From positions 3,038,001 through 3,102,000 of the forward strand of contig NZ_CP053085.1 in NCBI RefSeq assembly GCF_013004105.1: a stretch of 64,000 nucleotides of DNA, written 5' to 3'. The position numbers were made by a program, and so were the translations under genes. This stretch comes from Gemmatimonas groenlandica (GTDB lineage Bacteria; Gemmatimonadota; Gemmatimonadetes; Gemmatimonadales; Gemmatimonadaceae). Below the pieces are notes generated by a model that did no database searches, was not told the origin of the DNA, and saw only the letters and a program-made list of their open reading frames with translations. Within the stretch, counting starts at the first letter, position 1; every line of letters begins with the position of its first letter. This document shows, in pieces, positions 1 to 64,000 of this stretch.

Positions 1-2
1 CC

Positions 3-473
3 GAGACATGGGCGTCGCTCGTGAGTCGCGCGAACATCACGTACACGAGCAAGTCGAACCCATCCCCGACCGGTACGATCACGACCTGTTCGTATGGCGC
101 TACGAACTGGGGCGAACCATCACGCGGTGGCGGCTCGGTCATTGGTTGTCAGAACTACTTCCCGATCATCTACTCGCCCGGCGATCTCAAGCTGACGGGC
201 GGCCGCGGGCAGGGGTTGCTGATCGTGGACGGTGGGTTGACGATCACGGGCAACTTCGAGTTCGTCGGCCTGATTTTGGTGCGCGACGCCGTCCAGATTG
301 CGGGTACGCCGAAGATCTATGGAGCGCTGATGACGCGCAGCCAGGGCGGCTCGAAGACCGATCTGCAAGGCAACATGAGCCTGAGCTACTCGCCCTGCGC
401 GATCAGCAAGGCAATGGGCGCGCAGGCCCTGCCTACCCGTTCCAAACACCGGTCGTGGGTCCAGCTCTTCTGA
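3..473 (+). CDS. C-terminal part of a pilus-assembly (PilX-like) protein, 5' truncated by the window edge
   Basis: The reading frame is open from the left edge, so only the last ~156 residues are seen and the start lies outside. The visible part contains a run GQGLLIVDGGLTITGNFEF followed by VGLILVRD and a YGALMTR segment, then a conserved SYSPCAI near the end. As I recall the family, this glycine-rich beta-strand pattern ending in YSxCA is typical of the C-terminus of PilX-like or Gemmatimonadota 'pilus assembly' proteins, where an N-terminal membrane helix would lie upstream. Membrane anchoring cannot be checked here. Nothing follows on the same strand before the convergent MarR gene. The family is inferred from pattern memory, not a search. 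Confidence 0.55.
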   Translation, partial: ETWASLVSRANITYTSKSNPSPTGTITTCSYGATNWGEPSRGGGSVIGCQNYFPIIYSPGDLKLTGGRGQGLLIVDGGLTITGNFEFVGLILVRDAVQIAGTPKIYGALMTRSQGGSKTDLQGNMSLSYSPCAISKAMGAQALPTRSKHRSWVQLF

Positions 474-486
474 TTGATCCGCTAAA

Positions 487-530
487 ATGGCGTGATAATG
501 GCGTTATAATGGCGCAGTATTGGCGCAGTA
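487..530. repeat. Four exact-period 11-bp direct repeats
   Basis: Four consecutive 11-mers read ATGGCGTGATA, ATGGCGTTATA, ATGGCGCAGTA and TTGGCGCAGTA with no spacer. The ATGGCG/TTGGCG core therefore recurs once per DNA turn. The block lies in the short gap between the pilus-like gene (stop 473) and the convergent MarR stop (561). Function is unknown; it may be a simple slippage product or phased protein sites. Confidence 0.7.
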
Positions 531-560
531 CTGTCAAATTTTTGGTGCTATTGCGTGTGC

Positions 561-1049
561 TTATTCGCTGAGCTCTGATCGGATCGCCGAGAGAATCGAC
601 AGCAACGATTCGCGCTGCTCCGACGTCAGCATCGCCATGGTGGCAAGATCGGCCGCGTCGATTTGCGCGTCGAGCATGGCCAGCAGCGCTTCTCCCGGCT
701 TCGTGATCTTGCACAGCACCTGCCGACGGTCAGGACGGGAGCGATCCCGCGACACGAGCGACGCCTTTTCCAGCTTGTCGAGCAGGCGGGTCACGGTCGA
801 CCCTTCGTCGATCATGCGGTCCCGGATCGCCAAGGTGGGGAGCCCGTCCACGCCGGCGCCACGGAGGATGCGGAGCACGTTGTACTGCGCGAGGCTCAGG
901 CCATGCGGCTCGACGACCCGTGCAAACCGTCGGCTCACGACCGACGCCGTCCGCATGAGGGCGATGGTTGCCTCCTGCGACTGGGAGCGGAAGGGTCGGG
1001 ATTGTTGGATCTCTTCCTGCAGCGTGCGAGTCGACGTGCCTTCGGGCAT
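561..1049 (-). CDS. MarR-family transcriptional regulator
   Basis: This is a 162-residue protein, the usual MarR length. A winged helix-turn-helix core runs from about residue 45 to 120: GLSLAQYNVLRILRGAG, then the recognition-helix region IRDRMIDEGSTVTRLLDKLEKASLV, then the wing SRDRSRPDRRQVLCKIT. The C-terminal helix (SEQRESLLSILSAIRSEL) would form the dimer interface. Such proteins are cytoplasmic dimeric repressors whose DNA binding is released by small phenolic or oxidant ligands; the ligand here cannot be told. It is divergent from thyX with a 111-bp shared upstream region holding a palindrome and a direct repeat, so autoregulation is likely (inference). The ATG at 1047-1049 is the only good start near the N-terminal helix. 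Confidence 0.9.
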   Translation of the reverse strand: MPEGTSTRTLQEEIQQSRPFRSQSQEATIALMRTASVVSRRFARVVEPHGLSLAQYNVLRILRGAGVDGLPTLAIRDRMIDEGSTVTRLLDKLEKASLVSRDRSRPDRRQVLCKITKPGEALLAMLDAQIDAADLATMAMLTSEQRESLLSILSAIRSELSE

Positions 1050-1076
1050 GGGGAACGGCTTGGAGGATCGTGCGGG

Positions 1077-1110
1077 GCGGCGTATCGCCGCCGACGATAT
1101 TGGCGATATT
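1077..1110. promoter_or_regulatory. Candidate operator in the marR/thyX divergent region
   Basis: Positions 1077-1091 form GCGGCG-TAT-CGCCGC, a palindrome with 6-bp arms. Just beyond it, GATATT occurs twice (1096-1101 and 1105-1110) separated by GGC. The pair sits between the MarR start (1049) and the thyX start (1161), where a repressor could cover both promoters. No clear -35/-10 pair was recognised. Regulatory function is inferred only from position and symmetry. Confidence 0.35.
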
Positions 1111-1160
1111 ACGCTATTCCGGCACTGCCGCTAGCGCCTCATTCACCCGATTTCTCCGCC

Positions 1161-1928
1161 ATGCCGCTCTCTGACGCCGCGATTCTCCGCGAGCCCAAGA
1201 TCACCGTGCTCGCTCGTCCCCAGTTCGTCGAGGCCAGCCACCTGCCGGTGCAGTGGATCGGCGAATCCACCGACGGCGAGCGGCTCGCTGAATTTGCCGG
1301 CCGACTCTGCTACATGAGCCAGCGGAATCCGGCCGGCCGGACCACGCGGGATTATCTCGAGAACATCAAGAAGCAGGGCCACGGCAGCGTGCTCGAACAT
1401 GCGAGCTACTCGATCCTCTTCGAGGGCGTGAGCCGGTCGCTCACGCACGAGTTGGTGCGCCACCGTGCGGGCTTCGCGTACTCCCAGCTGTCGCAGCGCT
1501 ATGTCGATGAAAGCGACGCGCAGTTTGTCATGCCGCCGGCCATGATCGGTGACGAGCCACTCGAGCAGGCGTGGCGCGCGCAGGTTACCAGCGCGGTGGA
1601 GAGTTACATCTCGCTGGTCGAGTCGCTGATGACGCGGTACTCGTGGGTGGACGACAAGGTGCACCGCCGGAAAATGGCGCGCGAAGCGGCCCGCGGCGTG
1701 CTGCCGAACAGCACGGAAACCAAGATCGTGGTGACCGCGAACGCACGCGCCTGGCGCACGATGCTCGAACTGCGCTCGAGCGAAGGAGCCGAGCTCGAGA
1801 TTCGTCGATTGGCGGTGATGGCACTGCGCGTGTTGCAGCAGGAAGCACCGGCATTCTTCAGCGACTTCGAGATCTACGAAGGCGCGGATCGGCGGGAAGC
1901 GGCGCGGATTTCGTACCACAAGGTGTAG
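1161..1928 (+). CDS. thyX: FAD-dependent thymidylate synthase ThyX
   Basis: ThyX converts dUMP to dTMP using methylene-tetrahydrofolate, with NADPH and FAD as reductant. The 255-residue length is normal. The diagnostic motif is visible as RHRAGFAYSQLSQRY, and a preceding HGSVLEH segment and the later RKMAREAARGVLPNST segment match conserved ThyX regions. RHR and the conserved Ser are separated by eight residues (RHRx8S) rather than seven, within the variation known for the family. The frame is open far upstream, but family similarity begins only after the ATG at 1161, just before ITVLARPQFVEASHLPVQWI. No thyA is seen in the window. A hairpin follows the stop. Confidence 0.93.
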   Translation: MPLSDAAILREPKITVLARPQFVEASHLPVQWIGESTDGERLAEFAGRLCYMSQRNPAGRTTRDYLENIKKQGHGSVLEHASYSILFEGVSRSLTHELVRHRAGFAYSQLSQRYVDESDAQFVMPPAMIGDEPLEQAWRAQVTSAVESYISLVESLMTRYSWVDDKVHRRKMAREAARGVLPNSTETKIVVTANARAWRTMLELRSSEGAELEIRRLAVMALRVLQQEAPAFFSDFEIYEGADRREAARISYHKV

Positions 1929-1929
1929 C

Positions 1930-1963
1930 GGGCCGTGGGCCGTGGGCTATGTGCCCACGGCCC
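1930..1963. terminator. Hairpin between convergent thyX and the EF-G-like gene
   Basis: GGGCCGTGGGC at 1930-1940 pairs perfectly with GCCCACGGCCC at 1953-1963 around a 12-nt loop, with a shorter alternative pairing from 1939. There is no T-run on either side, so it is either a weak intrinsic terminator or an RNA 3'-end stabiliser serving both convergent genes. The GGCCGTGGGC motif recurs in the inverted repeat at 50300-50490. Confidence 0.6.
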
Positions 1964-1971
1964 TGCGGCGG

Positions 1972-4068
1972 TCACGCCTCGACCGCTTCCCTCTCCTTCG
2001 CATACTCGGCGACAATCTTCTGCGTCGCTTCACTCGGCACCTGTTCGTAGCCGTTGAAGCGCCGCACGAATTGTCCGTGACCGTGCGTGAGCGAGAACAG
2101 TTGCGTGGCGTACAGATGCAGTTCTGACTGCGGTACGACGGCGCGCACGACACTGCGAGAGCCGGTCGAGTCGGTGCCGAGAATGTGGCCACGGCGGCCG
2201 GAGAGATCGCCGAGCACATCGCCCAGGAAACGATCGGGCACTGTGATCTCGAGGAGATCGAGCGGCTCGAGGAGCACCGGGCGGCATTTCGGGGCGACCG
2301 CTTTGAAGGCGAGAATACCCGCCATCTTGAAGGCCATTTCGTTCGAATCCACCGAGTGGGTGGAGCCGTCGTAGAGCTCGGCGCGGAAGTCCACGAGCGG
2401 GAAGCCACCGAGCACGCCTCGCGCCGCCGCTTCCTGCACGCCACGGTCGACCGCCGGGATGTACTTGGACGGAATGACGCCGCCAACGATGGCATCGTCG
2501 AACAGATAGCCTTCGCCGCGCGGCATCGGGCTCAGTCGCACCCAGCAGTCGCCGAATTGCCCACGGCCACCCGTCTGCTTCTTGTGCCGCCCCTGGCCTT
2601 CGGCCTTGGCACTGAGTGTTTCGCGGAACGCGATGCGCGGTTTTGCGAGTTCGGCCTGCACTCCGAATTTGCGTCGGAGCACGGCCATCGACACATCGAG
2701 GTGACGCTCGCCCATGCCACCGACGATCGTCTCGTGCGTCTCGGGATTATAGTGCACGCTGAAGGTCGGATCTTCGTCGTGCAGGCGATGCAGGCCAAGC
2801 TGCAGTTTCTCCTCGTCGCTGCGGACCGCGGCGCGTACCGCGAACTGTACAACCGGCTCGGGGAATTCGATCGCCGCCAGCCGAATCGGATGTTCGCGCG
2901 TCGAGAGCGTGTCATTGGTGTGCGTGTTGCGCAGTTTGGTTACGCAGCCGATGTCACCAGCGTGTAGCATGCCGACTTCCACGCGCTCGCGTCCGCAGGG
3001 AATCGAGAGATGCCCGAGCTTCTCGCCGACATCACGCGTGGCGTTATACACGTCCTGACCACTGCCGACGCGCCCGGAGAGCACACGGAAGTAGCTCACA
3101 TCGCCAACGTGTGGCTCCGCCAGCGTCTTGAACACCAGCGCGGCGAACGGGCCGTCGTCTTTCGCATGCAGCTGAATTTTGTGATGCCCCTCGGCGCCGG
3201 TGAGCGCGTGGATCTCTTCCATCTCGTACGCATTGGGCATGAGCTGCACGAGTTCCGTGAGCAGCGCACGCACGCCGATCATGCTGTCGGCCGACGCGCA
3301 GAACAGCGGGAACAGGTCGAGGCGCGCCATGGCGTCCTTCATCCCGTGCAACGCGGTGTCGCGATCGATCTCACCACCGTCGAGGTAGCGCTCGAGCAAC
3401 GCGTCGTCGGTGGCGCTGATGGCCTCGATGAGTTCCTGACGATAGCGCGCGAACCGCACGGCGCATTCCGCCGGCACATCGGCTTCCACGAACTCACCCT
3501 TGGCGCCGCTCGTGTACATGTACGCGCGCTGCGTGAACAGATTGATCACGCCGCGAAAATTGGCGCCGGTACCGATGGGGATTTCCACGGGCACCACTTT
3601 CGTGGTGAGACGCTCCTTGATCTGCGCATAGATGCGATCGAAATCCGCGAGCTCCTTGTCCATCATCGACACGACGAACAGCACGGGATCCTGCTTGGCC
3701 ACCGCGGCGCTGAAAGCGCGCTCGGTACCGACTTCCACACCATTCACGCCACCAATGACGCAGAGGGCGCCGTCAGCGGCGGCGAGTCCAGCGAGGGCGT
3801 CACCCTGAAAGTCGAGGGAGCCCGGGGTATCGATGAAGTTGATCTTACTGTCCATCCATTCGGCGTAGGCGCAACCAAGGGAGATGGAATACCCCCGTTC
3901 GATTTCCTCCGGGAGATGGTCGGTGAGTGCAGTGCCGTCACGCACGTTGCCGTGGCGCTTGCCCGATCCTGCCGCGAAGCAGAGGGCGTCTACGAGGCTG
4001 GTTTTTCCACTACCGCCGTGGCCCACCACGGCGATGTTCCTGATGCCGGCGCTATCGTACTCCCGCAT
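1972..4068 (-). CDS. Elongation factor G-like GTPase (EF-G 2 type)
   Basis: The 698-residue protein has the full EF-G architecture: an N-terminal GTPase domain with P-loop GHGGSGKT (residues 16-23), the ERGYSIS switch region and DTPG (80-83), then domain II, and domains III-V through RGGRGQFGDC and the C-terminal RRGHILG fold. EF-G catalyses ribosomal translocation or recycling; second copies of the GHGGSGKT type are a common paralogue with less certain roles. The guanine-specificity motif NKxD is replaced by SMMD (134-137), which is unusual. I chose the ATG at 4068 because GGGAGGGG lies just before it; upstream ATGs at 4095 and 4152 lack this and add non-homologous residues. It stands alone, away from ribosomal protein genes, which supports a paralogue rather than the main fusA. 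Confidence 0.85.
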   Translation of the reverse strand: MREYDSAGIRNIAVVGHGGSGKTSLVDALCFAAGSGKRHGNVRDGTALTDHLPEEIERGYSISLGCAYAEWMDSKINFIDTPGSLDFQGDALAGLAAADGALCVIGGVNGVEVGTERAFSAAVAKQDPVLFVVSMMDKELADFDRIYAQIKERLTTKVVPVEIPIGTGANFRGVINLFTQRAYMYTSGAKGEFVEADVPAECAVRFARYRQELIEAISATDDALLERYLDGGEIDRDTALHGMKDAMARLDLFPLFCASADSMIGVRALLTELVQLMPNAYEMEEIHALTGAEGHHKIQLHAKDDGPFAALVFKTLAEPHVGDVSYFRVLSGRVGSGQDVYNATRDVGEKLGHLSIPCGRERVEVGMLHAGDIGCVTKLRNTHTNDTLSTREHPIRLAAIEFPEPVVQFAVRAAVRSDEEKLQLGLHRLHDEDPTFSVHYNPETHETIVGGMGERHLDVSMAVLRRKFGVQAELAKPRIAFRETLSAKAEGQGRHKKQTGGRGQFGDCWVRLSPMPRGEGYLFDDAIVGGVIPSKYIPAVDRGVQEAAARGVLGGFPLVDFRAELYDGSTHSVDSNEMAFKMAGILAFKAVAPKCRPVLLEPLDLLEITVPDRFLGDVLGDLSGRRGHILGTDSTGSRSVVRAVVPQSELHLYATQLFSLTHGHGQFVRRFNGYEQVPSEATQKIVAEYAKEREAVEA

Positions 4069-4260
4069 CGTCCCCTCCCACTCGTATCCGGACATCCGGC
4101 AACCCTCGCGAATCGAGGGTCGCCGGGCGGCGCGAGGGTTGGTCGACCGCAACAGAAAGCGTGCGGCGGGAGCGGGAGGGTAGCAAGAGAGCTCAGCCGG
4201 ACGGCCGCGTCGGGGAAAGCCCTGCGTTCAACGGAGCCCGCCGAGGTCTTGGAAATACAT

Positions 4261-4295
4261 ACGGGCCGCGATCACCTGAGGTGTTCGCGGCCCGT
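4261..4295 (-). terminator. Strong hairpin downstream of the 4325-4882 gene
   Basis: An 11-bp perfect stem (4261-4271 with 4285-4295) encloses a 13-nt loop that itself contains CACCT-G-AGGTG. It lies about 30 nt past the stop of the minus-strand gene ending at 4325 and some 190 bp before the EF-G-like start. It probably ends the upstream transcript; there is no clear T-run. Confidence 0.65.
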
Positions 4296-4324
4296 GGTCG
4301 TGCGCAGACGAAGAAAGTGTGAAC

Positions 4325-4882
4325 TCAGTCTCCCTCGACTTCGAAAGTGAAGGCATCAGCCTGCCGGATGGAGTCCAGCCAGCTTTCGACGCCGGCATCA
4401 TCTTCCAGCGACTGCCCAGCTCCGCCGGACGCGACCACATTCGTGGACGCGAACGAAAAGCTCAGTGCCCGCTCGGTGCCTTCGGGCCAGTCTGGCATGG
4501 CCAGTCCAGCCGCGACGCGCCGCAGCGTCGACCCACACGCGCCGAGCAGCTCTGAGGCACGCGCCTCGAGTGTCAGCAACGGTATATCAAGATCCTGCGT
4601 GACCAACCGACCCGTCGTTCCATCCCGCCAGGCCGAATCACCGACCGCACCGCGGTCCGGCCATACACCGAGATGACGCACGACTCCGGTGTGTGCTTCC
4701 AATCGTTCACTCTCTACGGTGGCCGCGAGGGCCAGCGCCAGAGACTGCGCGTCGGCGACGCCGTACAGCGTGACTACTTCACGCCGCGAGCGAGTACCGA
4801 AGGGAAGCACGGGAATCGAATTCACGTGCGCAACTACCGGCGAATCGCTCGGACGCGCCTCGAGTCGTACGAGGACGTCCAT
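4325..4882 (-). CDS. Hypothetical protein, 185 aa
   Basis: I do not recognise the family. The start at 4882 is well supported by AGGAGG seven bases before the ATG. The protein has no signal peptide or membrane segment and looks soluble. It begins MDVLVRLEARPSDSP and has an IPVLPFGTRSRREVVTLYG stretch suggesting beta strands, a middle segment SALALAATV-like helix and an acidic C-terminus (FTFEVEGD). A serine/glycine-rich stretch (VVASGGAGQS) precedes the tail. It is flanked by a terminator hairpin downstream and a separately expressed membrane protein upstream, so it appears monocistronic. Confidence 0.6.
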   Translation of the reverse strand: MDVLVRLEARPSDSPVVAHVNSIPVLPFGTRSRREVVTLYGVADAQSLALALAATVESERLEAHTGVVRHLGVWPDRGAVGDSAWRDGTTGRLVTQDLDIPLLTLEARASELLGACGSTLRRVAAGLAMPDWPEGTERALSFSFASTNVVASGGAGQSLEDDAGVESWLDSIRQADAFTFEVEGD

Positions 4883-5010
4883 GTTCCTGCCTCCTGTGAG
4901 AAAAGGGTAAGACCTGACAAGGCAACTCGTCGGGCACGTGCGCCGTCCACGTGAAAGACTGGCCACCCTGTGATGAGCAACACCAACCGCAATCCCAAGA
5001 CCACGCGGCG

Positions 5011-5490
5011 TCAGTCGTATCCTTCGCCGATGGCGACCCAGACGCCGCCAAGCAGTGCGACCGCAACCGCGGCTCCAATGGCAACCACTCCGGGCAGCGT
5101 TCCCGTCACCGCGTAACCAATTCGTAACGTGGACGGCAGCACCCAGAGGGCCAATGCAGCATACCCTGCTGCGGCGAGCGCGGCAGCTGTTATGCGTGTA
5201 ACACCGCGTAACGGAAGGACCAGCAATGCAAGGAGTACGCCCCAGCCCGTCGCGATGATCAAGTGATGCAGATACCCGAGAGCGACCGACGTCAGCGGCG
5301 CGGCCGAGGACGCCACGCCGAAACGCTCGAGCAGCCCGCGTCCGGCAAGCCGGAAGACCCGCCCAGCTTCGCCTTCTCGCCAGCCAAGGCCGAGCAGCGC
5401 CCCGCCGGTGGCAATCGCGGTGAGCGTGCCGGCGGCGAGCGCGGCGTCGATGAGTTGCGTGAAGCGGCCGTGCGCGTTGCCGTGAGCCAT
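5011..5490 (-). CDS. Small integral membrane protein of unknown function
   Basis: This 159-residue protein is predicted by eye to have four hydrophobic segments: about 15-35 (AALAAGTLTAIATGGALLGL), 65-92 (LGYLHHLIIATGWGVLLALLVL), 98-115 (AAALAAAGYAALALWVL) and 130-152 (GVVAIGAAVAVALLGGVWVAI). An HH pair lies in the second segment. No family is recognised. It is divergent from the DUF1800 gene with an 84-bp gap, and its start lacks an evident Shine-Dalgarno sequence. Confidence 0.6.
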   Translation of the reverse strand: MAHGNAHGRFTQLIDAALAAGTLTAIATGGALLGLGWREGEAGRVFRLAGRGLLERFGVASSAAPLTSVALGYLHHLIIATGWGVLLALLVLPLRGVTRITAAALAAAGYAALALWVLPSTLRIGYAVTGTLPGVVAIGAAVAVALLGGVWVAIGEGYD

Positions 5491-5535
5491 ATTCGAAGAA
5501 AGATAAAGGGCGGCGCGGTTAACGATGCCGCGATC

Positions 5536-5553
5536 CTTCCGTCATAACGGAAG
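5536..5553. promoter_or_regulatory. Short palindrome in the 5490/5575 divergent gap
   Basis: CTTCCGT-CATA-ACGGAAG forms a perfect 7-bp inverted repeat about 20 bp before the TTG start of the DUF1800 gene. It could be an operator or a small leader hairpin; no further support is visible. Confidence 0.3.
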
Positions 5554-5574
5554 ACTTCAGTCGAGGGTTCGCGC

Positions 5575-7563
5575 TTGTCGATTCTCCGCCCGTCTTTCCC
5601 CCCCGTGTTGGCGCTCTGTCTGGCCACACTGGGCTGCGCCACTACGGCGCCACAGTCTTCCGCCGGCTCCTCCGCGTCCGCGAACCGCGCCCCCGCCAGT
5701 TCCGCGGCGTCCGCGGCGCGCGAGCAGACGGCCGATCAGCAGGTGCATCATGTGCTCAATCGCCTGGCCTTCGGCGCCCGACCGGGCGACGTGGAGGCGG
5801 TACGGGCTATGGGCGTTGATGCCTGGATCGACCGTCAGCTGTATCCCGAGCGCATTCCGGACGCCGCCTCCGAGCAGTTCGTGGCCCGCTTTGCCTCGTT
5901 GGGCAAAACCGGTGAGCAGTTACTGGCCGACGCGCCACCGCCGGCCGCCATCCTGGCCCAGCTGCAGCGTCGCGGCGGCAACATGACCGCGGCCGATTCA
6001 GCCAAGCTGCGCGAACAGGGCCGGCAGTCGTACGCCTTTCTGGGTGAACTCGCCTCCAGCCGGGTGGCGCGCGCGGTAATCAGCGAGCGGCAGCTCAACG
6101 AGGTCATGGTCGATTTCTGGGAGAATCACTTCAACGTGTTCGCCGGCAAGGATCGCACGCGGTACTTCCTTCCCGAGTACGACGCCCAGACGATTCGCCC
6201 CCATGCCCTTGGCACCTTCCGCGAACTTCTGGGCGCGGTCGCCAAGAGCCCGGCGATGCTCTATTACCTCGACAACTGGCAGAGTGTCGCTGACAGCGGT
6301 CGCCCCACGCTGCGCGCCGCACAGCGCCCCGTGAATGCGCGCCAAGCCGCCCGTCGCGCGGCGGCGGTGCAGCAGCGCCTCGCGCAGAATCCGCAGGCAC
6401 AGCAGTTGGCGCAGCAACTCGCGCAGCGTCGGCGTGGTTTGAACGAGAACTACGCGCGGGAACTGATGGAGCTGCACACGCTGGGCGTCGACGGCGGGTA
6501 CACGCAGCAGGATGTGATCGAAGTGGCGCGCGCGCTCACCGGTTGGACGATCTCGCGCGGCGCACAGGGTGGCGGCTTCGCGTTTCGCGGAGAGGTGCAC
6601 GACGCGAGCGCGAAGACGATCCTCGGCAAGTCGTTCGCCGCCAACAAGGGCGTGGAAGAGGGAGAGGCCGTGCTCGACTTGCTGGCGTCGCATCCGAGCA
6701 CCGCGAAGTTCATCGCGACGAAGCTGGCGCGTCGGTTCGTGAGTGATACGCCGCCGGCGGCTTTGGTGGAGCGCGCGACTGCCACCTTCCGTCGCACGAA
6801 TGGCGACATTCGCGCCGTCGTGCGCACGATCGTGACGAGCCCGGAGTTCTTCGCGTCGGCGAGCTATCGCGCCAAGGTGAAATCGCCATTCGAGCTGGTC
6901 GCCAGCACGATGCGGGCGATGAACGCGCAGCCCGATGCCACACCGCGCACGTCGCAGTTGGTGAGCCGCCTTGGCCAGCCGATTTTCGGTCACCAGGCGC
7001 CCAACGGATATCCTGAAACGGGCGACGCGTGGATGAACACGGGCGCGATTCTCAATCGCATCAACTTCGGACTCGCTGCCGCGTCGGGTCGCGTGCCGGG
7101 GATCAAACTGGCGGCGTGGCCACTCACGGCGGAGCTGGCGAAGACCTCGCGCGAAGCCCAAGTGGACGGGGTGATCAAGGAGCTGTTCGGCGGCGCCGTG
7201 AGCACCGACACTCGGCAGGTGCTGCTGACCGGCACCAACCCGTTTCTGCAACAGCACGGCGGGGCGAACGACTCGCTGCTGGTGGCCGACGATGATGCGG
7301 CCATGATGGGTGGCATGGCCAGCGGCATGGCCAGCGGCATGGCCAGCGGCGACATGACGGCGAGTGCGCGCAAGCAGGCCGCCAGTGAACGGAGGGCGGC
7401 ACGGGCTCCCGTGGCACAGCAGCAACAGGCGGCTGGTCGCGAAGCAGTGCGACCGGAACGCGGCGGCACGCTCACACAATCGATCGGATCGTTGCCGCAA
7501 CTCACAGGCTTCGTCCAGATCGTCGGCCTCGCGCTCGGGGCTCCTGAATTTCAACGCCGCTGA
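5575..7563 (+). CDS. DUF1800 family secreted protein
   Basis: The 662-residue protein begins at a TTG with GAGGG seven bases upstream. An N-terminal export signal (VLALCLATLGC) is followed by an Ala/Ser-rich linker; the lipobox is only approximate. The DUF1800 signature appears as VHHVLNRLAFGARPGDVEAVRAMG near residue 60 and NENYARELMELHTLGVDGGYTQQD near 290. Biochemical function is unknown for the family, but it is nearly always adjacent to a DUF1501 protein, as here (14 bp apart), and the pair is thought to act together in the envelope. A Gln/Arg-rich stretch (310-350) and a MASG repeat near residue 580 are low-complexity insertions. Confidence 0.85.
   Translation: MSILRPSFPPVLALCLATLGCATTAPQSSAGSSASANRAPASSAASAAREQTADQQVHHVLNRLAFGARPGDVEAVRAMGVDAWIDRQLYPERIPDAASEQFVARFASLGKTGEQLLADAPPPAAILAQLQRRGGNMTAADSAKLREQGRQSYAFLGELASSRVARAVISERQLNEVMVDFWENHFNVFAGKDRTRYFLPEYDAQTIRPHALGTFRELLGAVAKSPAMLYYLDNWQSVADSGRPTLRAAQRPVNARQAARRAAAVQQRLAQNPQAQQLAQQLAQRRRGLNENYARELMELHTLGVDGGYTQQDVIEVARALTGWTISRGAQGGGFAFRGEVHDASAKTILGKSFAANKGVEEGEAVLDLLASHPSTAKFIATKLARRFVSDTPPAALVERATATFRRTNGDIRAVVRTIVTSPEFFASASYRAKVKSPFELVASTMRAMNAQPDATPRTSQLVSRLGQPIFGHQAPNGYPETGDAWMNTGAILNRINFGLAAASGRVPGIKLAAWPLTAELAKTSREAQVDGVIKELFGGAVSTDTRQVLLTGTNPFLQQHGGANDSLLVADDDAAMMGGMASGMASGMASGDMTASARKQAASERRAARAPVAQQQQAAGREAVRPERGGTLTQSIGSLPQLTGFVQIVGLALGAPEFQRR
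7312..7347 (+). repeat. Three perfect 12-bp repeats coding MASG units
   Basis: GGCATGGCCAGC is repeated exactly three times in frame inside the DUF1800 gene, encoding Gly-Met-Ala-Ser units. The identity of all copies at the DNA level suggests recent slippage; copy number may vary between strains. Confidence 0.8.
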
Positions 7564-7577
7564 GCGAGGAATCGATC

Positions 7578-8897
7578 ATGTCTTTCTTCAACAATCCCGT
7601 GAATCGCCGGGTGTTTCTCAAGGGTGGCGCGCTGTCGCTGGTCACGCTGGGTCTCTCGCCCAGCTTCCTGCGACGCACCGCTCTCGCGATGGAGCTGCCG
7701 CGCGCGGTGCGCGGCAAAACGCTGATCGTCCTGTTTCAGCGCGGCGCGGCTGATGCGCTGAATGTGCTGGTGCCGTTCGGCGACAAGAACTATTACGCGG
7801 CGCGGCCGCAGCTCGCGATCGCCACACCCGCCCGCGTGGGTGGCTCGGCGAATGCCGCGGGGGCGATCGACCTCGATGGATTCTACGGATTGCATCCGTC
7901 CCTCGCGTCGTTCAAGCCGATGTGGGATCGCGGGATGCTGTCGCCGATTCATGCGGTGGGCAGTCCGAGTGCGACGCGGTCGCACTTCGACGCGCAGGAC
8001 TACATGGAAACCGGCACGCCCGATCGTAAGGGCACGACCGACGGGTGGCTCAATCGCTATCTCGCGGTGCAAGGCACGTGCGAGGCGTCGTCGTGCACCC
8101 CCGGCTCCGCCCCCGGCTCCGCTTCCGCGCCGTTCCGCGCGGTCGCGATGACGGCGCAGACGCCGCGCATCCTGGAAGGCGCGAGCCCGGTCGTCGCGAT
8201 GAACTCCATCGACGAATTCTCGATTCGCACCAACGGCGGTGAAGCCCAGCGTCGCATCGAGGCGTTGTATCGCACGGGATCGTCAGACGTGGTGCACGGC
8301 AGCGGCAGCGACATGTTCGAGGCCCTCAAGGTGCTGCGCGCCGCCAATCCGCAGCAGTATCGTCCGGCGGCCGGCGTGGAGTATCCGCGCTCACAGTTCG
8401 GACAACGTCTCTTGCAGATCGCGCAGCTGATCAAGTCGGGGGTGGGGCTCGAAGTCGCCTTCGCCGACGTGGGCGGCTGGGATACGCATGTTAATCAGGG
8501 CGGTGCCCAGGGGCAGCTGGCCGGGCGTCTTGGCGACTTCTCGCAGAGTATCGCCGCGCTGGTCGCCGACCTCGGCGACCGGATGGACGACGTGGTGATT
8601 CTCACCTGCTCGGAGTTTGGCCGCACGGTGCGCCAGAACGGTACGGGCGGCACCGATCACGGACACGCAGGCGCGATGTTCGTGATCGGCGGATCGTTGC
8701 GGGCACCCAAGAAAGTGCACGGCCGGTGGCCGGGGCTCGCGCCGGAACAGCTCTACGAAGGACGCGACCTCGCCCTCACCACCGACTTCCGTGCGGTGTT
8801 CAGCGAGCTCGCGTCGAAGCATCTCGGCGCGGCGCAACTGCCGAAAATCTTCCCCGGCTATGGCGGCTTCGAGAAGGAGTGGCTAGGGGTGTTGTAA
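7578..8897 (+). CDS. DUF1501 family protein, Tat-exported
   Basis: The 439-residue protein starts with a twin-arginine signal (NRRVFLKGGALSLVTLGL), so it is probably folded before export. DUF1501 features include LIVLFQRGAADALNVLVPFGD near residue 50, the SPSATRSHFDAQDYMETGT segment near 130, and the C-terminal block VVILTCSEFGRTVRQNGTGGTDHG near 340 followed by GGSLRAPKKVHGRWPGL. The fold is related to alkaline-phosphatase-like/sulfatase-like hydrolases, but no activity is assigned. It follows the DUF1800 gene by 14 bp with GAGGA before its ATG, so the two form an operon. A PGSAPGSAS linker interrupts the middle of the protein. Confidence 0.87.
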   Translation: MSFFNNPVNRRVFLKGGALSLVTLGLSPSFLRRTALAMELPRAVRGKTLIVLFQRGAADALNVLVPFGDKNYYAARPQLAIATPARVGGSANAAGAIDLDGFYGLHPSLASFKPMWDRGMLSPIHAVGSPSATRSHFDAQDYMETGTPDRKGTTDGWLNRYLAVQGTCEASSCTPGSAPGSASAPFRAVAMTAQTPRILEGASPVVAMNSIDEFSIRTNGGEAQRRIEALYRTGSSDVVHGSGSDMFEALKVLRAANPQQYRPAAGVEYPRSQFGQRLLQIAQLIKSGVGLEVAFADVGGWDTHVNQGGAQGQLAGRLGDFSQSIAALVADLGDRMDDVVILTCSEFGRTVRQNGTGGTDHGHAGAMFVIGGSLRAPKKVHGRWPGLAPEQLYEGRDLALTTDFRAVFSELASKHLGAAQLPKIFPGYGGFEKEWLGVL

Positions 8898-8914
8898 GGT
8901 GCCGGCGGTCTTCG

Positions 8915-9838
8915 TTAGCTCTGCGGGTGCACCTTGTACCGCCCCTCCCCCCCCGGCTTAGCGAGAAAATCCTTGATATCGCGGTCGACCCACGCGTCGG
9001 TCGTGCGGTCGTACATGGTCACCACGGTTTCGGGGTGCAGCGCCTCCGTCATCAGTCGAACGGATTGCGTGAAGACGGCGAGATCGGGGCGATAATGACC
9101 GCTGTTCGCGCTGACCTTGAGCAATTTGCCGTCTTCCACGATCCATTCGCCGGCTCCGAGGACCGACTTGCCTTCGTTGAATGAACTGTGGTGCAGCTTT
9201 CCACCCTTGCAAACGTGGGAGTAAAAGCGCGCCCGATTTTCCAGCTTGTCCGGCGCGATCACCCAGATCAGTGACTTCGTCTTCCATCCGCCCACTGCGG
9301 CAAAGGTGCCATCCTCCTTTCGCAACTTGGCACCGGTCGCGCCGAAAGGCTTTCCCCAATTGGCCATCGACAGCTTCCACGTCTTGCCAAAGATACCTTC
9401 GGTCTTCTTGGCGTTTTCGCGAACACTCTCCGTGTCGAACACGATGTCATCGATGGCGTACAGGATCCGCGCGCCCATCTTCACCTCGTATCGTTTACGC
9501 GCTTCGCGATCGAGGTACCGTACGCCCTTTTCTCCCTTGAGCGATCCGCCGGCACCCGGCAGTCGATGCTCGATCCGGTTCTTGGCGTCCTGCATCGGTC
9601 GGACGAGCATCTCCGGAAACGCCGCCTTCTGTTTGTTGGCGGCGCTGTAAACCAGCGGGACTTTCCGTATCTTCGGCGCAACCACATCGTGCCGCGACGT
9701 ACTTATCGGCCGACCTGCGAAGAGTTCCTCCACGTCATCCTCGACGCCTCCTTCGTCGTCATCGCTGACGCCGCCTTCGTCGTCAGCGCTGACACCTCCG
9801 TCGCTGTTTCCGAGACGTCCTGAGAGGGGTGAGTGCAT
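8915..9838 (-). CDS. Hypothetical protein with acidic N-terminal repeats and a HHSSF...SGHYRP module
   Basis: The 307-residue protein opens with an acidic repetitive stretch (DDEGG and DDDEGG units, about residues 13-40), then a basic segment, and from about 95 a compact domain. The notable part is residues 216-251: HHSSF, then AGEWIVEDGKLLKV, then SGHYRP. As I recall, this combination occurs in the conserved domain of plant IQM calmodulin-binding proteins and in some bacterial effector- or toxin-like proteins, where the fold and activity are poorly defined. There is no signal peptide. The start is uncertain because no Shine-Dalgarno sequence is visible. It is convergent with DUF1501 and lies downstream of the penicillin-binding protein gene on the same strand, about 108 bp away. 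Confidence 0.6.
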   Translation of the reverse strand: MHSPLSGRLGNSDGGVSADDEGGVSDDDEGGVEDDVEELFAGRPISTSRHDVVAPKIRKVPLVYSAANKQKAAFPEMLVRPMQDAKNRIEHRLPGAGGSLKGEKGVRYLDREARKRYEVKMGARILYAIDDIVFDTESVRENAKKTEGIFGKTWKLSMANWGKPFGATGAKLRKEDGTFAAVGGWKTKSLIWVIAPDKLENRARFYSHVCKGGKLHHSSFNEGKSVLGAGEWIVEDGKLLKVSANSGHYRPDLAVFTQSVRLMTEALHPETVVTMYDRTTDAWVDRDIKDFLAKPGGEGRYKVHPQS

Positions 9839-9946
9839 CGTCGTTGACGTAGGCGTGAGAGTGGGCGGTGGCAGAAGACCACCGAATCCAGGAGACGCTA
9901 CGGTCGCACGAATCCTTACGCAAGGACATCGGCGGCCACCCCGGAC

Positions 9947-12313
9947 TCAGTCGCGCCCGCGGGGTGGGCGCGGCGGCACTGGCGGTTGCGGAGCGGACTG
10001 CATCTCACGCCGCATCCGCTCCGCTTCACGTCGCGCCTCGCGCGCCGCTTCGCGCTGTGCCTTGCGCAACTCCACCATGATGCGGTCGGCGGCCGCGCGT
10101 GCCTTACCGTTGCCGCCTACCGCTTCGAGCACGCCGCTCACGGCCTCAGCGATCTGCGCCGGATCGATCTCCCCCGGCGCTCCACCCGTGCTGTCATGCC
10201 AGTCAGGCGGCTCGGCATCACGCATGGCGAGATAGGGATCGTTCTCGCACGATTCCTTGGGCGCGCTGCCGCGCACGAAGAACTCGCGACGCGATGGGCC
10301 GCACCAATCGCTGGCCAGCTTGCCGGTGCCGATGTCGATCTGCTTCGTCTCGATACCGCCCGGCTGCATCCACGCGCTGTCTTCCTCCGGGCTGTGCCAG
10401 CCGTCGCGCAGGAAGCGCGCCCACACCGGCGCGGCCAGACGACCACCCGAGGCGTTCCAGCCCAGTGGCTGCGGGTCATCGGCGCCGAACCACACACTCG
10501 CCACCAGGGTGGGCGTGTATCCGACGAACCAGACGTCGGTGCCGTCGTTGGTGGTGCCGGTCTTGCCCGCGACCGGCCCACGAATGCCGGCGTCACGCAC
10601 CGGACGACCGGTGCCGCGATCGACGACGCCCTGCAGCAGCGACGTGATGAGAAACGCGTCGGTTACTTCGAGCACCTTGACGCCGGCCGTGCGCGGATGA
10701 CTCCAGATCACACGTCCGAACTGATCTTCGACGCGCTCCACGAGAAATGGACTCACGCGCGTACCGCCGTTGCCGAATGGCGCATACGCGGCGGTGAGTT
10801 CGAGCGGTGTCACAGCCCCGGCGCCGAGCGCGAGCGCGGGCACGATAGGCAGTTCGCTCACAATGCCTTGCGCATGCGCGAGATCCGCAATGCGCTGCAC
10901 ACTCAACTTGCTGCTCAGGCGTACGGTGGCGGCGTTCGCTGAACGCGCCAGCGCGTCACGCATCGTAATGTGTCCCGCGTAGTTGTCACCGTAGTTGGCG
11001 GGCGTCCATGTGGTACGACCGATGTCGATCTCGACCGGTTCGTCTTCGAGCATGGTGGCGGCGGTGAAGCCCTGACGCAGCGCTTCGGCGTACACGAACG
11101 GCTTGAACGTGCTGCCCGGCTGCCGCTTGGCGCGTAGGGCGCGATTGAAGCCCTTGCGCTCGATGCGTCGGCCACCGACGATCGCACGCAAGGCGCCGGT
11201 CGCGGGATCGAGAGCGACCAAAGCGCCTTGCGTGCGCGAACCGGCGCTGCTCACGGCGAAGCCGCCGTAGGCGCGCTCCTGGTCGATTTGCCACGCACCC
11301 GCCGCAATCGCGCGTTCGCCGGCTATCTGCGCACGTCGGTCGATCGTGCTCCACACGCGCAGTTGCGCATCGTTGAGCGCCTTGGGGATCACACCGGCTT
11401 TGCGCAACGAGTCGAGGGTGACGCGCACCGCTTCGACGGCCCACGAATCGACCGCCCGTGCCGGCGCCCATTCCGCACGCGAGAGCTTGAGCGGCTTGCT
11501 GCGCACGGCCTGAATGGTGGCGCTGTCGGCCACGCCCTCGCGCAGCAGTACATCGAACACGACGGCGCGACGCGCCAGCGCGCGCGATTTGTCGCGGCGC
11601 GGCGAGTACGACGATGGCGCCTTGGGCAGACCGGCCAGCATCGCGGCTTCGCCGAGCGAGATATTGGCGACCGACTTCCCGAAGAGATCGCGGCTTGCCC
11701 CCTCGACGCCGTACACTCCATTGCCGAGGTAGATCGCGTTGAGATAGCGCTCGAGGATGTCTTGCTTGGAGAGCGACGCCTCGAGCAGCGTGGCATAGCG
11801 CCATTCGAGGAGCTTGCGACCGAAGGTCCGCTCGGTGGCCCGGTTCCCGAGGAATACGTTGCGGGCGAGTTGCATCGTGATGGTGCTGGCACCTTCGCGC
11901 ACGCTGCCGGCGGCAAGATTGGCAACCGTTGCGCGACCGACCCCGTACCAGTCGACACCATGATGGGCGTGAAAGCGCCGATCTTCGACGGCAATGAAGG
12001 CCGCTTGCACCTGCGCCGGGACTCGGCTCAGTGGAACGTTGGTACGATTCACGGGTGAGAGCGCACTCACGAACGCGCTGTCGCGTGCCAGCAGGGCACC
12101 ACCCTCGGTGGGCTTCCAGGCGCGCAGTTGAGCGGGCGTGGGGCATCCTTGCCACCCACACGACCACCACCACGATGCCGTGGTAAGCGTACCCGCAACG
12201 GCGAGAGCCCCAGCATAGAGCAGGGGCTTGACCAGCCGTGTGCGCCACGACACGGCCGGTAGCGCGGCTGCTGTCGCGGCCGACGTCGGCGTGTTGTTAG
12301 CTTCAGCCTCCAT
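9947..12313 (-). CDS. Class A penicillin-binding protein (PBP1A-like)
   Basis: This bifunctional enzyme polymerises lipid II and cross-links peptidoglycan at the outer face of the inner membrane. The 788-residue protein has one N-terminal membrane anchor (about 35-52), a GT51 domain with EDRRFHAHHGVD and ASTITMQLARNVFL (about 100-160), and a transpeptidase domain with the SxxK serine in PGSTFKPF, SAN as the SxN motif, and KTGTTNDG as the KTG box. The C-terminus is Arg/Glu-rich and ends in a proline-rich tail. The ATG at 12313 has GGAG four bases upstream. It is divergent from a polysaccharide deacetylase, with only 17 bp between the starts, which fits a shared envelope role. Confidence 0.93.
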   Translation of the reverse strand: MEAEANNTPTSAATAAALPAVSWRTRLVKPLLYAGALAVAGTLTTASWWWSCGWQGCPTPAQLRAWKPTEGGALLARDSAFVSALSPVNRTNVPLSRVPAQVQAAFIAVEDRRFHAHHGVDWYGVGRATVANLAAGSVREGASTITMQLARNVFLGNRATERTFGRKLLEWRYATLLEASLSKQDILERYLNAIYLGNGVYGVEGASRDLFGKSVANISLGEAAMLAGLPKAPSSYSPRRDKSRALARRAVVFDVLLREGVADSATIQAVRSKPLKLSRAEWAPARAVDSWAVEAVRVTLDSLRKAGVIPKALNDAQLRVWSTIDRRAQIAGERAIAAGAWQIDQERAYGGFAVSSAGSRTQGALVALDPATGALRAIVGGRRIERKGFNRALRAKRQPGSTFKPFVYAEALRQGFTAATMLEDEPVEIDIGRTTWTPANYGDNYAGHITMRDALARSANAATVRLSSKLSVQRIADLAHAQGIVSELPIVPALALGAGAVTPLELTAAYAPFGNGGTRVSPFLVERVEDQFGRVIWSHPRTAGVKVLEVTDAFLITSLLQGVVDRGTGRPVRDAGIRGPVAGKTGTTNDGTDVWFVGYTPTLVASVWFGADDPQPLGWNASGGRLAAPVWARFLRDGWHSPEEDSAWMQPGGIETKQIDIGTGKLASDWCGPSRREFFVRGSAPKESCENDPYLAMRDAEPPDWHDSTGGAPGEIDPAQIAEAVSGVLEAVGGNGKARAAADRIMVELRKAQREAAREARREAERMRREMQSAPQPPVPPRPPRGRD

Positions 12314-12330
12314 CACACTCCTCAGCGATC

Positions 12331-13440
12331 ATGGCACGTCAGGAACTTCTTATCCGCTACTGCACTGTCCGCACCACGCCGCGCCTGTCGATCCTCCGAA
12401 AGACAGCTGGAACGGCGATCTTGGTTGCTTCCGCCCTGGTTTCGACCACGGCGCAGGCGCACCCGCGTGCAATCGTACGGCACGAGCGCCCGGAAAGTGC
12501 CAAGGCTCAGCCTGGTGCGCCGAAAAAGGCCCAGCCGTCCAAGGCACCAGCAGCCACGCCGACGGGTCCACGCGTCCCCAACGAGCTGGGGCGCATGCCG
12601 ATCGTGGAATGGCACCAGGTCGTCGCGGCCGACGGCACCTACAAAGTGTCGCGCGAGCGGTTTCGCGCCGAGCTGCTCGAGCTGCATTCGCGCGGGTACG
12701 TGCCGGTGAATCTGTCGGAGATGCTCGACAAAACGATGGATGTGCCGACCGGAAAGACACCGGTGCTGTTCACCTTCGACGACGCGTCACCGAGCCAGTT
12801 CCGGTACATCGAGCGCAACGGATCGCTGGTGGTGGATCCCACGAGTGCCGTCGGTATGCTGCTCGATTTCATCAAGACGCACCCCGACTGGAAGGCGAAG
12901 GGCTTGTTTTGCATGTTGCCGGCGGCCGAGGCCGGCCACGCCTTCTTTGGTGACAAGGGCATCGACGGTCAGAAAACCGAGTGGCGCTTGAAGAAGGTGC
13001 AGTTCCTGGCCCAGCAGGGCTTCGAGCTGTGCAACCACACGCTGTGGCACGCGAAGCTCAGCAAGTATTCCGACGCCGTGGTGCAAGAGCAGCTGGCCCG
13101 CGGCGCGATGGCGATCGACTCGGCCGTGCCAGGCTACAAGGTGCGCGGGTTTGCCCTGCCCTACGGCCTGTGGCCAAAGAACCGCGCGCTCGCGTTCAAC
13201 GGCTCGTGGTACGACAAGAAGAGCAAGCGCGACGTGCGCTACCACCACGAAGCCGTGTTTGAAGTGGCCGGTGGCCCCGCGCGCAGTCCGTTCGATCCGG
13301 AGTTCAATCCGAAATCACTGCCCCGGGTGCCGCTGCAGGGCGGCACCAAGCTGTCGGCCACACTCGACCAGATGGACAAGCCCGGTAAGTGGGCGCGCTA
13401 CGTGTCCGACGGCAATCCCAAGACGGTCGCCAAGCCGTAG
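12331..13440 (+). CDS. Secreted polysaccharide deacetylase (NodB-like)
   Basis: The 369-residue protein has an N-terminal signal ending near ALVSTTAQA and a Pro/Lys/Ala-rich linker to about residue 85. The NodB-type metal site is visible as FTFDDAS (about 148-154), with the Asp pair, and CNHTLWHAKL (about 232-241), giving the H-x4-H pair. Such enzymes remove acetyl groups from cell-wall or exopolysaccharide sugars in the periplasm. RGFALPYGLWPKN (about 270) corresponds to the motif-3 region. The start is not firm: the n-region is long (about 28 residues), there is no Shine-Dalgarno sequence, and the ATG is 17 bp from the divergent PBP start. Confidence 0.85.
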   Translation: MARQELLIRYCTVRTTPRLSILRKTAGTAILVASALVSTTAQAHPRAIVRHERPESAKAQPGAPKKAQPSKAPAATPTGPRVPNELGRMPIVEWHQVVAADGTYKVSRERFRAELLELHSRGYVPVNLSEMLDKTMDVPTGKTPVLFTFDDASPSQFRYIERNGSLVVDPTSAVGMLLDFIKTHPDWKAKGLFCMLPAAEAGHAFFGDKGIDGQKTEWRLKKVQFLAQQGFELCNHTLWHAKLSKYSDAVVQEQLARGAMAIDSAVPGYKVRGFALPYGLWPKNRALAFNGSWYDKKSKRDVRYHHEAVFEVAGGPARSPFDPEFNPKSLPRVPLQGGTKLSATLDQMDKPGKWARYVSDGNPKTVAKP

Positions 13441-13455
13441 CGCGCTAGCACCTGG

Positions 13456-13863
13456 TCAGCCGCGCATCTTCTCGGCTTCATCCCAGCGATCGACAGCGCG
13501 GCGCAGATGCGGGATCACGATGCTGCCACCGACGATGAGACCGATGCTCATCGTCTCGAAGACTTCGTCGCGACTGACGCCTTCCTCGGCGCAGCGCACG
13601 ATGTGGTACGTGATGCAGTCGTCACAGCGCAGCACGAGCGAGGCCACGAGACCGAGTAGCTCCTTCGTCTTCACGCTCAACGTACCGCCTTCGTAGGCGC
13701 GACCGTCGAGATTGAAGAAGCGATTAATGACGAGATTGTTCTCGCCGAGAATGCGCGTGTTCATGCGCTCGCGGAACAGGCGAAACTCGGCCAGCGCGTC
13801 ACTCTCGACGTTCTCGCTGGCGTGATCGTGCGGCGGAGTGCTGGGCGTCGGCGCGTCGGTCAC
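13456..13863 (-). CDS. Carboxymuconolactone decarboxylase / AhpD-like protein
   Basis: The 135-residue protein has the CMD/AhpD core: RAYEGGTLSVKTKELLGLVASLVLRCDDCITYHIVRC. The CDDC pair plus the following His matches the redox-active CxxC...H of AhpD-like alkylhydroperoxidases, so a thiol redox or peroxide role is more likely than lactone decarboxylation. The GTG start at 13863 overlaps the TGA of the upstream TPR-like gene by four bases (GTGA), which decides the start and implies translational coupling. The frame is open upstream of this, but those residues do not resemble the family. Confidence 0.85.
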   Translation of the reverse strand: MTDAPTPSTPPHDHASENVESDALAEFRLFRERMNTRILGENNLVINRFFNLDGRAYEGGTLSVKTKELLGLVASLVLRCDDCITYHIVRCAEEGVSRDEVFETMSIGLIVGGSIVIPHLRRAVDRWDEAEKMRG

Positions 13864-14453
13864 AGCGAATAGTTGCGAAGGGTGTTGAGCGCGGTTTCCA
13901 ACGCAGCGCGCTGCTGCTCGGTGGGCGAATTGGCCCACAGTTCTTCGTACGCGGAAATAGCGAGAGCGAGCGCTTCCTTGTCGTGCTCGGCGGCGGCGAG
14001 CGAACTGGCGTTGTCCGCCAACGCAGCCTTCGCGAGCTGGTCTTCAGGGAAACGTTGCGTCACCTGCAGCCAGCGGATCGTACGATCGCGCTGATTCGAT
14101 TCGGTAAGGGCCCACATGTGCCAGGCTCCGCGATTCTGCGGGTCGGACGCCAGCGCGCGGCTGGCGAGCTCGCCCACGACTTCTGGCCCACGACCGGAGA
14201 GCCAGTAGGCGTTGGCCAAAATGACGAGAGCGCGGGCGTTGGTCGGCTGTTCGTCTACGACGCGCTCATAGAGCGGGCCGGCGACTTCGGGCATATGGAG
14301 CCACGGTTCGGCGGCGGCCACGAGGGCGTCGGGCGTCACCGTGGCGCGGAGCGTGTGCAGACGCTCCATCAGGGCGCCGACGTTTCCGGACGCTTCATAG
14401 GCGCCCACCGCATCGGCGAGGGCGGCCGGGAGGTCGAGAGGAGGTGCGATCAT
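13860..14453 (-). CDS. TPR-like helical protein
   Basis: The 197-residue protein is almost entirely helical and has tetratricopeptide-like spacing: VAGPLYERVVDEQPTNARALVILANAYWLSGR (about 77-108), then SRALASDPQNRGAWHMWALT (about 118-137), then a final pair around AISAYEELWANSPTEQQRAALETALNTL. No signal peptide is present, so it is probably a cytoplasmic scaffold. It is translationally coupled to the AhpD-like gene and divergent from rho. There is no Shine-Dalgarno sequence at the ATG, so it may be leaderless. No specific partner can be named. Confidence 0.65.
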   Translation of the reverse strand: MIAPPLDLPAALADAVGAYEASGNVGALMERLHTLRATVTPDALVAAAEPWLHMPEVAGPLYERVVDEQPTNARALVILANAYWLSGRGPEVVGELASRALASDPQNRGAWHMWALTESNQRDRTIRWLQVTQRFPEDQLAKAALADNASSLAAAEHDKEALALAISAYEELWANSPTEQQRAALETALNTLRNYSL

Positions 14454-14834
14454 GGACGAAAAGTAGACGGGTCCGGTGATCTGGTCAGGTCACAGCCACG
14501 ATTCGTGGGTTGCGCGATTGGGGAAGGATCGTAATACTCATGGTGTCGCGCGACGCTTTCCGAAGTGCGCGTGACGAGCCCACCGACATCGGCTGGCTGC
14601 TCCCGGGTCCCAGACCCCGCGGTACCGGAAGGCAAATACGGCTCTTCCGGAAAGTGCGACGGCACGACTCTACCCGTCCAAAGCGACCCGCAATATCCGC
14701 GCTCTCCGCGCATCTCGAGCCCGACATGGGCATCGAACATCCGGCCTGTTGCATCGCATGTCTTCATGCCTGCGGCGGCGTCGCGCTCCCTTCCAGATCG
14801 GAACGGAGCCCACTGTACCACTTGCAGTTTTCGA
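14454..14834. other. 381-bp non-coding region upstream of rho
   Basis: No convincing gene lies here. The rho frame stays open upstream but gives atypical residues. The region must hold the promoters of rho and of the divergent TPR-like gene. It has a small hairpin, CCGGAAG near 14622 pairing with CTTCCGG near 14646, and a possible promoter at 14510-14537. If that promoter is used, rho has a leader of roughly 290 nt; long rho leaders are known elsewhere to mediate autoregulation, so the same is plausible here. Confidence 0.5.
14510..14537 (+). promoter_or_regulatory. Possible sigma70-type promoter for rho
   Basis: TTGCGC (14510-14515) and TAATAC (14532-14537) are separated by 16 bp. Both differ from consensus, so this is only a candidate. 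It points toward rho, 298 bp before the chosen ATG. Confidence 0.3.
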
Positions 14835-16841
14835 ATGACCGAACGCAAACGCCCCATTCGCCGCAGCCGCACCAGTGCCGCGCCGTCCCCCGATTCCGGT
14901 GGGGACGACAATCCGTATCTCGATGCACCGTCGGCGCCCGCGCCGAGGGATGCCGTGCCGCCGCCGACGGCTGCCGCGCCTGACGAGGCGCCCCGACCGC
15001 GCCGTGGTCGCCCACCGCGTCGCCCTGCGGCTGAAGCCGTCGGTGACGCGCCATCCAGCGTCGAACGGGAAGCGCCGCCCGCTCCGCCTGCCCCTCGCGC
15101 CGAGTCGCGCCCGGAGCCACGCGAGCCACGTATAGAACTCCGTCCTGAGCCGCGGTCCGCGCCTCGTCCGGAGCCCCTGTCCCCGCCCTCCTTCTTCGAT
15201 CCAGCGGCCGAGCGGCCTCGCCTGGACAGCGCCGATCGATATGATCGCGCCTTCGATCGCCCCGCCAATCCGCCCGCCAGCAGCGCGAATAGCGCGAGCA
15301 GCGTCGAGCGCCCCGATTCGCGCCCCGACCGCCCGTTCGGCGATCGCCCCGAGCGACCGGATCGCCCCGACCGCGGCGGCCGTCAGCGTGACCGTGGACG
15401 TCATCGCAACGAGCGTGGCGATCGTGGACCGCGCGGCGAACGGCCCGATGTTGCCGGCGGTGCGCCCGCCGGAGGACAGGCGGCCCCGCAAGACCGACCG
15501 GACCGTGGTCCCGATCGCGGTCCCGATCGCGGTCCCGATCGTGGCGGTGACCGCGGCGAGCGGAACGGCCCGGATCGCGGCGGAGATGCGGCCTTCCGTC
15601 GCAACGGACGCCGTGGACGCAATCGTTTCCGTCGCGGAGGGGCCCCCGGTGAGGGGCGTCCGCCGCAGGGCGTCGATGGAGGCGTGGAACGCGCGCCGTC
15701 CGTACCGTCCACGCCGACGGTGGTGGAAGGCACGATGTCCGGCTGGTTTGACCCGTCGCGCGACGGCGGCTTCCTCCGTCGGGCAATCAACAGCTACCTG
15801 CCCGAACCCACCGATCCGTTCGTACCGCCGGCGTTGGTGCGTCTGCACCAGCTCCGCCGCGGCGACAAGCTCGATGCCACGTTCGGTCGCGACCCGCGCG
15901 GTCGTCAGGTCATCATCGAAGTACAGCAACTCAACGACGGCTCACCCGTCGTGCTCGAGAAGCGCTCCGACTTCAACACGCTCACGGCCAGCTATCCCGA
16001 CCGGAAGCTGACGCTGGAAACGGGTCGTCCGGCCAAGACCGGCCCCGAACTCACGCGGCGCGCGATCGACCTGATTGCCCCGATCGGGTACGGCCAGCGA
16101 GCGCTCATCGTGGCCCCGGCCCGCGCCGGTAAGACCACGCTGCTGCAGGCGATCGTCGAAGGAGTGGCGATCAATCATCCCGAAGCGGCGTTGCTCGTGC
16201 TGCTCGTCGACGAGCGTCCTGAAGAAGTGAGCGAGATGATCACTTGGGGTTACGGCGAAGTCGTGGCCTCCAGCTTCGACATGCCGCCCAAGCGACACGT
16301 GGAAGTGGCCGAGATGACGCTCGAGCGCGCTCGCCGCATGGTCGAACAGGGCAAGGATGTCGTGATCGTGCTCGACTCGATCACCCGCCTCGCCCGTGCC
16401 TACAACACGGTGGAGCGTGGCACTGGCCGCACGATGTCCGGTGGACTCGACAGCAATGCCATGCAGAAGCCGAAGGCGTTCTTCGGGTCGGCCCGCATGA
16501 TCGCGCCGCAGCACGGCGGTGGCTCCCTCACGATCATTTCCACCGCGCTGGTCGAAACTGGCTCGCGCATGGACGACGTGATCTTCGAGGAGTTCAAGGG
16601 CACCGGCAACTGCGAGATCAAGCTCGATCGATCGCTCGCCGACCGTCGCATTTTCCCGGCGTTCGATATCGGCACCAGCGGCACCCGCCGTGAAGAGAAG
16701 CTCTATCGCCCCGATCAGCTCGAGAAGGTGCACCTGCTGCGTCGCGGGTTGCACCAGCTTCCGCCGCAAGCGGGCATGGAGTGGCTCATCAAGCGTATCG
16801 CCGCCACCACGAACAACGATTCGCTGCTCGACGGACTCTGA
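14835..16841 (+). CDS. rho: Transcription termination factor Rho with a long disordered N-terminus
   Basis: Rho is the hexameric RNA helicase that ends transcription. The 668-residue protein is about 250 residues longer than typical Rho. Residues ~1-295 are low complexity, rich in Pro, Arg, Asp and Gly, with PDRG units. The core begins at [10 protein letters not shown] with the RNA-binding cold-shock-like fold, then Walker [12 protein letters not shown] (about 427), Walker [17 protein letters not shown], and the Q/R loops around [23 protein letters not shown]. The usual N-terminal helical bundle is not recognisable. The ATG at 14835 starts MTERKRP; upstream in-frame sequence looks non-coding. 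No Shine-Dalgarno sequence is seen. A perfect 14-bp hairpin follows the stop. Confidence 0.93.
15501..15548 (+). repeat. 12-bp tandem repeats coding PDRG units in the Rho linker
   Basis: About four consecutive 12-bp units of the form GATCGCGGTCCC encode Asp-Arg-Gly-Pro repeats in the disordered part of Rho. Copies differ mainly at third positions, and the repeat encodes alternating positive and negative charge. Confidence 0.75.
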
Positions 16842-16862
16842 GACAACGATGGACCAGTGCGC

Positions 16863-16898
16863 AACGCGGGGCGACGGGAGCATTCGTCGCCCCGCGTT
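16863..16898 (+). terminator. Perfect 14-bp hairpin after rho
   Basis: AACGCGGGGCGACG (16863-16876) pairs perfectly with 16885-16898 around the loop GGAGCATT, starting 21 bp after the rho stop. It is very GC-rich and no T-run follows, so it may act as an intrinsic terminator or a 3'-end protector. The rest of the gap to 17119 holds the chemotaxis gene's promoter region. Confidence 0.7.
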
Positions 16899-17018
16899 AC
16901 GTTGTGCGGCGGCGACACGGGGACGCGGAGAAAACGGGACGAAGCGTCGACCGCTCGCCCCAGTCTACGCGAGTGGCGTGACAGTTGTGCCGGGAGTGTG
17001 ACGATTCGAATGGATTGT

Positions 17019-17046
17019 TCAAGTGCTGTCAGGGAAAACCCGATAC
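17019..17046 (+). promoter_or_regulatory. Possible sigma28 (FliA)-type promoter for the chemotaxis receptor
   Basis: TCAAGTGC (17019-17026) and CCCGATAC (17039-17046) resemble the FliA elements TAAAGTTT and GCCGATAA. They are 12 bp apart, one more than the usual 11. The site lies about 75 bp before the receptor ATG, where such a promoter is expected for a chemotaxis gene. Confidence 0.4.
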
Positions 17047-17119
17047 CCCTAGACGAGACGTGCCCGGGCGACGAAGTCCGAGCCGGCAGCCTTCCGTGTA
17101 GCTCCTCGAAATTCCCCAA

Positions 17120-19354
17120 ATGTTTCGCACTCTGTCACTCCGGGCCAAGATCCTTGCCCTCCCCGTCGTTGCGGCCGTCGGCTTTCTGACGACGCTGGGC
17201 ACCACGTTCGTGCTCGGCAGCCGGTCACAGGCGCAGCTCGAGCGTCTTGAGCTGCAGGAATCTCCAGCCTTCGAGACGAGCCAGAAGCTCCAGTCGCAGC
17301 TCGAGATCTATCAGCGTGCGCTTCGCGACGCGGTGGGTGCCAGCGACACCGGTGCCGTGGTCACGGCCGATAGCATCGCCAAGACGTTCGCGACGCTGGC
17401 CGACTCGCTCGCCCACAACAAGAGCGTCGATTCGGCCGCCGTGCTCGCCCTGAGCGCCGAATTCAAAGCCTACGCAGCGCAAGCGCGTGCGACGAGCATG
17501 GGGATGATCTCCGGCTCCATGGAAGACATGATGGGCGGGATGCAGGGCGTGAAGACCAAGTACTCCGCGCTCTCGAAGTCCTTGCAGGCGCAGACCGCCG
17601 AACGGCAAGCGGCGATCGCCGCCGCGTTCGGGACGGCCCGCACGTTGCAATCGACGACGCGCTTGGTGACGAGTGTGGTGCTCATCATCGCGCTCGTCGC
17701 ACTGGCACTGCTGGCGGTGGGCACGCTGCGCAGCATCATCGGTGCGATGCAGAAGCTGTCGACGGCCGCCACCGAGATCGCACGCGGTAAGGTGGAGCAG
17801 CAGATCGACATCACCTCGAATGACGAAATCGGCGCACTCGCCGGCGCGTTCCGCGAGATGCTGGACTACATCGGTGGCGTGGCACGGGCGGCGGATCGCC
17901 TGGCTGCCGGCGACTTGACGTCGAAGGTAGAGGTGCGCTCGGAGCATGACGTGCTCTCGAAGAGCATCAACGGCGCCGCCGAGACCCTGCAGGGCATCGT
18001 CGGCGAGATCAACGGCGTGATCGAAGCGGCCAAGCACGGCGATCTCGCCAAGCGTGGCAATCCCGAGCAGTTCCGTGGCGCGTATCAGCAGCTGATCTCC
18101 GGTACGAACGAGATGCTGGACTCTGTGGTTGAGCCGATCAGCGAAGCGAAGGATGTGTTGGCGCGAGTCGCCGCCCGTGACCTCTCGGCGCGCGTGACCG
18201 GCGAGTATGTCGGTGAGCATGCCGCCATCAAGGATTCGCTCAACACGGCGCTCGAGAACATCGCAGAAGTGTTCGCCTCGCTCACCACGGCGATCAGCCA
18301 GGTGAACTCGGCGGCCCGCGAAATCGGTGAAGGCAGCCAGGAACTGGCGAGCGGCGCCGCCGATCAGGCGGGTGCGATCGACCAGGTTTCGAACCGCATC
18401 AAGGTGGTGGACGACCGCACGAAGGCGAACGTGGCCGACGCCAACGAAGCACGGGCCGCGATGGAACGTGCGAATGTGGATACGGAGCAGGGCGTGGAGC
18501 GCATGACGGCGCTGGCGGAAGCGGTGGCCGAGATCAAGCGGTCGGCCGACTCCACGGCGAAGATCGTGAAGACGATCGACGAGATCGCGTTCCAGACGAA
18601 TCTCCTCGCGTTGAACGCCGCCGTGGAAGCGGCGCGTGCCGGCGACGCGGGCAAGGGCTTCGCGGTCGTCGCCGACGAAGTACGCAGCCTGGCCATCCGC
18701 GCCTCGGAAGCGTCGCGGAACACGGCGACGCTGATCGAAGAGTCGGTGCAGAAGGCCGAGACGGGCGTGAAGCTGAACGAGAGCGTGACGCGTCGTCTGC
18801 ATGAGATCCGGAGCGGTGTGCAGCGCGCGTCGGCCATCATGAACAACATCGCCGAGGGCGCCGCGGAGCAGCAGAAGGAGCTCGCCGAAGTTACGTCGTC
18901 GATGGATCAGATCGCCGGGCTCACGCAGCGCACCGCGGCGAACGCCGAGGAATCAGCGAGTGCCGCCGCCGAGCTGTCGGCGCAGGCCGCCGAAATGCAG
19001 GAGCTCGCGTCGCAGTTCGACGTGGGCGAGCGCGATCATCGTAGCGAGGCGGGGCAGTCGGTGACGTCAGCGTCCCGTCGTCAGGCCGCGTTGAACGGTT
19101 CGCCGGCCTTCTCGTCACCGCGTCCGGCGGCTCCGCGACCGCAGGCTGCCGCGTCGAAGTCGACCGCCAAGCCGGCTGCCAAGGCCGCCGCGCCGCGCTC
19201 GAAGCCCTCGACGCGTCCGGCCGCCAAGGGACTCGCCAAGGCCCGGTCGAACGGCGCACATGTCTCGGATGATGTCTTTCCGATGAGCGCCGCCGCGATG
19301 ATTCCGTTCGATGATGACGACAATGGCTCGGACGACATCCTCGGCTCGTTCTAG
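17120..19354 (+). CDS. Methyl-accepting chemotaxis protein
   Basis: The 744-residue receptor has two membrane segments (about 8-33 and 183-205) flanking a small periplasmic helical domain with a Met-rich stretch ([17 protein letters not shown]). A HAMP domain follows (about 205-258), then a second HAMP-like region (about 258-390), then the cytoplasmic signalling domain. The highly conserved hairpin tip is intact: [20 protein letters not shown] and [15 protein letters not shown] (about 487-530), which binds CheA/CheW. After the coiled coil ends near residue 635 there is an Ala/Lys/Pro-rich linker of about 80 residues and an acidic tail ([15 protein letters not shown]). The ligand is unknown. 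No other che genes lie nearby. It converges with the dipeptidase gene with one base between stops. Confidence 0.93.
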
Positions 19355-19355
19355 T

Positions 19356-20774
19356 TCACGCTGATACACCAATTGCGTTGGCTTCACGCGCCGCCGCCCG
19401 GTACTCGTCGAGTAACGTGGCGGCGGCGCGAATGCCGCCCAGATAGTTCTCGACACTGATCCACTCGTCGGGAGCGTGGGCGTTCTCTCCGGGCAGGCCG
19501 AAGCCCATGAGCAGCACGGGCGCACCAAGAATGCGTTCGAAGTCGCCGACCACGGGAATGCTGCCGCCTTCACCGGTGATCACGGGCGCCCGCCCGAACG
19601 CCGCTTCGAGTGCACGTTTCCCGGCCTCGATGATGGGTCCCTTGAGATCCGCCCGCCACGGGCGTCCGCCGTGCAGATTCTCGACGGTGACGGTCACGCC
19701 CGGCGGTGCGACACGTTCCACGTGCGCCTGCACCAGTGCCCCGATGACCGCTGGATCTTGATCAGGCACGAGCCGAAAGCTGACCTTCGCCATGGACACC
19801 GCGGGGAGCACCGTCTTGGCGCCTTCGCCCGTGTAGCCGCTCAGCATGCCGTTCACTTCGCACGTCGGGCGTGTCCACAACCGCTCGAGCGTGGTATATC
19901 CGGGTTCGCCACCGAGTGCCGTGACGCCGACTTCGTGCATGAGATGCTCATCGCTGAATGGCAGCTCGCGCATCTGCGCCAGCACGGCATCGGGGAACGG
20001 TCGCACGCTCTCGTAGAAGCCGGGAATCGCGATGCGCCCATCGGCGTCATGCATGGTGGCCAGGATGCGCGCGAGCGCCATAGCCGGATTCACCACGGCT
20101 CCGCCATACATGCCGGAGTGCAGATCCCCGTTGGCGCCCCGCACGTTGATCTCGAGATACGCCATCCCGCGCAGCGATGACAGGATGCTGGGAATACCCG
20201 GCGCGAACATGGTGGAGTCGGAGATCACGACGGCATCGCAAGCAAGCCGCGTTTTCTCGCGCTCGAGGAACTGCTCGAGGTTTTCGCTTCCGACTTCTTC
20301 CTCGCCTTCGGCGAGCACGATGACGTTGACGGGCAGCGTCCCGCGTACCGCGAGATGCGCCTCGAGTGCCTTGATGTGCAGGTACAACTGCCCTTTGTCG
20401 TCGACCGATCCCCGCGCGTAAATGCGGCCGTCGCGCACGGTGGGCTCGAACGCCGGCGACGTCCACAACTCGAGCGGCTCGGCGGGTTGCACGTCGTAAT
20501 GCCCGTACACGAGCAACGTGGGCGCGTCGGGGCCGGCCTTGCGCCACTCACCGACGACGATGGGATGTCCCGGTGTCGGCTCGATGGTCGCCGTAAATCC
20601 GATGCGCGTGAGCGCATCGGCTACGAACTGTGCCGCCTCGGCGCAGTCGGCCTTGTGCTCGCTGCGCGCACTGACGCTGGGAATACGCAGGAAGGCAAAC
20701 AGTTCGTCCTGCGCGCGCGCATCGTTGGCGCTGCACCAGGCGGCGAGATCGGCGGGAATCGTGGGAGCGTTCAT
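19356..20774 (-). CDS. M20/M28-type dipeptidase
   Basis: The 472-residue protein is a zinc di- or carboxypeptidase of the M20 family. The metal and catalytic motifs are in place: LLVYGHYDVQP (His ligand, about 90-100), ARGSVDDKGQ (bridging Asp, about 124-133), the catalytic Glu and ligand in LAEGEEEVGS (about 158-167), ISDS as a later ligand, and a C-terminal His near AHAPDEW. The dimerisation (lid) domain lies between about 205 and 350. It is cytoplasmic (no signal) and probably hydrolyses short peptides. The promoter and leader must lie within or before the tandem repeat array that begins 30 bp upstream of the ATG, an unusual arrangement. Confidence 0.9.
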   Translation of the reverse strand: MNAPTIPADLAAWCSANDARAQDELFAFLRIPSVSARSEHKADCAEAAQFVADALTRIGFTATIEPTPGHPIVVGEWRKAGPDAPTLLVYGHYDVQPAEPLELWTSPAFEPTVRDGRIYARGSVDDKGQLYLHIKALEAHLAVRGTLPVNVIVLAEGEEEVGSENLEQFLEREKTRLACDAVVISDSTMFAPGIPSILSSLRGMAYLEINVRGANGDLHSGMYGGAVVNPAMALARILATMHDADGRIAIPGFYESVRPFPDAVLAQMRELPFSDEHLMHEVGVTALGGEPGYTTLERLWTRPTCEVNGMLSGYTGEGAKTVLPAVSMAKVSFRLVPDQDPAVIGALVQAHVERVAPPGVTVTVENLHGGRPWRADLKGPIIEAGKRALEAAFGRAPVITGEGGSIPVVGDFERILGAPVLLMGFGLPGENAHAPDEWISVENYLGGIRAAATLLDEYRAAAREANAIGVSA

Positions 20775-20803
20775 GAGTGATGCTCAGCGTGTGCGTGAAT
20801 GGC

Positions 20804-21664
20804 GGATAACAGCGGAAACGAGCGGTTCCAGCTTGACACGGATACGAACGGATACGAACGGACACCTTGGATCTGCTCCGTGTGCGCGAGACGGGGCGGA
20901 GGAGACCGCGAGTACGTATGCTGATGTGAACAGCCTGCTTGATCGGTTGCTATCGGTTGCTATCGGTTCGTATCCGTGTCAGCCAGGAACCGCTGTTTCG
21001 GTTCGTATCCTGACAGTCAGGCTTGGATAACAGCGGAAACGAGCGGTTCCAGCTTGACACGGATACGAACGGATACGAACGGACACCTTGGATCTGCTCC
21101 GTGTGCGCGAGACGGGGCGGAGGAGACGGCGAGTACGTATGCTGATGTGAACGGCCTGCTTGATCGGTTGCCATCGGTTGCTATCGGTTCGTATCCGTGT
21201 CAGTCAGGAACCGCTGTTTCGGTTCGTATCCTGACAGTCAGGCTTGGATCACAGCGGAAACGAGCAGTTCCAGCTTGACACGGATACAAACTGATACGAA
21301 CGGACACCATGGATCTGCTCCGTGTGCGCGAGCCGCGGCGGAGCAGACCGCGAGTGCTTTTTCTGAATGTGAACAGCCTGCTTGATCGGTTGCTATCGGT
21401 TGCTATCGGTTCGTATCCGTGTCAGTCAGGAACGGCTGTCTCGGTTCGTATCCTGACAGTCAGGCTTGGATCACAGCGGAAACGAGCGGTTCCAGCTTGA
21501 CGCGGATAGGAACGGATACGAACGGACACCTTGGATCTGCTCCGTGTGCGCGAGCCGCGGCGGAGCAGACCGCGAGTACGTATGCTGATGTGAACAGCGT
21601 GCTTGATCGGTTGCTATCGGTTCGTATCCGTGTCAGTCAGGAACCGCTGTTTCGGTTCGTATCG
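20804..21664. repeat. Tandem array of 3.9 copies of a 221-bp unit, each an imperfect long inverted repeat
   Basis: Units begin at 20804, 21025, 21246 and 21468, each with GGAT(A/C)ACAGCGGAAACGA. The first two differ at only about four positions; unit 3 is most diverged; unit 4 has lost one TTGCTATCGG and stops early. Within a unit, the left part (about 20815-20861) holds CGGATACGAA twice, and the right part (about 20953-21000) is its near-complement, leaving a ~90-nt loop. Unit junctions carry CCTGAC-A-GTCAGG. Short open frames across the units repeat the unit and have no protein-like features. The array fills the 910-bp gap between crcB (21685) and the dipeptidase start (20774). There are no unique spacers, so it is not a CRISPR array. 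Confidence 0.9.
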
Positions 21665-21684
21665 GAGCGCGGCAGCAAGCAGCG

Positions 21685-22074
21685 CTACCGCGCGCCGCGA
21701 CCGACGCTGAGTCCCGCGAACGTAGCCAATATACCGGCAGTGACACTCACACCGATGTACAGCGCGGCACGCGCTGCCTTGCCCTGCTGCAACAGCATGA
21801 GCGTTTCGGCACTGAAGGTGGAGAAGGTCGTGAAGCCACCACAGATGCCGACCGTCAGCGCCACGCGCAGCACTGGGTTGTGATCGGGCGCGTCGAACAG
21901 GCGCGCGAACAGGCCGATGAGAAAACTCCCCGCCACGTTGATCACGAGCGTGGAGACCGGGAACCCAGTGCTTGCGCGTTGCAGCAGCACGCCGACGATG
22001 TAGCGTGCGACAGAACCAACGGCACCACCGCCAGCGACGGCGAGCAGCATCGGCATGGTCAACGCCGAATTCAT
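21685..22074 (-). CDS. crcB: Fluoride channel CrcB/FluC
   Basis: The 129-residue protein has the four membrane helices of a FluC channel and the family signature GICGGFTTFSTFSAE, whose Phe and Thr/Ser residues line the fluoride path. GGGAVGSVARY near the N-terminus and VINVAGSFLIGLF (with the conserved Asn) are also diagnostic. It exports fluoride as a dual-topology dimer in the inner membrane. The ATG at 22074 overlaps the stop of the glycosyltransferase gene (ATGA), fixing the start and implying coupling. No fluoride riboswitch was noticed upstream, consistent with its place inside an operon. Confidence 0.92.
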   Translation of the reverse strand: MNSALTMPMLLAVAGGGAVGSVARYIVGVLLQRASTGFPVSTLVINVAGSFLIGLFARLFDAPDHNPVLRVALTVGICGGFTTFSTFSAETLMLLQQGKAARAALYIGVSVTAGILATFAGLSVGRGAR

Positions 22075-23654
22075 TGACGCCTCGGCACGTCGCGCGCGAT
22101 GCGGTACAGCCAAATGCGCCGCTCGGTCACGACGCCGTCACCACGGCGCAGCGGAACCGTGACCCCACGCTGCGATTCTGCAAACCACGAGCCCACGACG
22201 CCCGCCAACGAATCGCCTTTGGCATCCGCGTCGAACGCGACCACGAGGCCGTCGCCGGGACGGATCTTGTCGTACGCGTTGGGCCAGATGTCGTACTGGT
22301 TGGTGCGACCGCCAAGGTTCAGGGCGAACACCGTGGGCTGATCGGCGAGGTGGAAGGCCAGCTCCGAGGCATCTTGATAGCGATCGGCGGCAACCCAGCG
22401 ATCGACTGTGCCCTCCAAAAAATCGCTCTGCCGACTGTGGTCGACGGCCGCGGCCAGCGTTTCCCATCCATGCGCTCGCGCGATCGGATCCTTGCGCGGC
22501 GGGATCGGCAGAATGGGGGTGGCCGCCTGCCACGCCACGATCGTCAGTAGAATGGCGGCGAAGGCCTGACCGCGATGCCACCACCGACCGTACGACCACG
22601 GTTTGTCAGTCGTGGCCAGGAGCATCATGGCACCCGGATAGATCATCGCCGGCCAATTCGCTTCTACCGATCGGCGCCACGCGCTGATCGCGAAGAATGC
22701 GAGCGGCGCCACCGAGATCACCGCCAACGCAAACCGGCGCGTCATCGGATCGGTGGGCGACACGTCGCGACGCATGCGCCAGCCGTCGCGCATCGCGAAC
22801 CAGACCGCCCCCGCCATCAACAGGAACAGGATCGGCGAAGCGAGGCCGATCTGTCCGCCCAACATCTCGAGCTCACGCGAGAGCGGATTGCCGCGCGCGC
22901 TCGGACTGAAGCCGTGGCCCAGCTGAAAGCGGAACGAGACCCAATTGTTGAAGGCGTTCCAGGCGACCACCGGCGCGAACAATCCCAGCGCGACGATCGA
23001 CGCGATCCACGGTCCCGGCTCGGCGAACCGTTTGCGGAGTGCGGGATGCAGTACGCAGGCGATCACCAACCCCATCGGCAGCAACACGGCCGTGTACTTC
23101 GCCACGAACGCGGCACCAAGGCCGACGCCGGCTATGGTCCACCAGCCGAGGCTGCGCCATGAGCGGAGTGGGGCGGCCAGTGCCCGCTCCACGCCGAGCA
23201 AGGCGAACATCGCGCTCGCGAACAGCACCGCATCGGGCGTGGCCAGCACGAGCCCCAGCGTCGCGATCGGAATGAGCGCCACCAGCATCGCGGCGCGCGT
23301 CGCCGCACGGAGTCCGCCCGGCCCCCGCCCCGCCAGCTGCCAGGCACAGACCACGGCTGCCAGATGCATCAGCAACGCGGCCATCGCGGGCCCGGCGCGG
23401 ACACCCATGGACGTGTTGCCGAAGAGGCGTGTGCCCGCGGCGATCAGGAGCGCGATGCCGGGCGGATGATCGAAGTAGCCCGCTTCGAGCTGACGCGACC
23501 ACTCCCAGTAGTACGTCTCGTCGGGCAGCAGCGGGACCAGCCCCGACAGGCCCGCGCGCAGCACAGCCGCGACGAGAATCCAGCTCGCGGCAGACGTCCA
23601 CGAGCCCGGAGGGGCGACGGGGGGCTTGGTGGCAAGGTCGACCGGTATCGTCAT
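22071..23654 (-). CDS. GT39/ArnT-like membrane glycosyltransferase
   Basis: The 527-residue protein has about eleven hydrophobic segments. Near the N-terminus it has LLPDETYYWEWSRQLEAGYFDHPPGIALLI, the acidic loop of the PMT/ArnT superfamily in which the DE pair coordinates metal and lipid-phosphate donor. These enzymes transfer a sugar from a polyprenyl-phosphate donor to lipid or protein on the outer face of the inner membrane; the acceptor is unknown. The C-terminal ~120 residues form a soluble domain. The ATG at 23654 is preferred; the upstream ATG at 23678 would overlap the divergent gene. Only 22 bp separate it from the divergent start at 23677. Confidence 0.83.
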   Translation of the reverse strand: MTIPVDLATKPPVAPPGSWTSAASWILVAAVLRAGLSGLVPLLPDETYYWEWSRQLEAGYFDHPPGIALLIAAGTRLFGNTSMGVRAGPAMAALLMHLAAVVCAWQLAGRGPGGLRAATRAAMLVALIPIATLGLVLATPDAVLFASAMFALLGVERALAAPLRSWRSLGWWTIAGVGLGAAFVAKYTAVLLPMGLVIACVLHPALRKRFAEPGPWIASIVALGLFAPVVAWNAFNNWVSFRFQLGHGFSPSARGNPLSRELEMLGGQIGLASPILFLLMAGAVWFAMRDGWRMRRDVSPTDPMTRRFALAVISVAPLAFFAISAWRRSVEANWPAMIYPGAMMLLATTDKPWSYGRWWHRGQAFAAILLTIVAWQAATPILPIPPRKDPIARAHGWETLAAAVDHSRQSDFLEGTVDRWVAADRYQDASELAFHLADQPTVFALNLGGRTNQYDIWPNAYDKIRPGDGLVVAFDADAKGDSLAGVVGSWFAESQRGVTVPLRRGDGVVTERRIWLYRIARDVPRRQ

Positions 23655-23676
23655 GGGCGCGGGGTAAGTTGCATGC

Positions 23677-25734
23677 ATGCCCAATCGTCTCGCTACCGAG
23701 TCGTCGCCATATCTGCGACAACACGCGGAGAATCCGGTGGATTGGTATCCCTGGGGCACCGAGGCCTTCGAGCGGGCGCAGGCCGAGCAGCGGCCCATTC
23801 TGCTGAGCGTGGGCTACGCGGCGTGTCACTGGTGCCACGTGATGGCGCACGAGTCCTTCGAGGACGCCGACACGGCCGCGCTGATGAACGCGCTCTTCGT
23901 GAACGTGAAAGTGGATCGCGAAGAGCGTCCCGACATCGACGCGATCTACATGCAGGCGGTGCAGGCTCTGACCGGGCAGGGCGGCTGGCCGATGACCGTG
24001 GTGCTTACCCCCGACGGCACGCCCTACTGGGGCGGCACCTACTTTCCGAAGGACGACCGTCACGGGATGCCCTCGTTCACGCGGGTGATCCAGGCCGTGG
24101 CCAATGCCTGGCGCGAACAGCCCGACGCCATCGCGCGCACGACCGAGGCCATGCGCGACTTGTACGCCAACAGCAGCCGCACCTCTGGCCCGACCGGCAC
24201 GGTCAACGCAGCGCTGCTCGAGCGCGCGTTTACCGAGATCGTGACGCGGTACGATCGGACGCTCGGCGGGTTCACCGGCGCGCCCAAGTTTCCGCAGACG
24301 ATGGCGCTCGATTTCTGCCTGCGATGGCATGCGCGCGGCGGCGACGCGCTGGCGCTCGAGATTGCGCATCGGTCGTTCGTGGCGATGGGACGCGGAGGGC
24401 TGTTCGATCAGATCGGCGGCGGCTTTGCGCGCTACAGTACCGATGCCCGGTGGCTGGTGCCGCACTTCGAGAAGATGCTGTACGACAACGCCCTGCTGGT
24501 GCGGCTTGGCGTGCATCTGTGGCAGGCCACGCGCGACGATGAGGTCCGTCGCATCACGGAATCGACGATAGGCTGGCTCGCCCGCGAGATGACACTCGCC
24601 AACGGCGGCTTCGCATCATCGCTCGATGCCGACAGTGAGGGCGAGGAAGGCAAGTTCTACGTGTGGACGGCGGATGAGGTCGACGCGGTGCTCGGTGACG
24701 ACGCCGCTATTGCCCGAGCGTTCTGGCGCGTGCAATCGGGCGGCAACTTCGAAGGCCACGCGATCTTGCACGTTCCTGTCGCGCCGGCGTTGGTGGCGTC
24801 GCGCCTTGGCCTGACGGAAGCACAGCTGCGCACCACGATCGAGCGGGCCTCGGGTGCCCTGCTGGCCGCGCGCGAGCAGCGCGTGCGACCGGCGCTCGAC
24901 GACAAGGTGCTGGCCGGGTGGAACGCCCTCATGACGCGCGCCCTGGCCGACGCGGCGCGTGTGTGGCGCGATCCGGCGGTACGGGCACTGGCCGTACGGA
25001 ACGCAGAGTTGCTCCGCGACCGGTTGGTGAACGCGGCGGGACGAGTCACGCGGGTGCTGTCGCATACGGACGGTCCGAGCGTCGGCCCCGGGTTCCTGGA
25101 GGATCATGCCGCGGTCGCGTTGGCCTTTCTGTCGATCCACGAGCTCACGCTCGACCCCGCGTGGCTGCATCAGGCGCGCCGCGTGAGCGACGCCATGCGG
25201 TTGCACTTCTTCGACGAAACGACGGGGGCGTGGTACGACACCCCGAACGATGGCGAAGCGCTCATCACCCGCGCCCGCGATCTGAACGACAACGCGACCC
25301 CAGCGGGGCCGTCGCTGGCGCTCGAGGTCGTGTTGCGGTTCGGCGAGCTCGACGGGAACCCAGCAACCCGCACCCAATCGCTGGAGTCGATGGCCCCGCT
25401 GGCCGAGCCAATGGGCAAGTGGCCAAACGCCTTCGGGTATCTGCTGGGGGTGGCGCAGCTGGCCATTGATGGCGCGGTGGCGGTAGCGCTGATCGGCGAG
25501 CCCGACAGCACGGCAATCCAGGCGCTGGCCGCTGCCGTAGCGGAGAAGTACCTCCCAACGTTGGTCCTGGCCTCATCCGGCGGCGAAACGGCTCCAGCGG
25601 CGCTTCTGGAGGGCCGGGCAGCCCTCGATGGCACGGCGACGGCTCATGTGTGTAGGAACTTCCGCTGTGAGATGCCCGTCACCGACGCGGCCACACTCTT
25701 GCAACAGCTCTCGACGCCGCTTGCCGTCACGTGA
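23677..25734 (+). CDS. Thioredoxin-domain DUF255 protein (YyaL / SSP411-like)
   Basis: The 685-residue protein opens with the family hallmark [19 protein letters not shown], then a thioredoxin-like fold with CHWCHVM (CxxC, about 50-53), followed by [28 protein letters not shown] and [15 protein letters not shown]. The rest is an (alpha/alpha)6 barrel, with [26 protein letters not shown] around residue 247. Family members (YyaL in Bacillus, SPATA20 in animals) are widespread, and function is not settled; N-acylglucosamine-epimerase-like folds are found in the C-terminal part. No signal peptide, so cytoplasmic. The start has no Shine-Dalgarno sequence and is 22 bp from the divergent gene. Confidence 0.9.
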
Positions 25735-25880
25735 ACGATCGGTCAGGTTGTCCACAGGGCGGGATGGTGCCAGCGCTGTGACGGTTACGGCTGGAGACGA
25801 CCGCGCGTCCTAGTTGGACGTTGCTGTCCGGGAGACCCTTCCGGATGGCTCATTCACTTTTGTTGACAGGACGGACCTGC

Positions 25881-27584
25881 ATGCGGGTCTCTGCCCCCAT
25901 TGCGAACTTCCGCGCGACGTTGCGCGCGACCTCCACCACGCTCGCCCTGATCGGGTTGGCGGGGTGTCTCGATCTCAAGACCACCGCCGACGCCTGCACC
26001 GTCTCGGTGGCACCGGCTTCGCTGACGCTGCCGGTGAACGGTGCGTCGACGATCGTCGGCACCGCCTTCGATTGCAAAGGCAACTCGATTCGTAACAAGA
26101 AGATCTCGTATTCCTCGAGCAACACCGCGGTGGCCACGGTGACGACAGAAGGCAACGTGATCGCGGTCGGTATTGGCGGGGCCTCGGTCTCGGCGGTCGC
26201 CGACGGCAAGAGTGCATCGGTGCAGGTCACGGTGACGCCGGAAGCGGCGGCCACGGTGACCGTCACGCCGAGTACGCTGACGCTGCGCCGCACGAACACG
26301 CGTCAGCTCACGGCGACCGCGCGCAACAACCAGAACACGGTCATCCCCGGCCGCACGTTCCGCTGGGGGAGCAGCAATTCGTCGATCGTGTCAGTCGATC
26401 AGAACGGCTTGCTCACCGCGCTCACACCGGGCACCGTGGTGATCAGCGCCGAGGCCGATCAGACGACCGGTAACGCCACGGTCACCGTAACGGAAATCCC
26501 GATCGGGAGCTGCTCGCTCGCGCCGGCCACGTCCAAGCTCACCGTGTCGCAGAGCGTGCAGCCGGCGATCACGCTGCGCGATACCGCGAACAACGTCATC
26601 TCGTCGCTCGGCCGCTCCATTGCCTGGACCAGCGACAACGAAATTGCGGCGACGGTGACCGGCTCAGGCCTGGTCACGGCGCGTAAGGCCGGGACGGCCC
26701 GCATCACGGCGTCGCCGGTGGAGAACACGCAGGCATCGTGTAACGCCACAGTCGAAGTGGTGGACGCCCGCATCGTGTCGGCGGTGATCACGACGCGCAG
26801 TGGTTCGCTGCGCATCGGCATCCCGCGTCAGTTCCAGGTATCGCTCACCGACTCCGTGGGCGGCGCCATTCCCGCCGGCCGCGCGGTTACATGGACGAGC
26901 GTGACGCCGGCGATCGCGTCGGTGACGTCGAATGGACTGGTGACCGGTATCGCGCTCGGCTCAGCGCGCATCGCGGTGAACGCCGAAGGCGCGGTGGATA
27001 CGGTCAACTTCACCGTCACGAAGATTCCGGTCGCCACGGTACGCCTCTCGCCCCTCTCCTCGAGCATCGTTCAGGGCGGAACGGTGCAGATCAACGCGAC
27101 CATCGAAGACTCCACCGGCACGGCGGTCACCGACCGCATCGTGGAGTGGACCAGCAGTGACCCCACGCGTGCCGCGGTGTCGTCGACGGGTCTCGTGACC
27201 ACGCAGGCGCCGGGCACGGTCACCATCACCGCCACCAGCGAGACGCGCTCCGGCACGTCGCAGGTAACGGTGCAGCCGATCCCGGTCGATACGATCGTCG
27301 TGACGTCGGGGACCTACTCGGCGGCGCTCAATGCCCCGTCGAAGTCCTTCGCGATTCAGCTACGTGATGCGAACGGGAATCAGATCTTCAACCGGTCGGT
27401 CAGCGTGCAGAGCAGCAACCCGGGGGTTGCGACGGGCGCCATCAACGGGACCGCGACGCAGGTGAACATCAGCGCGTCCGCCGTGGGAACGACCACGTTC
27501 ACCATGCGCGCACTGAACAGCAATAACCAACCCGAAGGCAAGACGACCACGGTCACGGTGACCATCACGGCGTCGACACCGTAG
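25881..27584 (+). CDS. BIG2-repeat (bacterial Ig-like) lipoprotein
   Basis: The 567-residue protein has a signal with lipobox LAGC (TLALIGLAGCLDL), so it is probably an outer-surface lipoprotein. The rest is about six Ig-like BIG2 domains, recognised by recurring pieces such as WGSSNSSIVSVDQNGLLTALTPGTVVISA, WTSDNEIAATVTGSGLVTARKAGTARITA and WTSSDPTRAAVSSTGLVTTQAPGTVTITA. Scattered Cys residues (near 55, 75 and 225) could form disulphides. Such repeats act as surface stalks or adhesins. The ATG at 25881 is chosen because it places the n-region directly before the hydrophobic segment; an upstream in-frame ATG exists. A hairpin 40 bp past the stop probably ends the transcript. Confidence 0.87.
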   Translation: MRVSAPIANFRATLRATSTTLALIGLAGCLDLKTTADACTVSVAPASLTLPVNGASTIVGTAFDCKGNSIRNKKISYSSSNTAVATVTTEGNVIAVGIGGASVSAVADGKSASVQVTVTPEAAATVTVTPSTLTLRRTNTRQLTATARNNQNTVIPGRTFRWGSSNSSIVSVDQNGLLTALTPGTVVISAEADQTTGNATVTVTEIPIGSCSLAPATSKLTVSQSVQPAITLRDTANNVISSLGRSIAWTSDNEIAATVTGSGLVTARKAGTARITASPVENTQASCNATVEVVDARIVSAVITTRSGSLRIGIPRQFQVSLTDSVGGAIPAGRAVTWTSVTPAIASVTSNGLVTGIALGSARIAVNAEGAVDTVNFTVTKIPVATVRLSPLSSSIVQGGTVQINATIEDSTGTAVTDRIVEWTSSDPTRAAVSSTGLVTTQAPGTVTITATSETRSGTSQVTVQPIPVDTIVVTSGTYSAALNAPSKSFAIQLRDANGNQIFNRSVSVQSSNPGVATGAINGTATQVNISASAVGTTTFTMRALNSNNQPEGKTTTVTVTITASTP

Positions 27585-27623
27585 GGAGTCGCCCGCGTTC
27601 GATCCAGTACATAGCTTGCAAGG

Positions 27624-27650
27624 CGGGGCGCTTCTCTTCGAAGCGCCCCG
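27624..27650 (+). terminator. Terminator hairpin after the BIG2 lipoprotein
   Basis: CGGGGCGCTT (27624-27633) pairs perfectly with AAGCGCCCCG (27641-27650) around CTCTTCG, followed by TCGTTCGTTC. It separates the BIG2 gene from the acyl-CoA dehydrogenase gene. Confidence 0.75.
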
Positions 27651-27688
27651 TCGTTCGTTCTCCATCGGCTCCACCGGAGTGCCTGCCA

Positions 27689-29554
27689 ATGAGCGCGTCG
27701 CCACCTGTCGCCCACGCCAAGCCGTCGTTTCTTCGCGGGCTCTTTCAGGGCGAGATCACCGAAGCCTTGCTCTTCCCGTACCCCGCAACACTCGATGAGC
27801 GGCGGCCGGACGAAGCCGCCACGGTGCACCGCCTGATTGCGGCGCTGAATGCCATGGTGGCCTCAGGGCTGATCGATCCGCGGCAGATGGATGAGAACGA
27901 AACGCTGGGCGAGCCAGTGATCAAGGCGTTCGCCGAGGCCGGGCTCCTCGGTCTCACGACGCCCCAGGAGTACGGCGGCCTCGGACTCTCGGCGAGTGCC
28001 TACGCGCGCGTGTTCGGCGCCGTCGCGTCGGTGGATGCGTCGCTGGGTGTGCTGATCGGCGTGCACTGCGGCTTGGGCGGCAAGGCCCTCGTGCTTTTCG
28101 GCAACGACGAACAAAAGGCGCGCTATCTGCCGGCGCTGGCGCGCGGCGAGATGCTGGCGGCGTACGCACTCACGGAGCCCGAAACCGGCTCCGACGCGCA
28201 GCACATCGTGACCACGGCGCGCCGTAACGCCGAGAACACCGGATGGCTGCTGAACGGCCGCAAGCACTGGATCGGTAATGGTCAGCGCGCCGGCATGATC
28301 GCGACCTTCGCGCAGACGCCGATCGTGCGGAACGGCGAGACGATCATGCGGCCCACCGCGTTTATCGTGCGCCCCGACATGCCCGGCTTCCGCATTGACG
28401 GCACGGTGGCCAAGCTGGGTATCCGCGCCTCAACGCAAGCCGAGCTGGTGTTCGAGGATTGCTTCGTTCCCGACGATCACGTGCTCGGCGAGGTCGGCAA
28501 GGGGTTCCGCGTCGCCGTGAACGCGCTCAATGCCGGCCGGCTGTCGCTGGCGTCGGGGTGTGCGTCGGGATGCAAACGGTTGCTGGCCGAGTTCGCGCGC
28601 TACGCCGAGGCGCGGACGCAGTTCGGCGGCCCGTTGGCGTCGTTCGAGATCACGCAGCGGAAGATGGCCACCATCGCCGCCGACACGTACGCCGTCGACG
28701 CGATGGTCGGTGCGCTGGCCGCGGCGCTCGATGAAGACAGCGTGGACGCGTCACTCGAAGCAGCCTGCGCGAAGGTCTTTGCCAGTGAACTCGTGTGGCG
28801 TACCGCCGACGAACTCGTGCAGCTCGCGGGCGGTCGTGGCTTCGTGAAGCCATGGCCGTACGAACGCTATCTGCGCGATGCCCGCATCAATCGCATCTTT
28901 GAAGGGGCCAACGAAATCCTGCGACTGTTCATCGGACTGAATGGCATTCAGGGGCCAGCCGAAGAGCTCAAGGAACTCTCCGGCGCGCTCAAGAACCCGA
29001 TTCAAAACTGGGTGCTGGTGTCCAGCTACGCAGCGGAACGCGTCGCCTCCGCGCTGGGCAAGAAGGATCGGTTCGACGTCACGTTTCATCCGTCGCTGCG
29101 CAAGCACGCCGAGTTCGTGGAGAAGCACGTGGCTGCGCTGGCCGCCGCGACGCAGAAGATGATCGTGACGCACAAGAAGGAAATTCTGCATCGCCAGCTG
29201 GTGGTGGAGCGGCTCGCCGACATGGCGATCGAGCTATACGCACGCGCCACCACGATCGCCCGCACGCAGCGCCTCATCGGCGAGCGCGGCGCCGACGCCT
29301 GCGCGCGAGAGATCGCGCTGACCGATTTGTTCTGCATCGAATCCGGTCGACGCTTCCGAGCGATCCGCATGGAGCTTGACGGCGACGCCGGTGAAGCGAT
29401 CGACGACTTGCGCCGCGATATTGCCGCGCGCATTCGTGCAGAGCACGGTTACGGCACGAGTGATGCACTGATGGATGTCGCCGTTCCACCACTTCCCGCG
29501 TGGAGCCTCACCAAGGCCGAGCAACAGGCCGCTGTGGAGCGAAGGACACCATGA
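27689..29554 (+). CDS. Acyl-CoA dehydrogenase, VLCAD-like long form
   Basis: The 621-residue protein is about 200 residues longer than standard acyl-CoA dehydrogenases, as in the VLCAD/ACAD9 group with an extra C-terminal helical domain. Visible features: YALTEPETGSDA for flavin/substrate binding (about 155-167), LNGRKHWIGNG, the GRLSLASGCASGCKRLLAEFARYAEARTQFGGPL segment, and INRIFEGANEILRLFIGL (about 395-412), which carries the catalytic Glu. It introduces the first double bond in fatty acyl-CoA using FAD and passes electrons to ETF. GGAG lies nine bases before the ATG. Its stop overlaps the next gene by four bases (ATGA). Confidence 0.92.
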   Translation: MSASPPVAHAKPSFLRGLFQGEITEALLFPYPATLDERRPDEAATVHRLIAALNAMVASGLIDPRQMDENETLGEPVIKAFAEAGLLGLTTPQEYGGLGLSASAYARVFGAVASVDASLGVLIGVHCGLGGKALVLFGNDEQKARYLPALARGEMLAAYALTEPETGSDAQHIVTTARRNAENTGWLLNGRKHWIGNGQRAGMIATFAQTPIVRNGETIMRPTAFIVRPDMPGFRIDGTVAKLGIRASTQAELVFEDCFVPDDHVLGEVGKGFRVAVNALNAGRLSLASGCASGCKRLLAEFARYAEARTQFGGPLASFEITQRKMATIAADTYAVDAMVGALAAALDEDSVDASLEAACAKVFASELVWRTADELVQLAGGRGFVKPWPYERYLRDARINRIFEGANEILRLFIGLNGIQGPAEELKELSGALKNPIQNWVLVSSYAAERVASALGKKDRFDVTFHPSLRKHAEFVEKHVAALAAATQKMIVTHKKEILHRQLVVERLADMAIELYARATTIARTQRLIGERGADACAREIALTDLFCIESGRRFRAIRMELDGDAGEAIDDLRRDIAARIRAEHGYGTSDALMDVAVPPLPAWSLTKAEQQAAVERRTP

Positions 29555-30162
29555 GCAACACACTGATGAGTGCCGCGGTCACGTTGTCCGTCGCACTGCT
29601 GTTCGCGGCGTGCACCGAGCCGCGATCCGCCGCATCGACCGATAGTCTTGCTCCGCCGTCGGGCGCCACGACCAGTGCCACGACCAGCGCGGCGACGCAG
29701 CCGGAGCGCGTCGTGGGGCCGATGGACCTCACGGAGCACGGCTTCGGACCCGTGCGCGTGGGCATGACATTGGCCGAAGTCTCGGCAGCCAGCAGCGCGG
29801 GAATCCGCCTCGTCGGCACCGACTCGACCGCGTGTAGCTACCTGAGTTGGCGCGACGGCCCGCCCGAGGTGCTCATCATGGCCGAAGGCGGACGGGTGGT
29901 GCGCATCGATGTCCGCAATCCCGCGATCGCCACACCGGAAGGCATCAAGCTCGGCAGCACGGAAGCCGAGGTGCAGCAGCGGTATGCCGGTCAGGTGGAG
30001 GTGCAGCCACACAAGTACACGGACGGCCACTACCTCGTGATTACGCCACGCAATCCGTCCGACAGCAGCCTGCGCCTCGTGTTCGAAACCGATGGCAAGA
30101 ACGTGAAGACGTTTCGCGGCGGACTCGTGCCGCAGGTGCAATACGTCGAAGCGTGCAGCTGA
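29551..30162 (+). CDS. Hypothetical lipoprotein, 203 aa
   Basis: The protein has a signal with lipobox FAAC (ALLFAACTEP), then a Ser/Thr/Ala-rich linker and a globular domain from about residue 55. The domain starts LTEHGFGPVRVGMTLAEVS, and later has ATPEGIKLGSTEAEVQQRYAG and HYLVITP. The two 'GxxVGMTxxEV' / 'GIKLGSTEAEV' halves suggest a duplicated BLIP/SmpA-like beta fold (inference). It is translationally coupled to the acyl-CoA dehydrogenase (ATGA overlap), though a functional link is not obvious. Its stop directly abuts the stop of the convergent response regulator. Confidence 0.7.
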   Translation: MSNTLMSAAVTLSVALLFAACTEPRSAASTDSLAPPSGATTSATTSAATQPERVVGPMDLTEHGFGPVRVGMTLAEVSAASSAGIRLVGTDSTACSYLSWRDGPPEVLIMAEGGRVVRIDVRNPAIATPEGIKLGSTEAEVQQRYAGQVEVQPHKYTDGHYLVITPRNPSDSSLRLVFETDGKNVKTFRGGLVPQVQYVEACS

Positions 30163-30858
30163 TTATGCGTCGTTCTTGAGCAGCCCGAGCTTGAGCGCGA
30201 ACTTCACGTAGTCACTGCGGTGCGCGAGGCCGAGCTTTTCGCCGATGCGCTGCTTGTAGGTGTCCACCGTTTTCGGTGAGATCGTGAGATGCTCTCCGAT
30301 TTCCGGCGCCGTGAAGCCCTCGGCGACCAACTTGAGCACCACCTGCTCGCGATCGGTGAGCTTCTCAAAGCGGGCACGCTCGTCCGCGTTGCCATCGCGT
30401 CGGGCCAAGCCGCGAGCCAGCGCTCGGGCCGCCGTGGGCTGCACGTAGACATCGCCGGCGGCGACCGTGCGAATGGCATCGACGAGCTCGCGATCGGCCA
30501 CTGACTTGAGCAGGTAACCACCCGCGCCCGCTTCGAGCAGGGCCACGAGATGTTCGTCTTCGGTGTGCATCGTGAGGACGAGCACCCGGCGCGTCATCGG
30601 CTCACCGGGCGTCGGCGTGCGCACGGCATTCGCCTTCTGCAACTCGCGGGTGGCCGTGAGTCCGTCCATGTCGGGCATGGAGAGATCCATCACGATCACG
30701 TGAGGATCGAGGCGTTCCGCAAGGACGAGCGCATCCTTCCCGCTACCGCCTTCGCCAACGACCGCAATGTCCTTCGCGGTCGAGAGTACCGCTTTGAGTC
30801 CGGAGCGGACGATCTGGTGATCATCCACCAGCACGACGCGAATCAGGTCAGGGCGCAT
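30163..30858 (-). CDS. NarL/FixJ-type response regulator (orphan)
   Basis: The 231-residue protein has a receiver domain (about 6-130) with the acidic pair in VVLVDDHQIV, the phosphoacceptor Asp in VIVMDLSMPDMDG, and the conserved Lys in GGYLLKSVAD. A LuxR-type HTH follows (about 165-225): FEKLTDREQVVLKLVAEGFTAPEIGEHLTISPKTVDTYKQRIGEKLG. It binds DNA when phosphorylated. No histidine kinase is adjacent, so its partner lies elsewhere. The receiver contains an extra Pro/Thr-rich loop (NAVRTPTPGEPMTRR) not usual in the family. It lies 37 bp downstream of cydB on the same strand and could be read through from it. Confidence 0.92.
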   Translation of the reverse strand: MRPDLIRVVLVDDHQIVRSGLKAVLSTAKDIAVVGEGGSGKDALVLAERLDPHVIVMDLSMPDMDGLTATRELQKANAVRTPTPGEPMTRRVLVLTMHTEDEHLVALLEAGAGGYLLKSVADRELVDAIRTVAAGDVYVQPTAARALARGLARRDGNADERARFEKLTDREQVVLKLVAEGFTAPEIGEHLTISPKTVDTYKQRIGEKLGLAHRSDYVKFALKLGLLKNDA

Positions 30859-30895
30859 CCGTCAATCTGGGTCGCAACCGACCACAACGCGAGGG

Positions 30896-31951
30896 CTACT
30901 CGACGCCTTCGCGGGTCTTGAAGATGCGAAACAAGTACACAAAACTCGGCAAGAGAATCATGGTGCCCACCGCCAATGCACCAAGCGTCAACTGCAATGT
31001 CACGCGAGGGGCCGCCAGTTCAGTGATGGTGCGATTCGGGGGCAGCATCCACGGATACTGCGTCCACGCCCACCCCCAGAGGATGAAACTGGCCTGCGCC
31101 GCAGCGGCCAAGCGCGCCACTTGAAAGCGTCGCGTGGCGAGCGCCCACATCGACGTGGCCGCCGCAACAGCGGTCACCGCGTGCATCGTGAGCGCCGTCC
31201 GCCCGTTCGTGAGTCCCTGAAAGAGCAGCGGATTCTCGGCGCGGGCAATCACCAGCGTGGTGGCCGCAAGCACCAGTAATGCGACCTGCGACTGCTGCGC
31301 CCGACGTTTGAAGAGATCGCGCATACGGTCGTCGGTCGCCTCCACCGTGAGGTACGACGCGGCAAGAAACGCGAACAACGCCAGCGTAAGCAGCCCCACG
31401 GCCCAGGGGAACGGGGAGCGGGCCCATGGATCGATGAACCGTTCGCCGAACGTGACAGAGCGCAGCGAATCGATCGACCGGATCGGCACCGCGCCGCTGG
31501 CGACAGCGCCCAGACAGACGCCGAGAATGACCGGTGTGAGCAGGCTTGCGACTGAGAAGATGCGTCCCCATCGGCGCTGCACATGATCACGCTTACTGTC
31601 GTACGTGCGAAAAGTGAACGCGGACCCGCGCAGCACGATGCCAACCAGCATCACCGTAATCGGGATATGCAGTTCGGTGGCGAGGTGCGCGAACGCCTTG
31701 GGAAAACAGGAAAAGAGCAACACGACCACGAGAATCAGCCACACGTGGTTGGCTTCCCAGATCGGACCGATCGCGTCGGCGATCAGCACGCGCTGCGCGT
31801 CGCGATCCTTGCCGCGCGCGAAGAGATCCCACACGCCGCCGCCGAAGTCTGCGCCCCCCAGCAGCACGTACGCATTGAGCGAGAGCACCATGGTTCCGGC
31901 TACCGCGTGCGGGAGCGTCCAGGTGAGTTCGGTGGCGACGGCCGCCGACAT
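30896..31951 (-). CDS. cydB: Cytochrome bd ubiquinol/menaquinol oxidase subunit II
   Basis: CydB is the structural partner of CydA in the high-affinity terminal oxidase of the inner membrane. The 351-residue protein starts with a short tail and then LNAYVLLGGADFGGGVWDLFARG, a diagnostic CydB segment, followed by IADAIGPIWEANHVWLILVVVLLFSCFP. About eight to nine hydrophobic segments are present. The start codon shares one base with the cydA stop (TGATG), so the two are translationally coupled. No small CydX-like gene is evident after it. Confidence 0.92.
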   Translation of the reverse strand: MSAAVATELTWTLPHAVAGTMVLSLNAYVLLGGADFGGGVWDLFARGKDRDAQRVLIADAIGPIWEANHVWLILVVVLLFSCFPKAFAHLATELHIPITVMLVGIVLRGSAFTFRTYDSKRDHVQRRWGRIFSVASLLTPVILGVCLGAVASGAVPIRSIDSLRSVTFGERFIDPWARSPFPWAVGLLTLALFAFLAASYLTVEATDDRMRDLFKRRAQQSQVALLVLAATTLVIARAENPLLFQGLTNGRTALTMHAVTAVAAATSMWALATRRFQVARLAAAAQASFILWGWAWTQYPWMLPPNRTITELAAPRVTLQLTLGALAVGTMILLPSFVYLFRIFKTREGVE

Positions 31952-33336
31952 CACGGCGTCGGGTAGCTCGCGGTCGATCCCGGCGTCGGAATCGGCAATT
32001 CGCTGGTAAAGCCCATGGGAGTCTGCGACACGCCGGTCTTGATGATCTGACGCCAGAGCAAGAAGACCACGGTGACCGCCAAACCGATGTACAGCGCCGT
32101 GAACAGCGCAAACGACACCACGAGCCCGGGCATCGGCGTGACCGCGTCGGCGGTGCGCATGATGCCCTGCACGATCCACGGCTGACGCCCAACCTCGGTG
32201 ACGGTCCATCCGGCTTCGAGCGCGATGAAGCCAAGCGGGCCAGCCAACACCACCGCCGTGAGGAACCGGCGATCATCGGGGAGCGCGCTGCCACTGCCTC
32301 GCTTGCGACGCCACCAGCGCCACGCGCCCCACACCGAGAGCGCCGCCATCACCGAGCCGCAGGCGATCATGATCTGAAAGGCGAGATGCACGATGCCGAG
32401 CGGCGGGCGCTCGTCGGGAGGCACCGCGTCCACGCCCTTCACGACAGCGTTGGGATCGCCGTGCAGCAGGAACGACAGCGCACCAGGAATCTCGATCGCG
32501 CCGGTGTGCTCCAGCGTTGCGGCATTCGGCCAGCCACCGATGACGAACGCGGCGGGGCCCGTTTTCAAATGTCCTTCCATGGCGGCCAGCTTCACCGGCT
32601 GCCGTTCCGCGACGCTGCGCGCGCTCCAATCGCCTGACAGCGGCTGCACCAGCGCGGCGGGGAGCCCCACCCACAAGGCGATCTGCAGCGCGGCGCGATG
32701 AAAGGCGCGATGCGGTGTGCCTCGACGTAGAGCAAAGGCATGGATGCCGGCGACGGCGAACCCGGTGGCCGCGAACGAGGCAAGCGTCATGTGGACGATC
32801 TGCGACGGCGCGGCGGCATTGAACATGGCCGCGACTGGATCGACATCGGTGACCTGCCCGTTCACCATACGGAAGCCGGCCGGCGCGTTCATCCAGGCAT
32901 TGGCGCACACCACGAAGGCGCCGCTGAGGGCACCACTCACCGCGACCACCACACCAGCCGCGAAGTGGGCGCGCGGGGGAATACGCTTCCACGCGTACAG
33001 GTAGATGCCGAGGAAGATGGCTTCCGTAAAAAACGCGAAGCCTTCCAGCGAAAAGGGCATCCCGATCACGGCCCCGGCGTGCTCCATGAACGTGGGCCAG
33101 AGCAGGCCGAGTTCGAACGAAAGCACGGTCCCCGACACGGCTCCGACGGCAAACAGAATCGCCGTGCCTTTGGCCCAGCGCTTGGCCAGTTCGAGCTGTA
33201 GCGGATCTCTCGACATGAGATACCGCCCCTCCGCGATGACCATGAGCGCAGGCATGCCTACCCCCACCACCGCGAAGATGATGTGGAAGGCCAACGACAT
33301 GGCCATCTGCGAACGGGCGAAAAGCAGGTCAGACAT
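31951..33336 (-). CDS. cydA: Cytochrome bd oxidase subunit I
   Basis: CydA carries haems b558, b595 and d and the quinol site. The 461-residue protein begins LLFARSQMAMSLAFHIIFAVVGVGMP, with the haem-ligand His in FHI, then GMPFSLEGFAFFTEAIFLGIYLYAWKR, which holds conserved Glu residues of the proton path. A later segment GWTVTEVGRQPWIV is the family signature. It is shorter than E. coli CydA (522), which fits a short Q-loop (CioA-like) form; such oxidases are often less cyanide sensitive (known of the group, not shown here). The ATG at 33336 overlaps the end of the fumarylacetoacetase gene by eight bases. The longer upstream frame is antisense or overlapping noise. Confidence 0.92.
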   Translation of the reverse strand: MSDLLFARSQMAMSLAFHIIFAVVGVGMPALMVIAEGRYLMSRDPLQLELAKRWAKGTAILFAVGAVSGTVLSFELGLLWPTFMEHAGAVIGMPFSLEGFAFFTEAIFLGIYLYAWKRIPPRAHFAAGVVVAVSGALSGAFVVCANAWMNAPAGFRMVNGQVTDVDPVAAMFNAAAPSQIVHMTLASFAATGFAVAGIHAFALRRGTPHRAFHRAALQIALWVGLPAALVQPLSGDWSARSVAERQPVKLAAMEGHLKTGPAAFVIGGWPNAATLEHTGAIEIPGALSFLLHGDPNAVVKGVDAVPPDERPPLGIVHLAFQIMIACGSVMAALSVWGAWRWWRRKRGSGSALPDDRRFLTAVVLAGPLGFIALEAGWTVTEVGRQPWIVQGIMRTADAVTPMPGLVVSFALFTALYIGLAVTVVFLLWRQIIKTGVSQTPMGFTSELPIPTPGSTASYPTP

Positions 33337-34666
33337 CAGACGCGTTCGCCGGTAGGATTGCCCCGACGCAGCGCCCGAAGCCGATGCGCACCGCCCCCTC
33401 GCGCTCGGCGAAGGCGGTGATCTCCAATTGGTCCCCGTCTTCGAGGAAACGGCGCGTCTCGCCGTTGGGGAGCTCGAGCGGCTCGGCCCCGCGCCAGGTG
33501 AGCTCGAGCAGACAGCCGCGGCTCTCTTTGGCCGGACCAGAAATGGTGCCGCTGCCCAGCAGATCGCCGGGGCGAAGATTGCAGCCGCTACTGGCGTGAT
33601 GCACCAACAGCTGCGCCATCGACCAATACAGATCGGTGGCCAGTCCCCGCGTGAGCCGCACGGCCGGTTCGCCGGCGTCACGCATGCGCGCGGTGCGGAG
33701 CCAGGTTTCCACCGTGATGCCGAACCCGCCGTACGCGCGGTCGTCATCGCTGGTGAGATACGGCAGCGGCTCCGGATCGCCGTCGGCGCGCGGCGCTAAC
33801 GGCATGCGGAACGGCTCGAGCGCCTCGAGCGTGACGACCCACGGACTGATCGTGCTCGCGAAATTCTTGGCGAGGAACGGGCCCAGCGGCTGGTACTCCC
33901 ACGCCTGAATGTCGCGGGCCGACCAATCGTTCAGCAAACACAGGCCGAACAGGTGATCGTTGGCCTGCTCGATCGGGATCGATTCGCCGAGCGCGTTGCC
34001 GGTGCCCACGAACGCCGCGAGTTCGAGTTCGTAATCGAGCAGTCGCGACGGACCTACCGACGGCACGTCATCGTTGGGGCCTTTGCGCTGACCCATGGGG
34101 CGGCGCACGGGCGTACCCGACACGACGATGCTGGAGGCGCGCCCGTGATAGCCGATGGGCACCCACTTGTAGTTCGGCAGCAGCGGATTGTCGGGGCGGA
34201 ACATCGACCCGACGTTGGTGGCGTGGTGCACCGACGCATAGAAGTCGGTGTAGTCGCCGATTTGCGCCGGCAGGAATAGCTCGGCGTCCTGCTGCAGTAC
34301 CAGCGCGTGTTCGGCGATCTGCTTGCGATGCACGGCCGCCGTTTCCGCAAGCAGCGCCGAGATGGCATTCCGCAGCGCACGACGGGCCGGCGCGCCGCGC
34401 GACATCAGCTCATTGAGCGTCGGCATCGCGCACGCCGAAGCGGCCTGACGCGCGTCGCTCTCCTCATCGAAGAGTCCGGCGGCGAGACAGGCCGCCACGT
34501 CGAGGATTGCTGCACCGATAGCCACGCCGACGCGCGGCGCTTCACGGGTGCCCGCCCGACGAAAAATGCCGAAGGGCAAATTCTGAATCGGGAAATCCGC
34601 ACCGCGCAGATTGGCCGTCTGCACCCAGGAGCGGAGCGCGGGGTCGTTGGTTGGATCGATCGACAT
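33329..34666 (-). CDS. fahA: Fumarylacetoacetase
   Basis: This enzyme hydrolyses fumarylacetoacetate to fumarate and acetoacetate, the last step of tyrosine/homogentisate breakdown. The 445-residue protein has the N-terminal SH3-like domain and the catalytic domain with YTDFYASVHHATNVGSMFRPDNPLLPNYKWVPIGYHGRASS (about 135-175), containing the catalytic His and metal/substrate residues. ELELAAFVGTGNALGE and LLNDWSARDIQAWEYQPLGPFLAKNFASTISPWV (about 240-280) supply the remaining metal ligands. No other homogentisate-pathway gene lies in the window. The gene begins just after a strong hairpin and overlaps cydA, so it seems to lead a transcript with cydAB. Confidence 0.93.
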   Translation of the reverse strand: MSIDPTNDPALRSWVQTANLRGADFPIQNLPFGIFRRAGTREAPRVGVAIGAAILDVAACLAAGLFDEESDARQAASACAMPTLNELMSRGAPARRALRNAISALLAETAAVHRKQIAEHALVLQQDAELFLPAQIGDYTDFYASVHHATNVGSMFRPDNPLLPNYKWVPIGYHGRASSIVVSGTPVRRPMGQRKGPNDDVPSVGPSRLLDYELELAAFVGTGNALGESIPIEQANDHLFGLCLLNDWSARDIQAWEYQPLGPFLAKNFASTISPWVVTLEALEPFRMPLAPRADGDPEPLPYLTSDDDRAYGGFGITVETWLRTARMRDAGEPAVRLTRGLATDLYWSMAQLLVHHASSGCNLRPGDLLGSGTISGPAKESRGCLLELTWRGAEPLELPNGETRRFLEDGDQLEITAFAEREGAVRIGFGRCVGAILPANASDV

Positions 34667-34685
34667 GCGGTGATTCTAGCGTGTC

Positions 34686-34718
34686 AGCCCGCACGGCGCT
34701 GGTGGCACCGTGCGGGCT
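34686..34718 (-). terminator. Terminator hairpin between the nad-linked unknown gene and fahA
   Basis: AGCCCGCACGG (34686-34696) pairs perfectly with CCGTGCGGGCT (34708-34718) around an 11-nt loop. It lies five bases past the stop at 34723 of the minus-strand gene and before the fahA start (34666), so it probably divides the nadBAC transcript from fahA-cydAB. Confidence 0.75.
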
Positions 34719-34722
34719 CACA

Positions 34723-35664
34723 TTACAGCCAGCCCAGCGCGCGCGATTCGTCGACCGGCTCGGTGAACGAGCACGACCCGAAGCTCGCCAATCCATGCTC
34801 ACGCATCTGCTGCAGTACATCACGGGTGAACGTGATGGTGCGATCGGGTCCGTGCCATGCCACGTGCAAATCGCTGAACTCGATACGTCCGGCGTCCGCC
34901 TCTTCCAGCAGCTGAATGGCCTCGACCTCGCTGCCACCACCGTCGAGATGCGCGACGGCAAGCGCCACATTCAGATAGCCGTACATGCGACCAGTCGCCG
35001 CATCAGGCTCGTAGGTGAGCCGATACGTCCCGCGCAGCGGATGATGTAATCCGGCCGTGGCTTTTGCCGTGACGCCGTGCGCCGCACACGCCGTGAAGAA
35101 CCGCACGACCGCATCGGGCGACGGCATCATGTCGGCGGTGGTGCCGCCCATGCGCACTTTGGCGTTGCGCCCGACTCGGGCAATAGCGGCGACGTACGCA
35201 TCGACCTCACCGTCGAGTGGGATCTCGATGAACGTCTGCAGCTCGCGCGGCGTCGCTGCGGCAATGCGCTCGATCTCAGCAACCGACGCCGCTTTGATCT
35301 CGTACGCATCGACCTTGGCGCCGCACTCGTCGAAACAGACGCGGTGCCGTTCGTTGAACGCCGCAATCTCGGCGAGATCGCTGGCGAGATCCGGACTGGC
35401 GGTCACGGAGAGGCGCCACGGAATCGCCCCCGCATCACGGGGCAGCAGCGGATCGGCCTTCTCGGAGAACAGCGTGAGCGACTGCGCAGGACAGATGAAG
35501 CGACCCAGCATCCAGCCGGAGCCGGCGGCGCGGTAGTGCGCATAGTTGCGCACGGCGTTCGGCATAGCGAGCGACGCCGGCGCAAACAGTCCGGCATAAT
35601 CGACGAGTCCCTCCAGCAGGATGCGGGAGGCGCGATCGGTGAGCGGCGGGAGGCGAACGGGCAT
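34723..35664 (-). CDS. Conserved protein of unknown function, TIM-barrel-like
   Basis: The 313-residue soluble protein begins MPVRLPPLTDRASRILLEGL with GGAAGAG a short distance upstream. It shows alternating strand/helix elements: FIEIPLDGEVDAYVAAIAR, then AKVRMGGTTADMMPSPDAVVRFFTACAAHGVTAKATAGLHHPLRG (about 185-230). This succession, with a conserved Lys in the middle and a His pair, resembles an aldolase-like (beta/alpha)8 barrel; this is my reading of the pattern, not a match to a named family. It sits 22 bp after nadC and just before a terminator, so it is probably the last gene of the NAD-synthesis operon. Its role could relate to NAD or quinolinate metabolism, but no reaction can be named. 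Confidence 0.6.
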   Translation of the reverse strand: MPVRLPPLTDRASRILLEGLVDYAGLFAPASLAMPNAVRNYAHYRAAGSGWMLGRFICPAQSLTLFSEKADPLLPRDAGAIPWRLSVTASPDLASDLAEIAAFNERHRVCFDECGAKVDAYEIKAASVAEIERIAAATPRELQTFIEIPLDGEVDAYVAAIARVGRNAKVRMGGTTADMMPSPDAVVRFFTACAAHGVTAKATAGLHHPLRGTYRLTYEPDAATGRMYGYLNVALAVAHLDGGGSEVEAIQLLEEADAGRIEFSDLHVAWHGPDRTITFTRDVLQQMREHGLASFGSCSFTEPVDESRALGWL

Positions 35665-35686
35665 GGGGAGAGCTCTTCCGGAAAAC

Positions 35687-36646
35687 TTATAAACCGTCGA
35701 AATCGAGACCGAGATCGAGGGCCGGTGCGGAATGCGTGAGCGCGCCGACGGAGATGCGGTCCACTCCCGTTTCCGCGATGCGACGCACGGTTTCGAGCGT
35801 GACGCCACCAGACGCTTCGGTGATCACCTTGCCGCGGCAGCGTTCCACGGCCTCGCGCAGCTGGTCGAGCGACATGTTGTCGAGCAACACCCAATCGGCG
35901 CCGGCGGCGATGGCCGCGTCGACCTGTTCCAACGTGTCGCACTCGACTTCGATCGCCGTACCGCTCATCGCCAACCCACGGGCGCGCGTCACCGCCATCG
36001 CGATGTCGCCACCGATCGCGGCGAGATGGTTGTCCTTGATCAGCACACCGCTGCGCAGATCCATGCGATGATTCATACCACCACCGGCACGCACCGCGTA
36101 CTTCTCGAGCGTGCGCCACCCCGGCGTGGTCTTGCGCGTGTCGAGGATCTGCACCGATGTGCCGGCGACCGCGTCGACGAACCGACAGGTGAGCGTGGCG
36201 ATCCCGGATAGATGCTGCAGATAGTTGAGCGCCGTGCGCTCCGCCGACAGCATGCCGCGCGCATGTCCGCTGATGTGCATGATCAGATCGCCGGCCTTCA
36301 CGCGCGTGCCGTCTTCCGTCTCCACGCGAATCGTGACCGCGCTGTCGAGCTGACGAAACGCTTCGACGGCCAGCGGGATGCCGGCGATCACGCCGTCACG
36401 TCGCGCCACGATCGCGCTGCGCACATGACGGCTGCTGACGACGGTCGCCAGCGTGGACACGTCGTTGAATGCCTGATCTTCCTGCAGTGCCACCCGAACC
36501 TGCGCCGTCAGCTCCGCATCGGACAGCGGAAACGCCAGCGGCGACACTTGCACCGCGCGGCTGCCGAGCGGCGTAATCGTCCGGGGCGTCATCGCGGGGG
36601 TTCCGCCTGACGGTGTGGGACGCAGGGGCGGGTGGAAGGCACTCAT
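35687..36646 (-). CDS. nadC: Nicotinate-nucleotide pyrophosphorylase (carboxylating)
   Basis: NadC converts quinolinate and PRPP to nicotinate mononucleotide, the third step of de novo NAD synthesis. The 319-residue protein has the core signature ALNYLQHLSGIATLT and the PRPP/quinolinate-binding segment ILDTRKTTPGWRTLEKYAVRAGGGMNHRMDL (about 150-185), followed by VLIKDNHL. The C-terminal barrel shows VECDTLEQ, WVLLDNMS and EASGGVTLETV. The ATG at 36646 overlaps the nadA stop (ATGA), which sets the start; the N-terminus is ~25 residues longer than usual and Pro-rich, and an internal ATG follows (MTPRTITP). Confidence 0.94.
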   Translation of the reverse strand: MSAFHPPLRPTPSGGTPAMTPRTITPLGSRAVQVSPLAFPLSDAELTAQVRVALQEDQAFNDVSTLATVVSSRHVRSAIVARRDGVIAGIPLAVEAFRQLDSAVTIRVETEDGTRVKAGDLIMHISGHARGMLSAERTALNYLQHLSGIATLTCRFVDAVAGTSVQILDTRKTTPGWRTLEKYAVRAGGGMNHRMDLRSGVLIKDNHLAAIGGDIAMAVTRARGLAMSGTAIEVECDTLEQVDAAIAAGADWVLLDNMSLDQLREAVERCRGKVITEASGGVTLETVRRIAETGVDRISVGALTHSAPALDLGLDFDGL

Positions 36647-37653
36647 TCGCCGGGATCCTCGGGGCCAAAGGGACTCACGCCGGAATTGCCGCCGATCGAG
36701 ACCATGCGCTCGATGGAAATGCGCGCGCGGGCCGCGATGTCGTCGGGCACTGTGATTCGATGCTGCATGTGCAGAAGCGCATCGCGCACCTTCGGCAGCG
36801 TCGTCACCTTCATATACGCGCATTGCGCGCGATCGTTCGCGGCAATGAAGTGCTTGGTTGGATTGGCGCGACGCAGCCGGTGCAGAATGCCGATCTCGGT
36901 GGCCACGATGAACGTGTCCTGATCGGTCTGGCTCGGACGCTTGATCATTCCCTCGGTGGAGAGAATGTGCACGTTGTCGGCATCAATGGCGCCGGCGCTG
37001 ATGGCTTCCACCACTGGCGTCGCACAGCCGCACTCCGGATGAATCAGGAACTCGGCGCCCGGGTGCTTCGCGCGCATGTTCGAGATGTGCTCGGGATCGA
37101 TACCGGCGTGCACGTGACATTCGCCAAGCCACACGTGGATGTTCTCGCGACGTGATTCGCGGCGTACATGCGCGCCGAGGAACATGTCGGGGAGAAACAG
37201 GATCTCCTTGTCGGCTGGAATCGCGTTCACGACTTCGACCGCGTTGCCCGACGTGCAGCAGTAGTCGCTCTCGGCCTTCACTTCGGCAGTCGTGTTCACG
37301 TAGGCCACGACGACCGCCCCGGGATGCTGCGCCTTCCACGACCGCAACTGTTCGGCGTTGATCGTGCTGGCCAGCGAGCAACCGGCCGCGAGGTCGGGGA
37401 GCAACACCGTTTTCTGCGGCGAGAGAATCGCCGCCGTTTCGGCCATGAAGTGCACGCCGCAGAATACGATCACCTCGGCTTCCGTCTTCGCGGCCTCGCG
37501 CGACAACCCCAGCGAGTCCCCCACGAAATCGGCGACGTCCTGAATTTCCGGGCGCTCGTAGTTGTGGGCGAGAATCACCGCATTCCGCTCCTTGGCGAGG
37601 GCGCGGATTTCTTCGGCGAGGACGGGATCGTAGTGGGCCTCTAAAATCGTCAT
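36643..37653 (-). CDS. nadA: Quinolinate synthase A
   Basis: NadA condenses iminoaspartate with dihydroxyacetone phosphate to quinolinate using a [4Fe-4S] cluster. The 336-residue protein carries the conserved segments VILAHNYERPEIQDVADFVGDSLGLS and the three expected cluster cysteines, in the VIVFCGVHFMAE region, in LPDLAAGCSLA and in HPECGCATPVVE; DYCCTSGNAV is a further conserved Cys region. The ATG at 37653 leaves 10 bp to the nadB stop; the frame upstream overlaps nadB. It is coupled to nadC by a four-base overlap. Confidence 0.95.
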   Translation of the reverse strand: MTILEAHYDPVLAEEIRALAKERNAVILAHNYERPEIQDVADFVGDSLGLSREAAKTEAEVIVFCGVHFMAETAAILSPQKTVLLPDLAAGCSLASTINAEQLRSWKAQHPGAVVVAYVNTTAEVKAESDYCCTSGNAVEVVNAIPADKEILFLPDMFLGAHVRRESRRENIHVWLGECHVHAGIDPEHISNMRAKHPGAEFLIHPECGCATPVVEAISAGAIDADNVHILSTEGMIKRPSQTDQDTFIVATEIGILHRLRRANPTKHFIAANDRAQCAYMKVTTLPKVRDALLHMQHRITVPDDIAARARISIERMVSIGGNSGVSPFGPEDPGE

Positions 37654-37663
37654 CGGATTGCTT

Positions 37664-39187
37664 TTACCATGTGATATGTCGGTCCTGCCATTTCCGGCGG
37701 GTCTTCGGAAAATCGCTCCGGAAGTGCCCTCCACGCGACTCCTTGCGCATGAGCGACGCTTCCGTCACGAGCGTGGCGGTGGTGTGCAGATTCCGCTCTT
37801 CCGTGGCGCCGGGCGGCAGTCGCTCGCCGATCTGCTGCAAGGCGGCCAGACAGCGGCGCAAGCCGGGCGCGGTGCGGGCGATCGACGCATAGGTCCACAT
37901 GAGTTCGCGGATCTCGTCGGCGGCCACCTGCGCGGCGCCGCGATCGTCGAGCGACGGCACTTCCCAATCGGTGGTCTCGGGCACGGGCAAGTCGGTCGGT
38001 GTCTCCACCATGTCGCGGGCGACGCGCTCAGCGAACACCAGCCCTTCCAACAGCGAGTTGGAGGCGAGACGGTTGGCGCCATGCACGCCGGTGCGGGCCA
38101 CTTCGCCCACGGCATACAGGCGCGCGATGCTGGAGCGGCCGGCGAGGTCGGTCATGACCCCGCCCATCATGTAATGAGCCGCTGGCGTGACCGGGATGGG
38201 CTCGTGCACCGGATCGATGCCGCGGGCACGGCAGATCGCGAGGATGCCCGGAAAGCGCGTCGCAAACTCGGCGCCGAGCTTCGTGGCATCGAGGAACACC
38301 GTGCCATACTGCTGCTGCTCACGGAAGATCTCGCGGGCCACGACATCGCGCGGGGCAAGTTCAGCCAACCGATGACGCTTGGGCATGAAGCGCTGACCGC
38401 GTCCGTTCAGCAGGATGGCGCCTTCGCCACGCACCGCTTCCGAAATCAGGGCGAGCGGATTCTCCGGCGTATCGAGCGCGGTGGGATGGAACTGCACGAA
38501 TTCCATGTCGGCCAGCCGGGCGCCGGCGCGATGCGCGATGGCGAAGCCGTCGCCGGTGGCCACCTGCGGGTTCGTGGTGTACCGATAGATCTGTCCGCAC
38601 CCGCCGGTCGCGAGCACCGTGGCGTCGGCGACGATTTCCACGGCGCGTCCGGCAATGCTGGCGCGAACGCCGGCACACTGGACCCCGTCTTCATCCTCGA
38701 GGAGCAGCAGGTCGAGCACGCGCGCCATCTCGACCACTTGGATATTCGGTGACTCACGCACCTTGGCCACCAGCGTCCGGGCCACTTCGGCCCCGGTTTG
38801 GTCGCCTTGGGCATGCACAATGCGATGCCGTGAGTGCGCCGCCTCTTTTCCGAGCTTGAAATCGCCATCGGGGTCGAGGTCGAAGCGGGCGCCGGCCGCC
38901 TGCAGTTCGCGCACACGGGCCGGTCCTTCCTCAACCAATACCTGTACGGCTTCCGCGTCGCACAGCGCTGCTCCCGCGGCGAGCGTATCCTGTCGGTGCA
39001 GGTCGGGCGAGTCTCCAGCGCCTAAGGCGGCCGCGATGCCCCCCTGGGCATACGCCGTCGCGGAATCGAAGAGGGTGCGCTTCGTGAGGACCGTCACCGG
39101 TCCGTGAGCCGAGGCGCGCCAGGCAGCATGAAGTCCTGCGACTCCACTGCCAATAACAAGGAACCGCGTGCGGATCCGGTCAGTCAT
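37664..39187 (-). CDS. nadB: L-aspartate oxidase
   Basis: NadB oxidises L-aspartate to iminoaspartate with FAD, the first step of de novo NAD synthesis. The 507-residue protein has the dinucleotide-binding start FLVIGSGVAGLHAA, the fumarate-reductase-family segment AYAQGGIAAAL, the active-site region AHSRHRIVHAQGDQTG, and ATGGCGQIYRYTTNP plus MEFVQFHPTAL. The C-terminal helical domain is complete. It is the first gene of nadB-nadA-nadC-(unknown), divergent from the TPR protein with a ~90-bp gap that should contain both promoters. Confidence 0.95.
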   Translation of the reverse strand: MTDRIRTRFLVIGSGVAGLHAAWRASAHGPVTVLTKRTLFDSATAYAQGGIAAALGAGDSPDLHRQDTLAAGAALCDAEAVQVLVEEGPARVRELQAAGARFDLDPDGDFKLGKEAAHSRHRIVHAQGDQTGAEVARTLVAKVRESPNIQVVEMARVLDLLLLEDEDGVQCAGVRASIAGRAVEIVADATVLATGGCGQIYRYTTNPQVATGDGFAIAHRAGARLADMEFVQFHPTALDTPENPLALISEAVRGEGAILLNGRGQRFMPKRHRLAELAPRDVVAREIFREQQQYGTVFLDATKLGAEFATRFPGILAICRARGIDPVHEPIPVTPAAHYMMGGVMTDLAGRSSIARLYAVGEVARTGVHGANRLASNSLLEGLVFAERVARDMVETPTDLPVPETTDWEVPSLDDRGAAQVAADEIRELMWTYASIARTAPGLRRCLAALQQIGERLPPGATEERNLHTTATLVTEASLMRKESRGGHFRSDFPKTRRKWQDRHITW

Positions 39188-39278
39188 AGTAGTTTCAACT
39201 TAGGACACTGGGACCCCAACAGAACCCCTGGCCGGCTTGCTGGCCCATTCTCCCGCTCTTTTTCGCTTTGGAGACGTC

Positions 39279-40808
39279 ATGCGTTTGACGTTCATGGCCG
39301 GCGTTGCGACCGTGGTGTCGCTGTCCGGAGTAGCTCTCGTGCCTTCTGCGCTCACGGCCCAGCCCGGTGGTGGCGTGGCACCGCAGTGCAGCATCGACCA
39401 GAACACCCCTAAGGAACTGGCGCTGATGTCGCTCAAGTTCCAGGGTGCCCGTAGTGCCGCGACGCCGGATGCCCGGAAGAAGGTGCTCCGCGACATCATC
39501 AAGGAACTCGACACGAAGCCCGAGCGCTTCGCGAAGAATCCGGGCGGTTACAACCTCACGCTCGTGCAGGCGCTGACCATGTGGGGCGTCGAGCCCGGCA
39601 TCACGGACGCACCGGCCCGCAGCGAACTCGGATTCATCACGAATCCCACCGAGCCGTACGACATCATCGTGAACATGGACGTCGCCTACAAGGCGATCGT
39701 GGCCGCGGTGCCGACGTGCGAGGCCGACATCACCGCCATGCGCATGAACGAAGTGTGGCTGGCCGCGACCAAGTCCGCGCTTGATGCGTCGAACGGCGGC
39801 AAGCTCGACTCGGCCGAATACTTCGCCAAGCGCTCGATGATGATGGCGGCCACCAACCCGTACCCGCACTACGTGCTCGCCAACGTCGCGAACGCGCGCA
39901 ACAACCGCGCGAACGCGATCATGCACTGGAAGCATGTGGTCAAGTATGCGGCCGACGACACGACGTATCGCGACTTGAAGGCCAGCAGCATGTACTACGC
40001 AGCGATGAGCCAGCTGGAAGACGCCCAGTCGAAGACGGGCGCCGAGCAGCAGGCGGCGGCGCGTGAAGCCGCCGAGGGCTTCAAGGCGTTGATGACGATG
40101 ACGCCGGACAGCCCGGATGCCCCGAATCTCCTGCTCTCATGGGCGGATGCGCTCACGGTGGCGAAGGACACGGCGCTGATTCCTACGGTGTACACGCCGC
40201 TGCTCACACAGGCGTCGGCCACCGACATCGCGCTGGCCACGGCCGGTGTGATCGCGACGCGCGCCAACAAGTCGGACGACGCGCTCAAGCTGTTCCAGGC
40301 GTCCACGAAGAAGAACCCGTTCAACCGTGATGCCCAGCGCAACGTGGCGGCGGCGCACTATTCGAAGGACCAGTTCACCCTGATGTTCGAGCCGGCGCGC
40401 AAGCTGGTCGAACTCGACCCGAACAACTTCGACGGCTGGATGCTCTTCGCCTATGCGTCGCAGGGGCTCGCCAAGGCGGCGCAGACGGCAAAGAAGCCGG
40501 TGGAAGTGAAAGCGTGGACCGATTCGCTGGTGAAGTACCAGACGTATGCCGAGGCGCTGCCGGTGAAGGTCGACGTCACGAGCTTCGATCGTCGCAAGGA
40601 TGTCGCGACGCTGGTGCTCAGCCTCGAGCAGGTGGCGGCGAAGGACGGTCAGTACTCGGTGACCGCCGAGTTCCTGGATCAGGCCGGCGCGGTGGTTGCC
40701 ACGGCGACGGAAGCGGCCGGCCCGATCAAGAAGGGTGAGACGAAGTCGGTGACGCTGAAGGTGACGGGCACCGGCATCATGAGCTACCGGTACAAGGCGC
40801 TCAAGTAA
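39279..40808 (+). CDS. Secreted TPR-repeat protein
   Basis: The 509-residue protein begins MRLTFMAGVATVVSL with GGAG seven bases upstream, and a signal peptide ending about SALTAQP. It is helical and TPR-like over most of its length, with clear repeat-type segments such as YPHYVLANVANARNNRANAIMHWKHVVKY and IALATAGVIATRANKSDDALKLFQASTKKNPFNRDAQRNVAAAHY. The last ~100 residues switch to a beta-rich domain (VATLVLSLEQVAAKDGQYSVTAEFLDQAGAVVATATEA...TVTGTGIMSYRY). It is probably periplasmic. A terminator hairpin follows, so it appears monocistronic. No specific role is recognised. Confidence 0.75.
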   Translation: MRLTFMAGVATVVSLSGVALVPSALTAQPGGGVAPQCSIDQNTPKELALMSLKFQGARSAATPDARKKVLRDIIKELDTKPERFAKNPGGYNLTLVQALTMWGVEPGITDAPARSELGFITNPTEPYDIIVNMDVAYKAIVAAVPTCEADITAMRMNEVWLAATKSALDASNGGKLDSAEYFAKRSMMMAATNPYPHYVLANVANARNNRANAIMHWKHVVKYAADDTTYRDLKASSMYYAAMSQLEDAQSKTGAEQQAAAREAAEGFKALMTMTPDSPDAPNLLLSWADALTVAKDTALIPTVYTPLLTQASATDIALATAGVIATRANKSDDALKLFQASTKKNPFNRDAQRNVAAAHYSKDQFTLMFEPARKLVELDPNNFDGWMLFAYASQGLAKAAQTAKKPVEVKAWTDSLVKYQTYAEALPVKVDVTSFDRRKDVATLVLSLEQVAAKDGQYSVTAEFLDQAGAVVATATEAAGPIKKGETKSVTLKVTGTGIMSYRYKALK

Positions 40809-40822
40809 GTCGCGCGATGGAT

Positions 40823-40861
40823 GGTGTGGGGGGCATGAACCACAGTTTATGCCCCCACACC
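40823..40861 (+). terminator. Terminator hairpin after the TPR gene
   Basis: GGTGTGGGGGGCAT (40823-40836) pairs with ATGCCCCCACACC (40849-40861), with a single unpaired G, around a 12-nt loop, 15 bp past the stop. No T-run follows. Confidence 0.7.
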
Positions 40862-40961
40862 ACACATTACTGATGCGGAATAAGGTCACAATTTTCACGA
40901 ATGTGGCATAAGCCGTGAGATGACAGGCAGTTAATGAAAATCAGCCAAGCTCAGCTATTTC

Positions 40962-40977
40962 GGGCACGTTCTTGCCC
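40962..40977 (+). promoter_or_regulatory. Palindromic, sigma54-like element before the PEP-CTERM gene
   Basis: GGGCA-CGTTCT-TGCCC is a perfect 5-bp inverted repeat. It also resembles a -24/-12 (RpoN) promoter, GGCAC...TTGC, but with GG and GC nine rather than ten bases apart. Transcription from it would start about 40 bp before the GTG at 41025. PEP-CTERM genes are often under RpoN control in other bacteria. Both readings are tentative. Confidence 0.25.
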
Positions 40978-41024
40978 TACCGATGGGTGTCGCTCAATCG
41001 CATCCCCATCGCTTCAGAGGCTTC

Positions 41025-41732
41025 GTGATCCGTTCCACCCGCGCCCTTGCCGTTCCGTTCGCGCTGCTCGCCGCGCTGTCCACCGTGGCCACCCGCGCGC
41101 AGGCGCAGGTCACCACCTGGTCGGACCGAACGGCCTTCGTGAATGCCGTCGGCGCTGTGACCACGGAGAATTTCCTCGACAACGCCGCCTTCCCCCTTGG
41201 CTCCACGCTGAACTCGACGAGTTCGTATAACGAGGGCACGTGGGCCCAAGTACTGCCCGGGAACATCAAGGCCGGCGTGACCTACTCCGTGTCGAGCGGC
41301 CCGTTGCTGATCGATGGCGGTGGCGGCTTCGAAGGAGGGTTCCTTGATGGCATCTTCAACAACTACGGCACGGTCGGACCGCTCACCGCGACCTTCAACG
41401 GTGCGGTGAAGGGCTTCGGCTTCCTCACGAACAACCTGATGGGCAGCCGCTTCGACGTGATCATCGCCTTCCGGAATGGTTCGACCAGCAACCAGCTCGG
41501 CATCAATAACGAGAACGGCCTGCAGTTCTTCGGCTTCTCCAGCGCGAACCAGGACATCGCCAGCGTCACCATTGGCGGCAACGACCAGACGTTCAACTTC
41601 GTGGTGGACGACTTCACGTTCAGCGCGAACGCGATGCCGAGCACCAGCGTGCCGGAGCCGAGCACGTTTGCGCTGATGGCGGCCGGCGGACTGGTGATGG
41701 CCGGTGTAGCTCGTCGCCGCAACCGCGCGTAA
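41025..41732 (+). CDS. PEP-CTERM sorted exported protein
   Basis: The 235-residue protein has an N-terminal signal (ALAVPFALLAALSTVATRAQA) and ends with a complete PEP-CTERM tail: VPEPSTFALMAAGGLVMAG followed by ARRRNRA. Such proteins are cut by exosortase and linked to the envelope or exopolysaccharide. The body is Gly/Asn/Phe-rich beta structure (GGGGFEGGFLDGIFNNYG, GNDQTFNFVVDDFTF). I chose the GTG at 41025, with GAGG upstream, over the ATG at 40983, which has none and would lengthen the n-region by 14 residues. No exosortase gene is in the window. A hairpin follows the stop. Confidence 0.85.
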   Translation: MIRSTRALAVPFALLAALSTVATRAQAQVTTWSDRTAFVNAVGAVTTENFLDNAAFPLGSTLNSTSSYNEGTWAQVLPGNIKAGVTYSVSSGPLLIDGGGGFEGGFLDGIFNNYGTVGPLTATFNGAVKGFGFLTNNLMGSRFDVIIAFRNGSTSNQLGINNENGLQFFGFSSANQDIASVTIGGNDQTFNFVVDDFTFSANAMPSTSVPEPSTFALMAAGGLVMAGVARRRNRA

Positions 41733-41750
41733 GGATCGCAGATCACAGAC

Positions 41751-41777
41751 GGATCGCGCGGGAGGCTCGCGCGATCC
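41751..41777 (+). terminator. Terminator hairpin after the PEP-CTERM gene
   Basis: GGATCGCGCG (41751-41760) pairs perfectly with CGCGCGATCC (41768-41777) around a 7-nt loop, 18 bp past the stop. Confidence 0.7.
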
Positions 41778-41801
41778 GGTAGGACAGCGACAGACTTCGG
41801 T

Positions 41802-43085
41802 ATGCCGACCGCTCCAATGACTGTGCGCGCGCTGTCTCGTGTTACCGCCCTGCTTGCCGCGCTCGTTCCCGCGGTCAGCAGGGCGCAGCATATGCCGCAC
41901 GATCCCGCCGCCGACTCGGCCCGGTATCACCTTGGTACGATGGCCACGGGACTGCTTACCACGGCCAACCCGGCCCTGCTTGGGCGTCGCTACACCGAAG
42001 GCTACCTCACGCAGCCCAATGTCATGGGCGACGCGGCGTGGGGCGCGCTGCGCTTCACTGGCACGCTCAACTTCGAGGGGTACACGCTCCGCCGCGGGGA
42101 GCTCAATGCCGGCATGTACGGTGAGGGGTACGCCGACCGTCGCCATCCCCACACGCTGGTGCACGAAGCCATGCTGGCCGTGGCCACACCCGCGCGCGCC
42201 GGATTCCGCGCCACGCTAGCCGGCGGCAAAGGCTTCACGCCGTACGGCACCGACGACCCGATGATGCGGCCGTTCGTGAAGTATCCGGTCAATCACCATC
42301 ACGCCCAGATCATCGAGCGCGTGCTCGTGATGGGTGCCGTGCAGGTCGCCCGTGGTGATCGCGCGATCACGCTCGAGCAGAGTTGGTTCAACGGCGACGA
42401 GCCAGTCGGACCGTTTACCGGTCCGCAGTGGTCACGCGTGGGCGATTCGCGCAGCACGCGCCTGACCGTCTCCCCGCTGCCCTCCCTCGAGGCCGGGGTC
42501 AGCTCGGCGTTCGTGCGGAGCCCCGGCCTCACGCAGGGCGGTGCCTTCGATCACCGGCAGCTGAGCTCCTCACTGCGATATGACGTACCCGCCAAGCGCT
42601 ACGCCCTCCTCGAAATCGCCCGCACCGACGAATCGCTCGGCACGCAACGCGTGTTCCGCTTCGCGAGCGTGTTGGTGGAGTCGAGCATTGTGCATCGCGG
42701 CTGGGCGCTGTCGGCGCGCGCCGAGAACACGGATCGTCCGGAAAGTGAGCGACTGCTCGATCTCTTCCGTACGCCCAACGGCCACGTTGACTTTCAGCTG
42801 GTTGGCATCACCCGCTGGTCGATCGGCACCGTGCAACTCGCGGCGCCGGGCACGGGCATCCCGCGCCTGCGCGGTACGCACCTCACGCCGTTCGTCGAGG
42901 TCGCGCGCGCCCATGCCCGTGCGCAGCGCACCCCCGCCGTGTTCGTGCCAGCGGAGTTCTATGGATCCGATACCCAGTGGTCGCTTTCTATCGGGGCACG
43001 GGTACACGCGGGGACCATGCGTCGTCGCATGGGGCGCTACGTTTTCCCGACCGGTTCTTCTCCCGCCCACACGCATCCCACATGA
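41802..43085 (+). CDS. Probable outer-membrane beta-barrel protein of unknown function
   Basis: The 427-residue protein has a signal peptide ending about VSRAQHMP and then many short alternating strands with aromatic ends (LNFEGYTLRRGELNAGMYGEGY, HVDFQLVGITRWSIGTVQLAAPG), typical of an outer-membrane barrel or porin-like fold. His-rich stretches occur near the start (AQHMPHD), in VKYPVNHHHAQIIE (about 165-178) and at the C-terminus, hinting at metal binding. The last residues do not end in the classical C-terminal Phe. A second ATG six codons in (41817) is an alternative start. It is coupled to the following lipoprotein gene by an ATGA overlap. Confidence 0.6.
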   Translation: MPTAPMTVRALSRVTALLAALVPAVSRAQHMPHDPAADSARYHLGTMATGLLTTANPALLGRRYTEGYLTQPNVMGDAAWGALRFTGTLNFEGYTLRRGELNAGMYGEGYADRRHPHTLVHEAMLAVATPARAGFRATLAGGKGFTPYGTDDPMMRPFVKYPVNHHHAQIIERVLVMGAVQVARGDRAITLEQSWFNGDEPVGPFTGPQWSRVGDSRSTRLTVSPLPSLEAGVSSAFVRSPGLTQGGAFDHRQLSSSLRYDVPAKRYALLEIARTDESLGTQRVFRFASVLVESSIVHRGWALSARAENTDRPESERLLDLFRTPNGHVDFQLVGITRWSIGTVQLAAPGTGIPRLRGTHLTPFVEVARAHARAQRTPAVFVPAEFYGSDTQWSLSIGARVHAGTMRRRMGRYVFPTGSSPAHTHPT

Positions 43086-44335
43086 CGAGCACCCCCCCGC
43101 TTCACGTGATCCGATCGGCGCTGGCGACCACAATCACCGCGCTGGTGTTGACCGCGTGCGGCGGCAGCGAGAGCGCACCGACGCAGCTGACGCCGCCCCG
43201 CGATACCGTCGCCACCGTGCCCACCGGGCCGGTGGTTCTCACCCATCTCGGCCAGGGCACGGCGCCCGAGCGATACAGTGCCGAAGTGTGGGTGCGCGGC
43301 ACCACGGCGTACACGACCACATGGGGCACGCGGGCCGGGGCACGCGGCAATGCCGTCAAAATCTGGGACGTGAGCGCCAATCAGCCGCGGCTGTTGGACA
43401 GCGTGATCGTGGCCAACGCCACCACCACCGGCGACGTGCAGGTGAGCGACGACGGCAGCATCATGCTGGTGGCCATCGAGTCAAACCCCAACGGCGGCGT
43501 GGCCATCTATTCGATGGCCGATCCGCGCGCTCCTCAGCTCATCACCCGCACCACCGGCGGCGAGTTGCAGTATGGCGTGCACACCGCCGAACTGGCCCGC
43601 GTGAACGGCGTGCTCTACGCCTTCTGCTCGATCGATCCGGCGAATGGTGTACCAGCACGATTGGTCGTGCTCGATCTCAGCACGCCGTCGGCGCCACGCA
43701 CCGTCTGGTCGCAGCAAATGGGGACGCCGTATATCCACGACGTCTTCGTGCGCGACGGCCTGCTCTTCACGGCCGAGTGGAATGACGGCGTGGGGATTTG
43801 GGACATCGGCGCGCAGGGCGGCTCGGTCGCCGCGCCGCGCTTACTAGGCCGTGCTCGCACGGTGGGCGGCCAGGTGCACAACGTGTGGTGGGTGCAGGAT
43901 CCCGTGACGTCGTCCAAGAAGTATCTGTTGGTGGGTCAGGAGGGGCCGGGAGCGATCGGCTCGTCGAGCGTGGGCGACGTGCACGTGGTGGATATCAGCA
44001 ATCTCGCGGCACCAATCGAAGTCGCGGTGTACGGCGTGGCTGGTGCGGGCACTCACAACTTCTCGGTCGACGAGGCGCAGGGCCTCGCCTATGCTGCTTT
44101 CTACAATGGCGGCGTGCGGGTGCTCGACGTGCGGGGCGACCTCGCGACCTGCACAGCGTCGCAGAAGACGACCGACGGACGGTGCGATCTGGCCAAGATG
44201 TCGCGCGAGCGGGCCTCATACGTCGGCGCCGGCGGGGTGCCGGTCTACGTGTGGGGTGTTCACTGGTCGGCCAGCGGCTTGTTCGCGAGCGACATGCTGA
44301 ATGGCCTCTGGCGGGCGGCGCCGGCCACGCGATAG
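43082..44335 (+). CDS. LVIVD-repeat beta-propeller lipoprotein
   Basis: The 417-residue protein has a lipobox signal (ALVLTACGG) and repeated LVIVD-type blades: AVKIWDVSANQPRLLDSV, VAIYSMADPRAPQLI, LVVLDLSTPSAPRTV, GIWDIGAQ and VHVVDISNLAAPIEV. LVIVD proteins form surface beta-propellers of uncertain function, often linked to polymer or adhesion processes. Two Cys residues near the C-terminus (DLATCTAS, DGRCDLA) could form a disulphide. It overlaps the barrel gene by four bases, so the two products are probably made together in the outer membrane. Confidence 0.82.
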   Translation: MTSTPPLHVIRSALATTITALVLTACGGSESAPTQLTPPRDTVATVPTGPVVLTHLGQGTAPERYSAEVWVRGTTAYTTTWGTRAGARGNAVKIWDVSANQPRLLDSVIVANATTTGDVQVSDDGSIMLVAIESNPNGGVAIYSMADPRAPQLITRTTGGELQYGVHTAELARVNGVLYAFCSIDPANGVPARLVVLDLSTPSAPRTVWSQQMGTPYIHDVFVRDGLLFTAEWNDGVGIWDIGAQGGSVAAPRLLGRARTVGGQVHNVWWVQDPVTSSKKYLLVGQEGPGAIGSSSVGDVHVVDISNLAAPIEVAVYGVAGAGTHNFSVDEAQGLAYAAFYNGGVRVLDVRGDLATCTASQKTTDGRCDLAKMSRERASYVGAGGVPVYVWGVHWSASGLFASDMLNGLWRAAPATR

Positions 44336-44410
44336 CGCTGTTGGCGGTTCGCACCGATTGGCCCGTTTGCCCCTTCCCGCAGCGGCGCCATCCGGCGAAG
44401 CTTCCGGACC

Positions 44411-45460
44411 ATGCGCCGGACCCTTTACCTCATCGGGGCGCTCCTCCTCGCCCACGTCGTCCTCCTGACCGTCCACCCCGCCGGGGCGACGGTCGCCGAC
44501 ACCTCCGAAGGTCTCGATGTCGGGATCGTCTTCGACGTCGGCGGTCGCGGCGACAAGTCGTTCAACGACGGCGCGTACCTGGGTGGCCTCCGTGCCGCCA
44601 AGGCGTTGGGCGCGCGCGTGCGCTACATCGAGCCGGGCGAAGGCTCCGATCGCGAAGCCGGCCTGCGACTGTTGGCCGCCGAAGGGATGGATCTCGTGGT
44701 GGCCGTCGGGTTCATCTTCACCGACGACATCAACGTACTGGCCAAGGAGTATCCGAACGTCAAATTCGCTGACGTCGACTACGCCGTGGCCACCGACAGC
44801 GTGGGCAACCCGCTGCCCATGCCGCCCAACCTCGTGGCGCTCAAGTTCCGCGAGGAACAAGGCTCGTTCCTGGTCGGTGCCCTCGCGGCACTCGTCGGCA
44901 AATCCAAGAAAGTGGGCTTTGTCGGCGGCATGGACATCGCGCTCATTCACAAGTTCGAAGCGGGCTACCGGGCCGGTGTGCAGCACGTCTGCCCCGACTG
45001 CGAGGTGATCGTGAACTACGCCGGCGTCACGCCGGAAGCCTTTCGCAATCCGGGACGCGGCAAGGAGATGGCGCTGGCGATGTACAACCAGGGCGTGAAC
45101 GTGATCTTCCACGCCTCGGGCTCCACCGGACTCGGTGTGTTCGAAGCCGCGCGCACTACTGGCAAGTTCGGCATCGGCGTCGATGCCGATCAGTACAGCG
45201 AAGCGCCCGGCCACGTGCTCACGTCGATGGTGAAGGGAATCGACGAATCCGTCTTCCAGGCAGCCAAGGCGGTGAAGGACGGCACCTTCAAGGGCGGCAT
45301 TCAGCAGTTCGGTCTCGCCGAAAACGGCGTCGGCTACGTGTACGACGCTAACAACAAGATGCTGATTCCCGACGCCGTGCGGGCGACACTCGATGCGCTC
45401 ACCGCCGACATCGTGGCCGGGCGCATCAAGGTGCCAAGCACGCGACCGGGCACGAAATGA
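44411..45460 (+). CDS. BMP-family substrate-binding protein of a nucleoside-type ABC transporter
   Basis: The 349-residue protein starts with a hydrophobic signal (YLIGALLLAHVVLLTVHPAGA) but has no lipobox Cys, unlike most BMP (basic membrane) proteins. The mature part begins VGIVFDVGGRGDKSFNDGAYLGG, the BMP signature whose Asp/Asn contact the ribose of nucleosides, and continues with VVAVGFIFTDDIN and HASGSTGLGVFEAA. By similarity it would bind nucleosides in the periplasm and hand them to the permeases encoded downstream. Its stop overlaps the ATPase start (ATGA). Confidence 0.9.
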   Translation: MRRTLYLIGALLLAHVVLLTVHPAGATVADTSEGLDVGIVFDVGGRGDKSFNDGAYLGGLRAAKALGARVRYIEPGEGSDREAGLRLLAAEGMDLVVAVGFIFTDDINVLAKEYPNVKFADVDYAVATDSVGNPLPMPPNLVALKFREEQGSFLVGALAALVGKSKKVGFVGGMDIALIHKFEAGYRAGVQHVCPDCEVIVNYAGVTPEAFRNPGRGKEMALAMYNQGVNVIFHASGSTGLGVFEAARTTGKFGIGVDADQYSEAPGHVLTSMVKGIDESVFQAAKAVKDGTFKGGIQQFGLAENGVGYVYDANNKMLIPDAVRATLDALTADIVAGRIKVPSTRPGTK

Positions 45461-47010
45461 CCATGAGTGCATCGGACACGATGGCCATTCGCATGACGGG
45501 CGTCGTAAAGACATTCGGCGCCGTGGTCGCCAACCGTGATGCGTTCCTCGACGTCGCGAAGGGCGAGATTCACGCCCTCGTCGGCGAGAATGGCGCGGGC
45601 AAAAGCACACTGATGCGCGTACTGGCTGGCATGTACGCACCCGATGCTGGCGCCGTGCTCGTAGACGGCAGGGATGTCACGGGCTGGAAGACGCAGGACG
45701 CGATCGCCGCGGGCGTCGGCATGGTGCATCAGCACTTCATGCTCGTGCCGACGCTTACTGTGGCCGAGAACGTGATTCTGGGCATGGAGCCGCGCAAAGG
45801 GATGCAGGTGGATCTGCATCGTGCGGTCATCGAGGTGGAATCGCTGTGCAAGAAGTGTGGTCTGCACGTCGACGCGAAAGCGAAGGTGGCCGATCTGTCG
45901 GTCGGTGAAGCGCAACGCGTCGAGATTCTGAAAGCGCTGTATCGCGGCGCGAAGATTCTCATTCTCGACGAACCCACGGCGGTGCTGTCGCCGCCCGAAG
46001 TGCGCGACCTGTGGACGGTGCTTCGCGCGCTCAAGGCCGACGGTGGTACGGTGGTGCTGATCACGCACAAACTGGACGAAGTGATCGCGGTGTCCGACTC
46101 GATCACCGTGATGCGTGGCGGCATGACGATGTCACGCTTCGCGACCGAAGGCACGACGCCACGCGACATTGCGCGCGCGATGGTGGGCCGCGATGTGCAG
46201 TTGCATCTCGACGCGCAGGGCGACGCCGACTCGTGGGTCGCACCCGCATCCGTCGAATCATCGGCCGCGCCGGTGCTTCGCGTGACGAATGTGTCGGTGA
46301 TGTCGGACCGCGGTACGCGCGCGGTGAACGAACTCAGTTTCGAGATCCGCCCCGGCGAAATTCTCGGCATCGCCGGCGTGGAAGGCAACGGCCAGACGGA
46401 GCTGCTCGAAGCGATCGCCGGACTGCGCCACGTGCAATCGGGGCGCGTACAGCTCGCGTCACATGATTTCGGCACGCGCTCGGTGCGCGAGCGGGCCGAT
46501 CTCGGCCTGTCGCACATTCCCGAAGACCGGCATCGCCGCGGTCTGATTCTCGACTACAGCATCGCCGAGAATCTCATTCTCGGTCGTCAGCACCATTTTG
46601 GATCGTTCGGCGCCCTCGACACGGCGCGGATTGACACGAACGCCGCCGAACAGGTGCAGCGGTTCGACATCCGTCCGGCGATGCCATCGTTGCCGGCGCG
46701 CGCGTTGTCTGGCGGCAATCAGCAGAAGATCGTGATCGCGCGAGAGATGGGCCGCGAGTTCAGCGTGTTGCTCGCGGCGCAGCCCACGCGTGGCGTCGAC
46801 GTGGGTGCGATCGAATTCATTCATGCGCAGCTGCGCGCGGCGCGCGATGCCGGCAAGGGCATCTTGCTGGTGAGCGCCGATCTACCGGAAGTGCTCGCGC
46901 TGTCCGATCGCATTGCGGTGATGTACGGGGGACGGTTCGTGACCGTGTTGCCGGCCGCGCAGTGCACGGCCGAACAGCTGGGTCCTTACATGACGGGAGC
47001 GGCGGTATGA
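45457..47010 (+). CDS. Double-domain ABC ATPase for nucleoside/sugar import
   Basis: The 517-residue protein has two fused nucleotide-binding domains, as in RbsA/NupO/YufO-type importers. The first is complete: Walker A GENGAGKST, signature LSVGEAQRVE, Walker B ILILDEPT. The second has a degenerate Walker A (GVEGNGQTELL), signature LSGGNQQKIV and AAQPTRGVDVGA, the usual pattern in this family where one ATP site dominates. Translation starts at the ATG overlapping the preceding stop; a second ATG lies two codons on. It overlaps the first permease gene by four bases. Confidence 0.93.
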   Translation: MTMSASDTMAIRMTGVVKTFGAVVANRDAFLDVAKGEIHALVGENGAGKSTLMRVLAGMYAPDAGAVLVDGRDVTGWKTQDAIAAGVGMVHQHFMLVPTLTVAENVILGMEPRKGMQVDLHRAVIEVESLCKKCGLHVDAKAKVADLSVGEAQRVEILKALYRGAKILILDEPTAVLSPPEVRDLWTVLRALKADGGTVVLITHKLDEVIAVSDSITVMRGGMTMSRFATEGTTPRDIARAMVGRDVQLHLDAQGDADSWVAPASVESSAAPVLRVTNVSVMSDRGTRAVNELSFEIRPGEILGIAGVEGNGQTELLEAIAGLRHVQSGRVQLASHDFGTRSVRERADLGLSHIPEDRHRRGLILDYSIAENLILGRQHHFGSFGALDTARIDTNAAEQVQRFDIRPAMPSLPARALSGGNQQKIVIAREMGREFSVLLAAQPTRGVDVGAIEFIHAQLRAARDAGKGILLVSADLPEVLALSDRIAVMYGGRFVTVLPAAQCTAEQLGPYMTGAAV

Positions 47011-48185
47011 GTACCGGACCGGCAACGCCGCCGCGCGAACAACAGCGGGACATGCAGAGCACCGGCGAAGTGCGCGCGATGGCGGAGATGCCGGCGCGCG
47101 CAGGTATTGGGCTGGCGGGTGGTTTTCTGCCGCCGTTGGTGGCACTGGCTATTGCGGCGGTGGTGGGCGACCTGCTCATCCTCAGCTTTGGTGAAGCGCC
47201 GAGTACCGTGTTCCGGTTGCTGGTCGAAGGCACGTGGGGCAACGCCTACGGCATCGGGCAGGTGCTGTACAAGACCACGACGCTCGCCTGCACCGGTCTC
47301 GCGTTCGCCTTGGCGGGGCGCGCGGGGTTGTTCAACGTCGGCGCCGAAGGACAGCTCGCCGCCGGTGGATTCGGGGCGGCACTGCTGGGCATGCTGCTGC
47401 CGGCGGGCACTCCCGCGCTGGTGGCCGTGCCGCTCTGCTTGCTGGCCGCCATGCTGGTGGGCGCCGGAGTCGGCGCTGTGCCGGGTGCGCTGCGCGCGAA
47501 GTTCGGTGCCAGCGAAGTGATCGTGACGATCATGCTCAACTTCATCGCGCTGGCGTTCCTGAACTGGATCGTGTCATCCAAGCTGCACGTGCCGGAAACG
47601 TTGCATACGCCGCCGATCGTGGCTGGCATGATGCCGCGATTCGCCGACAGCTTCGCGGCGTTCCGCGGCAGTGCCGCGAACTTTACGATCGTGTTCGCCG
47701 TGCTCGCCGCTGTGGCGAGCTGGTGGTACCTGTTCCGCACGCGGGCCGGCTATGAGCTGCGCGCGGTGGGCTTGCAGCCCGATGCCGCCGAATACGGCGG
47801 CGTGCGCGTGCCGCGCGTGCTGCTGGTCACGATGTGCCTATCGGGCGCCCTCGCCGGATTGGGCGGCATGAACTTCGTGCTCGGCTACAAGGGCTATTAC
47901 GAGGAAGGCTTCGCTGGCGGTGCGGGCTTCCTCGGCATTGCAGTCGCCTTGGTGGGGCGCAATCATCCCTTCGGCATTCTCGGTGCCGCGCTGCTGTTCG
48001 CCACGCTATCGCAGGGCGGGCTCGCCGTGAATGCCATCGTGCCGAAGCAGCTCACCGACATTCTCACGGCGGTGGTAATTCTCGCCGTCGCGACGGCGGT
48101 GCCGGAAGTGCAGAAGCAACTGCGTGCGGCGGCGGCCAACGTGACCGCCGCGTTCTACCGCGATGCGCGGAAAGGGGTGTCATGA
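47007..48185 (+). CDS. ABC transporter permease, nucleoside type (first subunit)
   Basis: The 392-residue membrane protein has about nine to ten hydrophobic segments. The conserved ALAGRAGLFNVGAEGQLAAGGFGAALLG segment near residue 105 is typical of the BMP-linked (YufP/NupP-like) permease of the branched-chain/ribose type. It begins with a soluble ~40-residue N-terminus (STGPATPPREQQRDM). The ATG at 47007 overlaps the ATPase stop. Confidence 0.92.
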   Translation: MSTGPATPPREQQRDMQSTGEVRAMAEMPARAGIGLAGGFLPPLVALAIAAVVGDLLILSFGEAPSTVFRLLVEGTWGNAYGIGQVLYKTTTLACTGLAFALAGRAGLFNVGAEGQLAAGGFGAALLGMLLPAGTPALVAVPLCLLAAMLVGAGVGAVPGALRAKFGASEVIVTIMLNFIALAFLNWIVSSKLHVPETLHTPPIVAGMMPRFADSFAAFRGSAANFTIVFAVLAAVASWWYLFRTRAGYELRAVGLQPDAAEYGGVRVPRVLLVTMCLSGALAGLGGMNFVLGYKGYYEEGFAGGAGFLGIAVALVGRNHPFGILGAALLFATLSQGGLAVNAIVPKQLTDILTAVVILAVATAVPEVQKQLRAAAANVTAAFYRDARKGVS

Positions 48186-49057
48186 TTCTGCTCACCTTCC
48201 TGCTGCAGACCATTCGCATTGCGATTCCGTATCTGCTGGCAGCGGCCGGCGGTGTGATGTCGGAGCGCGTAGGCATCATCGCGCTCGGTCTCGAAGGGAT
48301 GATGCTGGCCGGTGCGTTCGGCGCGGCTCTCGGGAGCTACTACGGCGGCAATCCGTGGGCCGGCTTGGCAGGCGCGCTGGTGGCCGGAGCCATGGTCACG
48401 GCCGTGCTGGCGGTGGCGACGCTGCGCTACAAGGCCAATCAGGTGGTCGTCGGTGTGGCGATCAACCTGTTGGTGGTGGCGGCCACGCGCTTCTATCTGC
48501 GCCGCATCTTCGACAGTGCCAGCAACTCGCCGCGCGTGCCGGGCTTCGGCGGTGAAGGTGCTGGTGGCATGTTCGCGAGCTTCGTGAATCCGGTGGTGTG
48601 GATGGGGCTCGCCGCACTCCCCGTACTGGCGTGGGTGCTCTATCGCACACCATTCGGACTGCGTGCGCGCGCCGTGGGCGAGAAGCCCGAAGCGGCTGCC
48701 ACGTTGGGCGTGGCGGTGACCAAATTGCGCTTGCAGGGACTGCTGATCGCCGGCTCGTTGGCGAGTCTGGGCGGTGCCTATCTCGCCCTCGACCAACACC
48801 AGTTTTCCGATAGCATGACGGCAGGCCGTGGCTTCATTGCGCTGGCCGCGGTGATCTTCGGACGCTGGGAGCCGGTGCGTGTAGCGGTGGCTTGTCTCCT
48901 GTTCGCCGGCGCCGAGACGCTGCAGATTCAGCTGCAGGGCTCGCAGATGATACCCAGTCAGTTCGTGGAGATGATTCCCTACGTGTTAACGATTGTTGCC
49001 CTGGCCGGTGTAGTCGGACGCAGCGTCGCACCTGCCGCGCTCGGAAAAACAGAGTGA
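48182..49057 (+). CDS. ABC transporter permease, nucleoside type (second subunit)
   Basis: The 291-residue protein is the second permease (YufQ/NupQ-like). SERVGIIALGLEGMMLAGAFGAALGSY near residue 26 is the family signature, with about eight hydrophobic segments and the loop GEKPEAAATLGVAVTKLRLQ that contacts the ATPase. The ATG at 48182 overlaps the preceding stop, and its own stop overlaps the MFS start (GTGA). Confidence 0.92.
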   Translation: MILLTFLLQTIRIAIPYLLAAAGGVMSERVGIIALGLEGMMLAGAFGAALGSYYGGNPWAGLAGALVAGAMVTAVLAVATLRYKANQVVVGVAINLLVVAATRFYLRRIFDSASNSPRVPGFGGEGAGGMFASFVNPVVWMGLAALPVLAWVLYRTPFGLRARAVGEKPEAAATLGVAVTKLRLQGLLIAGSLASLGGAYLALDQHQFSDSMTAGRGFIALAAVIFGRWEPVRVAVACLLFAGAETLQIQLQGSQMIPSQFVEMIPYVLTIVALAGVVGRSVAPAALGKTE

Positions 49058-50295
49058 CGACCCCCCACACCGACGAGCATCCGATCGACGGCGGCAAGAC
49101 CGCGTTCGGCAAACTCACGGTGTTGATGGTGACGGCGTTCATCGACATGCTCGGCTTGTTGATGATTCTGCCGTTGCTGCCGTTTTATGCGAAGAGCCTC
49201 GGTGCCGGCGGGTTCGTTGTCGGGCTACTGGTCAGTTCGTTCAGCGTGGCGCAGCTGCTCAGCGCGCCGTTGTGGGGCCGCTTCAGCGACAAGCATGGTC
49301 GCCGTCCGGCGCTGATCGTGGGACTCGCGTCGAGCGCCGTCGCGTACGCGGTATTCGCCTATGCCGACTCGCTGTGGCTGCTGCTGTTGTCGCGCATCGT
49401 CCAGGGCGCGGGCGGTGGCACGGTGAGTGTGATTCAGGCGTACGTGGCCGATGCCACGCGTCCGGAAGATCGTGCGAAGAGCCTCGGCTGGCTCTCGGCC
49501 GCCACGAACGCCGGTGTCGCACTGGGCCCGGTGATCGGTAGCTGGGTGCAGCACTGGGGCCCGCACACGCCGGGACTCATGGCGGCGGGCTTGTGCCTCA
49601 TCAACATCGTCTTCGCGTCGAAGTACCTCACCGAAGTCCGGAAGCCGGCGGCTCTCAACGCCGACGGCTCGAAGCCTATCCGCAAAGGCTCGCGTGAAGC
49701 CGTGCTGCGTGTGATCACGCACCCCAGCGAACCGGCCTCGCGGCTAGTGCTGATCTACGCCATCGCGATCGGCGCCTTTCAGGGCACGACCGCCATTCTC
49801 GCGCTCTTCCTCGCCGCGCGCTTCGGTGTCACGGCCGATACGATCGGCTACTTCTTCATGTACATCGGCGTGTTGAGCGTCGTGGTGCGCGCGCTATTCC
49901 TGGGCAAGATCGTCGACCACTTCGGCGAAGCACGCTTGAGCCGGTATGGCGTGGTGTTCCTCGCCGTCGGACTGATCGGCCTCTCGTTCGCACGCGACTA
50001 CGTCACGCTGGCCTTGGCCGTCGGCATGCTGCCGCTGGGTACCGCGTTCACGTTCCCGTGTGTCACCGCGATGCTGTCGCGCGTCGTCGCGGGATCGGAG
50101 CGCGGTTTGTACATGGGCGTGCAGCAGACGTACGGCGGGATCACGCGGGTCGGATTCCCGATTCTGCTCGGGTTTGCGTTCGATACGTTCGGGATGCAGA
50201 GCCCGTTCTGGATCAGTGCGACGCTGGTGATGGCGACACTGCTGCTGGGACGGGATATGGAGTTGTATGCGCCGAGGGTGGTGAAGGCTACTTAG
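49054..50295 (+). CDS. MFS transporter (TCR/Tet-like drug:H+ antiporter type)
   Basis: The 413-residue protein has twelve hydrophobic segments and motif A of the major facilitator family, GRFSDKHGRRPALI, between helices 2 and 3; RIVQGAGGGTVSVIQAYVAD resembles motif C-type antiporter sequence. It should export or exchange small organic molecules; specificity is unknown. Translation begins at a GTG that overlaps the permease stop, so it belongs to the nucleoside ABC operon; a metabolite-efflux role alongside nucleoside uptake is inferred. An in-frame stretch upstream is not used. Confidence 0.88.
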   Translation: MTTPHTDEHPIDGGKTAFGKLTVLMVTAFIDMLGLLMILPLLPFYAKSLGAGGFVVGLLVSSFSVAQLLSAPLWGRFSDKHGRRPALIVGLASSAVAYAVFAYADSLWLLLLSRIVQGAGGGTVSVIQAYVADATRPEDRAKSLGWLSAATNAGVALGPVIGSWVQHWGPHTPGLMAAGLCLINIVFASKYLTEVRKPAALNADGSKPIRKGSREAVLRVITHPSEPASRLVLIYAIAIGAFQGTTAILALFLAARFGVTADTIGYFFMYIGVLSVVVRALFLGKIVDHFGEARLSRYGVVFLAVGLIGLSFARDYVTLALAVGMLPLGTAFTFPCVTAMLSRVVAGSERGLYMGVQQTYGGITRVGFPILLGFAFDTFGMQSPFWISATLVMATLLLGRDMELYAPRVVKAT

Positions 50296-50299
50296 GGCC

Positions 50300-50490
50300 G
50301 TGGGCTCTCGGCTCTCGGCTCTCGGCTCTCGAGGCTTGGGGCTGACAAGCTGACGGCTATCTGCCGTGGGCCATGAGCCGTGGGCCTTGGGCAGCACAGC
50401 GCCGGATCAAGTGCGTCAGGCGGATTGCCCATGGCCCACGGCTCATGGCAGACAGCCGATAGCAGAAAGCCCCAAGCCTCGAGAGCCCAC
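50300..50490. repeat. Long intergenic inverted repeat with GGCTCTC tandem motif
   Basis: The left arm (about 50324-50394) and right arm (about 50423-50490) are near-complements sharing CTCTCGAGGCTTGGGGCT, then GGGCCATGAGCCGTGGGC-like pieces, around a 28-nt loop. The outer left side also carries GGCTCTC four times (about 50302-50330). It fills most of the 245-bp gap between the MFS stop and the S9 peptidase start. It may terminate the upstream operon or be a mobile intergenic element. The GGCCGTGGGC motif also occurs at 1930-1963. Confidence 0.75.
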
Positions 50491-50540
50491 AGCCGCTTTG
50501 CTTCGTCGTAGTTCCACTCCGAAACCGGTGCACTTTCGCG

Positions 50541-52532
50541 ATGCGTTTTGCGCTTCTCCTCGCCGTTCTTGCGGCCACCACTGCCTCCGCGCAGTCCCCT
50601 CGCCCGCTCCGCAGCGCCGACATCTACCGCCTGCGCGATGTCGGCGCCGCTCGCATCTCCCCCGATGGCGCCTGGATCGCGTACACCGTCACCACCGTCG
50701 ACTCGGCCAAGGACAAGAGCGACAGCGATGTGTGGATGGTGAACTACGAAGGCACTCGCACCATCCGTATGACCAGCTCTCCAGAAGGCGAAAGCAATCC
50801 GCGATGGAGCCCGGACAATCGCTATCTGAGCTTCGTCTCCGGTCGCTACGAGTCGAAAGGCGGTCAGGTGTGGTTACTCGACCGCTCCGGCGGTGACGCC
50901 GTGCGCCTCACCGATCTCAAAGGCGGAGTGGGCGAGTACGAGTGGTCACCCGACGGTTCGCGGCTCGCGGTGGTATCGCACGATCCCGATCCCGAAGACG
51001 CCAAGCCCGATTCACTGAAGACGAAGAATCCGAAGCCGATCGTGCTCGATCGATACGCCTTCAAGCGCGATAACACCGGATATCTCGACCGCCTGCGCGA
51101 TCATGTGTACATCGTGGATGTCACTACCAAGAAGGCGGTGCAGATCACGACCGGCGACTTCGACGACCAGTCGGTACGGTGGTCGCCCGATGGTAAGCGG
51201 CTGGTGTTCGTGAGCGAGCGCAGCGGCACCGATCCCGATCGCACGAACAACGCCGACATCTACGTCGTCGACGCCGTGGCCGGTGCGACGCCGCTCAAGC
51301 TCACCACGTGGAGCGGCCCTGATGCCAATCCGGTCTGGAGTCCCGATGGACAGTTCATCGCGTATCTCCAGGGCAGCGAGCCGCAGCTGTCGGCGTACAC
51401 GCAGAATACGATTGCCGTGGTGCCGAGTGCCGGTGGAACGGCGCGACTGATCGCCGCGTCGCTCGATCGCGATGTGAACGGACTGTCGTGGAGTGGCGAC
51501 GGCAAATTATTGCGCTTCCTACTGGGCGACGACCGCGCGGTGCATCTCGCCTCCGTGCCGGTGAGTGGCGGCACCGTGACGCGCGTGCTCGACGGACGGC
51601 GCGCCGTGACGTCGTATGATGCATCCACGACCGGCCGCGTCGTGGTGAACACCGCCACCGCCACGCGTTCGGGCGAGGTGTTCGCCTTTGAGAACGGTGC
51701 GCTGCGCGCGCTCACGCACGTGAACGATTCGATTTTTACCGCACTGGCGCTGGGCACCACCGAAGATGTGCAATTCAAGAACAAGGACGGGCTCACCGTG
51801 GGCGCGTTGCTGGTGAAGCCGGCCGGGTTCGATGCGAGCAAGAAGTATCCGCTCATGCTGCGCATTCACGGCGGCCCGAACGGACAGGACCAGCACGCGT
51901 TCTCGTTCGAGCGTGAACTGTTCGCGGCGAACGGCTACCTCGTGCTGGCGGTGAACTATCGCGGTAGCTCGGGACGTGGGCAGGCGTGGAAGAAGGCCAT
52001 CTTCGCCGACTGGGGCAACAAGGAAGTGCAGGACTTGATGGCCGGTGTCGATCATGTGATCGGCATGGGCGTGGTCGACACCACGCGCATGGGGATTGGC
52101 GGCTGGAGCTACGGCGGCATCCTCACCGACTACACCATCGCCACCACCACGCGCTTCAAGGCCGCCACCAGCGGCGCCGGCAGCGCGTTGCAGACCACCA
52201 TGTACGGCAGCGACCAGTACATCTATCAGTACGAAAACGAACTTGGCGCGCCGTGGAAGAATCCGAAGTTGTGGGAGAAGCTGTCGTATCCCTTCTGGCA
52301 TGCGGACCGCATCACGACACCCACGATGTTCCTGGGCGGCGAGAAGGACTTCAACGTCCCCATCGCCGGCGGTGAGCAGATGTATCAGGCGCTCAAGTCA
52401 CTGGGTGTGCCGAGCCAGATGATCGTGTACCCCGGGCAATTCCACGGCATCTCGCGGCCGAGCTTCGTGAAGGACCGGTATGACCGGTATGTGGGGTGGT
52501 ACGCGAAGTATCTGATGGGCGTGACGCAGTAG
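50541..52532 (+). CDS. S9-family prolyl oligopeptidase, secreted
   Basis: The 663-residue protein has a signal peptide (LLLAVLAATTASAQ) and then a beta-propeller with WSPDG-type blades (ARISPDGAWIAY, YEWSPDGSRLAVV, VRWSPDGKRLVFVS, PVWSPDGQFIAYL). The C-terminal alpha/beta-hydrolase domain begins about residue 410: LRIHGGPNGQDQHAFS, catalytic Ser in GIGGWSYGGIL, catalytic Asp in GGEKDFNVP and His in YPGQFHGIS. It cleaves short peptides in the periplasm, as acylaminoacyl- or dipeptidyl-peptidase-like S9 enzymes do; exact specificity is not visible. It lies alone, bounded by the inverted repeat and the insertion sequence. Confidence 0.93.
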   Translation: MRFALLLAVLAATTASAQSPRPLRSADIYRLRDVGAARISPDGAWIAYTVTTVDSAKDKSDSDVWMVNYEGTRTIRMTSSPEGESNPRWSPDNRYLSFVSGRYESKGGQVWLLDRSGGDAVRLTDLKGGVGEYEWSPDGSRLAVVSHDPDPEDAKPDSLKTKNPKPIVLDRYAFKRDNTGYLDRLRDHVYIVDVTTKKAVQITTGDFDDQSVRWSPDGKRLVFVSERSGTDPDRTNNADIYVVDAVAGATPLKLTTWSGPDANPVWSPDGQFIAYLQGSEPQLSAYTQNTIAVVPSAGGTARLIAASLDRDVNGLSWSGDGKLLRFLLGDDRAVHLASVPVSGGTVTRVLDGRRAVTSYDASTTGRVVVNTATATRSGEVFAFENGALRALTHVNDSIFTALALGTTEDVQFKNKDGLTVGALLVKPAGFDASKKYPLMLRIHGGPNGQDQHAFSFERELFAANGYLVLAVNYRGSSGRGQAWKKAIFADWGNKEVQDLMAGVDHVIGMGVVDTTRMGIGGWSYGGILTDYTIATTTRFKAATSGAGSALQTTMYGSDQYIYQYENELGAPWKNPKLWEKLSYPFWHADRITTPTMFLGGEKDFNVPIAGGEQMYQALKSLGVPSQMIVYPGQFHGISRPSFVKDRYDRYVGWYAKYLMGVTQ

Positions 52533-52544
52533 GGGCGCGTCAGT

Positions 52545-52573
52545 GGGCCTGTCGGAAATTCTGTGTATGAGTC
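52545..52573 (+). repeat. Left terminal inverted repeat of the IS256-family element
   Basis: It begins GGGCCTGTCGG and ends GTATGAGTC, and matches the reverse complement of 53862-53890 with three differences. Confidence 0.85.
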
Positions 52574-52598
52574 ATAACCTTGTAGGACGGAGGTGGTT

Positions 52599-53849
52599 AT
52601 GGCTCGACGGAAACGGGCGGCGGCGGAGCCGCTGCCCGCAGGGCTGACGCCCGAGATTCTCGACCAGTTGGTGGCGGGGGTGCAGACCTCCGCCGACGTC
52701 CAGCTGGTCTGGCGGCAGTTGCAGAAGGCGATGGCGGAGCGGGTGCTCAAGGCTGAGCTCACGCATCATTTGGGCTATCCCGAGGGCGGGGAGCGCGGGC
52801 CGGATGGCAATGCCCGCAATGGCTTTACCCCGAAGTCGTTGCTGACCGAGAGCGGGTCGATTGCGCTCGACATCCCGCGGGACCGCGACGGCAGTTTTGC
52901 GCCCCAGTTTGTGCCCAAGGGCGCCCGCCGCTTGCCGGGCTTCGACGAGACGGTGCTGATGCTGTACGCGCGCGGCTTGAGCACGCGCGAGCTCCAGGCG
53001 TTTCTCGAGGAGCGCTATCAGATCCCGGTCTCGCCCGACTTGATCAGCACGATCACGAGCGAGGTGCTGGCCGAAGTCGAGACGTGGCAGCAGCGGCCGC
53101 TCGAGTCGACGTACGTGGCCGTCGCCTTCGATGCGCTGCGCGTGAAGATCCGCGACGAAGGCGTCGTGCAAAACAAGGCGGTGTATCTCGCGCTCGGCGT
53201 GCAGCTGGATGGCACGAAGGAAGTGCTCGGCTTTTGGATCGCGCAAACCGAGGGCGCCGCCTTCTGGCACCGCGTGTTTCGCGAGCTGCAGGGCCGTGGC
53301 GTGGCCGATATCCTGATCGCGCTGATCGATGGCCTGACGGGGCTCCCAGACGCGCTGCAGACGGTGTTTCCGCACACGGTGATTCATCAGTGCATCGTGC
53401 ATCTCGTGCGTCAAAGCCTCCACTACGTGTCGTGGACCGAGCGGAAGCTCGTCGCGGCGGCGCTGCGGACGATCTACCACGCGCCCACCGAGGCGGCTGG
53501 GCGTCTCGCCTTGCAGCGCTTTGCGGAGAGTCCGCTTGGGCAGCGCCACGCAGCGATCGTCGCCATCTGGGAGCGGCACTGGGAGCGCATCGCGCCGGCC
53601 CTCGCCTACCCACTGGAAATCCGCCGCGTGCTCTACACCACGAATGCGATCGAGAGCCTGAACATGCAGATTCGCAAAGTGATCAAGACCCGCGGCCACT
53701 TCCCGAGTGATGAAGCGGCCGGCAAGCTGCTCTATCTCGCGCTGCGCAACATCGGCAAGAAGTGGAAGGCCAAGCCCGACAAGTACTGGCGCGCGGCCTT
53801 CCCACATCTCAAGCTCCTCTTCGGCGACCGACTCGTGGCGACGTCGTGA
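52599..53849 (+). CDS. IS256-family transposase
   Basis: The 416-residue protein has the mutator-type architecture: an N-terminal helical DNA-binding region (to about 75) and a DDE catalytic domain. Visible catalytic residues are Asp in VAVAFDALRVK (about 172), Asp in IALIDGLTGLPDA (about 242), and Glu in TTNAIESLNMQIRK (about 350). GHFPSDEAAGKLLYLALRNIGKKW is the family C-terminal signature. The ATG at 52599 has GGAGG five bases upstream; a GTG two codons earlier is less likely. No frameshift or stop interrupts it. Confidence 0.95.
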   Translation: MARRKRAAAEPLPAGLTPEILDQLVAGVQTSADVQLVWRQLQKAMAERVLKAELTHHLGYPEGGERGPDGNARNGFTPKSLLTESGSIALDIPRDRDGSFAPQFVPKGARRLPGFDETVLMLYARGLSTRELQAFLEERYQIPVSPDLISTITSEVLAEVETWQQRPLESTYVAVAFDALRVKIRDEGVVQNKAVYLALGVQLDGTKEVLGFWIAQTEGAAFWHRVFRELQGRGVADILIALIDGLTGLPDALQTVFPHTVIHQCIVHLVRQSLHYVSWTERKLVAAALRTIYHAPTEAAGRLALQRFAESPLGQRHAAIVAIWERHWERIAPALAYPLEIRRVLYTTNAIESLNMQIRKVIKTRGHFPSDEAAGKLLYLALRNIGKKWKAKPDKYWRAAFPHLKLLFGDRLVATS

Positions 53850-53861
53850 CCCGATGCTCAC

Positions 53862-53891
53862 GACTCATACACAGAATTCCTGACAGGTCCA
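53862..53891 (-). repeat. Right terminal inverted repeat of the IS256-family element
   Basis: Read on the minus strand it begins TGGACCTGTCAGG and ends GTATGAGTC, 13 bp past the transposase stop. It is the mate of the left repeat. Confidence 0.85.
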
Positions 53892-53913
53892 CGTCAGTCA
53901 AGCGATTTCATTC

Positions 53914-54558
53914 CTACCGCCCCCGCGCCCCCCGCACCCACGCCGTCACCACCATCAGCCCACCGATCACCCCGAGTCCCACCAGCGCCCCCGCCGTCCC
54001 CTTCAGCGCCGCCCCGCGAATCGCGAAGAGGAACGCTGCCACACTTGCCGCACCGAGCAGCCAGCCGGCCCGCTCCAGGCGCGACCAGGTGCGCACGACC
54101 GGCCGCGACTTCTCCGTGATCAGCACCGCGCGCCACCGCGGCCAGTCCCAGGCCAGCAGCCACAGGTTCGCCAGCAGCATGGGAAGTGTGACCATCGGCG
54201 TCCCCTTGAACTCGATGGCGAGGGTGATCACCACGACGTTCACCAGAATGGGCAGGAACAGCACCGCGCCGTAGAAGGCGGTCGCCGGAATCAGCAGCAG
54301 CAAACCAGCGACCACCTGCGACAGCCCGAGAAACCGCCAATAGGCGCCGGTCTGATACATCGCTTCGAAGAACGCTCCAACGGACGTGTTCACGCCCAAT
54401 GAGGTGAACCGTTCGCCCATCAGCTTCACGCTGCCGGTGGGAATGAACGCCACCGCCAGCAGAATGCGACTCATCAGCGTCAAGCGCGCGGCGGCGGGGT
54501 GCTGCATCACGCGCGCGTTCAACGCGTCGAGCGGTCGGAGGGACTCTTCGGTGGGCAT
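53914..54558 (-). CDS. DoxX-like integral membrane protein
   Basis: The 214-residue protein begins MPTEESLRPLDALNARVMQ and has five to six hydrophobic segments, including MSRILLAVAFIPTGSVKLMGERF, a DoxX-family-type first helix with the conserved K-G pair, and VAGLLLLIPATAFYGAVLFLPILVNVVVI. DoxX-like proteins are inner-membrane proteins linked to redox or envelope processes, with no firm activity. The C-terminal pair of helices is Gly/Ala-rich. The upstream in-frame sequence to 54630 lacks membrane features and is excluded. It is divergent from the cyclophilin gene. Confidence 0.7.
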   Translation of the reverse strand: MPTEESLRPLDALNARVMQHPAAARLTLMSRILLAVAFIPTGSVKLMGERFTSLGVNTSVGAFFEAMYQTGAYWRFLGLSQVVAGLLLLIPATAFYGAVLFLPILVNVVVITLAIEFKGTPMVTLPMLLANLWLLAWDWPRWRAVLITEKSRPVVRTWSRLERAGWLLGAASVAAFLFAIRGAALKGTAGALVGLGVIGGLMVVTAWVRGARGR

Positions 54559-54610
54559 GCGCCATACTACGGGATCAGGGCACGCAGGATTCGCGACGCG
54601 AGCTGCCCTA

Positions 54611-54645
54611 CCCTCACGCCCTGCCCTCACGCCCTGCCCTCACGC
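54611..54645. repeat. Short 13-bp tandem repeat in the intergenic region
   Basis: CCCTCACGCCCTG occurs twice in full and once in part, about 20 bp before the cyclophilin ATG. It is probably simple replication slippage. Confidence 0.65.
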
Positions 54646-54661
54646 GCACTACCATCTCGGC

Positions 54662-55387
54662 ATGCCGACTCCCCGCGAATCCCATCTCCTCCGCCGCACG
54701 CTTGCGATCCTCGCTGCCTTCGTCGCGCTCGGCGCCTGCCATCGCGCGCCGTCCGCCGACATAGCAGCCACCGCGCCGTCACCGGTCGCCGCCCGCGCAC
54801 TGTTGCTCGACCCCGCCAACGCCGAGTTCACACGCCCGGCCCCACCGATCTCCCGTCTCCGCTTCGAGACATCCAAAGGCGTGTTCGTGCTCGAACTGCA
54901 TCGCGACTGGGGACCGCTCGGCGCCGACCGGCTCTACAATCTCGCGCGGATCGGCTACTTCACCGACACCCGCTTCCACCGCGTGCGCGCCGCCTACATC
55001 GCGCAGTGGGGACTGCACGGCGACTCGGCGGTGAACGCCGCGTGGAAGGGTCGCTATCTGCGCGACGACCCGCCCCGCTCGCGAAACACACGCGGCACAT
55101 TCGCCTTTTCGTACGAGAGTCCGGGTCGCGAGAACACCCGCAATACGCAGATCTACGTGAACCTCGCCGACAATCCGCGCAACGACGCCGAGCCGTTTAC
55201 GGTGCTCGGCACCGTGGTGGAAGGCTTGTCGGTGCTCGACAGTCTCTACAGCGGCTACGGCGAAGACTCCGGCAGCGGCGTGCGACAAGGCAAGCAGGGA
55301 CCGCTCGAGCGTGGAGGCAATGCGTACATGGATCGCGAATTCCCCAAACTCGATCGCATTCTTCGTGTCACGATCTCCAAGCCGTAG
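54662..55387 (+). CDS. Cyclophilin-type peptidyl-prolyl isomerase lipoprotein
   Basis: The 241-residue protein has a lipobox signal (LAAFVALGACHRA) and a cyclophilin domain from about residue 60: LRFETSKGVFVLELHRDWGPLGADRLYNLARIGYFTDTRFHRV contains the family's FHR catalytic motif, and RNTRGTFAFSYESPGRENTRNTQIYVNLADN covers the active-site loop (QI..N). It speeds prolyl isomerisation of exported proteins in the periplasm. The catalytic loop (Arg in FHRV, Gln in NTQIY) is intact. The ATG at 54662 lies directly before the signal; upstream in-frame ATGs do not. Confidence 0.88.
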   Translation: MPTPRESHLLRRTLAILAAFVALGACHRAPSADIAATAPSPVAARALLLDPANAEFTRPAPPISRLRFETSKGVFVLELHRDWGPLGADRLYNLARIGYFTDTRFHRVRAAYIAQWGLHGDSAVNAAWKGRYLRDDPPRSRNTRGTFAFSYESPGRENTRNTQIYVNLADNPRNDAEPFTVLGTVVEGLSVLDSLYSGYGEDSGSGVRQGKQGPLERGGNAYMDREFPKLDRILRVTISKP

Positions 55388-55430
55388 TTCCACTCCGTAA
55401 TTTCACGCCGTCATTCAGCTCGAAATCACA

Positions 55431-56570
55431 ATGACCACTGCATCGCATCTCGTGACCGTGTGGAATCCGGCCTATGCCACCGACCCGCTCGAGGCGCATC
55501 TGCGCGTGCTGCTCGACTGGGACGCGCGAGTCGGTGCCGCCAACGACGACGACGTGTACGTGTGGTGGGGCAAGGTGAAGTCGGGGCAACGGCAGCAGCC
55601 GATGCCGCATCTGGCGGACGTGCTCGCCCTCGAAGGCACGGTAGGCGAGGACGCCGAAGTGCATTTGTATCTCACCGACTACCGTTCGCTGTACGTCGCC
55701 GACGTGCACATGGTGAGCGCCGACGATCCCCGCACGAACGACAGCGCCCATGTGCCGGAGTACTACAGCAAACAGCAACTCACCTGCGATTGCTGGTTCC
55801 TGCTTCGCGACATCAGGGCACTGGTGCGCGACGACCTCGAAGGGGTCACGGCAGCGCTCGCCCAGCTGCGCAATGCGCGCTACGCCGATCGCCCGGTGTC
55901 GATCTACGGCGGCATGGTGGACTTGCCGTTGCTGGTATCCCGTCCCGATGGCCGCCGCTTCTTCGACGAGGCCGAACGCGCGCTACTGGCCAACGGACAG
56001 CGCTGGGCACGCTTCGACACCGAGCAGGGTGGCGTTGGCGCCTGGGCCGCCATTCTCCGCGCCGATCACTTCGGCGATCGCGCTTGGGCCGCCCTCGATG
56101 TAAGCGCGCAGCAGTTTCTCGCCACCGGTGAGCGCACCATGCGCGAATACCGTCGCGACCGCGGCGCCGATCTCTCGCCCGTGCTGGTGAGCTACGGCAA
56201 GGCGATCGAGGCGCAGGTGAACCAGTTGCTGCGGCGCGTCATGCGCACGGCCCCTCCTGCCACCCAGCGGGTCAAGATCGGTGACCATACCCGCATCCTC
56301 AGCGACGTGCTGCCCATCACCCTCGGCCAGCTTGGCTACATCCTCGGTGGCGAGCCGGCACTCGGTGACTACCTGCGCAGCGCGCTTACTGACGGCGCCT
56401 GGTTCACCGGCGCGTTCGCGGCCATCATCGACGAGTTCGCCGCCGCCCGGAATCCGGCCGCGCATGGTCAGACGGTGGAGCGCACCACGGTGGTGGCGTG
56501 GCGCAACCGACTGCTGGGGGTCGGCTGCGACTGTGTGATGGCCCGGCTCGCCCTCGTCACGGCGAAGTAG
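55431..56570 (+). CDS. Unknown protein: N-terminal PUA/EVE-like domain with HEPN-like C-terminus
   Basis: The 379-residue protein has no signal or membrane segment. Residues about 5-120 are beta-rich and aromatic (VTVWNPAYA, DVYVWWGKVKSGQR, VHLYLTDYRSLYVADVHMVS), a pattern like an RNA/DNA-binding PUA or EVE fold. About 220-379 are helical (SPVLVSYGKAIEAQVNQLLRRV, DGAWFTGAFAAIIDEFAAA) and contain RNPAAH at 340-345, matching the Rx4H active-site motif of HEPN ribonucleases. Two Cys (CDC) pairs occur near 122 and 365. Both domain calls are by eye. It lies 44 bp after the cyclophilin and 50 bp before the aromatic-catabolism operon, from which it is separated by an operator-like palindrome. HEPN proteins with Rx4H are often RNases in defence or stress systems, but no partner gene is visible. 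Confidence 0.5.
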   Translation: MTTASHLVTVWNPAYATDPLEAHLRVLLDWDARVGAANDDDVYVWWGKVKSGQRQQPMPHLADVLALEGTVGEDAEVHLYLTDYRSLYVADVHMVSADDPRTNDSAHVPEYYSKQQLTCDCWFLLRDIRALVRDDLEGVTAALAQLRNARYADRPVSIYGGMVDLPLLVSRPDGRRFFDEAERALLANGQRWARFDTEQGGVGAWAAILRADHFGDRAWAALDVSAQQFLATGERTMREYRRDRGADLSPVLVSYGKAIEAQVNQLLRRVMRTAPPATQRVKIGDHTRILSDVLPITLGQLGYILGGEPALGDYLRSALTDGAWFTGAFAAIIDEFAAARNPAAHGQTVERTTVVAWRNRLLGVGCDCVMARLALVTAK

Positions 56571-56584
56571 CCCGGCCGCACGGT

Positions 56585-56610
56585 CAATTACTTGATATTT
56601 GAAGTAATTG
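56585..56610. promoter_or_regulatory. Perfect palindromic operator before the aminobenzoyl-CoA operon
   Basis: CAATTACTT (56585-56593) and AAGTAATTG (56602-56610) are exact reverse complements around GATATTTG. The site is AT-rich in a GC-rich region and lies just before the first gene of a catabolic operon that encodes its own MarR regulator. TACTTGA/TCAAGTA-like sites are bound by MarR regulators of aromatic catabolism in other bacteria. The likely function is repression relieved by an aromatic acid or its CoA ester (inference). Confidence 0.7.
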
Positions 56611-56650
56611 GCCGTAGCGTTGCATGGTGTCCTCTCAGGGAGCGAATGCC

Positions 56651-59023
56651 GTGAACGTGGTCGTGGTGGGTGGTGGACCGGGCGGGCTCTATGCCGCGCT
56701 GCTGATGAAGCGGCGAGACCCGCGCGCGCAGATCACCGTGATCGAGCGGCATCGGCCCGACGATACGTTTGGCTGGGGCGTCGTGCTCTCTGATCAGACC
56801 GTCGCCAATCTGCGTGCGGCCGATCCGCAAAGCGCCGACGAGATCGCCGCGGCCATGCATCGCTGGGATGACATCGCGATTCACTTCGCCGAACGCACTA
56901 TGCGCTCGGGCGGTCACGGTTTCAGTGGCATCGGCCGCAAGAAGCTGCTCGCTATTCTGCAGCAGCGCTGCCGTGCACTGGGCGTGGTGTTGCGCTTCGA
57001 AACGGAGCTACCCCCCGAAGCGATCGAATCAGCGATCGTGGCCGAGCAGGGCGACCTGGTGATCGTGGCGGACGGCATCAACAGCCGCTTGCGCGAACGC
57101 TTCGCTAGCACGTACCGCCCCGACATCGATCTGCGTCGCTGCCGCTACATCTGGTTGGGCACGCCGAAGCGCTTCGACGCCTTCACCTTTGCCTTCAAGG
57201 AAACGCCGATCGGCTGGTTCCAGGCGCACGCGTATCAGTTCGACGGCGACACCAGCACGTTCATCGTGGAGACGCCGCAGGAGGTGTGGGAGCAGGCCGG
57301 TATCGCCGACATGTCCGACGGCGAGTCGATCGCCTTCTGCGAGTCACTGTTTGCCGACGTGCTGGGCGGGGAACCGCTCATGAGCAACGCCGCACATCTG
57401 CGCGGATCGGCGCAATGGATCCGCTTCCCGCGCGTCACGTGCGCCGAGTGGGTGCACTGGCTCGATACGGAGCGCGGCCGTATCCCGCTCGTCCTGCTGG
57501 GCGACTCGGCACACACCGCGCACTTCAGCATCGGCTCGGGCAGCAAACTCGCGCTCGAAGACGCTATTGCGCTCGACGTGCAGCTGGCGGCGCATGCGGG
57601 CGACATGAGCGCGGCACTGAGCCGCTATCAGGCCGAGCGGAGCGTGGAAGTGCTCAAGCTGCAAAATGCGGCGCGCAACTCTACGGAGTGGTTCGAGCAT
57701 GTCGACCGCTACGCGACGCTGGCACCGGAACAGTTCGCGTACTCGCTGCTGACGCGCTCACAGCGCATCTCGCATGAAAACCTGCGTGTGCGCGACGCGG
57801 CCTATGTGGGCGCCTTCGAGCGTTGGTTCGCGCAGCAGTCGGGGATGGCTGTTGCGCCCGATAACGCTGCACCACCGGCGATCTTCACGCCGTTCACGGT
57901 ACGTGGCGTCACGCTGCCCAATCGCATCGTCGTGAGCCCCATGGCGCAGTACTCGGCCACCAACGATGGCATGCCCACCGATTGGCACCTCGTGCATCTG
58001 GGCGCCCGCGCCACCGGTGGCGCCGGCCTCGTAATGACCGAGATGACCTGTGTGGCACCTGATGCGCGCATCACGCCCGTCTGCCCGGGGATGTGGAACG
58101 ACGAGCAGCGCGACGTGTGGGCCCGCATCGTGCGCTTTGTGCATGAGCACACGCCAGCCAAGATCGGACTGCAGCTCGGCCATGCTGGAGCGAAGGGCGC
58201 AACCAAAACGATGTGGGACGGGATCGATCAACCGCTCGAGCATGGTGCTTGGCCGCTAATCGCCGCGTCGGAGCTGCAGTATCTCGATGGTATTTCGCAA
58301 ACGGCCCGCGCGATGACGCGCGAGGACATGCTCCGGGTAACCGGTGAGTTCGTGCAGGCGGCGCAGCGTGGCGTGGCCGCTGGCTTCGACTGGCTGGAGT
58401 TGCATTTCGCGCACGGCTACCTCATGTCCGGTTTCCTCTCACCGCTCACCAACCATCGCACCGATGCCTACGGCGGTGATCGCGCAGGGCGCGCGAAATT
58501 TCCGTTAGAAGTATTCGCGGCGGTGCGCGCCGTGTGGCCGTCTGATCGGCCGATCTCCGTTCGCATTTCCGCGCATGACTGGGCGACGGGCGGCAACACC
58601 GACAACGATGCTGTGGACATCGCCAGACTGTTCCGGGACGCCGGCGCCGATATGATCGACGTCTCCGCCGGGCAGGTCGTGAAGCGCGAGCGCCCCGTGT
58701 ACGGCCGTATGTGGCAGACGCCGTTCGCCGATCGCGTACGGCAGGAGGCCGGGATCGCCACGATCGCCGTGGGTGCGATCACCGACGCCGATCAAGCCAA
58801 CGGCATCATTGCATCGGGACGCGCGGACCTCGTGGCCATCGGACGTCCGCACCTGGCGAATCCGGCATGGACGCTGATGGAAGCGGCGAAGTACGGATAC
58901 GCCGGCGCGGTGTGGCCGGTGCAGTATCTGGCTGGCAAATCGCAGCTGGACCGTCTCATTGAACGCGAGCGCTCGATGCGCGCTGCGGCCGAGGGTGCAC
59001 CGCCCACCGGAGAGCTCACATGA
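56651..59023 (+). CDS. 2-aminobenzoyl-CoA monooxygenase/reductase-type fusion enzyme
   Basis: The ~790-residue protein joins two flavoproteins. The N-terminal half is an FAD monooxygenase with VVVVGGGPGGLYAALLMKRR and the GD motif LVLLGDSAHTAHFSIGSGSKLALEDAI (about 290-315). The C-terminal half, from about residue 410, is an old-yellow-enzyme domain: FTPFTVRGVTLPNRIVVSPMAQYSA, LGHAGAKG, and FDWLELHFAHGYLMSGFLSPLTNHRTDAYGG. This is the architecture of 2-aminobenzoyl-CoA (anthraniloyl-CoA) monooxygenase/reductase and related salicyloyl-CoA hydroxylases. I chose the GTG at 56651, which directly precedes the FAD fold and has AGGGAG upstream; the ATG at 56624 is an alternative. It overlaps the next gene by four bases. 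Confidence 0.87.
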   Translation: MNVVVVGGGPGGLYAALLMKRRDPRAQITVIERHRPDDTFGWGVVLSDQTVANLRAADPQSADEIAAAMHRWDDIAIHFAERTMRSGGHGFSGIGRKKLLAILQQRCRALGVVLRFETELPPEAIESAIVAEQGDLVIVADGINSRLRERFASTYRPDIDLRRCRYIWLGTPKRFDAFTFAFKETPIGWFQAHAYQFDGDTSTFIVETPQEVWEQAGIADMSDGESIAFCESLFADVLGGEPLMSNAAHLRGSAQWIRFPRVTCAEWVHWLDTERGRIPLVLLGDSAHTAHFSIGSGSKLALEDAIALDVQLAAHAGDMSAALSRYQAERSVEVLKLQNAARNSTEWFEHVDRYATLAPEQFAYSLLTRSQRISHENLRVRDAAYVGAFERWFAQQSGMAVAPDNAAPPAIFTPFTVRGVTLPNRIVVSPMAQYSATNDGMPTDWHLVHLGARATGGAGLVMTEMTCVAPDARITPVCPGMWNDEQRDVWARIVRFVHEHTPAKIGLQLGHAGAKGATKTMWDGIDQPLEHGAWPLIAASELQYLDGISQTARAMTREDMLRVTGEFVQAAQRGVAAGFDWLELHFAHGYLMSGFLSPLTNHRTDAYGGDRAGRAKFPLEVFAAVRAVWPSDRPISVRISAHDWATGGNTDNDAVDIARLFRDAGADMIDVSAGQVVKRERPVYGRMWQTPFADRVRQEAGIATIAVGAITDADQANGIIASGRADLVAIGRPHLANPAWTLMEAAKYGYAGAVWPVQYLAGKSQLDRLIERERSMRAAAEGAPPTGELT

Positions 59024-59835
59024 ACCTGCATACGAGTGATTCGCTGCCGGCCTTGGCTGGCCGCCACGCGCTGGTGACCGGCGCAAACCGTGGCATCGGT
59101 GCGGCCATCGCCCGCTCGCTCTCCGCGGCCGGTGCGCACGTGTCGCTGTTGGTGCGCGACCCGGCGCGCGCGGAGGCGGTCGCTGCGTCATTGGCGGGAC
59201 CGTACACCGTGGTCGTTGCCGATGTCACCGATCGCGAGGCGCTAACCGGAGCGTGTGCGGCGGCCGCCAAAGCCTTGGGGCCCGTGGACATTCTGGTCAA
59301 CAACGCCGGCACGGCCGAGTCGGCGCCGTTTCTTAAGAGCGATGCGGCGCTGTTCGACCGCATGATCGCAATGCATCTGATGGCGCCCGTATACGCCTCG
59401 CAGGAAGTGTTACCGGGCATGATCGAACGCGGCTTCGGACACATCGTGAATGTGGCCAGCGTAGCCGGTCTCATGGGCGCGCCGTACGTCACGGCGTACA
59501 CGGCCGCCAAACATGCGATGATCGGATTCACGCGTTCACTCGCGCTGGAAGTCGGACCGCGTGGTGTGGCGGTGAATGCCGTCTGCCCGGCGTATACCGA
59601 CACCGATCTCGTGACCGGTGCCGTCGAGCGGATCGTGCAGCGCACGGGTCGTTCCGCCAGCGACGCGTTGCACTCGATTCTCTCCGACGCAGGGCAAACG
59701 CGCATCGTGACGTCGGAAGAGGTGGCCGATGCGGTGCTCGCGTTGTGCGCGGCACCGATCGGCGCTCCGGTAGGTCAAGCCATCGTGATCGATGGGCGTG
59801 CCGTCGACGGGAGTGCACCGGAGATTGGCGCGTGA
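59020..59835 (+). CDS. Short-chain dehydrogenase/reductase
   Basis: The 271-residue protein is a classical SDR: cofactor motif ALVTGANRGIGAAIA, NNAG at about 93-96, the catalytic Ser in VNVASVAG, and YTAAK as the active-site Y-x3-K (about 159-163). It uses NAD(P)H to oxidise or reduce a hydroxyl/keto group; in this operon it could act in the beta-oxidation-like steps after ring reduction (inference). ATGA overlap with the preceding gene fixes the start, and a GTGA overlap couples it to the MarR gene. Confidence 0.88.
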   Translation: MNLHTSDSLPALAGRHALVTGANRGIGAAIARSLSAAGAHVSLLVRDPARAEAVAASLAGPYTVVVADVTDREALTGACAAAAKALGPVDILVNNAGTAESAPFLKSDAALFDRMIAMHLMAPVYASQEVLPGMIERGFGHIVNVASVAGLMGAPYVTAYTAAKHAMIGFTRSLALEVGPRGVAVNAVCPAYTDTDLVTGAVERIVQRTGRSASDALHSILSDAGQTRIVTSEEVADAVLALCAAPIGAPVGQAIVIDGRAVDGSAPEIGA

Positions 59836-60287
59836 GCAAGCCCGAACAAGAGTCGCTGCGCCTCTGGCTGCGCCTGTTCACCACGACCACGCTGGTGGAA
59901 CGGCAGCTGGACAGCGCCCTCAAGCGCGAGTTCGGCTCTACGTTGCCGCGCTTCGACTTGCTTTCGCAGCTTGAGCGTGCGCCCGATGGTCTGCGCATGG
60001 GTGAACTCTCCGAGCGCATTCTCACCACCGGCGGCAACGTCACCTGGTTGGTGCGGGCACTCGAGGCCGACAAACTCGTCACGCGGCGCGTGTCGCCCAC
60101 CGACAAGCGGGCCGCCATCGTGAGGCTCACCGCTGCCGGCAAACGCCACTTCGCCGCCATGGCGCAGGCTCATGAGGGCTGGATCGCCGATATCTTCGCC
60201 GCACTCTCTCCCGACGACCGGCGCGCGATGCATACGCGGCTTGGCGTCGTGAAGGATCGTGTTCGTTCTCCCAGGAGCAGCTCATGA
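59832..60287 (+). CDS. MarR-family regulator of the aromatic-catabolism operon
   Basis: The 151-residue protein has a winged [70 protein letters not shown], with the recognition helix about residues 55-72 and the D-K-R wing. It is the operon's own regulator and probably binds the palindrome at 56585-56610. The GTG start (59832) overlaps the SDR stop; upstream frame is SDR shadow. Its stop overlaps the next ATG. A regulator placed inside the operon it controls would give autoregulation. Confidence 0.9.
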
Positions 60288-61126
60288 CCAATCCGATGTC
60301 GGCGATGCGGCACCTGTTCGCGACGCTCGAACCGCAACACTTCGCGTGGTCGACCGCCCACAACGGTCGCGTTGGTGTGATCACGCTGAATCGTCCGTCG
60401 CGGAAGAATCCGCTCACATTCGAATCGTACGCCGAGCTGCGTGACCTCTTTCGCGGACTGAGTTACGCGTCGGACATTCGCGCCATCGTCCTCACGGGCG
60501 CCGAGCACAATTTCTGCTCGGGTGGCGATGTATTCGATATCATCGAGCCGCTCACGCGCATGGCGATTCCCGAACTGTTGGCGTTCACGCGCATGACCGG
60601 TGATCTGGTCAAGGCCATGCGCGCCTGTCCGCAGCCGATCATTGCCGCCGTCGACGGCGTCTGCGCCGGCGCCGGTGCCATTCTGGCCATGGCCTCGGAC
60701 ATGCGCCTCGCGACGCCACAGGCACGCACGGCCTTTCTGTTCACGCGCGTGGGCCTTGCCGGCTGCGACATGGGCGCGTGTGCGCTGCTCCCGCGCATCA
60801 TCGGCCAGGGGCGTGCGTCCGAGCTGTTGTACACCGGACGCGCGATGGACGCGACCGAGGGTGAGCGTTGGGGCTTCTACAACGCGCTGGTGGAGCGCGA
60901 TGCGCTGCTGGCCGAAGCCATAAAGCGCGCCGGTGATCTCGCCAACGGACCGGCTTTCGCGCACAGCATGACCAAAACCATGCTCAGTCAGGAGTGGAAC
61001 GTGTCGGTCGATCAGGCCATCGAGATGGAAGCGCAGGCGCAGGCGCTGTGTATGGGCACGCAGGACTTCCGCCGGGCGTTCGAAGCCTTCGCCTCCAAGC
61101 AGTCACCCGTGTTCGAGGGGAACTGA
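60284..61126 (+). CDS. Enoyl-CoA hydratase/isomerase family protein
   Basis: The 280-residue protein has the crotonase fold: [49 protein letters not shown] (oxyanion-hole Gly) and [30 protein letters not shown]. Of the two typical catalytic Glu positions, one appears replaced by Gly/Asp in [21 protein letters not shown], so hydratase activity should not be assumed; isomerase or hydrolase activity is possible. It lies between the MarR gene and an acyl-CoA dehydrogenase, consistent with a beta-oxidation-like route. The ATG overlaps the MarR stop. Confidence 0.86.
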
Positions 61127-62313
61127 TGATGCATGGCGCAACCGAGCATCTGGCCTGGCCGTTCTTCGACGACGCACATCGTACACTGGCCACGCAGGTC
61201 ACCGACTGGACCGCGGCGCAGGGCACCGAGCCGCTTGCCAGTAGTGAGGCCGAGGTCGATGACGCCTGCCGCCACTGGGTGCGACGGTTGGGCGACGCTG
61301 GCTTCCTGCGCTACTGCGTGCCGGCACCATGGGGCGGCGCGCTCCCCGCACTCGACTCACGCGCGCTCTGCGTGCTACGCGAAGCCTTGGCCGCTCACGA
61401 TGGACTCGCCGACTTCGCGTTCGCCATGCAGGGATTGGGGTCGGGTGCGATCACGCTGGGCGGCAGCGACGCCTTGCGAGCCGAGTGGCTGCCGCGCGTG
61501 GCTTCGGGCAGTGCGATTGCGGCATTCGCCCTCTCTGAACCCGATGCTGGCTCCGACGTGGCGGCGATGAGCATGCGGGCCACGCGCACCGATGCCGGCT
61601 GGCAGCTCGACGGCGCGAAGACGTGGATCTCCAATGGCGGCATCGCCGACTTCTACTGTGTGTTCGCTCGCAGCGGTGCCGATGCGACGGGATCCAAAGG
61701 GATCAGCGCCTTTTTCGTGCGCGCCGGCACGCCGGGCCTGCGTATTGCCGAGCGCATCACGGTGATGTCGCCGCATCCGCTCGCGCTGCTGACATTCGAC
61801 CGCTGCATCGTGCCGCACGACGCGCTGCTGGGTGTCGAAGGCGAAGGCTTCTCGCTCGCGATGCGCACGCTCGACATTTTCCGCGTGTCGGTGGCCGCCG
61901 CCGCCACCGGCTTCGCACGGCGAGCCATGCACGAGGCGCTCACGCAAGCCGAATCACGCGCGATGTTCGGCGCCACACTGGGCGCGCAGCCGCTGGCGCA
62001 GGCGATTCTGGGTGACATGGCGACCGATCTCGATGCGGCGGCGCTCATGACGTATCGGGCGGCGTGGCATCGTGACACGCAGAGCAGCCGGAGCACCGGC
62101 GTGGCCGCGATGGCCAAGCTGGCCGGCACGGAGCTGGCGCAGCAGGTGATCGATCGAGCGTTGCAGCTCCACGGCGGCCGTGGTGTGCGCGTGGGCGAAG
62201 TGGTGGAGCGACTGTATCGTGATGTGCGGGCGCTGCGCATTTACGAAGGGGCCACCGAAGTGCAGCGGTTGCTCGTGGGCCGCGAAACGTTGAAGGCATA
62301 CCGTCAGCGCTGA
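61126..62313 (+). CDS. Acyl-CoA dehydrogenase
   Basis: The 395-residue protein is a standard-length acyl-CoA dehydrogenase. It shows [15 protein letters not shown] (about 143-157), [21 protein letters not shown], the [21 protein letters not shown] helix, and a C-terminal [23 protein letters not shown], which carries the catalytic Glu. It dehydrogenates a CoA thioester using FAD and hands electrons to ETF; here the substrate is probably an alicyclic CoA ester. GAGGGG precedes the ATG at 61126, which shares its A with the preceding TGA; a second ATG follows immediately. It leads directly into the CoA ligase gene, nine bases away. Confidence 0.92.
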
Positions 62314-62322
62314 GACCACGCC

Positions 62323-63993
62323 ATGACGCCGCCATCTGAGCACACCGCAGTTCCGCTGCACCCCAGTGGGCACATCGACGGCTTCGCGCGGGCGCAACTG
62401 CCGCCGGTCGAACAGTGGCCGGTGATCACGCTCGAGGGTGTCTACGCGGTGCCGCCGCGACTGAACACGGCGGTGGAGCTACTCGACCGTGCCATCGAGG
62501 AAGGGCACGGCGATCGCGTGGCGATCGTCGTGCCCGACGGTCTCGGTGGCTGGGAAGAGACGACGTACGCTCAACTGGCGGTGCAGGTCGACGCCTTGGC
62601 GCACGTACTCGTCAACGATCTCGGGCTCGTGTCTGGCAATCGTGTCTTGTGCCGCGGCTACAATGGCCGGTTCATGACCGTAGCGTGGTTGGCGACACTC
62701 AAGGCTGGTATGGTGGCCGTGACCACGATGCCGATGCTGCGCGCTGGCGAATTACGCATGGTGATCGAGCGAGCGCAGTGTAACGCGGCGCTGTGCGATG
62801 CACGGCTGCTGGAAGATCTGGAGACGGCCACCGCGGGGACCCCCTCGGTTCGCGCCGTACGATGCTGGGGTGGTGACGACGCCGACGACCTGCAGCACGC
62901 CATGGCGCGACACACCGCACCGTTCACGGCGTCGTCTACCTCGAGTGACGATGTCGCGCTCATTGCGTTCACCTCGGGCACCACGGGGATTCCGAAGGGA
63001 TGCATGCACTTTCATCGGGACGTGATGGCGATGTGCCGTGGTTTCTCGGCGCAGGTGCTCGGCATCACGGCCAACGATCGGTGCATCGGCACCCCACCGA
63101 TCGCGTTTACTTTCGGGCTCGGTGGACTGGTGTGCTTTCCGATGGCTGCGCGAGCCAGCGTGGTGTTGCTCGAGCGTGCGTCGCCGGAGAGTCTGCTCGA
63201 CGCCATCGCGGCGACCCGCGCCACCGTCAGCTTCACCGCGCCCACCTTCTATCGGCACATGTCGATCGCGATCCGTGAGCACCCGGCGCGTTTCGACACC
63301 GCCTCGCTTCGCGTAACCGTGTCGGCCGGCGAGGCCCTGCCCGATGCCACGCGCACGCTCTGGCGCGAGGCCACCGGCCTCGAGATGCTCGATGGCATCG
63401 GCGCCACGGAGTTGATCCACGTGTTCATCGGTGCGGCGGGCAAGGATTGGCGACGTGGTGCGATCGGCCGCGCCGTGCCCGGCTACACCATCGCCATACT
63501 CGACGACGCGTTGCGCGAGGTGCCCCGAGGGGAGGTAGGGCGACTGGCCGTGCGCGGTCCGACCGGCTGTCGCTACCTCGCCGACGCCCGACAGTCCTCC
63601 TACGTGCAAGGCGGCTGGAATCTCACCGGCGATGCCTGCACCATGGACGACGACGGCTATGTGTTCTTCAAGGCACGCACTGACGATCTCATTGTCTCGG
63701 CAGGCTACAACATCGGCGCCCCGGAGGTCGAAGGCGCGCTGCTGCAGCACGAAGCGGTAGCCGAGTGTGCGGTGGTCGGGCTGCCCGACGATGAGCGCGG
63801 TCAAGTGGTGACCGCCTTCGTCGTGCTTCGTTCCGGCATCGATGGTGACAGTGCCCTCGTGCGAGTACTGCAGGAGCATGTGAAAGCCACGATTGCGCCA
63901 TACAAGTATCCGCGGCAGGTGCAGTTCGTGAGCGCGCTGCCCAAAACCGACACCGGAAAGCTCCAGCGATTCCGCCTCAAGGAGAGCAGCTGA
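62323..63993 (+). CDS. Aryl-CoA ligase (2-aminobenzoate/benzoate-CoA ligase type)
   Basis: The 556-residue protein is an ANL-superfamily adenylate-forming enzyme. Core motifs: FTSGTTGIPKGCMHFHRD (P-loop, about 213-230), the aromatic-substrate region TFGLGGLVCFPMAARASVVLLERASP, the A5 segment DGIGATELIHVFIGA, the A7 Asp in LTGDACTMDDDGYVFFKARTDDLIVSAGYNIGAPEVEGALLQH, and the C-terminal catalytic Lys in LPKTDTGKLQRFRL. The long N-terminus with LNTAVELLDRAI and the SAGYNI motif match the benzoate/2-aminobenzoate-CoA ligase clade. It would activate the aromatic acid with ATP and CoA for the monooxygenase/reductase. Confidence 0.88.
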   Translation: MTPPSEHTAVPLHPSGHIDGFARAQLPPVEQWPVITLEGVYAVPPRLNTAVELLDRAIEEGHGDRVAIVVPDGLGGWEETTYAQLAVQVDALAHVLVNDLGLVSGNRVLCRGYNGRFMTVAWLATLKAGMVAVTTMPMLRAGELRMVIERAQCNAALCDARLLEDLETATAGTPSVRAVRCWGGDDADDLQHAMARHTAPFTASSTSSDDVALIAFTSGTTGIPKGCMHFHRDVMAMCRGFSAQVLGITANDRCIGTPPIAFTFGLGGLVCFPMAARASVVLLERASPESLLDAIAATRATVSFTAPTFYRHMSIAIREHPARFDTASLRVTVSAGEALPDATRTLWREATGLEMLDGIGATELIHVFIGAAGKDWRRGAIGRAVPGYTIAILDDALREVPRGEVGRLAVRGPTGCRYLADARQSSYVQGGWNLTGDACTMDDDGYVFFKARTDDLIVSAGYNIGAPEVEGALLQHEAVAECAVVGLPDDERGQVVTAFVVLRSGIDGDSALVRVLQEHVKATIAPYKYPRQVQFVSALPKTDTGKLQRFRLKESS

Positions 63994-64000
63994 TGCATCG
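63993..64000 (+). CDS. Start of a further operon gene, truncated by the window edge
   Basis: The CoA-ligase TGA (63991-63993) shares its last A with an ATG at 63993-63995, followed by CATCG. The same one-base overlap occurs at 61126, so another coupled gene probably begins here. Only two codons are visible and nothing can be said of its product. Confidence 0.4.

Follow-up and report, generated by a model that had tools for sequence, protein, structure and literature searches.

Two-armed palindromic DNA elements cluster around the replication origin of Gemmatimonas groenlandica

Palindromic repeats in bacteria are usually seen as genome-wide selfish debris. ERIC/IRU, NEMIS/Correia, and other bacterial MITEs are gene-less, imperfect palindromes of roughly 100 to 250 bp that lie in intergenic regions. 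Other repeated sequences, such as the parS sites of ParB and the matS sites, are bound by proteins and define a chromosomal domain. REPINs can form clusters in which near-identical copies stand in tandem together with flanking sequence, the largest holding four copies over 700 bp (PMC3116915). The ram sites recognized by RacA in Bacillus subtilis are centromere-like (PMC6593407).

We analyzed a stretch of 64,000 nucleotides of the G. groenlandica chromosome (C1:3038001-3102000, referred to as the window; the genome is one contig of 5,179,092 bases). Tandem Repeats Finder (TRF) reported one array, at 20804-21663, with a period of 221, 3.9 copies, and 93% matches; with the unit check, the whole four-unit array, to which no strand is assigned, spans 20804 to 21664. 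An earlier note had described four units starting at 20804, 21025, 21246, and 21468, the first two nearly identical. Both statements were correct: the unit lengths are 221, 221, 222, and 197, and exactly 4 positions distinguish unit 1 from unit 2 over the 221-bp period. The core of each unit is an element of 197 to 209 bp with two inverted arms of about 60 bp. A profile search with the family arm model placed all four elements on the plus strand, and the unit check covered units 2 and 4. Unit 1, of the left-arm class, lies at 20804 to 21010 (arms 20804-20864 on the plus and 20951-21010 on the minus strand), unit 2 at 21025 to 21231 (arms 21025-21085 and 21173-21231), unit 3 at 21246 to 21453 (arms 21246-21306 and 21394-21453), and unit 4 at 21468 to 21664 (arms 21468-21528 and 21606-21664). 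Copies 1 to 3 are each followed by a 14-bp linker, TGACAGTCAGGCTT (21011-21024, 21232-21245, and 21454-21467), whereas unit 4 lacks the linker and one 10-bp motif. Together with the CC just before it, the linker forms the palindrome CCTGACAGTCAGG, which is present at all three unit junctions (21009, 21230, and 21452), as previously noticed, and nowhere else in the window. A run of decamers (ACGGATACGA, period 10, with a free NN inside GATANNAAC) was recognized in the arm at 20838 to 20862 on the plus strand from TRF, column conservation, and motif density. The predicted fold of one unit was far more stable than dinucleotide shuffles on both strands (z of -6.3 and -6.9), which, with the inverted arms, bears out the long imperfect hairpin proposed before.

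Two minus-strand open reading frames (ORFs) flank the array. One encodes an M20 peptidase (19356 to 20774; Pfam PF01546) and starts 29 bp from the array; the other is crcB, of the fluoride channel family (21685 to 22113; Pfam PF02537), with 20 bp between its stop codon and the array. The earlier note had reasoned that the leader or promoter of the peptidase gene must lie in the array. This is only partly justified: the two same-strand genes are about 45 to 110 bp apart in relatives without the element, and no sigma-70-like promoter was found in the array.

The same arms were found elsewhere in the genome. A profile search identified 33 paired-arm elements of 190 to 294 bp at 22 loci, and all 33 carry the two inverted arms of about 60 bp; such terminal inverted repeats are a MITE feature. 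The elements are dispersed, have unrelated flanks, occur in both orientations, and sit in intergenic spacers, commonly 5 to 40 bp after a stop codon. They resemble ERIC/IRU and NEMIS/Correia MITEs as gene-less, intergenic, imperfect palindromes of similar size, and REP/REPIN elements in layout, in that two inverted arms form a hairpin. The arms differ from those of REPINs in their length of about 60 bp and in being built of 10-bp motifs. Tandem copies exist at six of the 22 loci, and, as in REPIN clusters (PMC3116915), the near-identical copies carry flanking sequence: the linker is repeated in the window, and the units at L044 and L046 repeat bases of the right flank. The window array is, by this analogy, a REPIN-cluster-like tandem duplication. 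With a home-made gene caller, convergent gene pairs were over-represented at the loci (10 of 22, versus 24 of 181 background intergenes; p = 7e-4), whereas adjacency to a stop codon (20 of 22) was not above background (p = 0.26). The neighbouring genes are unrelated, with no shared function. We also noticed a solo remnant at 3.376 Mb (L213). The 294-bp family element at L040:3885-4178 has in its core an intrinsic-terminator-like hairpin (GGCAACGGC...GCCGTTGCC, followed by a T-rich stretch). At L031:493-3825 there is a single 1110-aa frame, the start of which matches nitronate monooxygenase and the rest penicillin amidase, and its stop codon lies inside an inserted element.

Extending the search to related genomes, a check that the earlier note had proposed, revealed the family in a few congeners. 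One other species, G011, carries dozens of arms arranged in arrays, and six of its draft contigs (L131, L132, L137, L202, L204, and L205) end inside such arrays, so its copy number is probably underestimated. Between one and five matches, or remnants, turned up in a few other congeners; the majority lack the family, indicating that it is dispensable. None of 395 sampled genomes of the phylum outside the genus matched; the core pattern had two matches in named records, both Gemmatimonadetes MAGs, and no match pointed to a phage or plasmid origin. Several element sites are empty in relatives. At two sites, copies of different species follow the same stop codon at equal distance (34 and 34 bp; 28 and 29 bp). 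Where the window array stands, G024 carries a single unit, degenerate remains are left in G025, G017, and G014, and G027 and G020 are empty. These data show that the unit is a member of an old family of palindromic DNA elements with two arms, scattered over many loci, and that the four copies in this species arose by tandem amplification of a single ancestral element at this locus. A purely local duplication, of no broader significance, describes the tandem step, for which the four copies here and the single unit of G024 speak; as an account of the unit it is refuted by the 33 elements at 22 loci and by the family in congeners, and we give it practically no weight.

We then placed the loci on the chromosome. 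The dnaA gene lies at 3,688,209-3,688,691, with dnaN, yidC, and mnmE around it and an rpmH-like frame readable in the sequence, and the strand-controlled GC skew changes sign there, from mostly negative on the left to positive on the right. Twenty-one of the 22 loci fall between -630 and +656 kb of dnaA, 10 to the left and 11 to the right. For a radius of 660 kb, which was chosen after seeing the data, the binomial p was 6e-12, and 6e-8 after neighbours were merged (14 of 15). None of 100,000 random placements put 21 of 22 loci into an arc of that width (maximum, 17), and only 0.7% of random centres would capture 21 of the observed loci. The orientation of the elements (A to B) relative to the origin is mixed, with no polarity. 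The one intact element found far away (G000:C1:1748820) is 1.94 Mb from the origin. A second DnaA-like gene (G000:C1:1714214-1715791) lies 33 kb from it. Origin-centring was measured directly in this one complete chromosome, and positions in G011 were inferred by synteny: the coding flanks of its arrays map to 3.15-4.30 Mb of the present genome in 15 of 16 hits, the other hit being weak, and some arrays stand at the same loci as here, e.g., at 3.435, 3.722, 3.835, 4.138, and 4.290 Mb. An apparent exception is the L205 element, which adjoins a gene with a probable orthologue at 2.74 Mb. Two loci of G025, as well as remnants in G017 and G028, are at or beside loci that carry elements here.

Positions around dnaA would also be expected of sites of a known origin-proximal system, either DnaA boxes titrating DnaA or parS sites of ParB, and the sole outlier lies near the DnaA-like gene at 1.715 Mb. 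We consider this very improbable, since none of the 33 elements contains a TTWTNCACA box and none contains a TGTTTCACGTGAAACA-like parS palindrome. No parS-like site with up to 2 mismatches was found in the 877 kb sampled of this genome, including 37 kb around dnaA. In a complete congener, parS-like sites are present near the presumed origin, at G021:C1:38040 and 38374.

The family comprises two subfamilies, of about 200 bp and about 237 bp, which occupy mainly the left and the right chromosome arm, respectively. Elements from +99 to +602 kb are 236 to 239 bp long and share a common core, while lengths of 190 to 210 bp predominate in the group formed by the left-side elements and those at +32 and +656 kb; the elements at -364 and +89 kb have atypical lengths. 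The association of subfamily with chromosome arm was significant in this genome with the two atypical-length elements left out (p = 2e-4), and it held in other species with one exception each way (p = 0.07). By FastTree local supports, the split between the subfamilies received 0.87 to 0.89, and same-locus copies of different species paired at the three loci tested (0.88 to 0.95). There was no isolation by distance; arm identity did not fall with distance (Mantel p = 0.37). Together, these results show that the family is concentrated within about 0.66 Mb around the origin, in intergenic spacers, with separate subfamilies on each side. REPINs differ in this respect, as the present copies are confined to the origin domain and form two arm-specific subfamilies.

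If the hairpin were what counts, arms should agree more closely with their own partners than with others. This was not the case: own-partner identity was 0.778, compared with 0.784 for shuffled partners (p = 0.86), indicating no selection for pairing. The compensatory changes in the stem that the earlier note had suggested looking for did not exceed chance, and RNAalifold covariation terms for the two subfamilies (+1.2 and -0.17 kcal/mol) gave no gain in either. The refuting condition set in the earlier note thus came out divided, as the unit does occur elsewhere in the genome. A structured RNA, or a 3'-end element whose transcript hairpin stabilizes, processes, or terminates mRNA, is thus unsupported, since the arms do not covary. 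The very stable predicted fold, the enrichment of convergent pairs, and the adjacency to stop codons, the last at background level, speak for it, whereas Rfam yielded no match above threshold, with only plant miRNA noise below it, and no terminator, T-tract or other, was found in the array. It also leaves the origin-centring unexplained. We regard this reading, the structured-RNA part of which was an option of the earlier note, as improbable.

The constraint lies in the sequence itself. Each arm consists of consecutive motifs of approximately 10 bp (NGATANNAAC), in which some positions are fixed and others free: 41 columns are conserved at 85% or more and 11 at less than 65%, and in both arms independently the variable columns are the NN of GATANNAAC and the base before GATA. 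The density of GATANNAAC is 21.6 per kb in elements versus 0.037 in the background, and the commonest spacing is 10; isolated motifs outside elements showed no enrichment near the origin. Between species, same-locus orthologues at four loci were identical at 291 of 320 fixed positions (91%) and at 36 of 87 free ones (41%) (p = 3e-21; fixed columns were defined from copies in this genome). At the L042 locus, 23 of 34 positions were identical in the spacer between stop codon and element, 107 of 124 in the arms, and 94 of 113 in the core, compared with 128 of 149 in the adjoining coding sequence; arms and core thus match the coding sequence in conservation, approximately, and exceed the spacer. 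Because the free columns show that there was time enough to randomize unconstrained positions, selection in place is the simplest explanation for the constancy of the fixed columns. We conclude that the elements are kept under sequence constraint and not base-pairing constraint.

These observations agree with a long-established group of sequence-specific sites around the origin. Our best reading, to which we assign a probability of about 0.43, is that the arms are recognized by a protein with a role at the origin domain. The 10-bp motifs, the fixed and free pattern on one helix face, and the two inverted arrays would make each element a multi-site binding platform for a putative sequence-specific DNA-binding protein. 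Given the origin-centred placement, such a protein would act on the origin domain and might position, compact, or segregate the DNA near the origin, by analogy with RacA at ram sites or ParB at parS. Tandem copies would raise the number of sites locally. Among the three possibilities of the earlier note, the multi-site regulatory array, in the sense of protein sites, fits best. That old copies are under selection where they stand favours a host role; that most congeners have no family members or only remnants speaks against an essential one. The element 1.94 Mb away, the L205 element of G011, and the missing orientation polarity also count against protein-recognized sites, as do other long-palindrome families in the genome, at least one of them not origin-bound, which point to a general repeat-making process.

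The main rival is a non-autonomous mobile element of the MITE/REPIN kind, which we consider a serious possibility, if short of even odds. The arms would then be ends recognized by a transposase. Copies would spread mainly to sites close by, or else within the origin domain, where the two arms of the chromosome run alongside each other; they would come to rest in spacers at gene ends, where they do no harm, and occasionally be duplicated in tandem. The scatter of copies, in both orientations and amid unrelated flanking sequence, the sites empty in relatives, and the presence of several other palindrome families agree with this, the excess of convergent intergenes is as expected of a preference for harmless sites, and tandem clusters are known for REPINs (PMC3116915). 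The self-amplifying satellite of the earlier note suits the tandem step and stays a rival explanation of the family. Against mobility, the Y1 (RAYT) transposase PF01797 is absent from both element-rich genomes (G000, the present one, and G011), which rules out an association with RAYT and sets the elements apart from REPIN-RAYT systems; PF01797 was found in 8 of 30 congeners, including some element-poor ones. No target-site duplication was seen by eye in the flanks, where relatives are too diverged to offer a close empty site. Tip-pattern and arm searches of the own genome, which could miss diverged ends, found no long copy in which arms flank a gene. Furthermore, arm identity does not drop with distance, and the conservation of resident copies in place is limited to the fixed columns, unlike what neutral dead copies would show. 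The origin-centring and this fixed-column constraint also distinguish the family from ERIC/IRU and NEMIS/Correia elements, as may the lack of a visible target-site duplication.

In their concentration around the origin, which in a second species rests on synteny, the elements are like the ram sites of RacA. They are unlike them in that ram is a short motif also present elsewhere on the chromosome, whereas here we have two-armed arrays of about 200 bp, and no RacA-like protein is known. Likewise, they share with parS and matS the marking of a chromosomal domain by repeated candidate protein sites, but their sequence is different and much longer, and they are absent from most congeners. Among the papers listed in literature searches, matches to the motifs were unrelated and primer-like, and for Gemmatimonas repeats no paper stood out. 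Tentatively, and with the odds against it, we suggest a hitherto undescribed site system of the origin domain, present in some Gemmatimonas-like bacteria and made of two-armed arrays of about 200 bp with 10-bp candidate protein sites, in left and right versions that would be read by a putative chromosome-organizing protein. A family held to the origin-proximal quarter, with side-specific subfamilies and constrained at shared loci, contrasts with the view of palindromic repeats as debris. It would represent either a new chromosome-organizing system in a phylum that has received little study or a clear case of a mobile element whose dispersal is guided by how the chromosome folds.

Further palindromes were observed in the sampled sequences (positions are 0-based for the first family). 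A different long-palindrome family (AACAGCCAGAACACGGAGACCAC...ACACAGATAAGC) occurs at L217:2858, L217:8352, L218:587, L214:14214, L224:4097, and L224:6910; these six copies are all about 0.70 Mb or less from the origin, one of them 4 kb from dnaA. Another (AACTGCCAAC.GCTTAGG..AGCAGGGAGGAGGGTGTCAGGGAGGAGG; L226:2641, L222:16583, L233:3182, and L233:9704) has copies both near and far from the origin. Two more families are represented by CGCGAAGGGC (L226 and L227) and GGCGCTAAGAGT (L224). Finally, shorter hairpins of a similar 10-bp motif (CACGGATGAA) are present in other taxa, at L163:480-600 (a Rhodospirillales MAG) and L212 (near 1500), which suggests a wider class.
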